Of a DNA stretch of 64,000 nt, positions 1-64,000 are shown in pieces (within the stretch, counting starts at the first letter, position 1; every line of letters begins with the position of its first letter). The translations under genes were made by a program, and so were the position numbers. Below the pieces are notes generated by a model that made no database searches, had not been told where the DNA came from, and saw nothing but the letters and a program-made list of their open reading frames with translations. Source of the stretch: Achromobacter sp. MYb9 (GTDB taxonomy: Bacteria > Pseudomonadota > Gammaproteobacteria > Burkholderiales > Burkholderiaceae_B); assembly GCF_002975275.1 (NCBI RefSeq), contig NZ_PCOQ01000009.1, positions 62,001-126,000 of the forward strand. The letters run 5' to 3'.

Positions 1-1
1 C

Positions 2-418
<417 letters not shown>

Positions 419-484
419 CGTCGTCTGTCATCCCGACTACGTCAACTTGTTATACGATCCAGGCCACACTTTAGGGAGGCCTGG

Positions 485-793
485 ATGTCTTTGCATGTGA
501 TCGTCGCCGTTCGAAAAGAACCCGTCAGCGGGCATATCGCCTACGTGCGTTGGGGCCAGGCCGAGCGCGGCGTACCCGGCTGGGTCACGGAACCCGTGAC
601 CGCAGCGGCATCCGAAGTCATTGAAGTCATCAAGGACGGCGGGGATGTGGAAACCGCCTTCAGCGTGGAAGGCACCCGCGTGGCATTGCGCCCGGTGCGG
701 GTGCTTGTCGACGACGGCGGACGTGAGCATCTCGCGTCCGTGCCCGTGCCCAGTTCCACGCTGCATACACTGTTCGATCTGCCCGAGTTCTAG
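485..793 (+). CDS. Hypothetical protein, 102 aa
   Basis: A small soluble protein with no signal peptide or membrane segment and no family I recognise. The start at 485 is well supported: AGGGAGG lies five bases upstream of the ATG. The sequence is a regular alternation of hydrophobic and charged residues, as in a small alpha/beta fold. It follows kdsA by 66 bases on the same strand and could be co-transcribed with it. Its stop overlaps by four bases the end of the convergent acetyltransferase gene. Function unknown. Confidence 0.75.
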   Translation: MSLHVIVAVRKEPVSGHIAYVRWGQAERGVPGWVTEPVTAAASEVIEVIKDGGDVETAFSVEGTRVALRPVRVLVDDGGREHLASVPVPSSTLHTLFDLPEF

Positions 794-1284
794 GCGGCGG
801 CGCGGCGGCCTTCGGCAAAGGCGCGCAGCGCATCGTCGGTCAGGCGGTAGCGCACCCATTCATCCATCGGCAACGCGCCGATCGACCGGTAGAAGTCGAT
901 GGCCGGCTTGTTCCAGTCCAGCACGCTCCATTCCAGCCGTCCGCAATCGTTGGCGACGGCTTCCTGCGCCAAATGGCGTAGCAGATCGCGCCCGGCGCCG
1001 ATGCCGCGATGGTCGGGCGTGATGTACAAATCTTCCAGATAGATACCGTTCTTGCCCAGCCAGGTCGAATAGCTGTAGAAATAGACGGCGTAGCCGATGG
1101 CCTTGCCGTCCGCCAGGCACATCAACGCCTTGGCCGGAGCTTGGTGGGCGAATAAGGTGCGGGCGACGTCATCGGCGCTGGCGATCACTTCGTGCGCGGC
1201 GCGCTCGTAAACGGCCAGTTCGGTGATGAAAGCGTAGATTTGGGCCGCATCCGAGAGTGTGGCGGGACGGATGGTGATATTCAC
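790..1284 (-). CDS. GNAT family N-acetyltransferase
   Basis: A GCN5-related acetyltransferase of 164 residues, predicted to move an acetyl group from acetyl-CoA to an amine; the acceptor cannot be told from sequence. The acetyl-CoA pyrophosphate loop is visible as ITPDHRGIGAG near residue 85, followed by the helix DLLRHLAQEA and the C-terminal ENNAAxxFY-type segment (here WNKPAIDFYRSIGA), a full-length GNAT core. A start at GTG 1284 is preferred over TTG 1299 because GGAGG sits eight bases before the GTG. It is convergent with the preceding gene and divergent from the PqiB gene. Confidence 0.9.
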   Translation of the reverse strand: MNITIRPATLSDAAQIYAFITELAVYERAAHEVIASADDVARTLFAHQAPAKALMCLADGKAIGYAVYFYSYSTWLGKNGIYLEDLYITPDHRGIGAGRDLLRHLAQEAVANDCGRLEWSVLDWNKPAIDFYRSIGALPMDEWVRYRLTDDALRAFAEGRRAAA

Positions 1285-1456
1285 GTTGACTTCCTCCAAA
1301 TGGGACGGCCATGCTACCCGCTAATGCGCGGGTTTGCAGGCACCCGCGGGTTGGGTCACCGGGAATCCCCCCACTTGCGCCGGGTGGAGCGCGGCGCGAC
1401 CCTGGCGGAGGAATCCGCCCTCGCGTCCGGACGTGTACACAATGGGGATGTCCTCT

Positions 1457-3097
1457 ATGGCTGAGTCTGGTTCTGCCGCTGGTGAAACGCTATCGCCCGT
1501 GCCGCCCAAGCGGCGGCGACTCTCCTGGATCTGGCTCGTGCCCATCGTCGCGGCGCTGGGCGGATTGCTGCTGGTGCTGCAGGTCTGGCTGAACGCGGGA
1601 CCCACGGCCGTCATCCATTTCCAGACTGCCGAAGGGCTGGAGGCCGGCAAGACGCAGGTGCGCTACAAGGAACTTGCCGTCGGGCTCGTCGAACGCCTGG
1701 CCCTGAATCCGGAGCGTTCAGGCGTGGACGTGACGGTGCGCCTTGAAAAAGACGCCGGCAGCATGTTGCAGGAGGGCACGGTGTTCTGGGTCGTCAGGCC
1801 GCGCCTGACGCTAAGCGGGGTGTCCGGCTTGGGCACGCTGCTGTCGGGTTCCTATATCGGCCTGGACCCGGCGGGACACCATGGCAAGGACGCTCCGCGC
1901 GCGAAGAGCCAGTACGAATTCACCGGCTTGGAAGTACCGCCCGAGGTCGCTCAGGACCGCGCCGGCAAACGCTTCACGCTGCATGCCCGCGACCTTGGGT
2001 CGCTGGATATCGGGTCGCCCGTTTACTACCGCCGCATCGCCGTGGGCCAGGTGGTGGGGTACCGGTTGTCCAAGGGCGGCGAAGGCGTGGATGTGCAGGT
2101 TTTCGTCGACGCCCCTAACGATGCCTATGTCAACGCGGGCACGCGCTTCTGGAATGCCAGCGGCGTGGATTTCAGCGTCGATGCACGCGGCCTGCGGATG
2201 AGGTCGCAGTCGTTGCTGTCGGTGATCGTCGGCGGGGTGGCGTTCGATACGCAGGAACAACGCAGCCATCCGGCGGCAGCGGCTGATGCGACGTTTGTCA
2301 TCTATCCCAACGAAGAGGCGGCGCGCGCCGAGCCCGATGGCGTGCCGCTGCGCATCCGGATGCGCTTCGACCAGTCGGTGCGCGGCCTGGTGGCGGGCGC
2401 GCCCATCGATGCCTATGGCGTGACGATCGGCAAGGTGGACGGGATCAGACTGGATTTCGACCGGACCATCCAGCAGTTCTATGCGGTGGTTTCGGCCACG
2501 CTCTATCCCGAACGCCTGGGTGGCGAGACGGTCCGCGAGATCAAGGAATACGCCGGCACCGATCTGCACCATCCCAGCGGCAAGCTGCTGGCGGCGCTGG
2601 TCAAGCGCGGCACGCGCGCGCAGCTGCGCATCGGCAACCTGCTGACCGGCCAGTTGTATGTGGCAATGGTCGAATTCCCGAACGCCAAGCCGGTGACGTT
2701 CAAGATGGAGGACGAGCCCTTCATCCCGACCGTGCCGAACAACCTGGATCAATTGCAGCAGCAGCTCAGCAACATCGTGACCAAACTCGACCGCGTGCCC
2801 TTCGACGCGATCGGGGCCGAGCTGAGCGGGGCGCTACGCGCGGCATCGCGTCTGGTCAAGCGGATGGACACGCAGTTAGCGCCCGAGGCACAGGCCTTGC
2901 TGCGGCAGGCCAACCGATCGCTGGCGGCGGTTGGCGGTCTGGTGGCGCCGGATTCCTCCTTGCCCCAGAACACAGACACCGCATTGCGTGAATTGGCCAG
3001 GGCCGCCCGATCGCTGCGTGAGCTGGCCGATTACCTGCAGGTGAATCCGGAAGCGTTGCTCAAGGGCCGGGCGCGCGATGCGCCGCCCAGCCGGTAG
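1457..3097 (+). CDS. pqiB: PqiB-type MCE-domain protein (intermembrane lipid transport)
   Basis: A 546-residue inner-membrane-anchored periplasmic protein of the PqiB/YebT/MlaD MCE family, which forms tubes or rings that carry lipids between the two membranes. One transmembrane helix (WIWLVPIVAALGGLLLVLQV) lies near residue 25. Three MCE repeats follow, starting near AVIHFQTAEGLEAG, FTLHARDLGSLDIG and LRIRMRFDQSVRGLVAG, then a C-terminal heptad-rich region beginning NLDQLQQQLSNIVTKLDRV. The ATG at 1457 gives exactly the length of Escherichia coli PqiB; in-frame ATGs at 1442 and 1448 are possible. No pqiA or pqiC partner lies beside it, which is unusual. Confidence 0.9.
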   Translation: MAESGSAAGETLSPVPPKRRRLSWIWLVPIVAALGGLLLVLQVWLNAGPTAVIHFQTAEGLEAGKTQVRYKELAVGLVERLALNPERSGVDVTVRLEKDAGSMLQEGTVFWVVRPRLTLSGVSGLGTLLSGSYIGLDPAGHHGKDAPRAKSQYEFTGLEVPPEVAQDRAGKRFTLHARDLGSLDIGSPVYYRRIAVGQVVGYRLSKGGEGVDVQVFVDAPNDAYVNAGTRFWNASGVDFSVDARGLRMRSQSLLSVIVGGVAFDTQEQRSHPAAAADATFVIYPNEEAARAEPDGVPLRIRMRFDQSVRGLVAGAPIDAYGVTIGKVDGIRLDFDRTIQQFYAVVSATLYPERLGGETVREIKEYAGTDLHHPSGKLLAALVKRGTRAQLRIGNLLTGQLYVAMVEFPNAKPVTFKMEDEPFIPTVPNNLDQLQQQLSNIVTKLDRVPFDAIGAELSGALRAASRLVKRMDTQLAPEAQALLRQANRSLAAVGGLVAPDSSLPQNTDTALRELARAARSLRELADYLQVNPEALLKGRARDAPPSR

Positions 3098-3265
3098 CCT
3101 GTGCGTGCGGTATTTTCTTCATTCGAAGTAGAACGCTTGCCGCAATGTCGGCCGTGGGCCCGCGGGCATGCTGGGACGGGCCCGGGTACGTTACTTGCTG
3201 CAAGCGCACGACGACCGGCCGCTGGATGATGGGCGCCGGCGGGGTATCGGAGTGGGGACAATTGC

Positions 3266-3523
3266 ATGGACCATAACGAAATGATGGTGCGCATGATCTC
3301 GCAGCCCGTTGCGCCGGGCAAGATCGACGGTTGGGACGGCATACTCTCGGCCTATGCGGATTGCCTGTTGCAAGTGCAGGCCAAACTCTCGGATGCGGAT
3401 GTCAGACGTTTCCTGGAAGTTGGCGCACTGGTCTTTCGCACCTGCTGTCAGGAAGAGGCGCGGCAGCGCTGGACGGCCGAGGAATTGGCCGCATTCCACC
3501 GCAAGCGCGGATTCGGCGTCTAG
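3266..3523 (+). CDS. Hypothetical protein, 85 aa
   Basis: A small soluble protein of 85 residues, mostly predicted alpha-helical, with two adjacent cysteines (FRTCCQEE) in the second half. I do not recognise a family. A GGGGA motif eleven bases before the ATG supports the start. It stands alone between the PqiB gene and a convergent small gene; the 168 bases before it hold GC-rich inverted repeats but no clear promoter. Confidence 0.6.
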   Translation: MDHNEMMVRMISQPVAPGKIDGWDGILSAYADCLLQVQAKLSDADVRRFLEVGALVFRTCCQEEARQRWTAEELAAFHRKRGFGV

Positions 3524-3530
3524 CGGGACG

Positions 3531-3839
3531 TCAATACAAACACTGGCTAAGGGTGAATTTGCGACCGAACGCTCGCACTTCGTCACCATCCACCGAAGCC
3601 CCCACGTCCCAGTGGTTGCCGCGCGTCACTAAAAACGACTGACCCAGCAGGGCATGGCGCAGCGCGAATTGCCAGAAGGCGGATTCGGTACCGACAGGCT
3701 CCAATTCGTGCGGCCCGATCATCAGGCGCGAGGGCCGTGGCGTGGCGCCGATCGACCATCTGAAGGCGATCGCGATGAAGGCGAAACGCGCCGAAAGCGA
3801 GGAAGGTTGAACGCAAAGCAGTCGGATCTTGGTGCTCAT
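3531..3839 (-). CDS. Hypothetical protein, 102 aa
   Basis: A possible small protein with no family I can name. The ATG at 3839 has CAGGG eight bases upstream; a GTG at 3848 is an alternative. An overlapping frame on the same strand (3583-3990) is open too, and this call rests mainly on the ribosome-binding site and on a composition closer to a folded protein. It is convergent with the 85-residue gene before it, with seven bases between the stops. Treat as tentative. Confidence 0.4.
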   Translation of the reverse strand: MSTKIRLLCVQPSSLSARFAFIAIAFRWSIGATPRPSRLMIGPHELEPVGTESAFWQFALRHALLGQSFLVTRGNHWDVGASVDGDEVRAFGRKFTLSQCLY

Positions 3840-3952
3840 GGACGTCACCCTGTTCAGGTGTCGTCAGCGTAGCAAAGACCTGCTTGACGTTCCATACCGC
3901 GTTTGGCGGATTCCAGCCCGCATGTTCGAAGATTCGCCAGTACCGGGCGGGT

Positions 3953-5386
3953 TCAGGCTTTGCCTGCGGCGCCGTGCGTGACGCGGGCAAGCAGCAGCAA
4001 CGCCAAGGCGGGCGCGAGGGCGAAGGCTGCGAATAGCCATCGCGCCGCGTGCTGTGCGCCCTCGATGCCCCCGGGGTCCGCCAAGCCCGCGCTATTGGTG
4101 ACGACCCCTGCCAAGGCGGCGGTCACGGCCGACGCGTAGAGCTGCACGGTGGTGATCGATGACGATGTCAGCGTTTCTTCGCCTTTGGGCGCAGCGTTGA
4201 ATATCCGGGTCAGCAGATGCGGCCACGCCAGCCCGATGCCGAAACCCACGCCCGCCAGCGCGACGATGTACGCCGCCAGGCCCCACGGCGACGACAACAT
4301 GCCGGTCTGCGGCGTCATGATGGCCAGGGCGATCAGCGACGCCAGAATTACGGCGGGGCTTGCGCGCACCAGGCGATCGGCGGCCGTGCCCGTGCGCGTG
4401 GAACTGGGCATGGCGGCCAACGTCCAGCCTGCCGCCATCGCCGCCGTCATATAGCCCGCGGCCAGCGGCGACAACCGGTGGATCACTTGAAGGAAGTACG
4501 GCACGAAGATTTCGGTCGTGATGGCGGCCACCACCAGGCACATCAGGGCATACAACGCGCCCAGCGGCGCGCGCATTGAATAGGCGCCCGTGGGTAGCAG
4601 GCGCCGCTTGGCGCGCGAGTCTACCCGGGCGATCAGCATGGCAAGGGCCAGGCCCCCCGCGATCCCGGCCAGGTTCCAGCCCAGGTTCGTCGACAGGCTG
4701 GCCAACGTCACGGCCGCCACGGAAGCCACCAGCAGCGCGAGCGTGCCCAGCGGCAACGTCGAGCGCGGGGCAGGGGGCACCGAAGACCGGCCGCCAACCT
4801 TGAACGCCACGATCAACGCCAGCGCCGCGGCAACGGGCAGCAAGGCCCAGAACGCCAGCCGCCAGTGGCCGGCCTGGGCGAAGATGCCGCCGATCGCGGG
4901 TCCGCACAGCGTGGCCACGCCCCACATGCCCGACACTAGCGCCATGGCGCGCGACCAGAGTGGCGCGTCGAACACCAATCGGATCAGCGCATAGCTCAAG
5001 GCGAACAGGATGCCGCCGCCCAAGCCCTGGATGCTGCGGCCGGCCAGCAGCATCGGCATGGTCGGCGCCAGGGCGCAGGTCACCGCGCCGCCGGTGAAAA
5101 TCGCCACGGCCAGCAGATAGGCGGCGCGCGGGCCGAAGGTTTCGATCAATTTGGCCGACAGGGCCGACCCGATGATGGACGTCACGACGAACAGGGTCGT
5201 GTTCCAGGCGTAGTACTCCAGGCCGCCGATGTCCCGGATGACGCTGGGCAGAATGGTGGTGACGATATAGACGTTGATGGCATGCAGCGCCACACCGCCG
5301 GCCAGCGCAATCGAGCGCAGCGCGTTGGCGCCATGCAGCAGGTCGGCCCAGGAAGCGCTCGAATCAGGGGTTGTGCTGATGGCCAC
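3953..5386 (-). CDS. MFS transporter, EmrB/QacA-like (DHA2) exporter
   Basis: A polytopic inner-membrane protein of about 477 residues in the major facilitator superfamily, probably a proton-driven drug or metabolite exporter. The N-terminal domain shows TTILPSVIRDIGG in helix 1, the inter-helix 2/3 segment and LAGRSIQGLGGG before helix 4, all usual in DHA2 members. GTG 5386 is chosen because GGAG lies six bases upstream; TTG 5398 is the longest alternative. It sits 92 bases downstream of a TetR gene on the same strand, and that regulator also faces a second MFS gene, so both exporters may answer to one repressor. Confidence 0.88.
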   Translation of the reverse strand: MAISTTPDSSASWADLLHGANALRSIALAGGVALHAINVYIVTTILPSVIRDIGGLEYYAWNTTLFVVTSIIGSALSAKLIETFGPRAAYLLAVAIFTGGAVTCALAPTMPMLLAGRSIQGLGGGILFALSYALIRLVFDAPLWSRAMALVSGMWGVATLCGPAIGGIFAQAGHWRLAFWALLPVAAALALIVAFKVGGRSSVPPAPRSTLPLGTLALLVASVAAVTLASLSTNLGWNLAGIAGGLALAMLIARVDSRAKRRLLPTGAYSMRAPLGALYALMCLVVAAITTEIFVPYFLQVIHRLSPLAAGYMTAAMAAGWTLAAMPSSTRTGTAADRLVRASPAVILASLIALAIMTPQTGMLSSPWGLAAYIVALAGVGFGIGLAWPHLLTRIFNAAPKGEETLTSSSITTVQLYASAVTAALAGVVTNSAGLADPGGIEGAQHAARWLFAAFALAPALALLLLARVTHGAAGKA

Positions 5387-5478
5387 CACGGGCTCCAAAG
5401 TTATTTAAACAAGTTATGGCTTTGATAATACGCACATCGCACGGTATCCACAACCGAACGTGGGCGACCCGTGAGGTC

Positions 5479-6063
5479 TTATTGGCGTAGCAGGCCGCGC
5501 AGCAACAACTCCAATGCCTGCAAGGCTTGCTCCAGGCGCGGCGTGTCATCGGGGGCGTCGGCGATCCAGAACGCGCTGTCGGTCAGGCTGCCGTTGACCA
5601 GCCGGGCAAGGGCGTGCGGGTCCGCGTCGTCGATGATCCGCCCCGCCATCAAGCGCTGCAGCAACGCGGCAAGTGACGTGATGCACTGCTGTTGCGCCGC
5701 CTCGGACGCCGGCCCCAACACTGCGCGCCCGTCCTGGAGCACGATGCGGCGGATTTCGGGCTCCGTCGCCATCTGCAGGTAAGAACGGCAGCGCCCTCGA
5801 AACGCGTCCCACGGGTCCGCCGCGTGCGCTGAAATGGCATTGAGTCGCTGGTCCACCTCACCATCGATTTGTTCAACGACCGCGGCCAACAAGCCCTTTT
5901 TGTGACCGAAATGGTGATACAAAGCCCCTCGCGTCAGCCCTGCGGAAGCGGTCAGATCGTCCATGGACGTGGCGGCGTACCCTGTGTGCTGAAAGGCGCG
6001 GCGGGCGGTCGCCAGCAGTTTGGCCCGGGTGGCTTCGATCATCTCGGCGCGCGAACGCGGCAT
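5479..6063 (-). CDS. TetR/AcrR family transcriptional regulator
   Basis: A 194-residue one-component repressor. The N-terminal helix-turn-helix is clear: ATRAKLLATARRAFQHTGY, then LTASAGLTRGALYHHFGHKKGLLAAVV, the most conserved TetR block. The C-terminal two thirds would form the ligand pocket. The start at 6063 is favoured over ATG 6081 because GGAG lies seven bases before it, and because 6081 falls inside a 17-bp palindrome that is almost certainly its operator. It is divergent from one MFS gene and upstream of another, the classic layout of a self-controlled efflux repressor. The inducer is unknown. Confidence 0.93.
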   Translation of the reverse strand: MPRSRAEMIEATRAKLLATARRAFQHTGYAATSMDDLTASAGLTRGALYHHFGHKKGLLAAVVEQIDGEVDQRLNAISAHAADPWDAFRGRCRSYLQMATEPEIRRIVLQDGRAVLGPASEAAQQQCITSLAALLQRLMAGRIIDDADPHALARLVNGSLTDSAFWIADAPDDTPRLEQALQALELLLRGLLRQ

Positions 6064-6077
6064 GCGGTTCTCCAGTG

Positions 6078-6094
6078 ACATACGGCGCGTATGT
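6078..6094. promoter_or_regulatory. TetR-type operator 1
   Basis: The 17-bp sequence ACATACGGCGCGTATGT has perfect 7-bp arms around a 3-bp centre. It lies just upstream of the TetR start codon and overlaps that gene's own leader. The ACATAC-N5-GTATGT form is typical of AcrR-like operators. Binding by the adjacent TetR protein is inferred. Confidence 0.75.
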
Positions 6095-6100
6095 TAATTG

Positions 6101-6117
6101 ACATACGCAATGTATGT
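6101..6117. promoter_or_regulatory. TetR-type operator 2
   Basis: A second 17-bp palindrome, ACATACGCAATGTATGT, with 6-bp perfect arms, begins 23 bp after the first, about two helical turns, so two repressor dimers could bind the same face of the DNA. It lies 41 bases before the preferred start of the divergent MFS gene, where it would block its promoter. Confidence 0.75.
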
Positions 6118-6157
6118 GAATACGATCTCGCCGTCTAGCAGATTCAAAAGGTTATCG

Positions 6158-7348
6158 GTGTCCAATCCGTATCGTGAGTTGTTCAAGGCGCCCGGCGCCA
6201 CGGGTTTCGTGTTGGCCGGCGCGATCGCGCGCCTGCCCTTGCCGATGATCGGCATCGGCATCATCACGATGCTGTCCGAGGTGCGCGGCGCGTACGCATT
6301 GGCGGGCGGGGTCGCCGCCACGTTTGCCTTGGCCACGGCGTTGCTTGCCCCGCGCATTTCGCGCTTGGTGGACCGGCATGGACAGGGGCGGGTGCTCCCG
6401 GTGGCGGCGGGCATTTGCGTGCTGGCGCTGATCGGCCTGGCGGCCTGCGTGCAGTGGGGCGCGCCGGATTGGGCGCTGTTCGTCTTCGCCGCGTTGGCAG
6501 GCGCCTTGCCCAGCATGCCCGCGATGATTCGCGCGCGCTGGACGGAAATCTACCGCGACCAACCCCAGTTGCGCACCGCTTATGCGTTGGAATCCGTCGC
6601 CGATGAACTTAGCTTCATCGTCGGGCCGCCCATTGCGGTGGGCCTCAGCGTGGCGCTGTTTCCGCAGGCGGCCCCGTTGACTGCGGCGTTGCTGTTGGCG
6701 GTGGGGGTGACGGCGTTCGTCCTGCAGCGAGCCACCGCGCCTGCCGTGGAAGTCAGGCAAGCCGGTCGCGAGGCCTCGGTCCTGCGCATGCCTCCCATGC
6801 GTTCGCTGGTCGCCATGATGTCGGCCATGGGCGTGATCGTCGGCACGATCGATGTGCTTAGTGTCGCCTTCGCCCGCGCGCAGGGCGTGCCAGCGGCCGC
6901 CAGCTTGATCCTGTCCGCCTATGCCTTGGGTTCTTGCGTGGCGGGGCTGGTGTTTGGTGTGCTGAAATTCCAGATGCCGCTTGCGCGGATGCTCTCCATC
7001 GCCGCGGCAGTCACGGCCTTCACGACCCTGCCGTTGCTGCTGGTGAACGACCTGCTCACGCTTTCGCTGGGCGTGCTGTTGGCCGGACTGTCCTTTGCTC
7101 CCACCATGATCATCGCCATGGCGCTGGTCGAAAGCAGTGTCCCGGGGCGGCGCTTGACCGAAGGGCTGACCTGGCTGGTGACGGGCTTGGGCGCGGGCGT
7201 GGCTGCCGGTGCCGCGATGGCGGGTTGGGTGGTCGATCACTACGGCGTGAGGGCGGGATTCTGGACGGCGGTCGTCGCGGGCGCGATTGTGCTGCTCGTC
7301 TCCTTGCAGGGCGCGCGGGCAGGCGTGCAAGAGCGCATCCCGTCCTGA
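6158..7348 (+). CDS. MFS transporter (predicted efflux)
   Basis: A 396-residue, roughly twelve-helix major facilitator protein of the inner membrane, probably an exporter; substrate unknown. Repeated hydrophobic spans and short charged loops such as APRISRLVDRHGQGRVLP (MFS motif A region between helices 2 and 3) support the call. The GTG at 6158 is preferred because AAAAGG lies seven bases upstream; longer starts at TTG 6098 or ATG 6110 fall within or beside the second palindromic operator. It is divergent from the TetR gene and should be derepressed when that repressor binds its ligand. Confidence 0.88.
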   Translation: MSNPYRELFKAPGATGFVLAGAIARLPLPMIGIGIITMLSEVRGAYALAGGVAATFALATALLAPRISRLVDRHGQGRVLPVAAGICVLALIGLAACVQWGAPDWALFVFAALAGALPSMPAMIRARWTEIYRDQPQLRTAYALESVADELSFIVGPPIAVGLSVALFPQAAPLTAALLLAVGVTAFVLQRATAPAVEVRQAGREASVLRMPPMRSLVAMMSAMGVIVGTIDVLSVAFARAQGVPAAASLILSAYALGSCVAGLVFGVLKFQMPLARMLSIAAAVTAFTTLPLLLVNDLLTLSLGVLLAGLSFAPTMIIAMALVESSVPGRRLTEGLTWLVTGLGAGVAAGAAMAGWVVDHYGVRAGFWTAVVAGAIVLLVSLQGARAGVQERIPS

Positions 7349-7414
7349 CAAGGGCGGCTCGATAGAATGGCGGTTCCGGCGCGCTGCGGGGCGCGCCGCC
7401 TACAGGAGCATTTC

Positions 7415-7813
7415 ATGTCTAGAACCGTCGTCAATCCCGACACCGTTTTCAACACCGTCCAATACGGATTCAGCCAGGCCGTCATCGTGACGGGGCAGCG
7501 CAGGATGCTGCTGTCGGGCCAGGTTGGCGTCGATATCAACGAACGCACGGTGGGGCCGGGCCTGCAAGAGCAGACCGAGGCCGCGCTGGACAACATCCAG
7601 CGCGTCCTGGCCGCGGCGGGCGGCACGCTGGCGCAAGTGATCATGCTGCGCATCTACATCTGCGAGACGGCGCGCGAAGATCAGGAATTGATCGCGCAGG
7701 CCCTGCGCGACCGTTTTCCGGTAGACCCTCCGCCGTCCTCGTGGATCATCGTCAGCGGGCTGTCTCTGCCTGAATGGCTGGTCGAGATCGAAGCGGAAGC
7801 GATGCTGGACTAA
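7415..7813 (+). CDS. RidA/YjgF/UK114 family protein (lacks the deaminase arginine)
   Basis: A 132-residue small trimeric-type protein of the Rid superfamily. Archetypal RidA hydrolyses reactive enamines/imines such as 2-aminoacrylate. Family signatures seen are LLSGQVGVD, LDNIQRVLAAAGG and the C-terminal VEIEAEA strand. At the position of the catalytic Arg105 of archetypal RidA (usually PARS) this protein has PPSS, so it belongs to an arginine-less subgroup whose activity is unclear. CAGGAG six bases before the ATG fixes the start. It ends ten bases from the convergent LysR gene and forms part of the DSD1/RidA neighbourhood. Confidence 0.9.
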   Translation: MSRTVVNPDTVFNTVQYGFSQAVIVTGQRRMLLSGQVGVDINERTVGPGLQEQTEAALDNIQRVLAAAGGTLAQVIMLRIYICETAREDQELIAQALRDRFPVDPPPSSWIIVSGLSLPEWLVEIEAEAMLD

Positions 7814-7823
7814 GCAAGGCGAT

Positions 7824-8735
7824 TCAGTTTTTGTCGCGCCAGGGCGTGGTGGCGAACGCTTCGCGCAGATGAGCCAAAAAGCCCGAGGTGCGGGCGGATA
7901 GGTCCTGGCGCGACTTCACCAGCGCCACCACATTGGCGTCGGGCAGGTTCCAGCTGGCCAGCACCGGCACCAGCGACCGGGCCTTCACGTATTCGGCCAC
8001 ATCCCATTCCGACCGCGCGACGATGCCGTGCCCGGCCAGCGCCCACGCCACCGCGGCCGCGCCCGTGTTGCTGGATAGCACGGGCGCGATGCGCACGCCG
8101 ACCGCCGGTCCGCGGCCGCGCTTGAAACGCCACAAGGTCACGTCCTCGTCGTTTTCGCGCAAGGCAATGCAGTCATGGTCGCGCAGGTCTTCCGGCTTGG
8201 CGGGCGCGCCGCGCCGGGCCAGGTAGGCGGGCGACGCGCACAGAATGCGGCGGTTGGGCGCCAGCGGGTAGGCCACCAGCGTGGAATCGCGCAATTCGCC
8301 GATATGCACCATCACATCCCAGTTGTCGGTGGCCAGCCGCGGCGGTCCGTCGGACAGCGTCAGGCTGGCGGTGATGTCTTCGCTGCTTTTTCGGAAACCC
8401 GCCACCAGCGCGGCCACATAGCGCTGGCCGAAACCCAGCGGCGCGACCACGCGCAGATGGCCGGCCACGACGCCGCGCCGTCCGGCCAGCTCATCGGCCA
8501 GATCGCCCAGTTCTCCGCAGATCTGTCCGGCTCGCAAGGCAAGCAGCCGGCCTTCGTCGGTCAGTACAGTGCCGCGCCCCGACCGGTTGACCAGCCTGAC
8601 GCCCAGACGCTTTTCCAGTGCGTTCAGCCGCTGCGTGACGGCAGGGGGCGTCACATCCAGGGCGCGTGCGGCCTGCGCCAACGAGGGCGTGGCCGCCAGG
8701 CTCATGAAAAAGCGCAGGTCGTCGGTGGTGATCAT
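7824..8735 (-). CDS. LysR family transcriptional regulator
   Basis: A 303-residue LysR-type regulator. The N-terminal winged helix-turn-helix is clear: FFMSLAATPSLAQAARAL, then VTPPAVTQRLNALEKRLG and the wing VNRSGRGTVLTDEG. The rest is a periplasmic-binding-protein-like effector domain. It is divergent from a DSD1-type PLP enzyme gene, and the 128-bp gap carries phased TTAA half-sites, so it very probably controls that operon with an amino acid or its product as co-inducer. The effector cannot be deduced from sequence. Confidence 0.93.
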   Translation of the reverse strand: MITTDDLRFFMSLAATPSLAQAARALDVTPPAVTQRLNALEKRLGVRLVNRSGRGTVLTDEGRLLALRAGQICGELGDLADELAGRRGVVAGHLRVVAPLGFGQRYVAALVAGFRKSSEDITASLTLSDGPPRLATDNWDVMVHIGELRDSTLVAYPLAPNRRILCASPAYLARRGAPAKPEDLRDHDCIALRENDEDVTLWRFKRGRGPAVGVRIAPVLSSNTGAAAVAWALAGHGIVARSEWDVAEYVKARSLVPVLASWNLPDANVVALVKSRQDLSARTSGFLAHLREAFATTPWRDKN

Positions 8736-8746
8736 TTAGATATGTA

Positions 8747-8772
8747 TTAATTGAAGGTTAAGTTCGTATTAA
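8747..8772. promoter_or_regulatory. Phased TTAA half-sites, candidate LysR operator
   Basis: TTAA occurs at 8747, 8758 and 8769, exactly 11 bp apart, creating two overlapping T-N11-A boxes (TTAATTGAAGGTTAA and TTAAGTTCGTATTAA). This is the expected form of a LysR-type site, and it lies 12 bases upstream of the regulator's start codon in the divergent promoter. Regulator binding is inferred. Confidence 0.6.
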
Positions 8773-8863
8773 ACACGCAAGGGCCTCGGCGCGCCATACT
8801 GCTTGCAACGGGACGCGGGGCTCGCCTGGCGTCCATCCGATCCGACCTGCCGAGACCGCCCCG

Positions 8864-10012
8864 ATGACTATTCCCCGCCCATCCACGCCCATGGATTCTC
8901 TGGATACCCCTTGCTTGTTGCTGGACGAAACCCGCATGACGCGCAACATCCAGCGCCTCAATGCGCTGATGGCCGGCCATGGCGTGCAGTTGCGGCCGCA
9001 TTTGAAGACGCCTAAATCCATCGACGTGGCGCGCCGGGTGATGACCAGCCCGCAGGGGCCGGCTGCCGTTTCCACCCTGCAAGAGGCCGAGCAATTTGCC
9101 GCGGCAGGGGTCACCGATCTGCTCTATGCCGTCGGCGTGTCGCCCTCGAAGCTCGACCGCGTGCTGGCCCTGCGCGAGAAAGGCGTGGACCTGACCGTGG
9201 TGGTGGACAGCGTCGAGGCCGCCCAGGCCGTCGCCGCCAAGGCCGCGGGCCGCCCCGTGCCCACGCTGATCGAGATTGATTGCGACGGGCATCGCGCCGG
9301 GGTGCAGCCTGGCGATCATGGGCATCTGCTGTCGATCGCGCGCGTGCTGCATGCCGCAGGCTGCCTGCGCGGGGTCATGACGCACGCCGGCGAGTCCTAC
9401 GGCTGCCGCAGCGCCGAGGCGATCGCCGACATGGCCGAACAAGAGCGTTGGGCCGCCGTCAGCTGCGCCGACGCAATCCGCCAGGCAGGCCTGCCGTGCC
9501 CCGTCGTCAGTGTCGGCTCGACGCCCACCGCCCACTTCGCCCGTCACCTCGATGGCGTGACCGAAGTGCGCGCGGGCGTCTACGTCTTCTTCGACCTGGT
9601 GATGGCGGGGTTGGGCGTATGCTCGGTCGACGACATCGCCGTCTCCGTGCTGACGACTGTCATCGGCCACCAGGCTGACAAGGGCTGGATCCTCGTCGAC
9701 GCCGGCTGGATGGCCATGTCGCGCGACCGAGGCACCGCCAAGCAACCGGTGGACCAACTGTACGGCCTGGTTTGCGACGTCGACGGCAAGGTCTATCCCG
9801 ACCTGTTGCTGGCTGAAACCAACCAGGAGCAGGGCATCATCACGGTGCGCGCCGGAAGCGGCGCGCGTCTGCCCGATCTTCCGCTGGGGACAAAGTTGCG
9901 TATCGTGCCGAACCACGCGTGCGCCACTTGCGCGCAGCACGACGCCTATCAAGTCGTGCGGCCGGGCGAGCCTGGCGTGGCGGCCCGCTGGGAACGCTTC
10001 CGCGGCTGGTAA
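8864..10012 (+). CDS. DSD1-family PLP enzyme (D-serine dehydratase / D-threonine aldolase-like)
   Basis: A 382-residue fold-type III (alanine-racemase-like) pyridoxal-phosphate enzyme of the group that holds eukaryotic-type D-serine dehydratase and D-threonine/3-hydroxyaspartate aldolases. Visible features are the family N-terminus SLDTPCLLLDE, the PLP-lysine region RPHLKTPKS near residue 48, and a C-terminal metal site PNHACATC, whose His-x-Cys matches the zinc ligands of D-serine dehydratase. The substrate is most likely a D-3-hydroxy amino acid. A RidA gene follows after 38 bases, which favours a dehydratase-type reaction releasing an enamine. ATG 8891 is an alternative start. Confidence 0.88.
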   Translation: MTIPRPSTPMDSLDTPCLLLDETRMTRNIQRLNALMAGHGVQLRPHLKTPKSIDVARRVMTSPQGPAAVSTLQEAEQFAAAGVTDLLYAVGVSPSKLDRVLALREKGVDLTVVVDSVEAAQAVAAKAAGRPVPTLIEIDCDGHRAGVQPGDHGHLLSIARVLHAAGCLRGVMTHAGESYGCRSAEAIADMAEQERWAAVSCADAIRQAGLPCPVVSVGSTPTAHFARHLDGVTEVRAGVYVFFDLVMAGLGVCSVDDIAVSVLTTVIGHQADKGWILVDAGWMAMSRDRGTAKQPVDQLYGLVCDVDGKVYPDLLLAETNQEQGIITVRAGSGARLPDLPLGTKLRIVPNHACATCAQHDAYQVVRPGEPGVAARWERFRGW

Positions 10013-10050
10013 GCCTTCGCCATCCTCTCCGTATCAACAGGAAATCGACC

Positions 10051-10446
10051 ATGGAATTGATCAATACCGCCGACGCCACGCCGCCCGCCGGGCACTACTC
10101 GCAGGCCGTTCGAGCGAACGGCTTTGTCTTCGTATCCGGTCAACTGGGCTTCCTGGCGCCCGCGCAGGCCAGCGCCAAGCCGCAGTTGGCGGCTGGGGCC
10201 TCCGCCCAGACCGAAGAGGCCTTGCGCAGCGTGAAGGCCATCCTGACGGCTGCCGGCGCATCGCTGTCCACGGTTGCCAGCGTCACGGTGTATATCCCGG
10301 ACATCGGGTTGTGGGACGAGGTCAACCGGGTCTACGAACGCGTCTTTGGTGATCATCGGCCGGCGCGAGCAGTGGTGCCCACGCGCGGACTGCATTACGG
10401 CGCGCTGGTCGAAATCAGCGTGGTCGCGGTGGCCGCCCCGAGCTGA
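10051..10446 (+). CDS. RidA family enamine/imine deaminase
   Basis: A 131-residue RidA-family protein. Signatures are YSQAVRANGFVFVSGQLG at the N-terminus and RPARAVVPTRG near the C-terminus, which keeps the catalytic arginine (PAR) that stabilises the carboxylate of 2-aminoacrylate. It should speed hydrolysis of toxic enamines in the cytosol. It lies in an apparent operon behind the DSD1-type enzyme, whose reaction could release such an intermediate. AGGA twelve bases upstream supports the ATG. Its relative at 7415-7813 lacks the arginine. Confidence 0.92.
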   Translation: MELINTADATPPAGHYSQAVRANGFVFVSGQLGFLAPAQASAKPQLAAGASAQTEEALRSVKAILTAAGASLSTVASVTVYIPDIGLWDEVNRVYERVFGDHRPARAVVPTRGLHYGALVEISVVAVAAPS

Positions 10447-10455
10447 TCCGGCGCC

Positions 10456-10461
10456 TATAAT
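10456..10461 (+). promoter_or_regulatory. Consensus -10 hexamer
   Basis: A perfect TATAAT lies 37 bases before the start of the small membrane-protein gene and followed by GC-rich sequence. No good -35 box is seen 16-18 bases upstream. It suggests that the following gene has its own transcript. Confidence 0.45.
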
Positions 10462-10497
10462 GCGGACGCCTCAATGCCTTCGGGGGAGAACGTTCGC

Positions 10498-10770
10498 ATG
10501 CAGTACGAATATCTGTTCTGGTCCATGGCCGCGATGGTGGCGGCCGCGCTGGTTGGCGGCTCGCTTTGTGGCCGTCTGCGTTCGGTCAAACAGGTGCTGG
10601 CAGGGGTCGTCGCGTTGGCCGCAGCGGTCTTCGTGGCCGTTTTCCTGCTGTCGCGCCACGGTGGCTTCAGTGACTTGTCGGCGATGCTGTCGATCGCCGC
10701 TTTCATGTTCAGCCTGGTGATCGGCACCGCGGCATCCTTGCTCACGCGGCGCATCCTGCAGCGCCGCTGA
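10498..10770 (+). CDS. Small membrane protein, 90 aa
   Basis: A predicted inner-membrane protein with three hydrophobic helices: near residues 7-23, 35-52 and 62-82, ending in a basic tail (LTRRILQRR). No family is recognised. The start at 10498 is supported by GGGGGAG nine bases upstream; an in-frame ATG at 10474 lacks such a site. A TATAAT box precedes it, and it is convergent with the next gene. Confidence 0.65.
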   Translation: MQYEYLFWSMAAMVAAALVGGSLCGRLRSVKQVLAGVVALAAAVFVAVFLLSRHGGFSDLSAMLSIAAFMFSLVIGTAASLLTRRILQRR

Positions 10771-10787
10771 GCCTGCCGCGTTGCTGC

Positions 10788-11090
10788 TTACTCTTCGGCG
10801 TCGAATTCTTCGGCGTCTTCTTCGTCGTCCTCGTCCTGCTCCAGGGCGTCGTAACCCTTCCAGGTAATGCGCCAACGGGTCGCGGCGGCGCTGGCTGCCG
10901 TTTCGCTCACTTGCTTGACCAGGCCGGCATCAGACAGCAGGTCCAGATGATGCGCGATGGTCTGCAAACCCTGTTCTTCGGGATGCGGGGCCAGCGCGGC
11001 GTTCTTGATGTCGTGCGTGCTCAAGTTGGGGCCAGGCGCGTCGCGCAGGGCGCCCAGAATCGTGACGACCAGATCGAAATCGCGTTGCAT
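10788..11090 (-). CDS. DUF2513-like winged-helix protein with acidic tail
   Basis: A 100-residue protein whose opening MQRDFDLVVTILGAL, followed by HHLDLLSDAGLV and TRWRITWKGYDAL, resembles the DUF2513 family, thought to have a winged-helix-like fold. The last sixteen or so residues are almost all Asp and Glu, an acidic tail that may mimic DNA or block binding. The longer reading frame upstream is antisense to the next gene and is rejected. Function is not established; family assignment is from memory. Confidence 0.7.
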   Translation of the reverse strand: MQRDFDLVVTILGALRDAPGPNLSTHDIKNAALAPHPEEQGLQTIAHHLDLLSDAGLVKQVSETAASAAATRWRITWKGYDALEQDEDDEEDAEEFDAEE

Positions 11091-11210
11091 GATGTTCACC
11101 GTATTGAAAATGGGTAGGCCGACAATAGCAGAGTTCCGTGGCGTCGATGCGACAGTGCGCAAGCCCGGGTTACAGTCCAGGGTTCTCGATAACGAAACAC
11201 ACAGAACGCT

Positions 11211-11609
11211 ATGAAGAAACCCGCTGAACGCGATTGCCTCGCGCTGATCCCCGGCTACTCGGGCCAGGCCGCCAAGCTCTTTCTTTCGCGCGGCGAAGAC
11301 GACCAGATCGCCGGCGTGACGGTCTATGACCTGCTGGGGCATGTCAAGCAGCAGGGCGACGCCGAGGCCGCCGCCGCCTGGATCGGCTCGTGGCTGGCCG
11401 AAGAAGCCGGCAACCGACGCGCGCGCCGCACCCAGCTGCTGGCCCAGATGTTCATCTGCAAGCTGACCGGCGACGAGAAGGATGCCTTCCTGGCGGCCCA
11501 GAAGCCGCTGATCCGCGTCCTGGCCGAAGCCGGGGTGCGTTGCCGTAGCGTCGCCGCCACGTCCGGCGCTGCCCGGCAGTCCCTGGGACCGAATGTCAAG
11601 AAGCATTAG
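11211..11609 (+). CDS. Hypothetical protein, 132 aa
   Basis: A soluble, largely helical protein with a basic C-terminus (LGPNVKKH). No family is recognised. The ribosome-binding site before ATG 11211 is weak. It is divergent from the DUF2513-like gene with 120 bases between them, and a TATAGT promoter element for the next gene starts twelve bases after its stop. Base composition is like the neighbours, so a real gene is likely. Confidence 0.65.
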   Translation: MKKPAERDCLALIPGYSGQAAKLFLSRGEDDQIAGVTVYDLLGHVKQQGDAEAAAAWIGSWLAEEAGNRRARRTQLLAQMFICKLTGDEKDAFLAAQKPLIRVLAEAGVRCRSVAATSGAARQSLGPNVKKH

Positions 11610-11704
11610 CATAAGGCTGTTATAGTCGCGCCTGAGCGTGAGATTGCACCTTGACGGTGCGTGCGCTCAAGCGGGCCCCGCCCGCTGATCAAGGAAGATT
11701 GAAC

Positions 11705-12025
11705 ATGGAAATAGTAAGTCGGCACCTTGCCGACGTGACGGGCGGCGTCGAGCTGCTCACGACGATTGATGGCGAGTCCATCAGCGTCTATGTCGTGGTG
11801 GGCGTAACCGATCTCAATGCGATCGCGGACATCGTTCCCATCCAAAAAGTCGAGGCTGGAGCGGATATACACGCTTCAAATGTCGACAATGTTGATAATG
11901 CGCAAGAACAAATCGACCAAGTCCTGGAAAATATGAATCCCGGCGACGTGGCGGTTTTCCTTTGCTCGGGTTCCGATGCTTTCGGCGCGGCACTCGATTT
12001 GTTGGGTTTACCTATCGACGAGTAA
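11705..12025 (+). CDS. Hypothetical acidic protein, 106 aa
   Basis: A small acidic protein with no recognised domain. AAGGAAG seven bases before the ATG fixes the start, and TATAGT at 11621-11626 may be its -10 element. The C-terminal half (VDNVDNAQEQIDQVLENM, then VAVFLCSGSDAFG) looks like a helix followed by a hydrophobic strand. Its GC content is visibly lower than the surroundings and it sits against an AT-rich gap, which may indicate acquisition from elsewhere. Function unknown. Confidence 0.65.
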   Translation: MEIVSRHLADVTGGVELLTTIDGESISVYVVVGVTDLNAIADIVPIQKVEAGADIHASNVDNVDNAQEQIDQVLENMNPGDVAVFLCSGSDAFGAALDLLGLPIDE

Positions 12026-12229
12026 GCCTGACGGCAAACCAAAGTGCCTATCTGAACGGCGTATGAAGGGTGTACGGGTTTAGACGGCATTTATATAAGC
12101 CTTGATTGTTTTTTTATGATGTATGGGTGTTTACACCTATGCAGGGACAAGTTTTGCCTATGAAAACGTGCAAATTTTCAACGCAGTTTCTCTTTGTTGC
12201 ATTATTGGCACGTATTTTTTAGGATTATG
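12026..12229. other. AT-rich intergenic stretch upstream of cold-shock promoter
   Basis: About 200 bases clearly richer in A and T than the rest of the window, with T-runs and no convincing reading frame. It contains a small palindrome, GGTGTTTACACC at 12126-12137, that could be an operator. Together with the promoter and leader that follow, it makes a 370-base non-coding interval. AT-rich DNA before a csp gene could act as an UP element or a nucleoid-protein target; this is inference. Confidence 0.5.
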
Positions 12230-12258
12230 TTGACTTGTGAGGGGAACATAACGATAGT
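12230..12258 (+). promoter_or_regulatory. Sigma70-type promoter of first cold-shock gene
   Basis: TTGACT at 12230-12235 and GATAGT at 12253-12258 are 17 bp apart. Predicted transcription would begin near 12265, giving a leader of about 130 bases, the long untranslated leader usual for cspA-type genes. Confidence 0.65.
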
Positions 12259-12264
12259 GTCGGC

Positions 12265-12395
12265 ACACGATCACAAGCGTTGCGATTTTCGTTCAGTGCC
12301 GTGCCTTTTCCGGCTCAGCGTTATTGTTCTACTGTCCCCTCCTTGATTGATTCGTGACCTCCGGGCATTTGCCCATTATCTCTAGGAAATACAGT
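12265..12395 (+). promoter_or_regulatory. Long 5' leader of cold-shock gene
   Basis: An untranslated leader of roughly 130 bases inferred from the promoter. It contains TCCTTGATTGAT 56 bases before the start codon and CTAGG 14 bases before it. Near-copies of both elements occur at similar positions in the leader of the second csp gene (13570 and 13608), suggesting a shared RNA element that could tune translation with temperature. Confidence 0.5.
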
Positions 12396-12599
12396 ATGGA
12401 AACCGGCGTCGTTAAGTGGTTCAATTCGGAAAAAGGCTATGGCTTCATCACCCCGGAAGCGGGTGGTAAGGATCTGTTCGCTCACTTCTCCGAAATCCAG
12501 GGTTCTGGCTTCAAGTCTCTGGAAGAGAACCAGCGCGTCAGCTTTGTGACGGCCAATGGCCCCAAGGGCCCGCAAGCCACGAAGATTCAGGTCCTGTAA
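12396..12599 (+). CDS. CspA family cold-shock protein
   Basis: A 67-residue single cold-shock domain that binds single-stranded RNA or DNA and melts structure in transcripts. RNP1 (KGYGFI) and RNP2 (DLFAHF) are intact, with the usual opening [11 protein letters not shown]. It has its own promoter and long leader and a strong terminator 14 bases after the stop, so it forms a single-gene unit. A second, very similar copy lies about 1 kb downstream. Which of the two is cold-induced cannot be told here. Confidence 0.97.
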
Positions 12600-12613
12600 A
12601 GGTCTGAGTTTTC

Positions 12614-12641
12614 AAAAAAGCCCCTTCGGGGGCTTTTTTTG
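12614..12641 (+). terminator. Rho-independent terminator after csp
   Basis: AAAAAAGCCCC-TTCG-GGGGCTTTTTTT: a GC-rich stem with a stable TTCG tetraloop followed by seven T. The A-run on the left makes it bidirectional. Confidence 0.93.
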
Positions 12642-12709
12642 TTTTCGCGCGGTATCCTTGGAGGCGGCCGCAGGTGCGTTGCCGCTTCTCCATCCCTCAG
12701 GATCCCGCC

Positions 12710-13273
12710 ATGACTTCCCCCTCCCAGAAACCACTCGCCGTGCAGCCGCAAGACGTGGTCGCGTTCTGGAGGGATGCGGGGCCGCAGGCGTGGTTCAGCA
12801 AGAGCGAGACGTTCGACGCTGACTTCCGCCAGCGTTTTGAAGCTGCGCATTGGGCTGCTGCCTCGCGCCAGCTCGACGACTGGCTGGAAGACGCGGACGG
12901 TGCCTTGGCGCTGATGATCCTGCTGGATCAGTTCCCCCGGAATGCGTTCCGAGGCACGGCGCACATGTTCGCCACCGATGCCTTGGCCCAGTACTTCGCG
13001 GAACGCGCAATCGCTTCCGGCCACGACCTTGCCGTCGATCCGCGGCTGCGCCAATTTTTCTACCTGCCGTTCGAGCATGCGGAAAGCCTAGTGACGCAGA
13101 ACCGCGGCGTTTCGCTGATGGAACACCTGGACGCGGATTCGCTGCGCTGGGCGGTGCTGCACCGCGACATCATCAAGCGTTTCGGCCGCTTCCCGCATCG
13201 CAACGCAGCGCTGGGCCGCCAGACGACGCAAGCCGAGCAGGAGTTCCTGGAGGCCGGCGGCTTTTCGGGCTAA
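12710..13273 (+). CDS. DUF924 family protein
   Basis: A 187-residue soluble, mainly helical protein of the DUF924 family (TPR-like fold). Typical segments are VVAFWRDAGPQAWF at the N-terminus, LALMILLDQFPRNAFRGT in the middle and FFYLPFEHAES further on. The biochemical role of this family is not established. The ATG at 12710 follows CAGGATCCCGCC; an in-frame ATG at 12674 lies nearer the terminator and is less likely. It stands between the two cold-shock genes. Confidence 0.88.
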   Translation: MTSPSQKPLAVQPQDVVAFWRDAGPQAWFSKSETFDADFRQRFEAAHWAAASRQLDDWLEDADGALALMILLDQFPRNAFRGTAHMFATDALAQYFAERAIASGHDLAVDPRLRQFFYLPFEHAESLVTQNRGVSLMEHLDADSLRWAVLHRDIIKRFGRFPHRNAALGRQTTQAEQEFLEAGGFSG

Positions 13274-13626
13274 GGCGTCCAGCAGGGGAGGACGCGGCCA
13301 GTACCACCCCTCGCGTGGCCAATGCCGGGATGTATCCGTTTATAGCAAGGTGAAAATCTTCTTTGGCATGACGCGTTTGGGGTGTCGGCATCGCTGTGTC
13401 TTCGACACCCGTTCTTCGGCACCGGTTCGTGCCGGCATACCGCGTCCACCATTCGCATATTTGACGTTTTTCGGGGTTCGCCAATACACTGGGTTCAGCG
13501 AGATTTTCAAGCGACGCGGTCTGCGTTAACTTGTCGCCGTCAGTGGTGCTGCGGTTGCTTCCTCTCCCATCCTTGATGATCTGGCGCCCCGCGAGCAATC
13601 GCACTTTCTAGGTTCAAGGACACTCC
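13274..13626. other. Non-coding interval holding second csp promoter and leader
   Basis: A 353-base gap without a supported gene. Its second half carries the promoter (13461-13490) and leader of the second cold-shock gene. The leader contains TCCTTGATGAT at 13570-13580, 57 bases before the start codon, and CTAGG at 13608-13612, matching elements in the first csp leader. The first half is of ordinary composition with no clear signal. Confidence 0.55.
13461..13490 (+). promoter_or_regulatory. Promoter of second cold-shock gene
   Basis: TTGACG at 13461-13466 and TACACT at 13485-13490 are 18 bp apart. Transcription from here would start near 13497 and give a leader of about 130 bases, like that of the first csp gene. 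Confidence 0.55.
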
Positions 13627-13833
13627 ATGGCAACCGGCATCGTTAAGTGGTTCAACGCCGAAAAGGGTTATGGCTTCATCATGCCCGACGACGGCAGCAA
13701 AGACCTTTTCGCCCATTACTCCGAAATCCGCAGCGAAGGGTATAAGTCGCTGCAGGAAAACCAGCGCGTCACCTTCGAGGTCGGTACCGGCCCCAAGGGC
13801 CCGAGCGCCAAGAACATCAAGGTCGCGGCCTGA
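13627..13833 (+). CDS. CspA family cold-shock protein (second copy)
   Basis: A 68-residue cold-shock domain protein with RNP1 (KGYGFI) and RNP2 (DLFAHY) intact, closely similar to the product at 12396-12599. It is an RNA chaperone that keeps messages single-stranded. The start follows CAAGGA eight bases upstream. It forms its own unit with a long leader and a terminator downstream. The two copies and their leaders look like a local duplication with the DUF924 gene between them. Confidence 0.97.
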
Positions 13834-13879
13834 TGTTTTCCGGGTAGCGCGCCGGGCAAGTCCCCGGTGTTCGGCCCAT

Positions 13880-13918
13880 AAAAAAGCCCCCATGCGCAAT
13901 GCATGGGGGCTTTTTTTG
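13880..13918 (+). terminator. Bidirectional terminator between csp and yqhA-like gene
   Basis: AAAAAAGCCCCCATGC and GCATGGGGGCTTTTTTT form a ten-pair stem with flanking A and T runs. It lies between convergent genes and should stop transcription from both sides. Confidence 0.92.
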
Positions 13919-13926
13919 CGGAATTT

Positions 13927-14472
13927 TTAGTGCTTTTGCGGAGCGGTCGTCGACAACTTGTCCACCAGCGCGATCCCCAGCGCCGACAGGATGAACAACG
14001 CGTGGATGATCGTCTGCCACATGACGCCCGCTTCGGTGAAGCGCGCGTTGGGCGTACCGATCGTGCCGGCCTCGATGAAGGTGCGCAGCAGATGGATCGA
14101 CGAGATGCCGATGATGGCCATCGCCAGTTTCACCTTGAGCACGCTGGCGTTCACGTGGCTTAGCCATTCAGGCTGGTCCGGATGGTTCTGCAGGCGCAGA
14201 CGGGACACGAAGGTCTCGTAGCCGCCCACGATCACCATGACCAGCAGGTTCGAGATCATGACGACGTCGATCAGCCCCAGCACCAGCAACATGATTTCCA
14301 TTTCGCCAAAGCTGTTGGCGTGCGTCACCAGGTGCCACAACTCTTTCAGGAAGAGCATGACGTAGACGCCTTGCGCGACGATCAGCCCAAGGTACAGGGG
14401 CAGTTGCAGCCAGCGCGAGCTGAAGATCAGGCTGGGCAGCAGGCCTAGGCGGGGAGGGGGAGTGTTATTCAT
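13927..14472 (-). CDS. YqhA/UPF0114 family membrane protein
   Basis: A 181-residue inner-membrane protein of the UPF0114 (YqhA) family, function not established. Hydrophobic helices are seen at [60 protein letters not shown] and [15 protein letters not shown]. The conserved [10 protein letters not shown] stretch follows the second helix. The start at 14472 gives the usual family length; the reading frame extends to 14529 and the ribosome-binding site is weak. It is divergent from the LoiP-like protease gene and shares a 23-bp promoter-region repeat with it. Confidence 0.85.
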
Positions 14473-14510
14473 GTTGGGTGCGAGCCATGTGTGGTGGGGC
14501 AATGAAAAGT

Positions 14511-14533
14511 GCGGCGGCAATTCTATCAATGCC
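14511..14533 (-). repeat. 23-bp inverted-repeat copy A (promoter-like)
   Basis: This stretch matches the reverse complement of 14679-14701 at 21 of 23 positions, including a perfect 15-bp core (GATAGAATTGCCGCC on the minus strand). It lies 39 bases upstream of the yqhA-like start and holds TAGAAT, a plausible -10 element for that gene. Confidence 0.7.
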
Positions 14534-14678
14534 CGGCCACGCCAGGCATCAGTTTTTTATGACCTCTGGATGACAGTGAAGGCACCGCGTTACCACGCTT
14601 GCGCGCGGTTTGCTGGGCAATTGTGTAAGCGAAACTGCCATTTGCGAAACTCTGTGGCGAAACGCTTTGTGCGCTTTC

Positions 14679-14701
14679 GGCATGGATAGAATTGCCGCCT
14701 C
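14679..14701 (+). repeat. 23-bp inverted-repeat copy B (promoter-like)
   Basis: Second copy of the element, on the plus strand, 35 bases before the LoiP-like start, with TAGAAT at 14687-14692. Each divergent gene thus has the same element in the same relative orientation and nearly the same distance, suggesting matched promoters or a shared regulator. Confidence 0.7.
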
Positions 14702-14735
14702 ACTCGCATAGAGCCAGTCAAGAGGAGTTTGTTCC

Positions 14736-15491
14736 ATGAAGATCCGCTACACCGTTGCCGCGTTGACCGTTGCGCTTGCCCCTTATTCCGCATCGCATGC
14801 CTTCGATATCGGCGGCCTGGTGGGCGCCGGCAGCAAGGTCGTGCAAGCTGCCACCCTGAGCGACGCTGAAATCAAGACCCTGTCGGACAAGGCTTGCGCG
14901 CAAAGCGATTCGCAGGAAAAAATCGCCGCGCCAGGCAGCAAGTACGACGCCCGCCTGCAGAAGATCGCCAAGTCCCTGGGCGGCACGGTCAATGGCCAAA
15001 AGGCCAACTACAAGGTCTACATCACCAAGGACGTCAACGCCTGGGCGATGGCCAACGGCTGCATCCGCGTCTACAGCGGCCTGATGGACATGATGACCGA
15101 CGACGAAGTGCTGGGCGTGGTGGGCCACGAAATCGGCCACGTGGCGCTTGGCCACACCAAGAAGGCCATGCAGACGGCCTACACGGTGTCGGCGGCGCGT
15201 GACGCGGCGGGCGCCGCTGGCGGCGCCACGGTCGCAGCCCTGAATTCCTCGCAACTGGGCGACCTGACCGAGAAGTTCATCAATGCGCAATTCTCGCAAT
15301 CGCAGGAAAGCGACGCCGACGACTACTCGTTCGACCAATTGCAGGCCAAGAAGCTCAATACCCGTGGTCTGGTGACGGCATTCCAGAAGCTGGCCGAGCT
15401 GGATGGCGGCAAGAGCGATATGATGAGCTCGCACCCGTCCTCGGCCAAGCGCGCTCAGCACATCGAAGATCGCATCGCCAAGGCTAAATAA
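14736..15491 (+). CDS. loiP: M48 family metalloprotease, LoiP (YggG)-like, periplasmic
   Basis: A 251-residue zinc metalloprotease. The catalytic GHEIGHVALGH (HExxH) is near residue 130, followed by the third-ligand region SQESDADDYSFD. The body matches E. coli LoiP, including VYITKDVNAWAMANGCIRVYS. LoiP is an outer-membrane lipoprotein that helps cells at low osmolarity and works with BepA. Here the N-terminus is an ordinary Sec signal peptide ending near SASHA with no lipobox cysteine, so the protein is predicted soluble in the periplasm. AGGAG nine bases upstream supports the start. Confidence 0.9.
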   Translation: MKIRYTVAALTVALAPYSASHAFDIGGLVGAGSKVVQAATLSDAEIKTLSDKACAQSDSQEKIAAPGSKYDARLQKIAKSLGGTVNGQKANYKVYITKDVNAWAMANGCIRVYSGLMDMMTDDEVLGVVGHEIGHVALGHTKKAMQTAYTVSAARDAAGAAGGATVAALNSSQLGDLTEKFINAQFSQSQESDADDYSFDQLQAKKLNTRGLVTAFQKLAELDGGKSDMMSSHPSSAKRAQHIEDRIAKAK

Positions 15492-15534
15492 AGACGTCGA
15501 AAAGGCGTTCTCCCTCCCTTTTCGGGTGGAAAAC

Positions 15535-15576
15535 GGGGCGCGAGCATCCGGGCAAATCCGGGGCTCGCGCCCCTTT
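15535..15576 (+). terminator. Stem-loop after metalloprotease gene
   Basis: GGGGCGCGAGC and GCTCGCGCCCC form a perfect 11-bp stem with a 17-base loop, followed by a short T run. Probable intrinsic terminator separating the protease gene from tig. Confidence 0.7.
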
Positions 15577-15587
15577 GCGTCAGGGTT

Positions 15588-15601
15588 CCGGAAGTTTCCG
15601 G
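15588..15601. promoter_or_regulatory. Palindrome abutting the tig -10 box
   Basis: CCGGAAGTTTCCGG has perfect 6-bp arms around GT and directly abuts TAAAAT (15602-15607), a likely -10 element for tig. A protein bound here would cover the promoter spacer. No known cognate regulator is assigned. Confidence 0.4.
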
Positions 15602-15656
15602 TAAAATGGCGCGTTTATCCGCCCGTAATCTCATCTCTCGGAAAATAGGTCTTTTA

Positions 15657-16967
15657 ATGCAGCCTGTGGTTGAAACCCTCTCCGGCCTGGAGCGCCGTGT
15701 TGATCTGGCCGTCTCGGTGGCCGACGTCGAAAAGGAAGTCCAGGCGCAATTGAAGCGCGTGGCTCGCACCGCCAAGGTCCCCGGCTTCCGCCCGGGTAAA
15801 GCTCCGCTCGCCATGCTCGAGCGCAGCCATGGCCCCGGCATCCGCTACGACGTGATCAATAGCCAAGTTGGCCGTGCGTTCGAACAAGCCATCGACGGCG
15901 CCAAGCTGCGCGTCGCTGGTGCCCCGAACCTGGAACCCAAGACCGAAGGCGTCACCGACGACACGCTGGCGTTCACCGCCACGTTCGAGGTCTACCCTGA
16001 AGTCGTCGTGCCGGACCTGTCGTCCTTGGCCGTCACCCGTTTCGACACCGCCGTCACCGACGCCGAAGTCCAACAAACCCTGGACGTCCTGCGCAAGCAG
16101 CGCGCCACGTTCGAAGCCCGTGAAGGCCGCGCCTCGCAAGACGGCGACCGCGTCACGCTGGACTTCGCCGGCACCATCGACGGCGTGCCGTTCGAAGGCG
16201 GCAAGGCCGAAGACTTCCCGTTCGTGCTCGGCCAAGGCCGCATGCTGCCGGAATTCGAAGAAGCCGCCCGCGGCCTGAAGGCTGGCGAAACCAAGGTCTT
16301 CGAACTGAAGTTCCCTGACGACTACCAAGGCGTCGAAGTCGCCGGCAAGACCGCCGAATTCACCATTACCGTCAAGGAAGTGGCTGAAGGCGTGCTGCCC
16401 GAACTGAACGGCGAATTCGCCAAGTCGCTCGGCCAGGCCGAAGGCGACATCGAAAAGCTGAAGGCCGACATCCGCAGCAACATCGAGCGCGAAGTCAAGG
16501 TCCGTTCGGCTGGCCGCACCAAGTCCAGCGTCATGGACGCCCTGGTCGAAGCGGGCAAGTTCGACGTGCCGAAGGCCCTGGTCGACAACGACGTTCAAGG
16601 CCGTGTCGCCGCTGCTCGCGAAGAGCTCAAGCAGCGTGGCATCCCCAACGCCGAGTCCGTGCCGATCCCGGCTGAAGCTTTCTCGACCGAATCCGAACGC
16701 CGTGTCCGCCTGGGCCTGCTGGTGTCGGAACTGGTCAAGCAAGCCCAGTTGCAAGCCAAGCCCGAGCAAGTTCGTGCGCGCATTGAAGAATTCGCGGAAA
16801 ACTACGAACAACCCGCTCAGGTTGTCAGCTATTACCTGGCAGACCGCCAGCGTCGTGCTGAAATCGAGGCTATCGTGCTCGAAGACAACGTTGTCGCGCA
16901 CGTGCTGGAAAAGGCTAAGGTCACCGACGAAAAGGTGCCTTTCGATCAGTTGATGGGGATGGCGTAA
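15657..16967 (+). CDS. tig: Trigger factor (ribosome-associated chaperone, PPIase)
   Basis: A 436-residue trigger factor that binds the ribosome exit tunnel and shields nascent chains. The N-terminal ribosome-binding signature ([12 protein letters not shown]; usually FRxGKxP) lies near residue 44. The FKBP-type prolyl isomerase domain spans about 150-240 ([20 protein letters not shown]), and the rest is the helical arm domain. ATG 15657 is chosen over 15606 as it gives family length and follows TAGGTC. It is first in the tig-clpP-clpX order, with clpP four bases after its stop. Confidence 0.98.
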
Positions 16968-16971
16968 CACT

Positions 16972-17625
16972 ATGCAGAGATTCACCGATTTCTATGCGGC
17001 AATGAATGGCGGGTCTTCGGTGACCCCCACCGGCCTGGGCTACATTCCCATGGTTATCGAGCAGTCGGGGCGCGGCGAACGCGCCTACGACATCTATTCG
17101 CGTCTGCTCCGCGAACGGCTCATTTTCCTGGTGGGTCCGGTCAACGACGCAACGGCCAATCTGGTTGTGGCGCAGTTGCTGTTCCTGGAATCGGAGAATC
17201 CTGACAAGGACATTTCCCTGTACATCAACTCGCCCGGCGGGTCGGTGTATGCGGGAATGGCCATTTTTGACACCATGCAGTTCATCAAGCCGGACGTATC
17301 GACGCTGTGCACCGGCCTGGCGGCCAGCATGGGCGCGTTCCTTCTGGCGGCTGGCAAGAAGGGCAAGCGTTTCACGCTGCCCAACTCGCGGATCATGATC
17401 CATCAGCCGTCGGGCGGCGCCCAGGGCCAGGCATCGGACATCCAGATCCAGGCTCGCGAGATCCTGGACCTGCGCGAACGCCTGAACCGGATCCTGGCCG
17501 ACAACACCGGCCAGTCGATTGAACGCATCGGCCTGGACACGGAACGTGACAACTTCATGTCCGCCGAAGATGCGGTATCGTATGGATTGGTGGACAAGGT
17601 GATGACCTCCCGCTCGGAAGGCTGA
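16972..17625 (+). CDS. clpP: ATP-dependent Clp protease proteolytic subunit
   Basis: A 217-residue serine protease that forms the double-heptamer ClpP barrel in the cytosol and degrades substrates fed by ClpX or ClpA. The catalytic serine is Ser119 (GLAASMGA) and the histidine His144 (MIHQPSGG); the aspartate lies in the following helix-strand region ([16 protein letters not shown]). The first dozen or so residues are a short N-terminal propeptide-like extension. It follows tig by four bases and precedes clpX by about 100, as in most proteobacteria. Confidence 0.98.
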
Positions 17626-17726
17626 CTTCCCGGTTGATCCGAACCCGCTGCCATCAAGTTTGAGTAAGCGCATGCGCTGGACCCTTATCCGGTCTGGCGC
17701 ATCTTTACCTGAGATACGAAACAAAT

Positions 17727-19025
17727 ATGCCTGAAAAAAAGGGATCGGCAGACGCAAAAGTGCTGCATTGCTCGTTTTGCAATAAAAGCCAGCATGAAGT
17801 CCGCAAGCTGATCGCGGGTCCGTCGGTATTCATCTGCGATGAATGCATAGACCTGTGCAACGACATCATCCGCGAGGAAGCGCAAGCGACCGCGCGCGCG
17901 GCTATTCGTTCCGAACTGCCTACTCCGGCCGAGATCAAGACGTTCCTGGACCAGTACGTGATCGGGCAAAATTCGCCCAAGCGCATGCTGGCAGTGGCGG
18001 TCTACAACCATTACAAGCGCATTCGTCACGGCGAGATCAAGGGTGACGAAGTCGAGCTCTCCAAGAGCAACATCATGCTGATCGGCCCCACCGGGTCGGG
18101 CAAGACGCTTTTGGCCCAGACGCTGGCGCGCATGCTGAATGTGCCCTTCGTCATGGCTGACGCCACCACGTTGACCGAAGCCGGCTACGTGGGCGAAGAC
18201 GTCGAGAACATCATTCAAAAGTTGCTGCAGAACTGCAACTACGAAGTCGAGAAGGCGCAACGCGCCATTATCTACATCGACGAAATCGACAAGATTTCCC
18301 GCAAGTCCGATAACCCGTCCATTACCCGCGACGTGTCGGGCGAGGGCGTGCAGCAGGCCTTGCTGAAGCTGATCGAAGGCACGGTTGCCTCGGTGCCCCC
18401 GCAAGGCGGGCGCAAGCATCCCAACCAGGACTTTGTCCAGGTCGACACGACGAACATCCTGTTCATCGTCGGCGGCGCTTTCGATGGGCTGGAGAAGGTC
18501 ATCCGCGACCGTACCGAGAAATCGGGCATCGGTTTCTCGGCGTCCGTGCGCGCCAAGTCCGAACGCGGCGTGGGCGAACTGTTCTCGGAAGTCGAGCCTG
18601 AAGATCTGATCAAGTTCGGCCTGATTCCTGAACTGGTCGGCCGCCTGCCCGTCGTCGCCACGCTGGACGAACTGGACGAAGCGGCCCTGGTGCAGATTCT
18701 GACCGAGCCCAAGAACGCCTTGCTCAAGCAATTCCAGAAGCTGTTCGCCATGGAAGGTGCCGAGCTGGACCTGCGGCCTGCCGCATTGAAGGCTATCGCT
18801 CGCAAGGCGCTCAAGCGCAAGACCGGCGCCCGTGGCCTGCGTTCGATCATCGAACAGACGCTGCTCGACACCATGTACGAGTTGCCTTCCCAAGGCAACG
18901 TCAAACGTGTCGTGGTTGACGAAGGCGCCATCGAAGGTGAAGGCAAGCCCCTGCTGATCTACGCCGACGAAGCCGGCGAAACGGAAAAGCCGGATCGCGG
19001 AGAAGTCCGCGACGCTGCAGCCTGA
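17727..19025 (+). CDS. clpX: ATP-dependent Clp protease ATP-binding subunit ClpX
   Basis: A 432-residue AAA+ unfoldase. The N-terminal zinc-binding domain has Cys15, Cys18, Cys37 and Cys40. Walker A is GPTGSGKT near residue 120, Walker B is IIYIDEIDK, and the ClpP-docking IGF-type loop is present as SGIGFSASV. It recognises tagged or misfolded proteins, unfolds them and passes them to ClpP. It is the last gene of the tig-clpP-clpX unit and is followed by a strong terminator. Confidence 0.98.
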
Positions 19026-19031
19026 TATTTC

Positions 19032-19063
19032 AAAAAAACCCGTTCCTGTAACGGGTTTTTTTC
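19032..19063 (+). terminator. Terminator after clpX
   Basis: AAAAAAACCCGTT-CCTGT-AACGGGTTTTTTT: a seven-pair stem with a five-base loop between A and T runs. It isolates lon from clpX. Confidence 0.92.
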
Positions 19064-19122
19064 CTTCCTGGCGGCCCTCAGGGGCATTTTTTTTTGCCTT
19101 TCGTTTATCAGGCCGCCGGGAT

Positions 19123-19150
19123 CTTGAATTTTCGGCTATTGTTCCCATAA
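19123..19150 (+). promoter_or_regulatory. Sigma32-like heat-shock promoter of lon
   Basis: CTTGAA at 19123-19128 and TCCCATAA at 19143-19150 are 14 bp apart, close to the RpoH consensus (CTTGAA, 13-15 bp, CCCCATNT). It lies 82 bases before the lon start, giving a heat-shock-type promoter for the protease. Confidence 0.7.
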
Positions 19151-19231
19151 CAGACGTAACTGACGTGGATAGCTCGGGGTATACCCGGGCCTCCTGTCCC
19201 CGATACGCCGAGTCATACCGAGGAACCTCCT

Positions 19232-21682
<2,451 letters not shown>

Positions 21683-21695
21683 TCACGACAGCCCT

Positions 21696-21749
21696 GGCGC
21701 CCTTGAAAGAGGGCGCCCATGAAAAACCCCGCTGAAGCGGGGTTTTTCT
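21696..21749 (+). terminator. Tandem hairpins between lon and lexA
   Basis: Two stem-loops in series: GGCGCCC/GGGCGCC (21696-21717), then GAAAAACCCCGCTGAAGCGGGGTTTTTC (split arms 21721-21748), whose flanking A and T runs make it bidirectional. They separate the convergent lon and lexA genes. Confidence 0.85.
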
Positions 21750-21757
21750 TTGGGATT

Positions 21758-21783
21758 TGGCGTTCAACGAGGGTTGAACGCCA
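21758..21783. repeat. Perfect 11-bp inverted repeat downstream of lexA
   Basis: TGGCGTTCAAC and GTTGAACGCCA are separated by GAGG. The stem lies 25 bases past the lexA stop and may add to termination or protect the 3' end of the lexA transcript. It lacks a T run. Confidence 0.55.
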
Positions 21784-21807
21784 GGCCGCGGAGGCCTTGC
21801 GGCTTGG

Positions 21808-22458
21808 TCAGTGCAAGGCGTGCGGGCGAATCAGGCCGACCGCGATGCCTTCCAGCGCGAATTCCTGGTCTGCTTCAACTACGATGGTCTGGAAGTCCGG
21901 GTTTTCGGGCAGAAGCTCGATATGCCCGTTGGTGCGCTGAAGGCGCTTCACGGTGACGTCGTCGCCCAGGCGGGCCACGACGATCTGGCCGTTGCGGGCT
22001 TCAGAGGCTTTCTTCACGGCCAGCAGGTCGCCTTCGAGGATGCCGGCGTCGCGCATGCTCATGCCGCGAACTTTCAGCAGGTAGTCGGGGGCTTGTGCGA
22101 ACAGGTGAGGGTCGACGCCGACTTCGCGTTCCACGTGTTCCGCCGCCAGGATAGGGCTGCCGGCGGCGACACGCCCCACCAGCGGCAGCAGCAGGTGCGT
22201 CAGCGAAGGCAGGGTCAGGGAAGTGGGCGTGGAAGCAGTGGCGCCGTCTTTCAGGCGGATGCCCCGCGAGGCGCCGGCGGTAAGCTCGATGGCGCCCTTG
22301 CGCGCCAATGCCTTGAGGTGGTCTTCCGCCGCGTTGGGCGAGCGGAAACCCAGGGCCTGGGCGATTTCGGCACGCGTCGGCGGGAAGCCGGTGCGCATGA
22401 CGGTTTGCCGGATGAGGTCCAGGATTTGTTGCTGGCGATCGGTTAGTTTGCTGGCCAT
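21808..22458 (-). CDS. lexA: LexA repressor (SOS response)
   Basis: A 216-residue repressor of DNA-damage genes. The N-terminal winged helix-turn-helix ([20 protein letters not shown]) binds SOS boxes. The C-terminal S24 autoprotease domain has the cleavage bond Ala99-Gly100 (VGRVAAGSP), Ser134 (RGMSMRD) and Lys171 (DVTVKRL). Cleavage, stimulated by RecA on single-stranded DNA, inactivates it. ATG 22458 matches the family N-terminus; the longer frame runs through the operator. A perfect SOS box lies 24 bases upstream, so it represses itself. Confidence 0.97.
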
Positions 22459-22481
22459 GGCGATGATCCGGTGCGAGCGGA

Positions 22482-22497
22482 CTGTACATATATACAG
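22482..22497. promoter_or_regulatory. SOS box (LexA operator)
   Basis: CTGTACATATATACAG fits the CTGT-N8-ACAG consensus perfectly with an AT-rich centre. It lies immediately upstream of lexA, the expected place for autorepression. Confidence 0.95.
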
Positions 22498-22545
22498 CGC
22501 CATTCTGGGGGACATACCGCAAAAAAGCAAGCCAGTCGCCACCTG

Positions 22546-22574
22546 CAAAAGCAAAACGGAGCCCGAAGGCTCCG
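22546..22574 (-). terminator. Terminator of the aminotransferase gene
   Basis: Read on the minus strand, CGGAGCC-TTCG-GGCTCCG is followed by TTTTGCTTTT. It ends transcription of the aminotransferase gene before the lexA promoter region. Confidence 0.8.
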
Positions 22575-22616
22575 TCTTTCAGCAGCCGGGCCCGAGGGCC
22601 CGCGTCTGGCGTAAGG

Positions 22617-23816
22617 TTACAGCACGGCGGCGATGCCGGCGGCGACCTTGTCGATGTTGCCGCTGTTCAGCGCAGCGACGCAGATACGGCCGCTGGAAAC
22701 GGCGTAGACGCCGTGCTCTTCACGCAGGCGATCCACTTGCGCTGCGTTCAGGCCCGAATACGAGAACATGCCGCGTTGCTGCAGGACGAAGCTGAAGTCC
22801 TGCTTGCCGCCGTGTTCCTTGATTTTCTCGACCAGCTGCTTGCGCATCAGGCGGATGCGATCGCGCATGCCGGCGAGCTCTTCTTCCCACATGGCGAAGA
22901 GTTCAGGCGTGTTCAGTACCGTCGAGACGACCGTGCCGCCATGGGTGGGCGGGTTGGAATAGTTGGTGCGGATCACGCGCTTCAGCTGGCTCAGCACGCG
23001 GGTGGCTTCTTCCTTGCTGCCGGCCACGACCGTCAGGGCGCCCACGCGCTCGCCATACAGCGAGAACGACTTCGAGAAAGAAGAGCTGATGAACATGGTC
23101 ATGTCCAGGTCGGCGAACATGCGCACGACCGAGGCGTCTTCCGTCAGGCCGTCGCCAAAGCCTTGATAAGCGATGTCGAGGAACGGCACCAGCTGGTTTT
23201 CCTTCACGACGGCGGCGATCTGCTTCCACTGGTCGGCGGTGGGGTCCACGCCGGTGGGGTTATGGCAGCACGCGTGCAGCACGACGACCGTCTTGGCCGG
23301 CGCGGCCTTCAGGTCCGCCAGCATGGCGTCGAAATTCAGGCCGCGAGTGGCGGCGTCGTAGTACGAATACGTGCCGACCTCGAAACCGGCGCGCTCGAAC
23401 AGGGCGCGGTGGTTTTCCCAGCTGGGATTGCTGATCAGGACCTTGGAGGTCGGCAGCAATTGACGCAGGAAGTCGGCGCCGATCTTCAGCGCGCCCGTGC
23501 CGCCCAGCGCCTGGGTGGTCAGAACGCGGCCAGCGGCGGCCAACGGGGATTCCTTGCCCAGCAGCAGCGCCTGGGCGCCCTGGTTGTAGCCGGCAATGCC
23601 TTCGATCGGCAGGTAGCCGCGTGCGGCGGCGGCCTCGATGCGGGCGGTTTCGGCCTTGCGTACGGCGCCCAGCAGGGGGATCCGTCCCTGATCGTCGTAG
23701 TACACGCCCACGCCCAGGTTGACTTTACCGGGACGCGTATCCGCGTTGAATTGTTCGTTCAGACCAAGAATGGGGTCGCGCGGCGCGAGTTCGACGGAAT
23801 CGAAAAGGTTGCTCAT
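22617..23816 (-). CDS. Class I aromatic-amino-acid / aspartate aminotransferase
   Basis: A 399-residue PLP-dependent transaminase of the AspC/TyrB group. It moves amino groups between aspartate or aromatic amino acids and 2-oxoglutarate. Visible are the N-terminal ILGLNEQFNAD, HACCHNPTGVDPT around the PLP-contacting Asn, and SSSFSKSFSLYGERVG holding the Schiff-base lysine; a C-terminal GRICVAALN includes the substrate-carboxylate arginine. The ATG at 23816 gives family length; the upstream extension is antisense to uvrB. It is divergent from uvrB. Choice between AspC and TyrB specificity cannot be made from sequence alone. Confidence 0.93.
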   Translation of the reverse strand: MSNLFDSVELAPRDPILGLNEQFNADTRPGKVNLGVGVYYDDQGRIPLLGAVRKAETARIEAAAARGYLPIEGIAGYNQGAQALLLGKESPLAAAGRVLTTQALGGTGALKIGADFLRQLLPTSKVLISNPSWENHRALFERAGFEVGTYSYYDAATRGLNFDAMLADLKAAPAKTVVVLHACCHNPTGVDPTADQWKQIAAVVKENQLVPFLDIAYQGFGDGLTEDASVVRMFADLDMTMFISSSFSKSFSLYGERVGALTVVAGSKEEATRVLSQLKRVIRTNYSNPPTHGGTVVSTVLNTPELFAMWEEELAGMRDRIRLMRKQLVEKIKEHGGKQDFSFVLQQRGMFSYSGLNAAQVDRLREEHGVYAVSSGRICVAALNSGNIDKVAAGIAAVL

Positions 23817-23892
23817 GGGACTCTGATGAGGATGGGTGGACGCAGTACGGTGTGCTGTGGATAATGGGGGGTTTACCCTGGAACAGTCTAGC

Positions 23893-26025
<2,133 letters not shown>

Positions 26026-26272
26026 GTGCGAAAGTATCTAAACGTTTCATTATCCTGACAGTATGCTGAAAATGTGTAAAACCCGCGCTGTTGCAATTGC
26101 CGCTTAACAATCTTCTCGAAACTTGCGAAACCAAGCTCAATTCTTGCGTTCGGATATTTCCGTAAGCCATTGAATACGTTGGGAAAAATATGCGCTTTGC
26201 AGCGCCTTGGTCCATTCGTGCAACTGCAAAAAAAGCTTGCCTTATCTCGGGTTTTCCCGCACACTTACTTCC
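26026..26272. other. Non-coding interval between uvrB and phosphatase gene
   Basis: About 250 bases, richer in A and T than the genes around it, with no supported reading frame, RNA gene or strong terminator seen. Promoters for the phosphatase gene presumably lie here, but no convincing pair of hexamers was found. Confidence 0.4.
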
Positions 26273-26764
26273 ATGATGACCAAGGTACTTTTCGTTTGCA
26301 TGGGCAATATCTGTCGCTCGCCGAGCGCAGAGGGCGTGTTTCGCCATTTGGTGAACGACGCGGGTTTGGGCGACGTTGTTCGCATCGACTCCGCGGGCAC
26401 GCACGCGTTTCATATCGGCGAGGCGCCTGATGCCCGGGCGCAGGCTGCGGCGCGTAAGCGCGGCTACGAGATCACGCACTGTGAGGCGCGTCAGGTCACC
26501 GCGGAGGATTTCCGCGATTTCGATCTTATCCTCGCCATGGACTGGGACAATCTGTCCGCCATGCAGCAGCAGTGCCCCAAAACTTATCAGCACAAGTTGA
26601 TGCTGTTGATGCGCTTTGCCAATGAGTTCGAGGAGGCCACCGTGCCCGATCCGTACTATGGCGGCGCCGACGGTTTCGGCAAGGTGCTTGATTACCTGGA
26701 GGACGCCTGTCAGGGTGTCCTGGAGCTGGTCCGCAAGCGCGCTACCCAGTACCAGGCGGCTTGA
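26273..26764 (+). CDS. Low-molecular-weight protein-tyrosine phosphatase
   Basis: A 163-residue cysteine phosphatase. The P-loop CMGNICRSP (C-x5-R-S) lies near residue 10 and the general-acid aspartate in VPDPYYGGADGF near residue 125. It removes phosphate from tyrosine residues; such enzymes often act on polysaccharide-export kinases, but no kinase or capsule gene is nearby. ATG 26273 and 26276 are both possible starts. It stands just before the isc operon, separated from it by a terminator. Confidence 0.95.
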   Translation: MMTKVLFVCMGNICRSPSAEGVFRHLVNDAGLGDVVRIDSAGTHAFHIGEAPDARAQAAARKRGYEITHCEARQVTAEDFRDFDLILAMDWDNLSAMQQQCPKTYQHKLMLLMRFANEFEEATVPDPYYGGADGFGKVLDYLEDACQGVLELVRKRATQYQAA

Positions 26765-26777
26765 TCACCTTTTTCGT

Positions 26778-26847
26778 AGAGCCGCCCACTGTGCGGCTCT
26801 CGGGGTGTTTGGCAGTGAAAAAAACCGCGCAAATGCGCGGTTTTTTC
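26778..26847 (+). terminator. Double hairpin terminator before iscR
   Basis: AGAGCCGC/GCGGCTCT (26778-26800) is followed by AAAAAACCGCGCAAATGCGCGGTTTTTT (split arms 26819-26847), a strong stem with flanking A and T runs. It insulates the isc operon from the phosphatase gene. Confidence 0.9.
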
Positions 26848-26884
26848 TAGCCGGGAGCCATACCAAATTAGTCGGGAATAGGCT

Positions 26885-26909
26885 ATACTTGAGCCAATTA
26901 CTCGGGTAT
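26885..26909 (+). promoter_or_regulatory. IscR type 1 binding site
   Basis: The 25-bp stretch begins ATACTTGAG, has AAT at its centre, and ends CTCGGGTAT, fitting the type 1 IscR consensus at most positions. TATACT at 26884-26889 is a plausible -10 box. A weaker half-site, AGTCGGGAAT, lies at 26870-26879, thirty bases upstream in phase. Autorepression of iscR by its [2Fe-2S] form would act here. Confidence 0.7.
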
Positions 26910-26958
26910 TGACCGCTGGATTCGCTGGCGGCCATTGCCGAATCACAGGGAACCCACC

Positions 26959-27501
26959 ATGCGGCTAACTACCAAAGGGCGTTTCGCCGTGACTGCCATG
27001 ATCGATCTGGCTATGCGGCAGCATAGCGGCCCGGTCACTCTTGCGGCCATCAGCCAGCGTCAGAATATTTCGCTTTCCTATCTGGAACAGCTCTTCGGGA
27101 AACTGCGCCGCCACGAACTCGTGGACAGCGTGCGGGGCCCGGGTGGCGGTTATTCGCTTGCGCGCCTTGCGCGCAATGTGACCGTTGCCGACATCATCTT
27201 CGCGGTCGATGAACCGCTGGACGCCACCAGTTGTGGCGGCAAACGGGACTGTACGAGCGGCAACGACGGCAAGCCGGGCAAGTGCATGACGCACGAGCTC
27301 TGGGCCACGTTGAATCGCAAGATGGTCGATTACCTGGATTCGGTGTCCCTGCAAGATCTGGTTGATCAGCAGCGCGTGCGCCAATTGCAGGAAGCCAACA
27401 ATCAAGCGCAGGCCTGCGCGGTGCGTGTGAATCGGGTAGGGGGCACCAATGCCGCCGCCAATGCCCCGACCACCACTGTCGCCGCCAATGCCACCGTATA
27501 A
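26959..27501 (+). CDS. iscR: Iron-sulfur cluster regulator IscR
   Basis: A 180-residue Rrf2-family regulator that carries a [2Fe-2S] cluster and represses the isc operon when clusters are plentiful. The winged helix-turn-helix is at RFAVTAMIDLA through YLEQLFGKLRRHELVDSVRGPGGGY. Cluster ligands are Cys92, Cys98, Cys109 and His112; E. coli has Cys92, Cys98, Cys104 and His107, so five residues are inserted in the loop. The C-terminal tail is rich in Ala, Thr and Val. An IscR-type site lies upstream. iscS follows after 21 bases. Confidence 0.97.
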   Translation: MRLTTKGRFAVTAMIDLAMRQHSGPVTLAAISQRQNISLSYLEQLFGKLRRHELVDSVRGPGGGYSLARLARNVTVADIIFAVDEPLDATSCGGKRDCTSGNDGKPGKCMTHELWATLNRKMVDYLDSVSLQDLVDQQRVRQLQEANNQAQACAVRVNRVGGTNAAANAPTTTVAANATV

Positions 27502-27522
27502 GCAGTATCAGGAGCTGTAGAA

Positions 27523-28734
27523 ATGACCACCCGCCCGATTTATTTTGACTATTCGGCCACGACGCCCGTCGATCCCCGTGTCGTGGACAAGATGGTGCCC
27601 TGGTTGTACGAGAACTTCGGCAACCCGGCATCGCGCAGCCACTCGTTCGGCTGGGATTCGGAAGAAGCCGTCGAACGCGCTCGCGAGGAAGTCGCCAAGT
27701 TGGTCAACGCCGACCCGCGCGAGATCGTCTGGACGTCCGGCGCGACCGAATCCGACAACCTAGCCATCAAGGGCGCCGCGAACTTCTACGCGGAACGCGG
27801 CAAGCACATCATCACCGTCAAGACCGAGCACAAGGCAGTGCTGGATACCTGTCGCGAGCTTGAGCGCCAAGGCTTCGATGTCACGTATCTGAATGTGAAA
27901 GATGATGGCCTGATTGATCTGGACACCTTCAAGGCTGCGCTGCGCCCGGATACCGTGCTGGTGTCCGTGATGATGGTGAACAACGAAATCGGCGTGGTCC
28001 AGGACATTGAAACGCTGGGCGAGATCTGCCGTGAAAAGGGCATCATCTTCCACGTGGACGCTGCTCAGGCGACCGGCAAGGTGCAAATCGATCTGCAAAA
28101 GCTGAAAGTCGACCTGATGTCGTTCTCGGCGCACAAGACGTACGGCCCGAAGGGCATTGGCGCCTTGTATGTGCGCCGCAAGCCGCGCATCCGCATCGAA
28201 GCGCAAATGCACGGCGGTGGCCACGAACGCGGTTTCCGCTCGGGCACGCTGGCCACGCATCAAATCGTCGGCATGGGTGAAGCGTTCCGTCTGGCCCGCG
28301 AAGAAATGGGCACCGAGAACGAACGCATCCGCATGCTGCGCGACCGCCTGTGGAATGGCCTGTCGCAGATCGAAGAGGTCTACCTCAACGGCGACATGGA
28401 CCAGCGCGTTCCGCACAACCTGAATGTCAGCTTCAACTATGTCGAAGGCGAGTCCCTGATCATGGCGATCAAGGAACTGGCCGTATCCAGCGGTTCGGCC
28501 TGCACCTCGGCCAGCCTGGAGCCGTCCTACGTGCTGCGCGCGCTGGGCCGCAACGACGAGTTGGCGCACAGTTCCATCCGTTTCACCCTGGGCCGCTTCA
28601 CGACCGAAAAGGAAGTGGACTTCGCCATTGAATTGCTCAAGAGCCGAGTCGGCAAGCTGCGCGATATGTCGCCGCTTTGGGAAATGGCCAAGGAAGGCAT
28701 TGACTTGAACACCGTGCAGTGGGCCGCGCACTAA
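27523..28734 (+). CDS. iscS: Cysteine desulfurase IscS
   Basis: A 403-residue PLP enzyme that takes sulfur from cysteine and delivers it as persulfide for cluster assembly and tRNA thiolation. The N-terminus ([15 protein letters not shown]), the PLP-lysine motif [12 protein letters not shown] and the catalytic-cysteine loop [15 protein letters not shown] are intact. Length matches E. coli IscS. It is second in the isc operon, 33 bases before iscU, its scaffold partner. Confidence 0.98.
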
Positions 28735-28767
28735 GCGCCTGCACCAAGAAATACGTGGAGAAATAAC

Positions 28768-29172
28768 ATGTCTTACAGCACTAAAGTCCTGGATCACTAC
28801 GAAAACCCGCGTAACGTCGGTTCGTTCGACAAGTCGGACGAGTCGGTGGGTACCGGCATGGTCGGCGCACCGGCCTGTGGCGACGTCATGAAGCTGCAGA
28901 TCAAGGTGAATGAAGCTGGCGTGATCGAAGATGCGCGCTTCAAGACCTACGGCTGCGGTTCGGCCATCGCTTCCAGCTCGCTCGTGACCGAATGGGTCAA
29001 GGGCAAGACGCTGGATCAGGCGATGAACATCCGCAACACGCAGATCGCCGAAGAACTGGCGTTGCCGCCCGTGAAGGTCCATTGTTCCATCCTGGCCGAA
29101 GACGCGATCAAGGCCGCGGTGCAGAACTACAAAGAAAAGCATTCGGTTCCGGCCGAAGCGGTGGCAGGCTGA
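28768..29172 (+). CDS. iscU: Iron-sulfur cluster scaffold IscU
   Basis: A 134-residue scaffold on which [2Fe-2S] clusters form. Three ligand cysteines are seen in GAPACGD, YGCGSA and VHCSIL. The HscA recognition motif LPPVK is present just before the third cysteine. It receives sulfur from IscS and hands clusters on with HscA/HscB help. It ends two bases before iscA. Confidence 0.98.
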
Positions 29173-29174
29173 TC

Positions 29175-29498
29175 ATGTCCGTTACCCTGACCCAACAGGC
29201 TGCCACCCATATCGGGCGCTACTTGCAGAAGCGCGGAAAGGGTATTGGCTTGCGGCTCGGCGTTAGGACGACGGGCTGTTCCGGCATGGCCTACAAGTTG
29301 GAATACGTGGACGACTCGGCGCCGGAAGACGCCGTGTTCGAGAGCTTTGGCGTCAAGGTCTTCATCGACCCGAAGAGCCTGGCTTACCTGGACGGCACCG
29401 AGCTGGATTACGCCCGCGAAGGCCTGAACGAAGGTTTCAAGTTCCGCAACCCCAACGAAAAGGCGACCTGCGGCTGCGGCGAGTCGTTCACGGTGTAA
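29175..29498 (+). CDS. iscA: Iron-sulfur cluster assembly protein IscA
   Basis: A 107-residue A-type carrier with the three conserved cysteines in TTGCSGM and CGCGESF. It binds iron or clusters and passes them to targets, especially [4Fe-4S] proteins. The ATG at 29175 begins the family N-terminus [12 protein letters not shown]; the longer frame upstream overlaps iscU and is rejected. It lies between iscU and hscB with almost no spacing. Confidence 0.97.
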
Positions 29499-29501
29499 GT
29501 C

Positions 29502-30014
29502 TTGGCCGGAGACGACCACTTCAGCCTGTTCGGCTTGCCCGCATGCTTCGACCTGGACGCGCAAGCGTTGGAAAGCGCGTGGCGCGCAGTCGCCGCGCAA
29601 GTGCATCCCGATCGTTACGCCACGGCTAGCCCCGCGGAGCGCCGTGTGGCCATGCAGTGGGCCGCGCGCGCCAACGAGGCATACCGCGTGTTGCGGGATC
29701 CCTTGCTTCGCGCGCGCTATCTGTGCGAACAGGCGGGCATCGACTTGCAGACCGAGAGCAACACGTCCATGGACACGGCTTTCCTGATGCAGCAGATGAC
29801 CTGGCGCGAGATGCTGGACGATGCGCGCGACGACGCCGATGCCCTGACCGCCTTGCAGACGGAGTTGGAAGCGGCGCGCGTAGACATGCGTGCCACGCTG
29901 ACGCGTCTGCTGGATAACGAGCGCGACTACGCGACTGCCGGGTTGAAGGTCCGGGAATGGATGTTCGTGGAAAAGCTGGCAGAAGAGCTGGCGCACGCGC
30001 AACCCGCCGGATAG
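29502..30014 (+). CDS. hscB: J-domain co-chaperone HscB
   Basis: A 170-residue co-chaperone that brings IscU to HscA and stimulates its ATPase. The J-domain HPD motif is in AAQVHPDRYATAS near residue 32; the C-terminal helical bundle binds IscU. The only sensible start is TTG at 29502, because the iscA stop codon lies six bases upstream in the same frame and no other start precedes the conserved FSLFGLPACFDLD. Translation may be coupled to iscA termination. Confidence 0.94.
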   Translation: MAGDDHFSLFGLPACFDLDAQALESAWRAVAAQVHPDRYATASPAERRVAMQWAARANEAYRVLRDPLLRARYLCEQAGIDLQTESNTSMDTAFLMQQMTWREMLDDARDDADALTALQTELEAARVDMRATLTRLLDNERDYATAGLKVREWMFVEKLAEELAHAQPAG

Positions 30015-30086
30015 CCCCGGCCGCGTTGGGGCGCCCGTGAGGCGGGGCCCCGGATTTCGCCGCCTACTGAGCAGAAAAATACAATC

Positions 30087-31949
30087 ATGGCCTTATTGCA
30101 GATATCCGAGCCCGGCGAGTCGCCCGCGCCGCACCAGCGCAAGCTGGCGGTCGGGATTGATCTGGGCACTACCAATTCCCTGGTTGCGGCGGTGCGCAGC
30201 AGCGTCGCGGAAGTGCTGCCTGATGCAGAAGGCCTTGCCTTGCTGCCGTCGGCGGTGCGCTATTTTCCCGGCGGTAAAGTCACGACGGGCCGCGAGCCCC
30301 TGGCCCAGCAGGCCGAAGATCCGCTGAATACCGTCGTGTCCGTGAAGCGTTTCATGGGCCGTTCGCTGGACGAGGCCCGCGCCACGCGCGCGCCCTATGA
30401 ATTCGTGGATGCGCCCGGCATGGTGCGCATTCGCACGGTGCAAGGCGATCTGAGCCCGGTTGAAGTGTCGGCGCAGATCCTGGCTGTGCTGCGCCAGCGC
30501 GCCGAAGACGTCCTGGGCGACGACCTGGTAGGCGCGGTCATCACCGTACCGGCGTACTTCGACGACGCGCAACGCCAGGCGACGCGAGACGCCGCTCGCC
30601 TGGCCGGCCTGAACGTGTTGCGCTTGCTGAACGAGCCCACGGCCGCGGCGATTGCCTATGGCCTGGATCACGCATCGGAAGGCGTGTATGCCGTGTATGA
30701 CCTGGGCGGCGGCACGTTCGATATTTCCATTCTGCGACTGACCCAAGGCGTGTTCGAAGTGATTTCCACCGGCGGCGACACCGCGCTGGGTGGGGACGAC
30801 TTCGACGCGCTGATCGCGGACCATGCCGTGGCCAAGCTGGCCGCCGGCGAGTTCTCGCCGGCCGACCGCCGCGGGCTGTTGATGGCGGCGCGCGCGGCGC
30901 GTGAAGCGCTGTCGGATACCGAATCCGCCCACCTGAAGCTGGCGCTGTCGGATGGGCGCGACGTGGACCTGGTCCTGACGCGCACTGAATTTGAAACGCT
31001 GGCGCAGCCGCTGGTGGAACGCACGCTGGATTGCGCGCGCCGCGCGCTGCGCGATGCGTCGCTGAAGCCCGCCGATGTGCGTGGCGTGGTGATGGTGGGC
31101 GGCGCGACGCGCATGCCCGTCGTGCGCGCCGCCGTCGGTCGCGTGTTCGGCACGGAGCCGTTGATTGACCTGGACCCGGATCAGGTCGTGGCGCTGGGCG
31201 CCGCGCTGCAAGCCAATTTGCTGGCGGGCAACCGCGCCCCGGGCGAAGACTGGCTGCTGCTGGACGTGATCCCCTTGTCGCTGGGGCTGGAAACGATGGG
31301 CGGGCTGGTCGAGCGCGTGATTCCGCGCAACAGCACCATTCCCGTGGCCCGCGCCCAGGAATTCACGACATTCAAGGATGGCCAGACCGCCATGAGCATC
31401 CATGTGGTGCAGGGCGAGCGCGACCTGGTGGCGGATTCACGTTCGTTGGCCCGGTTCGAGCTGCGTGGCATTCCCCCGATGGTGGCGGGCGCAGCGCGCA
31501 TCCGCGTGACTTTCCAGGTGGATGCGGACGGCCTGCTGAGCGTCACGGCGCGTGAACAGAGCACGGGCATCGAGGCCGCCGTATCGGTCAAGCCGTCGTA
31601 CGGGCTGACCGACGATGAAATCGCGCAGATGCTGGCAGACAGCGTGGCGCAGGCCGACACGGACGCACGCGCCCGCATGCTGCGTGAGCAGCAAGTGGAC
31701 GCGCGCCAGTTGGTGGAGTCCGTGCAAGCGGCCCTGGCCGCCGACGGCGACCTGCTGGACGCGGAAGAACGCAAGCACGTCGACGAATGCCTGCAAGCCG
31801 CCATCGCCGCGCAATCGGCGCAAGACACGGATACCGTGAAAGACGCGGTGCAAGCGCTGTCGGCCGCGACGGACGACTTTGCCGCGCGTCGAATGGACCG
31901 CAGCATTCGTGCCGCGCTGGCGGGCCGCAAACTTGATGAGATCGCCTGA
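30087..31949 (+). CDS. hscA: Fe-S assembly Hsp70 chaperone HscA
   Basis: A 620-residue specialised Hsp70. The actin-like ATPase domain shows [26 protein letters not shown] and [11 protein letters not shown]; the substrate-binding domain follows from about residue 390. It binds the LPPVK loop of IscU and drives cluster release. It is 72 bases after hscB and 10 before fdx, in the same operon order as in E. coli. Confidence 0.97.
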
Positions 31950-31959
31950 TTAAGACGTT

Positions 31960-32301
31960 ATGCCGAAACTGACTGTATTGCCTCATCCCGATTACTGCCC
32001 CGAAGGCGCCGTGATCGAAGACGCGCCGAAGGGCGTGTCGATCTGTCGTGTGCTGCTGGACAACCATATCGACATCGAACACGCGTGCGAGCTGTCGTGC
32101 GCCTGCACGACCTGTCACGTGGTGATCAAGCAGGGCTATTCCGCGCTGGAAGACGCGACGGATGACGAAGAAGACCTGCTGGACAAGGCCTGGGGCCTGA
32201 CCCCGACGTCGCGCCTGTCATGCCAGGCGCTGGTGACGGATACCGACCTGACGGTCGAGATCCCGAAGTACACCATCAACCATGCGAAAGAGGGCCATTG
32301 A
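31960..32301 (+). CDS. fdx: Isc-type [2Fe-2S] ferredoxin
   Basis: A 113-residue adrenodoxin-type ferredoxin that supplies electrons during cluster assembly. Cluster cysteines are in CELSCACTTCHVV (C-x5-C-x2-C spacing) and LSCQALV. Its stop codon overlaps the iscX start (TGATG). Confidence 0.97.
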   Translation: MPKLTVLPHPDYCPEGAVIEDAPKGVSICRVLLDNHIDIEHACELSCACTTCHVVIKQGYSALEDATDDEEDLLDKAWGLTPTSRLSCQALVTDTDLTVEIPKYTINHAKEGH

Positions 32302-32495
32302 TGAAGTGGACCGATACCTACGAGGTTGCCGCGGCCCTGGTCGACGCGCATCCTGATGTGGACCCCAAGACGCTGCGCTTCACGCAGCTACGTGAATGGG
32401 TCATGGCTTTGCCTGGATTCAACGACGACCCCGCCCACTGTGGCGAGAAGATCCTGGAGGCCATCCAGATGGCCTGGATAGACGAAGCGGACTGA
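32301..32495 (+). CDS. iscX: IscX (YfhJ), IscS-binding regulator
   Basis: A 64-residue acidic protein of the IscX family, which binds IscS and iron and slows or tunes cluster assembly. The typical MKWTDTYEVAAALVDAHPD start and a C-terminal helix rich in Glu and Trp are seen. The ATG overlaps the fdx stop. It closes the isc operon; a terminator follows 14 bases later. Confidence 0.96.
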   Translation: MKWTDTYEVAAALVDAHPDVDPKTLRFTQLREWVMALPGFNDDPAHCGEKILEAIQMAWIDEAD

Positions 32496-32508
32496 CCACC
32501 GCCATGAA

Positions 32509-32535
32509 GACGCTCCCGGATGGGGGCGTTTTTGT
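32509..32535 (+). terminator. Terminator of the isc operon
   Basis: ACGCTCCC pairs with GGGGGCGT (one G-U pair) around a short loop and is followed by TTTTTGTTT. Intrinsic terminator after iscX. Confidence 0.8.
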
Positions 32536-32619
32536 TTGCGCGGCCGTCGTGCCGCCGTCAAGCGGCCACGTTATCATCAGGGATCCGTACGTTGTGATCC
32601 ACCTTGCCCGAGTCTACTG

Positions 32620-33504
32620 ATGCCCGCTGCTCCCTTGCGCTTTGGCCTGGCCGCCAACCGGCTGCACCACGAAACCCCCGATGCCGCCTTGTTCACCTGG
32701 TTGCGCGCGTGCTCGTCCACGATACGCGAGCTGGGTGTCCAACTGCACACCGTCGGCCGCACGCATGACGCCATCGTGCGCGAGGGGATGTTGCAGGGGT
32801 ACAGCGGCCTGATCCGGTATCCCTACGGGCGCGAAGGCGGCCTCATGAAACTGGTGGCCCGCGTCACCGAAGGGCGCGACGGGCAGGCGCCGTTTGACGG
32901 CGCCATCTATTTGATTGATCCGGTGGATCCGTCGTCGATTTTCCCGGAAGCGTTGGCGTTGAAGCGGCAATGCATCACGCATGGCCGACCGTTCATTTCC
33001 ACGGTGGCCGGCGCCATCGAATGGATGGAAGTGGAACGCGTGCATGCCGGTTTGGCGCCCGACGCGTCGGTGTCGCGTCTGTTCAACTTTACCGGGCAGA
33101 CGCTGGCTATGATCGCGCACGATGCGCTCAAGGACGAGATGGTCGCGTTTGCCAGCGAACACTTCGACCTGTTGTCGCGGTTTGCCCGCCGCGTCGCGAC
33201 GGGCACCACGGGCGGCCGGCTGAACGAATTGGCGTGGTCGCGCGGGTGGCCCAAGGATACGCCGTGGGTGCATCGCTACCTGAGTGGGCCGCTGGGCGGC
33301 GATGCGCAGATTGCCGAACTGGTGCTTGAACATCAGTGCCAACGCGTGATCTTCTTTGAAGACCCGCATGTCGCGCGCCAGCACGAGGCCGATATCCAGT
33401 TGCTTGAGCGCGCTGTGCGCGTGGTGACCGAATCCGCCACTTGCGCGACGTCGCCCACGGTGGCGCGGCGCTGGGCGCAGGCGGTGGAAAAGCGCGTGAT
33501 CTGA
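32620..33504 (+). CDS. mgsA: Methylglyoxal synthase with duplicated MGS-like domain
   Basis: A 294-residue protein, twice the usual length (E. coli MgsA has 152). The C-terminal half, about residues 165-290, is a complete synthase: IAHDALKDE, VATGTTGGRL, LSGPLGGDAQI and the FFEDP...H-x2-D segment hold the equivalents of Asp20, Asp71, His98 and Asp101. It would turn dihydroxyacetone phosphate into methylglyoxal. Residues 5-140 look like a second copy of the fold (GRTHDAIV, YGREGGLMKLV, FDGAIYLIDPVDPSS), but all these acidic and histidine positions are changed, so it is probably regulatory or structural. No ribosome-binding site is obvious before ATG 32620. Confidence 0.88.
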   Translation: MPAAPLRFGLAANRLHHETPDAALFTWLRACSSTIRELGVQLHTVGRTHDAIVREGMLQGYSGLIRYPYGREGGLMKLVARVTEGRDGQAPFDGAIYLIDPVDPSSIFPEALALKRQCITHGRPFISTVAGAIEWMEVERVHAGLAPDASVSRLFNFTGQTLAMIAHDALKDEMVAFASEHFDLLSRFARRVATGTTGGRLNELAWSRGWPKDTPWVHRYLSGPLGGDAQIAELVLEHQCQRVIFFEDPHVARQHEADIQLLERAVRVVTESATCATSPTVARRWAQAVEKRVI

Positions 33505-33581
33505 TGTGAAGGCGCGATGGGGCTGCCGCGTTTGGTTGGCGCGTTGCCAGCCTTGCCTGGCGCTGGCCTCTTGTTGCTTCC

Positions 33582-34385
33582 TTAGTGGCCTTTGAATTGG
33601 GGCACCCGTTTTTCGCGGAACGCCTGCACGCCTTCCGTGAAATCAGCGCGGGTTGCCGAATCGAGGAACCGCGCCGTTTCTTCCGCCAGCTGCGTCTCCA
33701 GCGAGGCGTGCGTGGCGGAGCGCAGTAAGTCCTTTGCGCCCGCGATGCCGTGGGGGGCATGGCAAGCGAGCGCTTCAGCATAGGCATGCGCGGCGCCGGC
33801 GAGTTCGCCGGGTGGCGCGATGCGGTTGAGGATTCCCCAAGTCAACGCATCGCTGGCAGTGAATGCATCGTGGCGCAGCAGCAGATCAAGGGCACGCCTG
33901 ACACCCAGCACGCGCGTCAGCCCGTGCGTCATGCCTGCATCGGGCGTGGCGCCGAGTTTGAGATAGGCCGTCATGAATCGCGTGCCCGCGTCGGCAATCG
34001 CCAGGTCGCAGGCCAGCACCAGCGACAAGCCGGCGCCCGCCGCCACGCCGTGGACTTCCGCCAGCCAGATCTTGTCCATGCGGGCGATGCGCGCGATGAA
34101 ATCGTTGAGCGGGGTGAAGAGATCGAGGAGCGTGTGGCGCACTTGGTCGGGTTCGCCCGTGAACATGCTGATGTCGCCGCCGGCGCAAAAAGCCTTGCCT
34201 GCGGCGCGCAGGCGCACCACTCGGATTTCCTTGCGCGTTTCCAGCCACTGGGCCGCTTGCTGGAGGTCGCGGGCCATGGCGACATCGATGGCGTTGAGCG
34301 CGTCGGGGCGGTTCAGCGTAAGGGTGGCGATGGCGCCTTGGGCCTCGAGCTGGACGGTGGCGAAGGTGGAAAATCCTGCGGTCAT
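33582..34385 (-). CDS. Enoyl-CoA hydratase/isomerase (crotonase) family protein
   Basis: A 267-residue crotonase-fold enzyme. The oxyanion-hole segments [10 protein letters not shown] and [15 protein letters not shown] are intact. At the second catalytic position it has ATPDAG (Asp) rather than the Glu of classic hydratases, as in PaaG/isomerase-like members. GGAG seven bases before ATG 34385 sets the start. It is divergent from the Liv-type importer, CoA ligase and thiolase operon and shares a palindromic control region with it, so it very likely works on the same acyl-CoA pathway. Confidence 0.92.
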
Positions 34386-34666
34386 GTCGTGTCTCCGATA
34401 TCGGGTAAATACCAGCTGTCGATCCAAAAACCGCGATGCTATGGTCTGAACCGAGCGCTTGCTTGGTTTTGTTTTAAGCACGCTTAGCGTACTGCATGAA
34501 AGCACTGCATGGAACTGCCGCATTGAACGATTTTCCGGCGCTGGTCTGGCGTAGGTAAAGACAGGTTCGTTGCATCTCCTGCCTCGCGGGTCGCCTGATT
34601 CATCGCCTTAAAAAATGTCCGCCCGAAGGCGGCTAGAACTTCGCGATCAAAAAAGCGAGGAGACAA
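34386..34666. other. Divergent control region of the acid-catabolism genes
   Basis: 281 non-coding bases between the crotonase gene and the ABC operon. Besides the two palindromes at 34449-34486 it holds the ribosome-binding site of the ATPase gene near its right end (GCGAGGAGACAA). No RNA gene or repeat was seen. Confidence 0.5.
34449..34468. promoter_or_regulatory. Imperfect palindrome in divergent catabolic promoter
   Basis: AACCGAGCGCTTGCTTGGTT is a 20-bp near-palindrome (14 of 20 positions symmetrical), of the type bound by TetR regulators of acyl-CoA genes. A shorter palindrome, TAAGCACGCTTA, follows at 34475-34486. Both lie between the crotonase gene and the importer operon. The TetR protein at 42501-43148 is the likely ligand; this is inference. 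Confidence 0.55.
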
Positions 34667-35491
34667 ATGGTGGATCAGTCCGAGCAGCCTCCCTTGCTGG
34701 AGGTGGATGGGGTGACCTTGGCTTTCGGCGGGGTCAAGGCATTGACTGGCGTAGGTTTTCGCGTGGCGCCGGGTTCCATCACGACGGTCATCGGCCCGAA
34801 CGGCGCCGGCAAGACCTCGCTGTTCAATACCATTTCCGGGTTCTACAAGCCGGCCGCCGGACAGATCCGGTTCGAAGGCCGCGACATCACGCGCGTGGCC
34901 GCGCCCGAGCGCGCCAAGCTGGGGCTGGCGCGCAGTTTCCAGAACATCGCGCTGTTCCGCGGCATGACGGTGCTGGACAATATCAAGCTGGGCCGTCATG
35001 CGCACTTGCGCACCAACGTGCTGGACGCCTTGTTCTATCTGGGCCGGGCACGGCGCGAAGAGATGGCGCTACGTGCTGACATTGAAGAACGCATCATCGA
35101 CTTCCTGGAGATCGATCACATTCGCCATGCGCCGGTGTCGGCCTTGTCCTATGGCCTGCAAAAACGTGTGGAGCTGGCACGCGCGCTGGCCATGAATCCC
35201 AAGGTGCTGATGCTGGACGAACCCGTGGCGGGCATGAACCGCGAAGAGACGGACGACATGGCGCGTTTCATCCTGGATGCCCGGTCCGAGTGGGGCGTGA
35301 CGGTGCTGATGGTCGAGCACGACATGGGCATGGTGATGGATTTGTCGGACCATGTGGTGGTGCTGAACTTCGGGCAGGTGATTGCCGACGGCACACCGGG
35401 CGAGGTGCAGGCGAATCCCGACGTCATCAAGGCCTATCTGGGGGCGGGCGATGTGGGCGACCTGCGTCGCCGCCTGAGGGAGGCAGCCTGA
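34667..35491 (+). CDS. Liv-type ABC transporter ATP-binding protein (LivG-like)
   Basis: A 274-residue cytosolic ATPase of the branched-chain amino acid transport (HAAT) group. Walker A is GPNGAGKTS, the signature is LSYGLQKR and Walker B is VLMLDEP. The long insert after the Q-loop (FQNIALFRGMTVLDNIKLGRH) is typical of LivG. It starts the importer operon; GAGGAG lies eight bases before its ATG and its stop overlaps the next start by one base. The operon context with a CoA ligase and thiolase points to an organic acid, not an amino acid, as substrate. Confidence 0.93.
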   Translation: MVDQSEQPPLLEVDGVTLAFGGVKALTGVGFRVAPGSITTVIGPNGAGKTSLFNTISGFYKPAAGQIRFEGRDITRVAAPERAKLGLARSFQNIALFRGMTVLDNIKLGRHAHLRTNVLDALFYLGRARREEMALRADIEERIIDFLEIDHIRHAPVSALSYGLQKRVELARALAMNPKVLMLDEPVAGMNREETDDMARFILDARSEWGVTVLMVEHDMGMVMDLSDHVVVLNFGQVIADGTPGEVQANPDVIKAYLGAGDVGDLRRRLREAA

Positions 35492-36369
35492 TGGACCTAC
35501 TGTTCTTCCTGGAGGTGACGCTGGCCGGGCTGGGCAGTGGCGGGCTATATGCGCTGGCGGCGCTGGCCTTTGTGATCGTCTACAAGGCGACGCGCGTCGT
35601 GAACATCGCCATCGGCGAATTTCTGATGCTGGGCGCCTATGTGTTCTACGCATTTGCAACCGGCATGGAATGGCCGATATGGCTGGCGATCGTCGGCGCG
35701 GTGGTGGTGTCGGGGGCCTTGGGCGCGCTGGTGGAACGGCTGACGATACGGCCCATGCTGGGCGAAGCGCCGATCTCGGTGTTCATGGTGACGGTAGGGC
35801 TGGCGTCGATATTGGTGGGCGCGGTGGAATTGATCTGGACCGCGGACCAGCGGCGGTTGCCGGAGTTCATGCCGCGCGCGCCGGTGATGGTGGGCGAGGC
35901 GTTCGTGGCGCCCAAGGTGTTCTACGGATTCTGGGTGGCCGTGGTGTTGGCCCTGTTGGTGCTGGTGGTGTTCCGCTATTGGCGTGGCGGTGTCGCGTTG
36001 CGCGCGACCGCGTCGGATCAGGGCGCCGCCTATGCGATGGGCATCAACGTGCCCCGCGTTTTTTCGCTGGCCTGGGTGGCGGCAGGGGCGTTGGCGGCGG
36101 TGTCGGGCGTGATCGTGGGCGCCATCGGCGGCATTTCATCGTCGATGGGCGTTTTCGGCCTGTCGGTGCTCGTAGTGGTGATCGTGGGCGGACTGGACAG
36201 CGTGGCGGGCGCCCTGGTGGGCGGGGTGTTCATCGGTTTGCTGGAGGCCTGGGCGGGCGCCTACCTGGGGGGCGAGTACAAGTTGCTGGCCACTTTCATC
36301 GTGCTGGTCGTGGTGTTGATGGTCAGGCCCTACGGCCTGTTCGGCACCCGTGAAATCGAGAGGCTCTGA
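35491..36369 (+). CDS. Liv-type ABC transporter permease (LivH-like)
   Basis: A 292-residue inner-membrane permease of about eight helices. The family motif near YKATRVVNIAIGEFLMLGAY and the EAA-like loop GGLDSVAGALVGGVFIG (the ATPase contact) are seen. It pairs with the LivM-like permease to form the channel. The start overlaps the stop of the ATPase gene (TGATG) with GAGGGAGG upstream; longer frames reaching 35290 are within that gene and rejected. Confidence 0.93.
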   Translation: MDLLFFLEVTLAGLGSGGLYALAALAFVIVYKATRVVNIAIGEFLMLGAYVFYAFATGMEWPIWLAIVGAVVVSGALGALVERLTIRPMLGEAPISVFMVTVGLASILVGAVELIWTADQRRLPEFMPRAPVMVGEAFVAPKVFYGFWVAVVLALLVLVVFRYWRGGVALRATASDQGAAYAMGINVPRVFSLAWVAAGALAAVSGVIVGAIGGISSSMGVFGLSVLVVVIVGGLDSVAGALVGGVFIGLLEAWAGAYLGGEYKLLATFIVLVVVLMVRPYGLFGTREIERL

Positions 36370-36372
36370 CTC

Positions 36373-37410
36373 ATGCGCATCGCGACTGCGAAGCAGACCT
36401 ACCTGGCGGACGAAGCGCTATTCGACACGCGCACCCAGCATGTATGGCTGGCGTTGCTGGCGGCGTCGCTCGCGCTGTTTCCGTTCGTGGCCGACGCGTA
36501 TTGGCTGTACCTGGCGTGCCTGGTCGCCATCAATATCGCCAGCGCGACGGGGCTGAACATCTTGACGGGCTATACCGGGTTGGTCAGCCTGGGGCAGGCG
36601 GCCTTCATGGGGTTGGGCGCCTACACGGTGGCCGTCATGGAACTGAGACTGGGCACGCCGGTGTTGGTCAATCTGCTGGGGGGCGGCGTGGTGGCGATGC
36701 TGGGCGGCCTGCTGGTGGGCATCCCGTCGTTGCGGGTGAAGGGGTTGTACCTGGCCATCGCCACGATCGCGGCGTCGTTCATCGCGCATTTCATTTTCGC
36801 GAACTGGCAGTTCACGGGCGGGACCAGCGGGCTGCAGGTGCCGCCCGCGCGATTGCTTGGCGTGGATCTGGATACGTCGTTCAAGATCTATTGGCTGATC
36901 GTGCCGGTGACCGTGCTGATGGTGCTGGGCGCGGCCAACCTGTTTCGCACGCGCATTGGCCGGGCCTTCATCGCCATTCGCGACCGCGATATCTCGGCGG
37001 AAGTCCTGGGCATCCGGCTGCTTCGCTACAAGCTCCTGTCGTTCGGCCTGTCGTCCTTCTATGCGGGCGTGGCGGGCGGGTTATGGGCGTACTTCTTTCG
37101 GGTGGTGACGCCCGAGAGCTTCCCGCTGATCATGTCGATATTCTTCCTGGCCGCGATCATCGTAGGCGGCATGGGGTCGATCCTGGGTTCCATTCTGGGC
37201 GCCATTTTCATGACGATGGTGCCTGAGTTGCTCAAGCTGATCGTGGGCTGGCTGCCGGTGGGCGGCGACGCGTTGCGGCTGGTGTCGCCCGTGCGAACGA
37301 TCGTTTTCGGCCTGCTGATCGTGGGCTTCCTGATCTTCGAGCCTCACGGGCTCGCGGAAATCTGGCGGCGCGTCCGCCGCTTCTTCCACCTGTGGCCATT
37401 CCGGACCTGA
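36373..37410 (+). CDS. Liv-type ABC transporter permease (LivM-like)
   Basis: A 345-residue inner-membrane permease. The family core GLNILTGYTGLVSLGQAAFMGLGAY and the ATPase-contact loop IVGGMGSILGSILGAIF are intact. Three bases separate it from the LivH-like gene. A 48-base gap then leads to the binding-protein gene. Confidence 0.93.
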   Translation: MRIATAKQTYLADEALFDTRTQHVWLALLAASLALFPFVADAYWLYLACLVAINIASATGLNILTGYTGLVSLGQAAFMGLGAYTVAVMELRLGTPVLVNLLGGGVVAMLGGLLVGIPSLRVKGLYLAIATIAASFIAHFIFANWQFTGGTSGLQVPPARLLGVDLDTSFKIYWLIVPVTVLMVLGAANLFRTRIGRAFIAIRDRDISAEVLGIRLLRYKLLSFGLSSFYAGVAGGLWAYFFRVVTPESFPLIMSIFFLAAIIVGGMGSILGSILGAIFMTMVPELLKLIVGWLPVGGDALRLVSPVRTIVFGLLIVGFLIFEPHGLAEIWRRVRRFFHLWPFRT

Positions 37411-37458
37411 GCGCGGTTTGGCTGTTCGCAAGACCCATAAGACCCAAGGAGACACACC

Positions 37459-38637
37459 ATGAAGCGCATCCGGATAGGCAGCGGTTTATCGAGGTTGTTG
37501 GCCCCGTTGGGCCTGGCGGCGGCATTGGCGGCGCCGATGGCGCAGGCGGCGGACGATCTGGTGCTGGGCGGATCCATCCCGCTGAGCGGCGTGTTCGCCT
37601 TTGCCGGGCAGGGCATCCATGCGGGCATCACCGATTACGTGAAGATCGTCAACGAGCAGGGCGGCGTGAAGGGGCGCAAGTTGCGCTACGTGCCCGAAGA
37701 TACGGCGTATAAGGTGGATGCGTCGGTCGCGGCGTTCAAGAAGATCACCAGCCAGAACAAGGTGAACTTCTACTACGGTGATTCGACGGGCTTTTCCAAG
37801 ACCATCAATGCCGAGTTGAACCGTACCGGCGACATCCTGATGACGGGAGCGTCGTTTGCGACCGAGCTGAACGATCCCGCCAAGTATCCGGCGCAGTTCA
37901 TGCTGGGGCCCGACTACACCGAGATGTTCGGCATTCTGCTGCGCTATATCGCCAAGGAGCAGCCCGGCGCGAAAGTGGCGTTCGTATATTCCGATACCGA
38001 ATTCGGCCGTGACCCGATTGCCGGTTCGCGCGCCGTGGCCGAAAAGCTGGGCCTGAAGGTGGCAACCGAGATCATGACGCCGCCGGGCAGCGTGGACGTG
38101 TCAACCGAGGTGATCAAGCTGCGCCGCGCGGACCCGGACTTTACGATTTTCCATGGTTACGTGCTGGCGCCGATTCCGGAATTCGTGGGGCAGGGAAAGC
38201 GCATGGGGCTCAAGACGCGCTACATGGGCACGTTCTGGACCATGGACAACTCCACCGTGATGCAGATGGGCGAGGATGCCGACGGCTTCATGGGTGTGAT
38301 GCCGTACCGGTATTACTACGATACCGAGGGCGACGCGCCGATGCTGAAGAAGATTCGCGAAATGCGTCCGCAGTACCAGAGCACGGGCTACATGCAGGGC
38401 TTTCTGGCCGCCATGCTGTTCACCGAGGTAGCCAAACGCACGTTGGACGCTGGCAAGGAGCTGACCAGCGCGAACATGAAAGCGGCGCTGGACGGCATCA
38501 AGGACTTCGATACGGGCGGCCTGATCGGCGTGCCGATTTCGATCAAGGGCAATTCCATCCCGGTGGGCCGGATCTATCGCGCCGATGTGAAGCAGAAGCA
38601 GATGGTGCCCGCGTCCGATTGGATCGTGCTGAAGTGA
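37459..38637 (+). CDS. ABC transporter substrate-binding protein (LivJ-like)
   Basis: A 392-residue periplasmic binding protein of the Leu/Ile/Val-binding type. A signal peptide ends near AAPMAQAADD at residue 30. The mature part begins LVLGGSIPLSGVFAFAGQG and has the two-lobed type I fold. AAGGAGACAC precedes the ATG. It determines uptake specificity, but the ligand cannot be read from sequence; the neighbours suggest a fatty, aromatic or alicyclic acid. Confidence 0.93.
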   Translation: MKRIRIGSGLSRLLAPLGLAAALAAPMAQAADDLVLGGSIPLSGVFAFAGQGIHAGITDYVKIVNEQGGVKGRKLRYVPEDTAYKVDASVAAFKKITSQNKVNFYYGDSTGFSKTINAELNRTGDILMTGASFATELNDPAKYPAQFMLGPDYTEMFGILLRYIAKEQPGAKVAFVYSDTEFGRDPIAGSRAVAEKLGLKVATEIMTPPGSVDVSTEVIKLRRADPDFTIFHGYVLAPIPEFVGQGKRMGLKTRYMGTFWTMDNSTVMQMGEDADGFMGVMPYRYYYDTEGDAPMLKKIREMRPQYQSTGYMQGFLAAMLFTEVAKRTLDAGKELTSANMKAALDGIKDFDTGGLIGVPISIKGNSIPVGRIYRADVKQKQMVPASDWIVLK

Positions 38638-38644
38638 GGCGACT

Positions 38645-39490
38645 GTGAGCCAGGGACTTGACGCGCACACCGTGACGACGGCGCCGCCCGCAGCGGTGCT
38701 GGACATCAACAATATCGAAGTCGTCTACAACAAGGCGGTGCAGGTGTTGCGCGGCCTGTCCCTGTCCGTGCCTGCGGGCAGCATCGTGGCTCTGCTGGGC
38801 AGCAACGGCGCAGGCAAGTCCACCACGTTGAAGGCGGTATCCGGGCTGCTGGATCTGGAAGATGGCGCGTTGGTGCGCGGGCATATCGTCTTCAACGGCG
38901 ACGATACCGCGGGCGCCAAACCGCAGAATCTGGTCCGTTCGGGGTTGGCCCACGTGATGGAAGGGCGACGGGTGTTCGAAGACCTGACCGTGGAAGAAAA
39001 CCTGGTGGCCGCAACCTATGCGCTGACCGGCCGGCCTGGCGCGAAAGTGGATTTTGACCTGGTCTACGGGTACTTTCCGCGCCTGTTCGAACGCCGTCGG
39101 GGCCTGGCGGGTTACCTCTCGGGCGGTGAGCAGCAGATGCTGGCCATTGGCCGGGCATTGATCGCCCAGCCCCGGCTGATGCTGCTGGACGAACCGTCGC
39201 TGGGCTTGTCGCCGATGCTGGTGGAGAGCATCTTTTCCATCATCGCCCGTATCAACGCCGAGCAAGGGGTGTCCATGCTGCTGGTGGAACAGAACGCGTC
39301 CGTGGCGCTGGCCGTGGCGCATTACGGCTACATCATGGAGACGGGCAAGGTGGTGATCGACGGCACCGCCGACAAGCTGGCGTCGGATCCGGATGTGCGC
39401 GAGTTCTACCTGGGCGTTGGCGGCACGGGCGAGGCCCGCGGGTTTCGCGATATCAAGCATTACAAGCGCCGCAAGCGCTGGCTGTCATGA
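38645..39490 (+). CDS. Liv-type ABC transporter ATP-binding protein (LivF-like)
   Basis: A 281-residue second ATPase of the importer. Walker A is GSNGAGKST, the signature is LSGGEQQM and Walker B is LMLLDEPSLGLSP. It begins with GTG at 38645, seven bases after the binding-protein stop, and its end overlaps the CoA ligase start by four bases. The long N-terminal extension before the core (about 20 residues) is mildly unusual. Confidence 0.93.
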   Translation: MSQGLDAHTVTTAPPAAVLDINNIEVVYNKAVQVLRGLSLSVPAGSIVALLGSNGAGKSTTLKAVSGLLDLEDGALVRGHIVFNGDDTAGAKPQNLVRSGLAHVMEGRRVFEDLTVEENLVAATYALTGRPGAKVDFDLVYGYFPRLFERRRGLAGYLSGGEQQMLAIGRALIAQPRLMLLDEPSLGLSPMLVESIFSIIARINAEQGVSMLLVEQNASVALAVAHYGYIMETGKVVIDGTADKLASDPDVREFYLGVGGTGEARGFRDIKHYKRRKRWLS

Positions 39491-41343
39491 AGGACAAGAC
39501 CGTGATCGCCTCTACCGGTATGCCCGCCTGGCCCGAACTGACATTGCCCCAGATGCTGCGCGAGCAGGCGCGGCGGCAGCCGTCGGCGATCGCCATCCGG
39601 CAAAAGGACTTCGGCATCTGGAAGCCGCTGACGTGGGCGGACTACTGGCAACGCGCCTGCCGGGTGGGGCTGGGCCTGCGAGCCCTGGGTTTGAGCCGGG
39701 GCGGGCGCGTGGCTATCGTGTCCGAGAACCGCGTGGAATGGCTGCTGACGCAGTTGGGCGCGGGCACCGTCGGCGGCGTGGCGGTGGGAGTCTATCCCAC
39801 CAGCCCGGCCGAAGAAATGGGCTACGTGCTGGAACATGCGGACGTGGAACTGGTGGTATGCGAGGACCAGGAGCAGACCGACAAGGTGTTGCAGGTGGCC
39901 AGCCGCTTGCCGTTGCTGCGGCGTATCGTGATCGTGGAAACCAAGGGTCTGCGCTCGTATGCGCCGGCGGACCGTCAGCGTATTGCGACCTTCGCCGAGA
40001 CCGAGGCCGACGGTGCCGGCCGGGAAGCGGCGGAGCTGCCCGCCCTGAACGCGGCGCTGGACGCGCAGGGGCTGGACGACACCGGCCTGATGATCTACAC
40101 GTCGGGTTCCACGGGCAAACCCAAAGGGGCGATGCTGAGCTACCGCAACATGCGTGGCGTGGCGCCGGGCATCGCGGACCGGCTGTCGATGGATGCGGAT
40201 AGCGTGCATCTGTCGTACTTGCCGCTGTGCCACGTGGCCGAGCAGATGCTGTCGACGTTCGTGCCGCTGTATGTGGGCTCGCAAGTGAATTTCGGCGAAT
40301 CCATTCGCACGGTGCAGGAAGACCTGCGCGAAGTGGCCCCGACCATCTTCCTGGGGGTCCCGCGCATCTGGGAAAAACTCCACGCGTCGATATCCATCAA
40401 AATGCAGGAAACCGGCCGCTTGCAGCGCTGGCTCTACCAGCGCGCGCTGGCGGCGTGCGCGCCGTTCCTGGAGAAGTCTCCGGCGCAATACACCACGGCC
40501 GAGCGCTTGACGCATGCGCTGTGGTACTGGCTGGTGCTGCGGGCCTTGCAGAACTTCGTCGGCTTGCGCCGGGCGCGCGTGGCGATGACCGGGGCGGCGC
40601 CGATCCCGCCGGACGTGGTGCGCTACTTTCGCAATTTGGGCGTGCCGCTGCTGGAGGTCTATGGGCTGACGGAATCGGCGGGCATGATTTTCGGGCAGCA
40701 TCCCGACCGCGTGAAGGTTGGCACGGTGGGCGAGCCCATCCTGGGCGTGGAATGGAAGATGGGCGAGGCCGGCGAATTGCTGGTTCGCGGCGACATGGTG
40801 TTCCAGGGCTACTACAAGCACGCCGAGGCGACGGCCGACACGGTGCGCGACGGCTGGCTGCATACGGGCGACGTGGTGGCGGAACAGGATGGCCGCGTCC
40901 GGATCGTTGACCGCTTGAAAGACATCATGATTACGGCTGGCGGCAAGAACCTGACCCCGTCAGAGATCGAAAACGCCGTTAAGGGCAGCCCTTACGTGAA
41001 GGAGTGCATCGTCATCGCCGACGGGCGCAAGTACGTGTCGGCGCTGATCCAGCTGGAGTTCGAGACGGTGGCCAAGTGGGCGGAGTCGCGCCGCATCGCG
41101 TTTACGCACTTCCGGTCGTTGGCCGAGTGCGCGCAAGTGCGCGAGCTGGTCCAGCAGGAAGTGTCGCGTGCCAACGGGGGCCTGGCTCCGGTGGCGCAGA
41201 TCAAGCGCTTCCATCTGCTGACCAAGGAATTGGACCACGACGATGGCGAGGTGACGGCGACGATGAAAGTCAGGCGCGCCAGCATCTATCGCACCTACGC
41301 AAACGAAATCGAAACGCTGTACGTTGAGGAGACGCTGGCATGA
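39487..41343 (+). CDS. Long-chain-type acyl-CoA synthetase (AMP-binding)
   Basis: A 618-residue acid:CoA ligase. Motif I is YTSGSTGKPKGA near residue 204, motif II is YGLTESAG, and the C-terminal subdomain shows DRLKDIMITAGGKNLTPSE. It is closest in form to bacterial long-chain (FAA1-like) synthetases. It would activate the acid imported by the ABC system, trapping it as a CoA thioester. Start and stop overlap the LivF-like and thiolase genes by four bases each (ATGA), indicating translational coupling. Confidence 0.93.
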   Translation: MKDKTVIASTGMPAWPELTLPQMLREQARRQPSAIAIRQKDFGIWKPLTWADYWQRACRVGLGLRALGLSRGGRVAIVSENRVEWLLTQLGAGTVGGVAVGVYPTSPAEEMGYVLEHADVELVVCEDQEQTDKVLQVASRLPLLRRIVIVETKGLRSYAPADRQRIATFAETEADGAGREAAELPALNAALDAQGLDDTGLMIYTSGSTGKPKGAMLSYRNMRGVAPGIADRLSMDADSVHLSYLPLCHVAEQMLSTFVPLYVGSQVNFGESIRTVQEDLREVAPTIFLGVPRIWEKLHASISIKMQETGRLQRWLYQRALAACAPFLEKSPAQYTTAERLTHALWYWLVLRALQNFVGLRRARVAMTGAAPIPPDVVRYFRNLGVPLLEVYGLTESAGMIFGQHPDRVKVGTVGEPILGVEWKMGEAGELLVRGDMVFQGYYKHAEATADTVRDGWLHTGDVVAEQDGRVRIVDRLKDIMITAGGKNLTPSEIENAVKGSPYVKECIVIADGRKYVSALIQLEFETVAKWAESRRIAFTHFRSLAECAQVRELVQQEVSRANGGLAPVAQIKRFHLLTKELDHDDGEVTATMKVRRASIYRTYANEIETLYVEETLA

Positions 41344-42494
41344 ACGAAGCCGTGATCGTGGAAGCGGTGCGCACGCCGTTCGGCCGCCGCGGCGGATGGT
41401 GGGCGGACACTCGGCCCGATACGCTGCTGGCCCAGACGGTGCAGGGACTGCTTGCGCGCGCCGGACTGCCGGGCGGCAAGGTCGAAGACCTGATCGCCGG
41501 CTGCGTGAGCCAGGCGGGCGAGCAGGGCGCCAACATCGGACGCCTGGCCGCGATGCTCTCGGGCCTGCCGGAAAGCGTGCCGGGCGTGGCCTTGAACCGC
41601 ATGTGCGGCTCCAGCCAGCAGGCGGTGCATTTTGGCGCGCAGGCCATTGCCGCGGGCGACATGCGGTATGTGGTGGCGGGCGGCGTCGAAAGCATGAGCC
41701 GCGTGCCGATGTTCCTGGACGTGACGTTGGGGCAGAGCGAATTTCGCGGCTTCGAATCCCTGAACCCGGCGCTGCTTGAGCGCTATCCGTTGATCCACCA
41801 GATTGAAAGCGCGGAACGCATCGCCGACCATTGGCAACTATCGCAGGCCGCGATGGACGAGTGGGCGCGCGAAAGCCATGCGCGTGCCTGGGCCGCCGCC
41901 CGCGCGGGTCTGCATGCGGAACTGCTGCCGGGCCCGCAAGAGGCCGCGCATCGGGACGAAGGCATACGCGAGGCGACCGACCCGGCGCGGATGGCGGCGA
42001 TGGCGCCCGCGATGCGTCCGGCCGGACAAGGCGGCGTGACGGCCGCCAATGCCAGCCAGCTGGCTGACGGCGCGGCGGCGGTCTTGCTGGCCGACCGCGA
42101 CATCGCGCTGTCCGACGGGCTGCGGCCGCGTGCGCGCTTCCTGGCGCGGGTGGTGGTGGGGTCGGATCCCGTGATGCAGTTGACGGGCGTGATCCCGGCC
42201 ACGCGGCTGGCGCTTGAGCGGGCCGGCCTGACGCTGGCCGACATAGACTGGGTCGAGATCAATGAAGCCTTCGCCAGCGTGGTGCTGGCCTGGCAGCGCG
42301 AACTGGGCGCCAAGCCGGCGCGGATCAACCCGTGGGGCGGCGCAATCGCGCATGGGCATCCGCTGGGGGCGACGGGCGCGGGGCTGATGGCGAAGATGCT
42401 GGCCGGCCTGGAAGCGACGGAAGGCGAATTCGGGATGCAGCTGATGTGCATCGGCCACGGCATGGCGACGGCGACCATCATCCAGAGGCTGTGA
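41340..42494 (+). CDS. Acetyl-CoA acyltransferase (thiolase)
   Basis: A 384-residue thiolase. The acylated cysteine is in LNRMCGSSQQA near residue 88; the second active-site region has NEAFA and GGAIAHGHPLGATGA, and the C-terminal catalytic cysteine lies in MCIGHGMA. It would cleave a 3-oxoacyl-CoA, the last step of beta-oxidation, for the acid activated by the neighbouring ligase. It overlaps the ligase by four bases and is seven bases before the TetR gene. Confidence 0.94.
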   Translation: MNEAVIVEAVRTPFGRRGGWWADTRPDTLLAQTVQGLLARAGLPGGKVEDLIAGCVSQAGEQGANIGRLAAMLSGLPESVPGVALNRMCGSSQQAVHFGAQAIAAGDMRYVVAGGVESMSRVPMFLDVTLGQSEFRGFESLNPALLERYPLIHQIESAERIADHWQLSQAAMDEWARESHARAWAAARAGLHAELLPGPQEAAHRDEGIREATDPARMAAMAPAMRPAGQGGVTAANASQLADGAAAVLLADRDIALSDGLRPRARFLARVVVGSDPVMQLTGVIPATRLALERAGLTLADIDWVEINEAFASVVLAWQRELGAKPARINPWGGAIAHGHPLGATGAGLMAKMLAGLEATEGEFGMQLMCIGHGMATATIIQRL

Positions 42495-42500
42495 TCGCAC

Positions 42501-43148
42501 ATGGAAAAGACAGCAGCCGCGCCGCGCGAGGAAAGCGGGGAGTCCGAACGCCGCCGCGAACTGGTGCTGACGGCGGCCCGTTTGTTCTGCAAGCACGGAT
42601 ACGAACGCACGACGGTGCGTGAGCTGGCTCGGGCCGTCGGCCTGCAATCAGGCAGCCTGTTCCATCACTTTCGCAGCAAGGAGGCGATCCTGGTGGCGGT
42701 GATGAACAACGGTATCCAGGAGGTGATCGACGACGGCGAACGGGCGCTGGCGCATTACGACGCGCCGGCGGACCGCCTGGGGGCCCTGTTCCGCGTCCAT
42801 ATGTGGAGCATGCTGCATGGCGCCGGGGGCGATGCGATGAATGCGCTGGTGTACGAGTGGCGCAGCCTGTCGGCGCCCAGCCAGTCGGCCGTGAAAGCGT
42901 TAAGCGACCGTTACGAGGCCATGTGGCAATCGGTGGTGGCGGAGGCCGTGGCGGCCGGGTTGATCAAGGGCGACGCGCGCGTCATCAAACGCTGCGTGCT
43001 GGGGGCGATGAACCTGACCGTGCAGTGGTACAAGCCGGGCGGGCGGCTGGCGCCCGCCGAGTTCATCGACGCGATGCTGCTGGCCGCCTTGCCCGGCTTG
43101 CCCGCAGGGGCCGGGACGTGGCCGGTTGAGGTCAGCCCCGGCGCTTGA
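42501..43148 (+). CDS. TetR family regulator of the acid-catabolism operon
   Basis: A 215-residue repressor. The helix-turn-helix LARAVGLQSGSLFHHFRSKEAILVAV is typical of TetR, and the C-terminal half resembles KstR2-like members that bind acyl-CoA. It is the last gene of the importer-ligase-thiolase operon, so it probably senses the CoA thioester made there and controls the divergent promoter more than 7 kb upstream, which holds a near-palindrome. Its 3' end overlaps a convergent gene by 17 bases. Confidence 0.9.
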   Translation: MEKTAAAPREESGESERRRELVLTAARLFCKHGYERTTVRELARAVGLQSGSLFHHFRSKEAILVAVMNNGIQEVIDDGERALAHYDAPADRLGALFRVHMWSMLHGAGGDAMNALVYEWRSLSAPSQSAVKALSDRYEAMWQSVVAEAVAAGLIKGDARVIKRCVLGAMNLTVQWYKPGGRLAPAEFIDAMLLAALPGLPAGAGTWPVEVSPGA

Positions 43149-43452
43149 GGAACGCGCCGACGGCGCAGGCCGTGCCCAGCGCCAGCAGCGAACCGGATAC
43201 GGGAAGCAGGAAGTCCGCTTCGCCGTGGTAGCCGCCGCCGGTGACGCCGCCCGCCACGCCACCCATCCAGAACAGGGCGGTCAGCAGCGATGCCACGACC
43301 GAGATCGCCGCAGCGATGCATAGGGCGATGAATATCGGCCGGCGTGGCCGGACGGGCGCGTAGGGGGCGCCCGGCTGGATCCGGCGGGGTTGTTTGATCC
43401 AGTAGACCAGCCCCGCCACCACCAGCAGCAGCATCAGGATCTTGAAGATCAT
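43132..43452 (-). CDS. Small membrane protein, 106 aa
   Basis: A predicted inner-membrane protein with three hydrophobic helices: MIFKILMLLLVVAGLVYWI at the start, FIALCIAAAISVVASLLTALFW in the middle and LLPVSGSLLALGTACAVGAF near the end, with a proline- and arginine-rich cytosolic linker. No family is recognised. It follows lysS by 15 bases on the same strand and may be the last gene of that operon. Confidence 0.75.
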   Translation of the reverse strand: MIFKILMLLLVVAGLVYWIKQPRRIQPGAPYAPVRPRRPIFIALCIAAAISVVASLLTALFWMGGVAGGVTGGGYHGEADFLLPVSGSLLALGTACAVGAFLKRRG

Positions 43453-43467
43453 GACGCGGCCGATGCC

Positions 43468-44991
43468 TTAGTCTTCACGGCGCAGGTGCGGGAAGAGGAT
43501 GACGTCGCGGATGCTGGGACTGTCAGTCAGCAGCATGACCAGGCGGTCGATGCCGATGCCGCAGCCGCCCGTCGGAGGCATGCCGTATTCCAGGGCGCGG
43601 ATGTAGTCCGCATCGTAGAACATGGCTTCTTCGTCGCCGGCGTCCTTGGCTTCGACTTGCGAGCGGAAGCGTTCGGCCTGGTCTTCGGGGTCGTTCAATT
43701 CCGAGAAGCCGTTGGCGATTTCGCGGCCCGTCATGAAGAGCTCGAAGCGTTCGGTGATGCCTTCGCGCGTGTCGGAGGCGCGGGCCAGCGGCGACACTTC
43801 GACCGGGTAGTCGATGATGTACGTCGGGTTCCAGAGCTTGGCTTCGGCGGTTTCTTCGAACAGCGCCAGTTGCAGCGCGCCCAGGCCGGCGCGCGACAGC
43901 ACGGGGCCGTCGGCGTCCGCGCCCAGCTTCTTCAGTTCGGCGCGCACGAAAGCGGCGTCGTCCAGTTGCGCCTGGGTGTAGCCCGGCGCGTACTTCAGGA
44001 TGGCTTCGCAGATCGTCAGGCGGTCGAACGGCTTGGACAAGTCCAGTTCGCGTTCGCCATAGGTCAGGACGGCGCTGCCGGTAGCCGAGATGGCGGCCTG
44101 GCGGATCAGTTCTTCCGTGAAGTCCATGAGCCAGCGGTATTCCGCGAAGGCTGCATAGAACTCCATCATCGTGAATTCAGGATTGTGACGCGGGCTGACG
44201 CCTTCGTTGCGGAAGTTGCGGTTGACTTCGAACACGCGTTCGAAGCCGCCGACAATCAGGCGCTTCAGGTAGAGCTCGGGCGCGATGCGCAGGTACATTT
44301 CCATGTCCAGCGCATTGTGGTGCGTCACGAAGGGCTTGGCCGCCGCGCCGCCCGGGATCGGGTGCAGCATGGGCGTTTCCACTTCAAGGAAACCGGCGTT
44401 CAGCATGAACTGGCGGATGCTGCCCACGGCCTTGCTGCGCGCTTCGAACGTGCGGCGCGTGGCGTCCGTCATGATGAGGTCGACGTAGCGCTGGCGGTAA
44501 CGCAGTTCCTGGTCGGCCACGCCGTGGAACTTGTCCGGCAGCGGGCGCAGCGACTTCGACAGCAGGCGGGCGGTGGCGGCGTGGACCGACAGTTCGCCCT
44601 TGTTGGTCTTGAAGACCGACCCTTCGATGGCGATGATGTCGCCGATGTCCCATTGCTTGAACGCGGCGTAGTTGTCTTCGCCCAGCGTGCCACGGTCCAG
44701 GTAGATCTGGATGCGGCCGGTGCTGTCTTGCAGCGTGGCGAAGCTGGCCTTGCCCATGACGCGCTTGAGCATCATGCGGCCGGCGACCTTGACGGTGACG
44801 GCGGCGGCGGCCAGCGCTTCCTGCTCTTGGCCGTCGTACTTGTCATGCAGGGCGGCGGCGCGGGCGTCCGGAACGAAATCGTTGGGATACGCGACCCCGG
44901 TTTCGCGCAGTTTGGCCAGCTTGGCGCGCCGTTCGGCGATCAAGCGGTTTTCATCCTGGGCGGGGGCCGGAGTGGTCGAGTGGTCGGTCAT
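43468..44991 (-). CDS. lysS: Lysyl-tRNA synthetase (class II)
   Basis: A 507-residue class II synthetase that charges tRNA-Lys. The N-terminal OB-fold anticodon-binding domain covers about 60-170 ([16 protein letters not shown]). Class II motif 2 is seen in [19 protein letters not shown] and motif 3 in [13 protein letters not shown]. The ATG at 44991 begins a disordered N-tail ([10 protein letters not shown]) usual in this family. prfB-lysS linkage is classic; here an SDR gene stands between them. Confidence 0.97.
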
Positions 44992-45001
44992 GGTCGGGGG
45001 A

Positions 45002-45757
45002 TCAGTCGTAATTGCGGATGTCGTCGATTTCGGTCGTGCCGAAATCTTCGCGATCCAGATAGGCAAGAATGCGGGAGGCCACGTTGGCGGGCGAAGAGAG
45101 CTTGCCCGTGGCGTGAAAGTCCTGGAATTTGGCCAGCGCCGGGAAGCTTTCCGGGCTGCTGGAACGAATGGCCGCCTGCATGTCGGTGTCGACGATGCCG
45201 GGGGCAAGCGCGACGATGCGCGCGCCGTCGGCGCCTTGTTCCTGCTTGACCACGCGCGAGTACATGTCCAGCGCGGCTTTGGTGGCGCAGTACACGCCCC
45301 AGCCGGCGTTCGGGTTGCGGCCCGCGCCGGAGGAGATGTTCAGCACGCGGCGGTCGGCGGCAATGTCTTCGACGGCGGCCAGGAAGCGCGCGGTCAGGAG
45401 CATGACGGCGGTGACGTTCAGATTGAAAGCCGCCGTGATGGCCGCGCTGTCGATCAGCGCGTCGGTGCCGGCGACGGGGTGGACCGTGCCCGCGTTGTTG
45501 ATCAACAGATAGCGGCGGGCATCGCGCGGGAGGGTCGAGCAGATGCGTTCGGCCGCGGCTTCGGCCGCCTTCAGGTCCGAGAGGTCCACGGACAACTGTT
45601 CCAGCTGCACGTCTTGCGAGCGCGCGTAGGCGGCAAGTTCGGGGTCTTCGCGGCGGGCCAGCGTGATCAGGCGAGTGCCCGGTTTGGCCAGGCCGCGCGC
45701 CATGGCGGCGCCGATGCCGCGCGATGCGCCGGTCAGAATTGCGATGGTGTCAGACAT
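45002..45757 (-). CDS. Short-chain dehydrogenase/reductase
   Basis: A 251-residue Rossmann-fold oxidoreductase of the sepiapterin/benzil reductase-like group. Cofactor motif TGASRGIG lies near residue 9, NNAG near 90, the active-site serine in NISSGAG and the Tyr-x3-Lys as YCATK. It most likely uses NADP(H), as ARRED after strand 2 is basic. The substrate is unknown. It lies 44 bases after prfB and 10 before lysS, an unexpected insert in a translation operon. Confidence 0.92.
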
Positions 45758-45801
45758 TCGTGGACCTCTGGAGTGCGGTTAGCGGAAGTATCGCGACGGA
45801 C

Positions 45802-46906
45802 TTAGACGCCTTGCTTCAGGCTGGCCTGGATGAAGGGATCCAGGTCGCCATCCAGCACTTTCTGCGTGTTGGAGATTTCGACGTTCGTGCGCAGGTCCTT
45901 GATGCGGCTTTGATCCAGGACGTAGGAACGGATCTGATGGCCCCAGCCCACATCGGTCTTGGAGTCTTCCAGCTTCTGCTGTTCAGCCATGCGGTTGCGC
46001 ATTTCCAGTTCGTAGAGCTTGGACTTCAGCATCTGCATCGCTTCGGCGCGGTTGCGGTGCTGCGATCGGTCGTTCTGGCACTGCACCACGATCCCGGTGG
46101 GGATGTGGGTCAGGCGCACGGCGGAATCGGTCTTGTTGATGTGCTGGCCGCCGGCGCCGGACGCGCGGTAGGTATCCACGCGCAGGTCGGCGGGATTGAC
46201 ATCGACTTCGAACGAATCATCGACTTCGGGGTAGACGAACACGCTGGCGAACGACGTGTGGCGGCCGCCCGAAGAATCGAACGGACTCTTGCGGACCAGG
46301 CGGTGCACGCCGGTTTCGGTGCGCAGATAGCCAAAGGCGTATTCGCCTTCGATCTTGATCGTGGCGGACTTCAGGCCTGCGACTTCACCTTCGGATTCTT
46401 CCAGGATTTCAGCCTTGAAGCCCTTGCGCTCGGCGTACTTAAGGTACTGGCGCAGCAGCATCGAGGCCCAGTCCTGCGCTTCCGTGCCGCCCGCGCCTGC
46501 CTGGATGTCCACGAAGCAGTTCAAGGGGTCGGCCGGATTGGAGAACATGCGGCGGAATTCCAGGTCTTCGAGCTTTTCCTGGTAGCCGTTGGCGTCGAGT
46601 TCGATGGATTCCAGCGTGGAATCGTCGTCATCGGCCTTGGCCATTTCAAACAGTTCGTTGGCGTCGGCCAGGCCCATGCCCAGACCCGTGAGCGTTTCCA
46701 CCACGGTTTCCAGCGCTTTCTTTTCACGGCCCAGGTCTTGGGCGTGTTTGGGGTCGTTCCAGACGGCCGGGTCTTCGAGCTCGGCGTTTACGACTTGCAG
46801 GCGTTCAGCTTTGGCATCGTAGTCAAAGATACCTCCGTAGAGCCTGTTCGCGCTCCGCGTAATCGGCGAGGCGGGCTGCGAGCTGGTTCTGACGTTCGGC
46901 TTCCAT
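45802..46906 (-). CDS. prfB: Peptide chain release factor 2 (programmed +1 frameshift)
   Basis: RF2 recognises UGA and UAA stop codons. The gene is in two frames: 27 codons from ATG 46906 to CTT at 46826, an in-frame TGA (46825-46823), then after a +1 shift 340 codons to 45802, 367 residues in all. The SPF anticodon-like motif (RKSPFDSSG) and the catalytic GGQ ([10 protein letters not shown]) are intact. AGGA upstream supports the start. The frameshift lets low RF2 raise its own synthesis. It is downstream of recJ and upstream of an SDR gene and lysS. Confidence 0.97.
46822..46836 (-). promoter_or_regulatory. prfB: RF2 programmed frameshift site
   Basis: On the minus strand the message reads GGAGGTATCTTTGAC: an internal Shine-Dalgarno-like GGAGG, three bases, the slippery CTT and the TGA stop followed by C. 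This matches the spacing of the known E. coli signal. Confidence 0.95.
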
Positions 46907-47009
46907 GATGATCCTGTCCTGATGACTTTTGTGCGAAACCTGGCATTTTACCGTGGATGGCTCAACTGCGCGGGCGCGTGTTGCAAGAATGGGGACGGAT
47001 GTGTTTCCA

Positions 47010-47044
47010 GGGGTGTTCGCTCCCCTGGGGTGTTCACTTCCCCA
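47010..47044. repeat. Two-copy tandem repeat between recJ and prfB
   Basis: GGGGTGTTCGCTCCCCT (47010-47026) is followed at once by GGGGTGTTCACTTCCCCA (47027-47044). A weaker third copy may precede them (GGGGACGGATGTGTTTCC at 46991-47008). Each unit can fold as GGGG/CCCC. Function unknown. Confidence 0.55.
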
Positions 47045-47071
47045 GCGGGGCACTTCCTTTACCCGCGAGGC

Positions 47072-48772
47072 CTAGCCCGCGTGTTCAATCACCAGTTGCA
47101 CCGACACCATGCCGTTCCAGGTGTTTTGTTCCAGCCGGTAGGCGGCCTGGATGTGTTCGGGCAGCGACTGGTCGTGGCCGAACCAGATGGCGTCAAAGCG
47201 TTGGTGGCCGCGTTCCAGTGACAGCTTCAGGTGCTTTTCGCCGACCAGGCGCTGGTTGCGCACGGTGAACTCGTCCAGGAACAAGGGGGCGGCGAAGCCG
47301 GCGCCCCACACTTGCTGCTGCAGCATGCCCGCGACGTCGGCGTTGGCGTAGCCGGACTCCAGCGAGCCGTCGGTTTCGATGACGGGTTCGAAGGTGTCAC
47401 GCCCGGTCAGTTCGCGCACGGCGGCGTCGAACGCGGGGGCGAAGGCCGGGAAGTCCTCGCGGCCCAGGGTCAAGCCCGCCGCCATCGCGTGGCCGCCGAA
47501 CTTGCGGATCAGGTTGGGATGGCGCTTGGACACCAGGTCCAGGGCGTCGCGCAGGTGCACATCGGGGATTGAACGGCCGGAGCCGCGGATTTCGTCGTCG
47601 CCCGCTGGTGCGAAGGCCAGCGTGGGGCGCCAGAACTTTTCCTTCAGGCGCGAGGCCACGAGCCCCACCACGCCCTGGTGCCAGCCGGGGTCGAACACGC
47701 ACACCGTGGCGCCCGACGCGGCATTGGGTTCTTCCATGGCGGCCAGCGCTTGTTCGCGCATTTCGGCTTCGATGGTGCGGCGCTCGCGGTTGATGTTGTC
47801 GAGTTCACGCGCCATTTCCAGCGCCTGGGCTTCGTCATCGGTGGTCAGGCAGGCGATGCCCAGGCTCATGTCGGCCAGGCGGCCCGCCGCGTTGATGCGG
47901 GGCCCCAGCGCGAAGCCCAGATCGAAGCCGTTGGCGCTGCGGGGTTCGCGGCCGGCCACGGCGAACAGCGCGCGCAGGCCCGGTTGAAGCCGGCCGCTGC
48001 GCATGCGCTGCAGGCCTTGCGTAACCAGCAGGCGATTGTTGGCATCCAGCTTGACCACGTCGGCCACCGTGCCTAGCGCGACCAGGTCGGACAGCGTGTC
48101 CAGGCGCGGGCCGCCGTCGGCCGCGTAGACGCCGCGGCGGCGCAGCTCGGCGCGCAATGCCAGCATCATGTAGAAAATGACGCCCACGCCGGCCAGGTTC
48201 TTGGACGGAAAACCGCAGCCTGGCTGGTTGGGATTCACGATGGCCAGCGCGTCGGGCAGGGTGTCGCCCGGCAGGTGGTGGTCGGTGATGACGACGCCGA
48301 TGCCTGCCGCGTTGGCGGCGGCCACGCCGTCCACGCTGGCGATGCCGTTGTCGACCGTGATGATGATGTCGGGCTTGCCGCTGCGGTGGCGGACGGCCAG
48401 GTCGACCACGGCGGGCGACAGGCCATAGCCGGTTTCGAAGCGGTTGGGCACCAGGAAGTCGACGTCGGCGCCCATCGCGGACAAGGCGCGCAGGCCGACC
48501 GCGCAGGCGGTGGCGCCGTCGCAGTCATAGTCGGCCACGATCAGCATTTTCTTGCCGGATTGCAGGGCGTCGGCCAGCACGCCAGCGGCGTGCGCCGAGT
48601 GCGTCAGGCCCGCGGGCGGCAGCAGCGACGGCCAGGCCAGCTTGGTCTGGTCGGGGTGGCTGACGCCACGGGCGGCCCATAGACGGGCCAGCAGGGGATG
48701 GATGCCCGAGGCTTCCAGGACGCGGCAGGCATCCAGGTCAGCCGGGCGGATAGTCAAGCGGGGTGTGACCAC
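47072..48772 (-). CDS. recJ: Single-stranded-DNA exonuclease RecJ
   Basis: A 566-residue 5'-to-3' single-strand exonuclease of the DHH superfamily, used in recombination and mismatch repair. The metal-binding motifs VADYDCDGATA (DHH motif I), TVDNG and VITDHHLP are present in the N-terminal half, and a DHHA1-type GGHAMAAGL motif lies near residue 425. It overlaps the upstream RpfE-like gene by 19 bases. prfB lies 165 bases downstream. Confidence 0.96.
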   Translation of the reverse strand: MVTPRLTIRPADLDACRVLEASGIHPLLARLWAARGVSHPDQTKLAWPSLLPPAGLTHSAHAAGVLADALQSGKKMLIVADYDCDGATACAVGLRALSAMGADVDFLVPNRFETGYGLSPAVVDLAVRHRSGKPDIIITVDNGIASVDGVAAANAAGIGVVITDHHLPGDTLPDALAIVNPNQPGCGFPSKNLAGVGVIFYMMLALRAELRRRGVYAADGGPRLDTLSDLVALGTVADVVKLDANNRLLVTQGLQRMRSGRLQPGLRALFAVAGREPRSANGFDLGFALGPRINAAGRLADMSLGIACLTTDDEAQALEMARELDNINRERRTIEAEMREQALAAMEEPNAASGATVCVFDPGWHQGVVGLVASRLKEKFWRPTLAFAPAGDDEIRGSGRSIPDVHLRDALDLVSKRHPNLIRKFGGHAMAAGLTLGREDFPAFAPAFDAAVRELTGRDTFEPVIETDGSLESGYANADVAGMLQQQVWGAGFAAPLFLDEFTVRNQRLVGEKHLKLSLERGHQRFDAIWFGHDQSLPEHIQAAYRLEQNTWNGMVSVQLVIEHAG

Positions 48773-49698
48773 CAGGCGCTCCAGTTTTTCTTGGGGGGGG
48801 GCAGCAAGCCAAGCAGGCCCCCGCGCGGTTTCAGGGTAAGGGCGACCTGGCGGTCGTCGCCCAACAACAGCAGTTCAGCGGGCGTGTCGGGCACGCCTTT
48901 CTTGCCGGCCAACGGGCGCAGGTGCTGGGTATCCAGCTTGGCCAGCGCGTCCAGCCAGGCGGACCAGTCGCCGGTGCGCTGCGGGGTGTCCAGCTCGGTC
49001 AGTACGCGTTCGGGGCCGGCGGGCGCGATGGGCCAGGACGTGCCGCCGCCATACAGCCACAAGGCGTTGACGGGTGCCAGGCCGCGGGCGGCGCGCGCAT
49101 CGTTGACGGGATGCTCGTGCCACGCCATCTGTATTTCGTTCAGCAGCCGCCGCCAGGGGCGCGTTTCCGTATCCTGCCGCCACCATTCGTTCAGGCGTTG
49201 GCCGGCCACGACCAGCGGTGAAGCCGTGTGCGGACGCAAGCCGTCGGGCAGCCGCAGGCGCCACCGCTGCGGGGACAGGGCCTCTACGGAAAAACCGGTG
49301 CCTTCGAACAGCGGGCGCGCCGTGTCCAGCAGCGCGGCGGTTTCTTCGGGCAGCAGGTCCATCTGGGTGGGATCCAGCAGGTTGGCCTGGTCGGCGCCCA
49401 GCGCCAGATGGACCAATTCGGCCAGCCAGACGGCCTCGCCAGTGGGCGCGTGGCCGGCGGCCAGCAGCGGCCCCAGGCCGGCGCCTTGCAGCAGGCCGGG
49501 TTCGGGCGTGTAGCCCGCGCGGCGCAACTGCCAGGATTCGAAAGCGGTGCAGCCGTGGCCGCGCACGTCGAAGGCGGCGGGGCGCGCCGTGCCGGCCAGC
49601 AGCCAGCTGTGCAGCGTGGGTGCGCGTTCGGGCAAGAGCTTGGCAAGCTCGGCGGCAACGGGAAGGGCGGGCAGGGCGCCCGGAATGACGATCAGCAT
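48754..49698 (-). CDS. RpfE-like protein / phosphoglycerate-mutase-like, function uncertain
   Basis: A 314-residue soluble protein that opens MLIVIPGALP. It resembles proteins annotated either as RpfE type or as cofactor-independent phosphoglycerate-mutase-like; I place it there by memory and by its position next to recJ, as in Xanthomonas. Segments NALWLYGGGTSWP and LNEIQMAWHEHPVN are the most distinctive. The catalytic residues of a mutase are not evident. The start at 49698 avoids the long upstream frame, which is antisense to lolC. It ends inside recJ. Confidence 0.7.
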   Translation of the reverse strand: MLIVIPGALPALPVAAELAKLLPERAPTLHSWLLAGTARPAAFDVRGHGCTAFESWQLRRAGYTPEPGLLQGAGLGPLLAAGHAPTGEAVWLAELVHLALGADQANLLDPTQMDLLPEETAALLDTARPLFEGTGFSVEALSPQRWRLRLPDGLRPHTASPLVVAGQRLNEWWRQDTETRPWRRLLNEIQMAWHEHPVNDARAARGLAPVNALWLYGGGTSWPIAPAGPERVLTELDTPQRTGDWSAWLDALAKLDTQHLRPLAGKKGVPDTPAELLLLGDDRQVALTLKPRGGLLGLLPPPKKNWSAWWSHPA

Positions 49699-49827
49699 GG
49701 CGGGATTGTAGTCCGCGCGCGCCAGGGGAACTAAGCGGTGGTGGCGACTGCCATAGGTTGACACGGCTGGTCGTGGAACCGCACATCCGCGGCGCGATTT
49801 CCAGGCCGTTAATGCCATAATGCGCAC

Positions 49828-51108
49828 GTGCTGAAAATACCCTACGAACTCTGGATAGGCGCCCGCTATGCCGGGTTGGCCCGAATCCGCCAGCGACGCG
49901 GGCGCCGCGATCGCTTCATCTCTTTCATCGCCGCCAGCTCCATGGCGGGCATCGCGCTGGGCGTCGCCGCTCTGATCGTGGTGCTGTCCGTGATGAACGG
50001 GTTTCAAAAAGAAGTGCGCGACCGCATGTTGTCGGTGTTGCCGCACATTGAACTGTACATCCCGGGGGGCTTGCCCGAACGGGTGCTGGAGCAGTGGCGG
50101 CAGTTCGCTGACGCGGCCAAGCAGAACCCCGAAGTCAAGGCCGGCGCGCCCTTTGTGGCGGCGCAGGGCATGCTGGTGCGGGGGCAGGCGCTGCGGGGCG
50201 TGCAGGTGCGCGGCATTGATCCTGCCACTGAAGGCAACGTGTCCGACCTGCCGCGCCAGATGGTTTCGGGCAAGCTGGCCGACCTGAAGGCGGGCGGCTT
50301 TGGCGTGGTGCTGGGCAACGAACTGGCCGACGGCCTGGGCGTGAAGCTGGGCGATACGCTGCTGATGATGGCGCCGCAAGGCTCGATCAGTCCGGCGGGT
50401 TTCGCGCCGCGCATGCGCCAGTTCACGGTGGTGGGGGTGTTCTCGTCCGGGCACTATGAATACGATTCCTCGCTGGCGTTCGTCGACAACGAAGACGCCG
50501 CGCGCGTGTTCCGGGAAAGCGGCACGGCCGGCGTGCGTCTGCGCATCGCCGACATGCAGAAAGCGCCCGAAGTGGCCAGCGAACTGAAGAAAGTACTGCC
50601 GCCGTATGTGATGGCCAGCGACTGGTCGCGCAACAACCGCACCTGGTTTGCGGCCGTGCAGACCGAAAAACGCATGATGTTCCTGATCCTGGCGCTGATC
50701 GTGGCCGTGGCGGCGTTCAACCTGCTGTCGTCGCTGGTGATGGCCGTGAAGGACAAGCAGTCTGATATCGCCATCTTGCGCACGCTGGGCGCGGGCCCGG
50801 GCGAAGTGGCCCGCATCTTCCTGGTGCAGGGCGCGCTGATCGGCGTCATCGGCACCTTGCTGGGCGTAGCGGGCGGCATTGTCATTGCGTACAACGTGGA
50901 CGTGATCGTGCCCTTCATCGAACGTCTGCTGGGCGTGCATTTCCTGCCGCGCGAAGTCTATTTCATCAGCGCCTTGCCGTCCGACCCGCAAGTGGGCGAT
51001 ATCGTCACGATTGGCCTGACCTCCCTGGTGCTGTCGCTGCTGGCGACGCTGTATCCCAGCTGGCGCGCATCGCGCCTGCAACCCGCACAGGTGCTGCGCC
51101 ATGATTGA
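49828..51108 (+). CDS. lolC: Lipoprotein-releasing ABC transporter permease (LolC/LolE family)
   Basis: A 426-residue inner-membrane permease that frees outer-membrane lipoproteins and passes them to LolA. One N-terminal helix (ISFIAASSMAGIALGVAALIVVLSVMNGF), a large periplasmic domain and three C-terminal FtsX-type helices (FLILALIVAVAAFNLLSSLVM and others) are seen. The gene begins with GTG; CATAAT lies seven bases upstream, so the message may be nearly leaderless. lolD overlaps its end by eight bases, but no lolE follows, suggesting a LolF-type homodimer or a distant partner. Confidence 0.94.
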   Translation: MLKIPYELWIGARYAGLARIRQRRGRRDRFISFIAASSMAGIALGVAALIVVLSVMNGFQKEVRDRMLSVLPHIELYIPGGLPERVLEQWRQFADAAKQNPEVKAGAPFVAAQGMLVRGQALRGVQVRGIDPATEGNVSDLPRQMVSGKLADLKAGGFGVVLGNELADGLGVKLGDTLLMMAPQGSISPAGFAPRMRQFTVVGVFSSGHYEYDSSLAFVDNEDAARVFRESGTAGVRLRIADMQKAPEVASELKKVLPPYVMASDWSRNNRTWFAAVQTEKRMMFLILALIVAVAAFNLLSSLVMAVKDKQSDIAILRTLGAGPGEVARIFLVQGALIGVIGTLLGVAGGIVIAYNVDVIVPFIERLLGVHFLPREVYFISALPSDPQVGDIVTIGLTSLVLSLLATLYPSWRASRLQPAQVLRHD

Positions 51109-51805
51109 CGCCCCGAATCGTTCCTCTTCGACGCCAGCCTTGCAGGCCGAGAATATCGTCAAGGTCTACGACGAGGGCCCGGCCCGCATCGAAGTGCTCA
51201 GCAACGTCAGCCTGTCCGTGGCGCGCGGCGAAATGGTCGCCATCGTGGGCGCGTCGGGCTCGGGCAAGAGCACGTTGCTGCATATCCTGGGCCTGTTGGA
51301 TGTGCCGACCAGCGGTTCGGTGTCCGTCGATGGAAACCTGGCCGTCGGTTTGTCCGAAGCCAAGAAAAGCGCGGTGCGCAACAGCAGCCTGGGTTTCGTG
51401 TACCAGTTCCATCATCTGCTGGCCGAGTTTTCGGCGCTGGACAATGTGGCGATGCCGCTGATCGTGCGCCGTGAAAACCGCGACAAGGCCCGCGAGGCCG
51501 CGCGCGAGGTCCTGGCTTTGGTGGGCCTGGCCGCCCGTGAAGACCACTTCCCGGGGCAGTTGTCCGGCGGCGAACGCCAGCGGGTGGCGCTGGCGCGCGC
51601 GCTGGTGACGCGGCCGGTGTGCGTGCTGGCCGACGAACCCACGGGCAACCTGGATCGCAACACGGCGCACAAGATGTTCGAGCTGCTGACCCGCGTGAAC
51701 CAGGAGTCAGGCACGGCGTTCGCTATCGTGACGCATGACCCGGAACTGGCCGCTCGTGCCGACCGCCAATTGCTGATGGAAAACGGCCGGCTGGTATCGG
51801 GATAA
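51101..51805 (+). CDS. lolD: Lipoprotein-releasing system ATPase LolD
   Basis: A 234-residue ABC ATPase that powers lipoprotein release. Walker A is GASGSGKST, the signature is LSGGERQR and Walker B is VLADEPTGNLD. LolD-specific QFHHLLAEFSALDN follows the Q-loop. It overlaps lolC by eight bases and is followed 40 bases later by a TatD-family gene. Confidence 0.96.
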   Translation: MIDAPNRSSSTPALQAENIVKVYDEGPARIEVLSNVSLSVARGEMVAIVGASGSGKSTLLHILGLLDVPTSGSVSVDGNLAVGLSEAKKSAVRNSSLGFVYQFHHLLAEFSALDNVAMPLIVRRENRDKAREAAREVLALVGLAAREDHFPGQLSGGERQRVALARALVTRPVCVLADEPTGNLDRNTAHKMFELLTRVNQESGTAFAIVTHDPELAARADRQLLMENGRLVSG

Positions 51806-51845
51806 GGCGATACGAGGGGATAATTCCGACAAGGAGGCCACGCCC

Positions 51846-52664
51846 ATGCTGATCGACACCCACTGCCATCTGGATGCCGCCGAATTCGATACCGACCGCC
51901 AGCAGGTGGCCGACCACGCCTGCGGGGCCGGCGTCCAATCCATCGTAATTCCGGCCATCGAGCGTGCCAATTTTCCGATCGTCCGGGACCTGGCCGGCCA
52001 GATCGCCGGCGGTGCGTATGCGCTGGGCATCCATCCCCTGTTTGTGCAGCGCGCCGACGATTCCGACCTGGACGTGCTGCGCGACACCATCAAGCAGTCG
52101 CTAGGCGACCCACGATTTGTCGCCATCGGCGAGATCGGCCTGGACTTTTTCGTGCCCGAGATCTCGTCGGGCGAACCCCGTGAACGCCAGGAACGCTTCT
52201 ACGCCGCGCAGTTGGACATGGCCGAGGAGTTCCGCTTGCCGGTGTTGTTGCATGTGCGCCGGTCGCAAGACATTCTGCTGAAGTATCTGCGCCGCCATGG
52301 CCGTATCGGCGGCATCGCGCACGCCTTTAACGGTAGCGCGCAGCAGGCCCAGGCCTTCATCGATCATGGTTTTGCGTTAGGGCTGGGCGGGGCCATGACC
52401 TACGAGCGCGCCTTGCAGATCCGCCGGCACGCCGTGGACGTGGACTTGGCGCATCTGGTGCTGGAGACGGATGCGCCCGATATCCCGCCGGCCTGGCTGC
52501 ATCCGCCTCACCGCCGTAATCGGCCCGGGGAACTGGCCCGCATCGCCGGGGTGCTGGCCGAATTGCGCGGCATTTCGCCCGCGCAGGTGGCGCAGGCCAC
52601 CACCGCCAACGCCATGCGCGTGCTGCCGCGACTGCCGGCCGCCATTCTGGCCGACGCCGACTGA
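51846..52664 (+). CDS. TatD family metal-dependent hydrolase
   Basis: A 272-residue TIM-barrel hydrolase, probably a DNase. The metal ligands are in DTHCHLD at the N-terminus, GEIGLDFF in the middle and ETDAPDIPP near the C-terminus. AAGGAGG precedes the ATG. The genes upstream (lolC, lolD) are unrelated in role; co-transcription is likely as the spacing is 40 bases. The exact substrate of this paralogue is not known. Confidence 0.93.
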   Translation: MLIDTHCHLDAAEFDTDRQQVADHACGAGVQSIVIPAIERANFPIVRDLAGQIAGGAYALGIHPLFVQRADDSDLDVLRDTIKQSLGDPRFVAIGEIGLDFFVPEISSGEPRERQERFYAAQLDMAEEFRLPVLLHVRRSQDILLKYLRRHGRIGGIAHAFNGSAQQAQAFIDHGFALGLGGAMTYERALQIRRHAVDVDLAHLVLETDAPDIPPAWLHPPHRRNRPGELARIAGVLAELRGISPAQVAQATTANAMRVLPRLPAAILADAD

Positions 52665-52928
52665 CTTCCGTCCCCCGATGTAGGCGACGCGATGACGGCA
52701 GTTGTCGTGTGGATGCCTCATATTTCCAAGCGACTACGGCCCGACCAAGACCGGTACCAGCGCGCCGACGGCCAATGCCAATTGGAGCAATTCATACCGC
52801 GAGGTGCTGGAAGGCCGTCGCCTGTGGGCGTCGGCGAACATCACCTTCTGATCGCGCGGAAGCCCCGGCTGTTGCCGGGCAGCGTCGCCAGGGCCCCGTC
52901 GCGTGCGGGGCCTGTTGCATTCAGGACG
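52665..52928. other. Non-coding interval between tatD-like gene and sensor kinase
   Basis: 264 bases without a convincing gene; a short open frame at 52692-52946 overlaps the kinase stop and looks like noise. A stable stem, GGCCCCG/CGGGGCC with a seven-base loop at 52892-52912, lies 17 bases past the kinase stop and may end both convergent transcripts, though it lacks a T run. Confidence 0.5.
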
Positions 52929-54320
52929 CTAGACGAGAAGCGGTAGTTCCATGCGCACGCTAAGGCCCTGCGGCGAGACATTGCGGGCCGAAATCCGGCC
53001 CTTGTGCGCCGCGATCGCCGCTTGCGCGATGGACAAGCCCAGGCCGGCGCCCGAGCCCGGCGCCTTCGAGCCGGAGGCAGTTCGGAAGAAGGGCTCAAAC
53101 AGGGATTCCAGATCGGCGGGCGGCACGCCGGGGCCGCGGTCCTCGATTTCCAGGCAGGCGTCGCGCGCGCCGACCAACAGGCGTACCCGGATCGCGCTGT
53201 GCGCGGGCGCGAATCGCACGGCGTTGCGCAGTACGTTTTCGATGGCGCTGGCCAGGCTGTCGCGATCACCGGTCACCGGCACCGGGGCCGGGCTGTCCCA
53301 AAGAATGCGCACCTGGTGTTCGCCCGCTTCGTACCGGGCGTCGTCCACGACGGCGGACACGACACCGGCCAGGTCCAGCGCGTCGCTGGGCTCGGGCTGG
53401 GCGCCCAGGCGGGCCAGGCGCAACGTATTGCCGACCAGCGTGTCCAGGCGCTCGCATTCGCGTTCGATGCGGTCCAACTGCATGTCCTGGCGCTCGTCCT
53501 TGCGCCGCGCCAGTTCGGCGGCCAGGCGCAGCCGGGCAAGCGGCGAACGCAATTCGTGCGCGATGTTATGCAGCAGTTGCTCGCGGGTGTCCACCAATGC
53601 CTTCAACCGGTCAGCCATGGCGTTGAAGTCGCGCGCCAACAGGCCAAGTTCGTCCTTGCGTCCGGCCAGCTTGGGGGGCGTCTGCGCATCCAGGCGCCCG
53701 GCGGCCAGCGCGTGCGTGGCCTGGCGTAGCTGCGTCAGCGGCGCGGTGACGTGGCGGGTGAGCGCCCAGCACAACGGCGCGGTGACCGCCAACGCGAAAA
53801 GCAGTAGCGCCAGCGCCACGGGCGAGAGGCCCAGCACTTCCCAATGCGACGAATCAAAAGGCAGGAACAGCATCAGCAGTTGGGAACCGTCGGGCAGATC
53901 GAGCCGCTGCGGCTGCCACCAGGAAACGCGCTCGCCAGCGGGGTCGGGCTGCAGGTAGTCCGCTTGCGTCGACCGATCGGTGGCCGCCCGGTAGGCGGCA
54001 AGCCAGTCGTGCGTGCGGGCGGGCAGGGTCCGGCCCAGGATTTCCGTGTCGCGGGCGTCCAGCACGTAGATCTTCAGCGCCGAGTAGCGTCGATCCATGG
54101 CTTCAACCCAGCGTTCCAGGCCCTTCATGCCGTGATTGCGGGCGACTTGCCGGGCGTCGTGGGTGAGGCTGGCCGGATTCAGGCCGTCCAGCGAGTTGAT
54201 GCGATACCAGGCGACCGTCGCGGTGAACAGCATGCCGCACACCAGGATGATGGCCATGGCGCCCCAGAAGGTCAGGAACGCGCGCCAGAAGAGCGACCGG
54301 GTGGGTAGCAGCCAGGGCAT
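52929..54320 (-). CDS. Sensor histidine kinase (CpxA/RstB-like)
   Basis: A 463-residue membrane sensor. A transmembrane helix lies near residues 10-35, a periplasmic domain follows to about 160, then a second helix (PVALALLLFALAVTAPLCW), a HAMP domain and the catalytic core. The phosphorylated histidine is in HNIAHELRSPLARL; N-box ENVLRNAVRFAP, G1 DRGPGVP and G2 GAGLGLSIA are intact. It overlaps the response-regulator gene by a few bases. The signal may be envelope-related, by analogy with CpxA. Confidence 0.94.
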   Translation of the reverse strand: MPWLLPTRSLFWRAFLTFWGAMAIILVCGMLFTATVAWYRINSLDGLNPASLTHDARQVARNHGMKGLERWVEAMDRRYSALKIYVLDARDTEILGRTLPARTHDWLAAYRAATDRSTQADYLQPDPAGERVSWWQPQRLDLPDGSQLLMLFLPFDSSHWEVLGLSPVALALLLFALAVTAPLCWALTRHVTAPLTQLRQATHALAAGRLDAQTPPKLAGRKDELGLLARDFNAMADRLKALVDTREQLLHNIAHELRSPLARLRLAAELARRKDERQDMQLDRIERECERLDTLVGNTLRLARLGAQPEPSDALDLAGVVSAVVDDARYEAGEHQVRILWDSPAPVPVTGDRDSLASAIENVLRNAVRFAPAHSAIRVRLLVGARDACLEIEDRGPGVPPADLESLFEPFFRTASGSKAPGSGAGLGLSIAQAAIAAHKGRISARNVSPQGLSVRMELPLLV

Positions 54321-55033
54321 CAGGCCGCGCCCGCCAGCACATAGCCCAGCCCGCGCAGGTTGCGGATCGACAGCGTATCGCCGGACGTGCCCAGGCGCAG
54401 CTTCTTGCGCAGTGTGCTGATGTGGGTGTCGATGCTGCGGTCGTAACGTTCCGGCCGGCGTCCCAACGCATACATGCCGATCTGTTCGCGGGCGACCACT
54501 TGCCCGGGGGCGCGCATCAACAGTTCCAGGATGCGCTGTTCGGCCCCCGTCAGCAGAACGTCTTCACCGTCCAGCCGGACCCGGCCGCTGGCGGGGTCCA
54601 GCGTCAATGCGCCCAGCGTCAGGCTTGGCGTAGTGGCTTCCGGCACTTCTTCAAAGCGCCGCAGCACCGCGGTGATGCGGGCCTTGAGTTCGCGGGGGCT
54701 GAAGGGTTTGGCCAGGTAGTCGTCGGCGCCGAATTCCAGCCCCAGCACGCGGTCGGTCTCGCCGCCGTGGGCGGTGAACATGATGACCGGGCGGCGCGAG
54801 CGCCGGCGGTAATGCTTAAGCAGGTCCAGCCCGCTGCCGTCCGGCAGCATCAGGTCAAGCAGCACCAGGTCGTAATCGTGTTGCGCCAGCAGGGCAAGGC
54901 CGTGGGCGCCCGTATGGGCCAGCGTAAGCAGGCTGTGATTCGGTTCGAGGTATTCGCGCAGCATCTGTGCAAGCTCGACGTCGTCGTCGATCAGCAGGAT
55001 GCGGTGCGCGACCGCTGAGTGAGTAAAAGGCAT
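54320..55033 (-). CDS. OmpR-family response regulator (CpxR-like)
   Basis: A 237-residue regulator. The receiver domain has the acidic pair IDDD near residue 16, the phosphorylated aspartate in LVLLDLMLPDGSG and the lysine in YLAKPFSPRELKAR. The C-terminal winged helix (VVAREQIGMYALGRRPERYDRSIDTHISTLRKKL) binds DNA. It is co-transcribed with the histidine kinase and divergent from the siderophore-receptor gene; whether it controls that operon is unknown. Confidence 0.95.
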   Translation of the reverse strand: MPFTHSAVAHRILLIDDDVELAQMLREYLEPNHSLLTLAHTGAHGLALLAQHDYDLVLLDLMLPDGSGLDLLKHYRRRSRRPVIMFTAHGGETDRVLGLEFGADDYLAKPFSPRELKARITAVLRRFEEVPEATTPSLTLGALTLDPASGRVRLDGEDVLLTGAEQRILELLMRAPGQVVAREQIGMYALGRRPERYDRSIDTHISTLRKKLRLGTSGDTLSIRNLRGLGYVLAGAA

Positions 55034-55157
55034 CCGTATTGAGTGTCCAGCACCCGGTAGTCTGGCGCATCGCCATGCCGCCGAGTGTCAAGAAGTGCGA
55101 AGAAGATAAAAGTTGTGGAAAGGCGTTTGCCCGCCTCCAACAGCCTCAATTCTAATA

Positions 55158-55172
55158 TGAGAATAGTTTTCA
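55158..55172. promoter_or_regulatory. Fur box upstream of siderophore operon
   Basis: TGAGAATAGTTTTCA matches the 7-1-7 Fur consensus TGATAATNATTATCA at 11 of 14 defined positions. It lies 74 bases before the receptor start in an AT-rich patch. Repression by Fe2+-Fur is inferred. Confidence 0.72.
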
Positions 55173-55245
55173 TTAAGAAATAAGAGGCGGACTTAGTGTC
55201 GCACACAGGGTGCGCCGCGGGTCCGGTACGGGAGAAAGCGGAATC

Positions 55246-57267
55246 ATGAGCAGCAACGATCTGGCCTTGGGCGGCCGCATTCGGGTATCGCGCACGCGGT
55301 TGGCGGCGGCGCTCTGCGCGGCGGGGCTGGGCGTGGGCCCGGCGGCGGTTTGGGCGCAGGCGAGCGACTCCCCGAAGACGATGGAAACCGTCGTGGTGAC
55401 CGCCAGCGGGTTCGAACAGCAGATCAAGGACGCCCCGGCGTCGATCAGCGTCATTACCCGCGAAGACCTGGACAAGAAGTTCTACCGCGACGTGAACGAC
55501 GCGCTGCTGGAGGTGCCGGGCGTCATCATCACGGGCGGGGGCGACCGCCAGGACATCAGCCTGCGCGGCATGGGCCCGCAATACACGCTGATCCTGATCG
55601 ACGGCAAGCGCCAGAGTTCGCGGGAAACGCGCACCAACTCGGATTCCGCCGGCGTGGAAGGCGGCTGGACGCCGCCGCTGGCCGCCATCGAACGGATCGA
55701 AGTCGTGCGCGGCCCGATGTCGTCCCTGTATGGTTCGGACGCAATGGGTGGGGTGATCAACATCATCACCCGCAAGGTGCCCAACGAATGGGGCGGCGAA
55801 ATCCGCCTGGACACCACCATCCAGGAAAGCAATAAATCGGGCGACATCTACCAGGGCAACTTCTACCTGTCCGGGCCCATCAAGACCGACCTGCTGGGCT
55901 TGCAGATTTACGGCCAGTCGTCGCAGCGGGATGAAGACGATATCGTCAACGGCTTTCGCAAGCGAAATTCGGACAGCGTGACCGCCAAACTGGCGCTGAC
56001 GCCCAACCGTAATCACGACATCGTGCTGGAAGGCACGACCATGCGCCAGAAGTACGAGAACACACTGGGCAAGACGGTCGCGCCGCAACCGCCGGGCGTC
56101 GCATGCGGGCGCAACGGCTGCCCCGCGTCGTCGGAAACGGACTACCGCAGCAACAAATGGGCGCTGTCGCACACGGGGCGCTGGGGCTGGGCAGTGTCGG
56201 ACAGCTATGTGCAGCAGGAAGAGTTCGACAACCGTTCGCGGCAGATGAAGATCAAGAACCTGAATCTGCAATCCAGCTGGACGCTGCCGCTGGGCTCGCA
56301 CATGCTGACCCTGGGCGGCACCTACCTCAGCCAGCGCCTGAATGACCAGACCGGCAACCAGTTGGCGGGCGGCCCCAACAAGATCGACCGCTACCAATGG
56401 GCGTTGTTCGCCGAAGACGAATGGCGCCTGACCGACAGTTTTGCCGTCACGGCCGGCCTGCGCATGGACGAGGACGAGAATTTCGGCACCCACTTCAGCC
56501 CGCGCCTGTACGGCGTGTGGCAAATGGCCGAGCGGTGGACGCTGAAGGGCGGGGTATCGACCGGCTTTCGCGCGCCCGACCTGCGCCAGACGGTGGCGGG
56601 CTGGGGGCAGGTCAGCCGCGGCGGCAACATGTACGGCAACCCGGACCTGACGCCCGAAAAGTCGGTGACCGAGGAAATCGGCATTCTGTATGACGACGGC
56701 GAAGGCTTCAACGCCGGCCTGACCGTGTTCAACAACGACTTCAAGGACAAGATCACGCGCGTGGGTTGCCCGGCCTCGCAATGCCCCGAAGGCCCGAACC
56801 AGTTTGGCGCCAGCCCCACCACCTACATGAACGTGGACAAGGCGGTGTCGCGCGGCGTGGAAGCCAACCTGAAGTTGCCGCTGGGCCGTGACTGGTCGCT
56901 GACCAGCAGCTACACGTTCACCAAGTCGGAGCAGAAGTCGGGCCAATACCAGGGCCAGCCCCTGAACCAGTTGCCCAAGCATCTGTTCACCACCACCGTG
57001 AACTGGCAGGCATCGGACGCGCTGCAAGCCTGGGCCCGCCTGAACTACCGCGGCAAGGAAAGCCAGCCGATCACCAGCGCGTCGTCTTCCTCGTTCATTG
57101 CGCCGTCCTACACCTTTGTGGATCTGGGCGGTTCGTATGCCGTGAACAAGACCGTGTCGGTGTATGCCGGCATCTACAACCTGTTCGACAAGCAGGTCAC
57201 CTACGACGATTACGAGTTCGTGGAAGACGGCCGCCGCTATTGGCTGGGCGTGGGCGTGAAGTTCTGA
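55246..57267 (+). CDS. TonB-dependent siderophore receptor
   Basis: A 673-residue outer-membrane receptor. A signal peptide ends near AAVWAQA (about residue 36); a TonB box (METVVVTAS) follows at once. The plug domain covers about 60-165 and includes IERIEVVRGPMSSLYGSDAMGGVINIITRK-type signatures; the rest is a 22-strand barrel ending in Phe (GVGVKF). It resembles catecholate receptors of the CirA/FepA type. A Fur box upstream and the ABC genes downstream make it the first step of an iron-siderophore uptake operon. ATG 55246 is chosen for the signal peptide. Confidence 0.93.
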   Translation: MSSNDLALGGRIRVSRTRLAAALCAAGLGVGPAAVWAQASDSPKTMETVVVTASGFEQQIKDAPASISVITREDLDKKFYRDVNDALLEVPGVIITGGGDRQDISLRGMGPQYTLILIDGKRQSSRETRTNSDSAGVEGGWTPPLAAIERIEVVRGPMSSLYGSDAMGGVINIITRKVPNEWGGEIRLDTTIQESNKSGDIYQGNFYLSGPIKTDLLGLQIYGQSSQRDEDDIVNGFRKRNSDSVTAKLALTPNRNHDIVLEGTTMRQKYENTLGKTVAPQPPGVACGRNGCPASSETDYRSNKWALSHTGRWGWAVSDSYVQQEEFDNRSRQMKIKNLNLQSSWTLPLGSHMLTLGGTYLSQRLNDQTGNQLAGGPNKIDRYQWALFAEDEWRLTDSFAVTAGLRMDEDENFGTHFSPRLYGVWQMAERWTLKGGVSTGFRAPDLRQTVAGWGQVSRGGNMYGNPDLTPEKSVTEEIGILYDDGEGFNAGLTVFNNDFKDKITRVGCPASQCPEGPNQFGASPTTYMNVDKAVSRGVEANLKLPLGRDWSLTSSYTFTKSEQKSGQYQGQPLNQLPKHLFTTTVNWQASDALQAWARLNYRGKESQPITSASSSSFIAPSYTFVDLGGSYAVNKTVSVYAGIYNLFDKQVTYDDYEFVEDGRRYWLGVGVKF

Positions 57268-57280
57268 TCTTGAGACACAA

Positions 57281-57300
57281 GGGGGGCGCTTGCGTCCCCC
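57281..57300 (+). other. Stem-loop between receptor and binding-protein genes
   Basis: GGGGGGCG and CGTCCCCC form a stem with one G-U pair and a four-base loop, 13 bases past the receptor stop and 19 before the next start. It lacks a T run and may slow RNA decay or reduce expression of the downstream genes relative to the receptor. Confidence 0.55.
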
Positions 57301-57319
57301 GCAACACGAAGAGGTAGCG

Positions 57320-58270
57320 ATGACGATGCAAGCAAACATGGGCCGTGCCCGCCACTGGCTGATCCAGGCGGGCGTCGCCTTGGCGATGGGGGCGGCCACG
57401 GCAGTGTGCGCGGCCGGCGCCACCATCCCCGTCAAGCATGCGCGGGGCGAGACCGCCGTGCCGGCCAGCCCGACGAAGACCGTCGTGATGGACATGGCCG
57501 TGCTGGACACGATGCATGCGCTGGGCATCGACGTGATGGGCGTGCCGTCGGTCGCCAAGCTGCCGCCCCAACTGGCCCAGTACGCCGACACGCGCTATTT
57601 GAAGGTGGGCTCGCTGTTCGAACCGAACTACGAGGTCATCCATGCCGCCCAGCCGCAGGTGATCTTCGTGGCCGGCCGGTCGGCGCCCAAGTATGACGAA
57701 TTGACCAAGCTCGCGCCCACCGTCGACCTGACCGCCGATCCCAAGGATCTGGTCGGCAGCGTGACGCGCAGCACCGAGACGCTGGCGGCCATCTATGGCA
57801 AACAGCCTCAGGCCAAGCTGAAGCTGGATGCGTTGCGGGCGTCTATCGCGGCGTTGCACGGCCAGGCGGCGAACGCCGGCACGGCGCTGATCGTGCTGAC
57901 CACGGGCGGCAAGATGAGCGCCTATGGCCCGGGCTCGCGCTTTGGCGTGATCCACGACGCGTTTGGCGTGAAACCCGCCGCAACCGGTCTGAACGTATCG
58001 AACCACGGCCAGGCGATTTCGTTCGAATTCATCGCGCAGACGGATCCCGATTGGCTGTTCGTCATCGACCGCGACGCCGCGATCGGCCGCGAAGGCGTGT
58101 CGGCCCAGCGCATGCTGGACAACGACCTGGTGCGTCCCACCAAAGCGTGGAAGAACAAGCGCGTGGTGTATCTGAACGGCTTCAACTGGTATTTGCTGGG
58201 TAGCGCCGGCCTGACGTCCATGCAGCAAAACGTGGACGAAATTTCCGCGGCGCTGGCAGAAGGAAAGTAA
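57320..58270 (+). CDS. Siderophore ABC transporter periplasmic binding protein
   Basis: A 316-residue cluster A-2 (FatB/CeuE/YclQ-like) periplasmic binding protein. The signal peptide ends near CAAGA (about residue 33) and the mature protein begins TIPVKHARGETAVPASPTKTVVMDMAVLDT, typical of the group. A cysteine near the cleavage site (TAVCAAG) could be a lipobox but is not a clear one. GAGG five bases before the ATG sets the start. It captures the iron-siderophore after passage through the receptor. Confidence 0.9.
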   Translation: MTMQANMGRARHWLIQAGVALAMGAATAVCAAGATIPVKHARGETAVPASPTKTVVMDMAVLDTMHALGIDVMGVPSVAKLPPQLAQYADTRYLKVGSLFEPNYEVIHAAQPQVIFVAGRSAPKYDELTKLAPTVDLTADPKDLVGSVTRSTETLAAIYGKQPQAKLKLDALRASIAALHGQAANAGTALIVLTTGGKMSAYGPGSRFGVIHDAFGVKPAATGLNVSNHGQAISFEFIAQTDPDWLFVIDRDAAIGREGVSAQRMLDNDLVRPTKAWKNKRVVYLNGFNWYLLGSAGLTSMQQNVDEISAALAEGK

Positions 58271-58277
58271 GCGGCAT

Positions 58278-59294
58278 GTGTGTTGCACGGATGGGCCGCC
58301 GGTGAACTGGCGGCACGCGATCAGCGGTTGGGGCGGCCTGACTGTGGTGCTGGCGCTGTTGGCGGTGCTGTGCGCGGCAAGCGTCAGCCTGGGCGCCGGG
58401 CAGTTTTCGGTGGCCGCGCTGTGGGGCGGTGGTGAAGACGCCGAACGCGCTTGGCGTTTTCTGATGGTCAGCCGCGTGCCGCGCACCGTGGCGTTGCTGC
58501 TGGCCGGCATGTCGCTGGCGGTGGCGGGCCTGATCATGCAGATGCTGGTGCGTAACCGCTTCGTCGAACCTACGACGGCCGGCACGGTCGAGTCCGCCAC
58601 GTTAGGCATCCTGGTGATCACCTTGCTTGCGCCGGACGCGCCCGTGATCGGCAAGATGCTGACCGCCACGGTCTTTGCGCTGGCGGGCACGTTGCTGTTC
58701 CTGGCGCTGCTGCGCCGCGTGCCGTTGCGCACGCCCTTCATCGTCCCGCTGATCGGCTTGATCCTGGGGGGCGTGATCCATGCGGTGACCACCTTCGCGG
58801 CGTTCCGGTTCGATCTGCTGCAATCGCTGCACGCCTGGACCACGGGCGACTTCTCGGGCGTGTTGCGCGGCCGCTATGAGTTGTTGTGGATCGGCTTTGC
58901 GCTCGCGTGCGCGGCCTATGCCGCGGCCGACCGCTATACCGTGGCAGGCATGGGACGGGAATTCGCCGCTAACCTGGGGCTGAACCACGCCCGGTTGACC
59001 CTGGTCGGCCTGCTGATCGTGTCCGCGATTTCCGCGGTGGTGGTGGTGACGGCGGGCGGCATTCCGTTCCTGGGCCTGATCGTGCCCAACGCGGTGAGCC
59101 TGCTGCTGGGCGACAACATGCGCCGGTCCATCCCATGGGCGGCCGCGCTGGGCGGCGTCTTCGTGCTGGCTTGCGACATCATCGGCCGGCTGGTGATCCA
59201 CCCCTACGAAATCCCGATCGGCACCGTCGTGGGTGTACTGGGCAGCATCCTGTTCCTGTGGCTGTTGCGCACGCGGAGGAACCGCCTTGGCTGA
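58278..59294 (+). CDS. Siderophore ABC transporter permease 1 (FecCD type)
   Basis: An inner-membrane permease of about 338 residues, BtuC/FecCD fold. The family segment LMVSRVPRTVALLLAGMSLAVAGLIMQ and the coupling region GGIPFLGLIVPN are present. It pairs with the second permease to form the channel, as FatC/FatD or CeuB/CeuC do. The start is uncertain: GTG 58278 is the first, GTG 58302 is an alternative. It overlaps the next gene. Confidence 0.9.
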   Translation: MCCTDGPPVNWRHAISGWGGLTVVLALLAVLCAASVSLGAGQFSVAALWGGGEDAERAWRFLMVSRVPRTVALLLAGMSLAVAGLIMQMLVRNRFVEPTTAGTVESATLGILVITLLAPDAPVIGKMLTATVFALAGTLLFLALLRRVPLRTPFIVPLIGLILGGVIHAVTTFAAFRFDLLQSLHAWTTGDFSGVLRGRYELLWIGFALACAAYAAADRYTVAGMGREFAANLGLNHARLTLVGLLIVSAISAVVVVTAGGIPFLGLIVPNAVSLLLGDNMRRSIPWAAALGGVFVLACDIIGRLVIHPYEIPIGTVVGVLGSILFLWLLRTRRNRLG

Positions 59295-60279
59295 TAGCTT
59301 GCTTGTCGCGACCCGGCAGCCGGCCCGACGCGCGCCGCAGCCCCTGCGTCTGATGTGGCTGGGCGCGGCCGCCCTGGCGTGCATGGTCGCGTTCATGACC
59401 TTGGGCGCCAACGGCCAGTGGTCGTTCGTGATTCCGTTTCGCGGTGGCAAACTGGCGGCGATGCTGTTGGTGGCATATGCCGTGGCGGTGTCGTCGGTGC
59501 TGTTTCAGACCATCACGCACAACCGCATCCTGACGCCCGCGATCATGGGCTTCGATGCGCTGTATCTGCTGATCCAGGCCGTTGTCGTGTTCGGCTTCGG
59601 GCAAGCGGCTACCGCCGCGAACCATCCGGTGGCGGCCTTCCTGCTGGAAGTCGGTGCCATGACCGCGTTTGCCTGCCTGTTGTTTCGCTGGCTGTTTTCG
59701 GATGCGGTCCGCAGTCTGCACCTGATGATGCTGGTGGGCATCGTTTTCGGGCTGCTGTTTCGCAGCCTGTCCAATTTCGTGGTGAGGCTGATCGACCCCA
59801 ACGAGTTCCTGGTGCTGCAGGACCGCATGTTCGCCAGCTTCAATTCGGTGCGCGTGCCGTTGCTGCCGATCGCGCTGGGCGCCGTGTGCGTGGCGACCCT
59901 GCTGGTCTGGCGCATGCGCCATCGCTACGACGTGCTGGCGCTGGGCCGCGAGATCGCGTTGAACCTGGGGGTGGATTACCGCCGCAGCCTGATGCTGACC
60001 CTGGCCGCGATTGCCGTGCTGGTGTCCGTGTCGACGGCGCTGGTCGGGCCCGTGACCTTCTTCGGCCTGCTGGTCAGCAACCTGGCGTATCAGGCGATGG
60101 GGTCCGACAAACACCGGTACACGATTCCCGCGGCGACCTTCCTGAGCGTCATTTTCCTGGTGGGCGGCCAGACGCTGCTGGAACGCGTGCTGGGACTGAA
60201 CACCACGGTCAGCGTCGTGATTGAATTCGTGGGCGGCGTGATGTTCCTCTTCCTGATCCTGCGCAAGGGGCGCCGATGA
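59287..60279 (+). CDS. Siderophore ABC transporter permease 2 (FecCD type)
   Basis: A 330-residue partner permease of the BtuC/FecCD fold. Helices and the coupling segment VGPVTFFGLLVSNLAYQ are evident. The best start is TTG 59287, with GGAGGA seven bases upstream; the longer frame to 59233 lies within the first permease gene. It overlaps permease 1 by eight bases and the ATPase gene by four. Confidence 0.9.
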   Translation: MADSLLVATRQPARRAPQPLRLMWLGAAALACMVAFMTLGANGQWSFVIPFRGGKLAAMLLVAYAVAVSSVLFQTITHNRILTPAIMGFDALYLLIQAVVVFGFGQAATAANHPVAAFLLEVGAMTAFACLLFRWLFSDAVRSLHLMMLVGIVFGLLFRSLSNFVVRLIDPNEFLVLQDRMFASFNSVRVPLLPIALGAVCVATLLVWRMRHRYDVLALGREIALNLGVDYRRSLMLTLAAIAVLVSVSTALVGPVTFFGLLVSNLAYQAMGSDKHRYTIPAATFLSVIFLVGGQTLLERVLGLNTTVSVVIEFVGGVMFLFLILRKGRR

Positions 60280-61034
60280 TAGAAATTCGACAACTCAGCA
60301 AGCATTATGGCGACAGCGTGGTCGTCGACGACGTCAACCTGGACCTGCCGGCCAACGGCGTCACCGCCATCATCGGACCGAACGGCGCCGGCAAATCGAC
60401 ATTGCTGTCGATGATCAGCCGCTTGCTGCCGATGTCGGCCGGGCACGTCCGGGTGGACGCGCTAAACGTGACGACCTCCGACAGCCGTGAACTGGCGCGC
60501 CGGCTGTCCATTCTGCGCCAGGATAATCACTTGCCGCTGCGGCTGACGGTGCGCGACCTGGTCGCGTTCGGCCGCTACCCGCATACCGGCGGGCGCCTGA
60601 CGCTTGAGGACAAAACGCACATCGATCGCGCCATCGCCTATCTGGACCTGGAACCGCTGGCGGACCGTTATCTGGACGAAATGTCCGGTGGCCAGCGCCA
60701 GCGCGCGTTCGTGGCGATGGTGCTGTGCCAGGACACGCGCTACGTGCTGCTCGACGAGCCGCTGAACAGCCTGGATATGAAGCATGCGGTGGCCATGATG
60801 GGCACCTTGCGCCGCGCGGCCGACGAACTGGGCAAGACGGTGGTGCTGGTGCTGCACGACATCAACTTTGCGTCCAGCTATGCGGACCGCATCGTGGCGA
60901 TGCGGCAGGGGCGTATCGCGCATTTGGGCACGCCGGCGGAATTGATCCGTTCCGACGTGCTGAGCCCGTTGTACGAATTGCCGATCGACGTCCACGACAT
61001 CGGCGGCAAGCGGATCTGTGTGTATTACCGGTAG
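60276..61034 (+). CDS. Siderophore ABC transporter ATP-binding protein
   Basis: A 252-residue ATPase of the FepC/FecE group. Walker A is GPNGAGKST, the signature is MSGGQRQR and Walker B is YVLLDEPLNSLD. It powers iron-siderophore uptake through the two permeases. Its start overlaps the second permease by four bases (ATGA). It closes the Fur-box operon; no clear terminator follows, and it is convergent with an MFS gene. Confidence 0.94.
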   Translation: MIEIRQLSKHYGDSVVVDDVNLDLPANGVTAIIGPNGAGKSTLLSMISRLLPMSAGHVRVDALNVTTSDSRELARRLSILRQDNHLPLRLTVRDLVAFGRYPHTGGRLTLEDKTHIDRAIAYLDLEPLADRYLDEMSGGQRQRAFVAMVLCQDTRYVLLDEPLNSLDMKHAVAMMGTLRRAADELGKTVVLVLHDINFASSYADRIVAMRQGRIAHLGTPAELIRSDVLSPLYELPIDVHDIGGKRICVYYR

Positions 61035-61079
61035 GGGCGGGCGGTTTTCAACGCGATACCGTCGGCCCCGCTGGCGCAG

Positions 61080-62300
61080 TCAGCGTGCGGGATCCGCGCT
61101 GGCGACCAGGCCGGCCTGGCGTGCGGCGCGGTGGCGGCGTTCCAGCATGACGGCCCACAGCCACAAGGGCATGCTGCCGATGGCCAGCAGGCTGCCCACC
61201 CAGCCGGTGGAAGTCCAGCCAAATCCAGCGGCAATCGCCAGACCGCCCAGGAAGGGGCCCAGCGCGTTGGCCGTATTGAAGGCCGAATGGTTCAGCGCCG
61301 CGGCCAGGCCCTGGGCATCGCCCGCGACATCCATCAGGCGCGTCTGCAACACGGTGCCCAGCGCGCCGCCCACGCCGACCAGGAACACGTTCAGCGTGAT
61401 CAGCCAGACGTTGTGGGCCATCAGCGGGAATAGCGCCAGCACCACGGCGGACCACAGCAGCAACAGGCCGGCGGTGCGCATGACTGCGCGGTCGGCAAAG
61501 ACCGGCACCACCATGTTGCCCACCGTCAGGCCGACGCCGAACGCGCTGAGCACGAACGGCACCGTCGTGGGCGCCACTTGCGTGACGGCGGTCAACGTGT
61601 CGGCCAGATAGGTGTAGATCGAGAACAGGCCGCCGAAGCCCACCGCCCCGATCGCCAGCGTGATCCAGACCTGGCCGCGGCCCAGCGCGCTCAGTTCGCG
61701 CAGCGGGCTGGCCTTGTGGTCCGCCGGCGTGTCGGGCGCATAGACCGCCACGCTGATCATGGTCAGCACCGCCAGCAGGGACACCAGGCCGAAACTCCAG
61801 CGCCAGCCGATGACCTGGCCCAGCCAGTTGGCCATCGGGACGCCCACGATGGTCGCCACCGTTAGGCCCAGGAACACGCGGCCCACGGCCACGGTGCGGC
61901 GGTTGGCAGGGACCAGCGAACTGGCTACCAGCGACGCGATGCCGAAGTACGCGCCGTGCGGCAGCCCGCTCAGAAAGCGGAAAAACAGCATCCAGTGATA
62001 GTCGGGCGCGATCGCGCTGAGGCCGTTGCCGATGGCGAAGAGGCCCATCAGCGCGATCAGCAACCGGCGGCGAGGCATCTTGGCGCCGAGCACGGCAAGG
62101 ATCGGCGCGCCGACCACCACGCCCAGCGCATAAGCGCTGATGACGTGGCCCGCGGTGGGCGCGTCGATGCCCAGCGACTGGGAGAAATAGGGCAGCAGGC
62201 TCATCGTGGCGAACTCGGTGGTTCCGATGGCGAAGCTGCCGACAGCAAGGGCAAGCAGCACCAGCGCGGGCCGGTGCTGCGGGGAAGCAGGGTGGGACAT
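61080..62300 (-). CDS. MFS transporter (DHA1, AraJ/YdhP-like)
   Basis: A 406-residue twelve-helix transporter of the inner membrane. The start (ALAVGSFAIGTTEFATMSLLPYFSQSLG) is typical of the AraJ/YdhP/SotB exporters, and the helix 2-3 loop GAKMPRRRLLIALMG has the MFS charge pattern. It is probably a proton-driven exporter of sugars or drugs; substrate unknown. It is convergent with the siderophore ATPase and could in principle export a siderophore, but nothing in the sequence shows that. Confidence 0.9.
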   Translation of the reverse strand: MSHPASPQHRPALVLLALAVGSFAIGTTEFATMSLLPYFSQSLGIDAPTAGHVISAYALGVVVGAPILAVLGAKMPRRRLLIALMGLFAIGNGLSAIAPDYHWMLFFRFLSGLPHGAYFGIASLVASSLVPANRRTVAVGRVFLGLTVATIVGVPMANWLGQVIGWRWSFGLVSLLAVLTMISVAVYAPDTPADHKASPLRELSALGRGQVWITLAIGAVGFGGLFSIYTYLADTLTAVTQVAPTTVPFVLSAFGVGLTVGNMVVPVFADRAVMRTAGLLLLWSAVVLALFPLMAHNVWLITLNVFLVGVGGALGTVLQTRLMDVAGDAQGLAAALNHSAFNTANALGPFLGGLAIAAGFGWTSTGWVGSLLAIGSMPLWLWAVMLERRHRAARQAGLVASADPAR

Positions 62301-62398
62301 GTGACTAAAAGAGGGGATTCGCTGAAATGTTGCGACGCAACAGCACTATTGTAAGCACCCCAAGCTGTCATTTAAATGTCTACGCACCTGAACGTGGG

Positions 62399-62430
62399 CC
62401 TGGGGCGCCCCGGCATCCGGGCGCCCCAGG
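62399..62430 (-). terminator. GC-rich hairpin after the nucleotidase gene
   Basis: CCTGGGGCGCCC(C)GG pairs with CCGGGCGCCCCAGG to form a 14-bp stem with one bulge and a three-base loop, 16 bases past the stop codon of the minus-strand gene. It has no T run. It is probably a terminator or an RNA-stabilising stem. Confidence 0.5.
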
Positions 62431-62445
62431 GGCCAGCAGGCGCGG

Positions 62446-64000
62446 TTACTGGCTGAGATCCACGGCGTAGCGCGACAGCTGTGTCGTGGCGTCCGGTGTG
62501 GCGTCATGCACCGACACGTTGGTGACGCCATGCGCCACGGCCATGGGCAAGGTGCCGGGGACGGACCAGAACAGGACGGGGCCAGCCAGCGCGCCCAATT
62601 GCTTGAAGCGCCAGCTGCGGTCCAGGCCGTAAGTCGCCAGGTCCAGCGTGGGGTTCTTCTTGATGTAGTTGATCAGCACATCCCGGCTGGCGTCCGGGGC
62701 TTGCAGCACGATGTCGCCCTTGCCTCCCGCCAAACCCGGGAAGTCGCCGCCGCCGCTGGCGCGGTAGTTGTTGGTGACGACCAGGAACTGCGCGGCAGGA
62801 TCCAGCGGCGCGCCCTGATAGGTCAGCCCCGAAATGCGTGAACCCTTGGGTTGGCTGACGTCGATCTGGTAGGTCAGCGCATTGCCCGCGGCGTATAGCA
62901 CGTCGAAGTTGAACGTGGGGAAGCTGGTGTCGACGAGGTCTTGGGGGGCGACCTGGGTGGGGTCGATCTGCTTGAACTGTTCGGCCGTCTTTTCCAGCCA
63001 CAGGCGGACGGTGTCGCCGGTGACCCGCACGACCTGCAGCGTGTTGGGGTACAGGTAGAGATCGGCGGCGTTGTTGATTGCCACATTGCCTTGCTTCACG
63101 AACGTGAAATCGCCCGGGCCGTTGCGCCCGCCCTTGAACGGCGCGGCGGCCGACAGGATGGGCAGGTGACCGTACGACGGGTTGTTCTTGGCGATGTAGT
63201 CCGTCAGGTAGTCGATCTGCGCCATGTTCACGATCTGCAGGGCCGACACGTCGCCCGTCAGCGCGTAATAGGTGGCCATGTCGAACTGGCTTTGCCCGAT
63301 CGGCGTTTTCACGTACGCGATCGTGGCGGCGTGTTCGGCTTGCACCAGTTGCTGCACGGCGGAGTCCGAGGCGACATAGGTCGCCGGCGTGGCGCCGCTT
63401 TGCGCGGTCAGACGCGTGGAGATGCGTTGGACCGTGGTGGCGTCCTTTTGCACCTTCCAGCCCTTGTCATACGCGAGCTTCAGCGTGATCTGGCCCAGGT
63501 TGTTGCCCCATTGGCCGGCCTGCACCGCGGGCACGCCGTTAATCAGGCCTTTCTCCAGGTCAATGCCGGCCTGCCCCCGGAACGGCGACGTGGCGCTGGT
63601 GTCGGGGAACAACAGATGCTGGTGGCCGGTGATCAGGGCGTCGATCCCCGGGACCTGGCTCAGATAACCGGCGCCATTCTCCATTGACGGGCTGTAGGCG
63701 GTCTTCATGTCGATGCCGCCATGCGCCAGCGCCACGATCAGATCGGCGCCCGCGGCCTTCATTTCGGGCACGAAACGCTGCGCGGATTCCTTCCAGCCGG
63801 TGACTTCGACGTGGCCTTCCAGGTTGGCCTTGTCCCATTGCAGGATGGGCGGAGGCGCGAAACCGATGACGCCGACTTTCAGCGGCACATCGATTGTCTT
63901 GCCGTTGGCATCCGTGGCCTTGAAGGTCTTTTCCAGCAGTACCCAGGGCTTGAAAATGGGCTGCTTGCTGGCCGCCGACACGACGTTGGCCGAGACGAAG
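62446..64000 (-). CDS. cpdB: 2',3'-cyclic-nucleotide phosphodiesterase / 3'-nucleotidase (CpdB-like), partial
   Basis: The 3' part of a periplasmic nucleotidase; the frame is open to the window edge and the N-terminal part is outside, so at least 518 residues are seen of a protein usually near 650. The metallophosphatase domain contributes IVALAHGGIDMK and DALITGHQHLLFP (metal-binding histidines); the C-terminal 5'-nucleotidase domain includes LQVVRVTGDTVRLWLEK and TNNYRASGGGDFPG. CpdB enzymes hydrolyse 2',3'-cyclic and 3' nucleotides so that nucleosides can be taken up. Confidence 0.9.
   Translation of the reverse strand, partial: FVSANVVSAASKQPIFKPWVLLEKTFKATDANGKTIDVPLKVGVIGFAPPPILQWDKANLEGHVEVTGWKESAQRFVPEMKAAGADLIVALAHGGIDMKTAYSPSMENGAGYLSQVPGIDALITGHQHLLFPDTSATSPFRGQAGIDLEKGLINGVPAVQAGQWGNNLGQITLKLAYDKGWKVQKDATTVQRISTRLTAQSGATPATYVASDSAVQQLVQAEHAATIAYVKTPIGQSQFDMATYYALTGDVSALQIVNMAQIDYLTDYIAKNNPSYGHLPILSAAAPFKGGRNGPGDFTFVKQGNVAINNAADLYLYPNTLQVVRVTGDTVRLWLEKTAEQFKQIDPTQVAPQDLVDTSFPTFNFDVLYAAGNALTYQIDVSQPKGSRISGLTYQGAPLDPAAQFLVVTNNYRASGGGDFPGLAGGKGDIVLQAPDASRDVLINYIKKNPTLDLATYGLDRSWRFKQLGALAGPVLFWSVPGTLPMAVAHGVTNVSVHDATPDATTQLSRYAVDLSQ

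Follow-up and report, generated by a model that had tools for sequence, protein, structure and literature searches.

A two-domain methylglyoxal synthase of Achromobacter sp. MYb9 with a predicted second, non-classical methylglyoxal synthase fold in front of its catalytic domain

Methylglyoxal is toxic, and its synthase (MGS) must be restrained; its known regulators comprise small molecules and, for the enzyme of Bacillus subtilis, a protein, Crh. In the window analysed here, a stretch of 64,000 nucleotides of the Achromobacter sp. MYb9 genome, one gene encodes an MGS of unusual length, which raises the question of what the additional half of the protein is and what it does. The first-pass annotation had described a product of about 294 residues, twice the known enzyme, and the open reading frame, its strand and its length proved correct, the MGS chains of the PDB having 126-178 residues. 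The gene and its two halves lie as follows:

32620..33504, + strand: two-domain methylglyoxal synthase gene, 294 aa, with ATG at 32620 and stop at 33502-33504.
32635..33075, + strand: N-terminal domain of predicted MGS fold without D71 and H98 equivalents, about residues 6-152 (AF2 model, PDB matches, profile-profile E 1.3e-6).
33097..33501, + strand: putative C-terminal catalytic MGS domain, about residues 160-294 (NF003559, phmmer to 1wo8, VIA-align to 2x8w).

Relatives of the same genus have ATG at the equivalent place, the start codon being scored in each as the one nearest the expected position, and the nearest named loci belong to Achromobacter species with proteins 97-98% identical. The two-domain MGS is a real, well-conserved variant of a known enzyme. 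Such proteins are already named 'methylglyoxal synthase' by an NCBI model, and their N-terminal domain is covered by no curated model in the scans made; in the literature on methylglyoxal synthase, searched with most subscription journals out of reach, we found no description of it. Four alignments chosen from the retrieved loci were used: A1, of 36 two-domain proteins; A2, of 23 N-halves; A3, of 8 single-domain MGS; and A4, of 23 C-halves. Residue counts refer to the 109 unique two-domain sequences out of 144 frames containing both halves.

In a scan of the full-length protein, the C-half matched the NCBIfam model NF003559 (methylglyoxal synthase) with 97 bits at a cut-off of 84, the best stretch being residues 160-271; the scan also lists a second stretch for the model, its position not being displayed. 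In the same protein, the Pfam MGS match was sub-threshold (20.9 vs 24.1 bits) and that of TIGR00160 far under its cut-off (78.6 vs 146.9). The C-half shares fold and catalytic positions with MgsA (E. coli 1b93/1egh; Thermus 1wo8, 2x8w) and is 42-45% identical to the Thermus enzymes, with a phmmer E of 2.7e-21 to 1wo8 and, in the search with the full-length model, a VIA Z of 16.7 to 2x8w. The MGS residue list in PMC1877815 comprises H19, G66, D71, D91, H98 and D101, with H19, D71 and H98 given there as catalytic and D91 and D101 as serving substrate recognition, whereas PMC7843640 names D71 as the base and, as phosphate contacts, the TGTTG motif, a Lys, a Ser and a Gly. All 109 sequences keep the equivalents of H19, D20, T45, T47, T48, S65, G66, D71, D91, H98, D101 and R107 in the C-half, in agreement with the earlier statement that the catalytic positions are retained there. 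Because this conservation is complete, we infer that the C-half turns dihydroxyacetone phosphate into methylglyoxal. Unlike MgsA, the protein has a second MGS fold without D71 and H98 fused in front, and its C-half carries, ahead of the SGPLGGD loop, an insertion in which a Trp (W216) is invariant.

For the N-half, no match was displayed in the full-length Pfam, NCBIfam and phmmer PDB scans. When N-halves were scanned alone, 19 of 23 matched NF003559, the best at E 2.4e-6 and that of the Achromobacter sp. MYb9 protein at E 0.08, all far under the cut-off; none of the 23 matched Pfam MGS, and no family besides MGS was convincingly matched. By hhalign, the N profile aligned with the eight single-domain MGS at a score of 43.8 (E 1.3e-6, 26% identity, 112 columns), while 100 column-shuffled versions of A3 reached at most 17.4 and reversed A3 gave 12.2. 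Against its own C-half the profile scored 24.4 (E 0.0034), and one of 100 shuffled A4 alignments exceeded that score (28.9); therefore, the internal repeat is marginal by sequence alone. Among all PDB sequences, searched with the N profile, MGS took ranks 1-6 (E 2.4e-4, 0.017, 0.018, 0.077, 0.31 and 0.74), followed at rank 7 by the Max protein (E 1.9); rank 1 alone is significant in this search, and it is the ordering that carries weight.

The predicted structures agree with these matches. AlphaFold models were built on alignments of 36 (full length) and 23 (N-half) related sequences; in the full-length model (pLDDT 88.2, pTM 0.89), strands and helices follow one another alike in the two halves, and the N-half modelled alone reached pLDDT 88.8 and pTM 0.83. 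With the latter, Foldseek rows 1-22 were all MGS (E 1.6e-5 to 5.5e-4), and VIA-align placed twelve MGS entries on top (Z 13.4-15.0 over 118-122 residues), among them 1wo8 at Z 15.0, rmsd 2.5 and 120/122 residues. After MGS came carbamoyl phosphate synthetase (CPS; Z 10.8-11.7), then PurH/ATIC and others at Z 9.4 or below. The N-half is thus predicted to have the MGS fold across the whole domain, at about 18-25% identity to MgsA. The first-pass proposal of a second MGS fold fused to MGS is in this way borne out by the N-alone model and the N profile, both of which match MGS first; an unrelated N-terminal fold was rejected on the profile, Foldseek and VIA-align matches, and no profile hits to another family were seen. 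GT-B-like glycosyltransferases, UDP-GlcNAc epimerases and UspE also appeared in the full-length fold searches and were set aside, as the likeliest reason for these matches is the general layout with two Rossmann-like domains rather than membership of a family.

Where did this second fold come from, and how widely is it found? A domain tree covered 50 domains: the N and C domains of 18 two-domain loci, out of 142, and 14 single-domain sequences, not all of them complete. N formed one clade and C another, each with 100/100 support, and the two were separate, with branch lengths of 5.6 and 3.0 changes per column, for which the program warns of long branches. The C clade falls among single-domain MGS (fork support 88/98), and the N profile is closer to single-domain MGS than to its own C-half (E values as above). 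That N and C each appear monophyletic would fit a single fusion. As to the source of N, the duplication proposed in the first-pass annotation and recruitment are both candidates. All 144 frames matching N at E 1e-10 contain N and C together in a single frame, and among the retrieved loci there was no C-type frame above 120 bits without N.

The two-domain protein was present in 25/25 same-genus genomes checked. Among 41 relatives, 28 matched, 26 over the full length and 2 in the C-half region only. In genome samples of order, phylum and class, which overlap, the N profile found 17 of 399 order genomes after removal of one false match among 18 (G1041, L171, E 1.7e-4, whose frame we recognised by eye as presumably ThiF/MoeB-like), 11 of 398 phylum genomes, and 2 of 54 genomes in the order of G242. 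A protein search matched 17 of 369 class genomes, 6 with a two-domain protein, and NF003559 found MGS in 18 of the 369, the six two-domain genomes giving one match each. Named holders include Achromobacter, Bordetella, Alcaligenes, Pollutimonas, Advenella, Jezberella, Pseudoxanthomonas and Lysobacter, a spread that is a lower bound as 80 of 471 relatives were examined. Within Burkholderiales families and in Lysobacteraceae, two-domain proteins occur sporadically.

Mobile replicons were searched as well: 50 of 72,556 plasmid records matched, one of them two-domain, while the 36 pattern matches of a viral scan included no relative. The plasmid-borne protein (L139:3950-4882, NZ_AP029020.1), 54% identical and annotated 'methylglyoxal synthase', is encoded on an Acidovorax plasmid of 365 kb, flanked on one side by a DUF1302/DUF1329 gene pair and on the other by an IS30 transposase gene.

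In the Achromobacter sp. MYb9 genome, Pfam MGS found three MGS-fold genes, namely the two-domain gene and frames of 541 and 1089 aa, which from frame length alone we take to be purH and carB. The 26 genomes with a full-length relative had one MGS match each. A second, normal MGS that would free the two-domain protein from its enzyme role was accordingly rejected, since in the two-domain genomes checked no MGS other than the two-domain protein was matched.

Which parts of an MGS active site does the N-half still have? Three stretches bear on this question:

32656..32670, + strand: conserved stretch N13-R-L-H16-H17, close to the position of the H19/D20 loop (N13 107/109, H16 107/109, H17 101/109).
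32824..32853, + strand: Y69-G-R-E-G-G-L-M-K-L78, equivalent of the SGPLGGD71 loop in the hhalign register, with Leu75 in place of the catalytic Asp (L75 109/109).
32917..32967, + strand: D100-P-V-D-P-S-S-I-F-P-E110 to K115-R116, equivalent of D91 to H98xxD101 to R107, with Ile107 in place of H98 (D100, D103, S106, K115 and R116 109/109 each).

The equivalent of D71 is Leu75 in 109/109 sequences, and that of H98, residue 107, is Ile in 93, Val in 8, Thr in 5, Leu in 2 and Met in 1. At residue 110, the D101 equivalent, Glu stands in 107 sequences and Asp in 2. The equivalents of D91, G66 and R107, residues absent from the first-pass list, are kept in 109/109 and that of T48 in 108/109, and D100, D103, S106, K115 and R116 are each invariant. 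The H19/D20 loop has about four extra residues and its alignment is uncertain: strand ends of the model point to N13/R14 and hhalign to H17/E18, and neither register yields a His-Asp pair in the Achromobacter sp. MYb9 N-half (residue 13 is Asn in 107 sequences, Ser in 1 and His in 1). The claim that this half has lost every catalytic residue therefore stands for D71 and H98 and, in substance and with an ambiguous register, for D20; it goes too far for D101, given the Glu or Asp at that place. Of the three segment pairs first proposed, two were one residue off: in the hhalign register, VGRT faces TGTT, and YGREGGL faces SGPLGGD. With neither the D71 base nor H98, the N-half should not catalyse the MGS reaction.

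A different set of residues is maintained instead, with N13, H16, H17, R47, R66, R71, K77, D103, S105, S106, K115 and C118 near-invariant (each in 101-109 of the 109 sequences). Several of them are missing from divergent members: R47 is Gly in 3/109, and the three-domain relatives L113 and L173, described below, also lack H16. Since these members differ at conserved positions, the N site or its ligand would not be the same throughout the group.

Purifying selection acts on the N-half about as it does on the C-half. Pairwise dN/dS was 0.050 for N and 0.064 for C in 70 Achromobacter/Bordetella sequences (2270/2415 pairs, those with dS outside 0.1-1.5 being left out and some rows possibly representing the same species fetched twice); on this basis, a pseudogene-like decay was rejected. 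Conservation over the wider A1 set is slightly lower in N than in C, with a mean pairwise identity of 71% vs 75% and a mean entropy of 0.83 vs 0.71 bits. Within N, 12/31 positions of the active-site-equivalent loops are invariant in A1 vs 14/106 elsewhere (Fisher p 0.003), and mean entropy is 0.26 vs 1.00 bits (p 9e-7); in the C-half the same loops have 24/31 invariants vs 20/96 elsewhere. The loop sets were picked by us from the MGS register. Because the conservation of N is concentrated in these loops, the N-half appears to be a remodelled site with a new residue set and not a decayed copy. The term 'degenerate', used in the first-pass annotation, is at odds with both the dN/dS values and this concentration of conservation.

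The surroundings of the gene were considered for a functional lead. Upstream of it lies:

27523..32495, + strand: isc (Fe-S cluster assembly) genes iscS-iscU-iscA-hscB-hscA-fdx-iscX, names assigned by eye.

These names are presumed from the look of the sequences. Homologues of iscU, fdx or iscX occur in 60/73 named loci of at least 12 kb, and 13/73 loci, including Pseudoxanthomonas, Lysobacter, Advenella and Jezberella, are without isc linkage; this linkage follows lineage and gives no mechanism. Beyond the isc-linked loci, the neighbours differed among 7 loci picked of 80 and gave no functional lead (at one of them, L106, the wrong frame was picked). Three cysteines, Cys118, Cys240 and Cys275 (codons within 32971-33444), are conserved in 109/109, 106/109 and 105/109 sequences. 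An Fe-S or metal role, at which the upstream isc genes and the conserved cysteines hint, is unsupported, with 13 of the 73 loci lacking the linkage.

Closer parallels come from other proteins that contain an MGS fold. The MGS-like allosteric domain of CPS (CPS1 L4, E. coli CarB C-terminus), which as noted is the next-best fold match of the N-domain after MGS, at 9-12% identity, is likewise an MGS fold without MGS activity fused to an enzyme; it differs in being C-terminal and joined to an unrelated catalytic machine, whereas the N-domain stands in front of an MGS. In human CPS1, the MGS-like L4 domain is described as binding the activator NAG (PMC4655335). The IMP cyclohydrolase domain of PurH/ATIC is another MGS fold in a fused protein, at Z 7.9-9.4 and 10-16% identity to the N-domain. 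The chemistry of PurH differs from that of MGS.

By analogy with the CPS domain, the reading that we favour, at about even odds, is that the N-domain senses a small, probably phosphorylated, effector and tunes methylglyoxal synthesis by the C-domain. In such a mechanism, the C-domain would make methylglyoxal from dihydroxyacetone phosphate. The N-domain, without the D71 base and H98, would keep an anion-friendly set (Arg47, Arg66, Arg71, Lys77, Asp100, Glu110, Lys115 and Arg116) located at or close to where the active site would lie, and there it may bind the effector. Effector-bound, it could adjust how much toxic methylglyoxal the C-domain makes, much as carbamoyl phosphate synthetase is tuned by its own MGS-fold domain. 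The fold, the lost residues, the conserved site-equivalent positions, the selection and the pairing of N with C in the retrieved loci are results of computation; that the conserved N residues would line one cleft is suggested by the register, and ligand binding, the identity of the ligand and control of the C-domain are all put forward here by analogy.

Two relatives have a three-domain arrangement of an MGS-like domain, an MGS and a further C-terminal domain: L173, a distant relative (- strand frame, 665 aa, G1141), and L113:1456-3081. The third domain of L173 matches PF04198 Sugar-bind (33.6 bits, cut-off 27), which we take to be the effector domain of SorC regulators. In known SorC regulators the effector domain is joined to a DNA-binding domain. 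This SorC/DeoR effector-binding domain was found in L173 only and is absent from the Achromobacter sp. MYb9 protein. Otherwise, the L173 domain had weak PDB hits only (best E 0.063) and one NCBIfam hit, DeoR, far under its cut-off (25.6 of 420 bits); that of L113, 30% identical to it, had no convincing Pfam match. The PF04198 match may hint, as an independent pointer, at a sensor role. A wider reading, which we hold as tentative and doubtful, is that these proteins form a bifunctional or self-sensing MGS class in which the MGS active site of the front domain has been changed for a second reaction or for sugar-phosphate sensing, with a SorC-type sugar-binding domain added in one lineage as a third stacked control layer.

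Other unusual relatives were encountered. Short MGS-like proteins above the NF003559 cut-off (L123/L150 of G101, and L151 of G124) have GGE for GGD71 and DEPD for H98xxD101, and are perhaps another MGS branch without classical catalysis. At G067:C35:2999-3384 (L124, L149, L158), the MGS match is split across two adjacent frames, which indicates a frameshift or a broken gene.

The allosteric or dimer-interface domain suggested in the first-pass annotation is plausible. The conservation seen in the N-half would also suit an interface or a second catalytic site. MGS is hexameric, and the N-domains might replace half of the subunits of its oligomer in a pseudo-symmetric assembly, N only completing interfaces. 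Such a structural role is in keeping with the likeness of N and C in fold and topology and with their fusion in all retrieved loci matching N; we judge it unlikely, however, as conservation is centred on active-site-equivalent loops rich in charged and polar residues and seems to exceed what a pure interface would need.

Alternatively, the protein could be a bifunctional enzyme whose N-domain, like PurH, catalyses a different reaction on a related phosphorylated or carbonyl compound. Candidate catalytic residues are at hand in the invariant or near-invariant H16, H17, D103, S106, E110, K115 and C118, and PurH, itself an enzyme, is among the relatives that the fold search brought up. Yet the N-halves match no family besides MGS convincingly, and the neighbouring genes, which vary among the few loci examined beyond the isc-linked ones, give no metabolic hint, so that we consider a second enzymatic activity quite improbable.

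Finally, a decaying duplicate without a function of its own, which the absence of D71 and H98 equivalents from 109/109 sequences and the slightly lower conservation of N over the wide set might suggest, is contradicted by a dN/dS of about 0.05, no higher than that of the C-half, by the presence of N ahead of every retrieved C-type domain above 120 bits and by the focus of conservation on the site-equivalent loops, and is hardly credible.

The sensing reading, if true, would mean that a built-in pseudo-copy of MGS shows how a duplicated or recruited enzyme turns into a sensor, within a protein whose extra domain is hidden behind the label 'methylglyoxal synthase' in Achromobacter, Bordetella and others.
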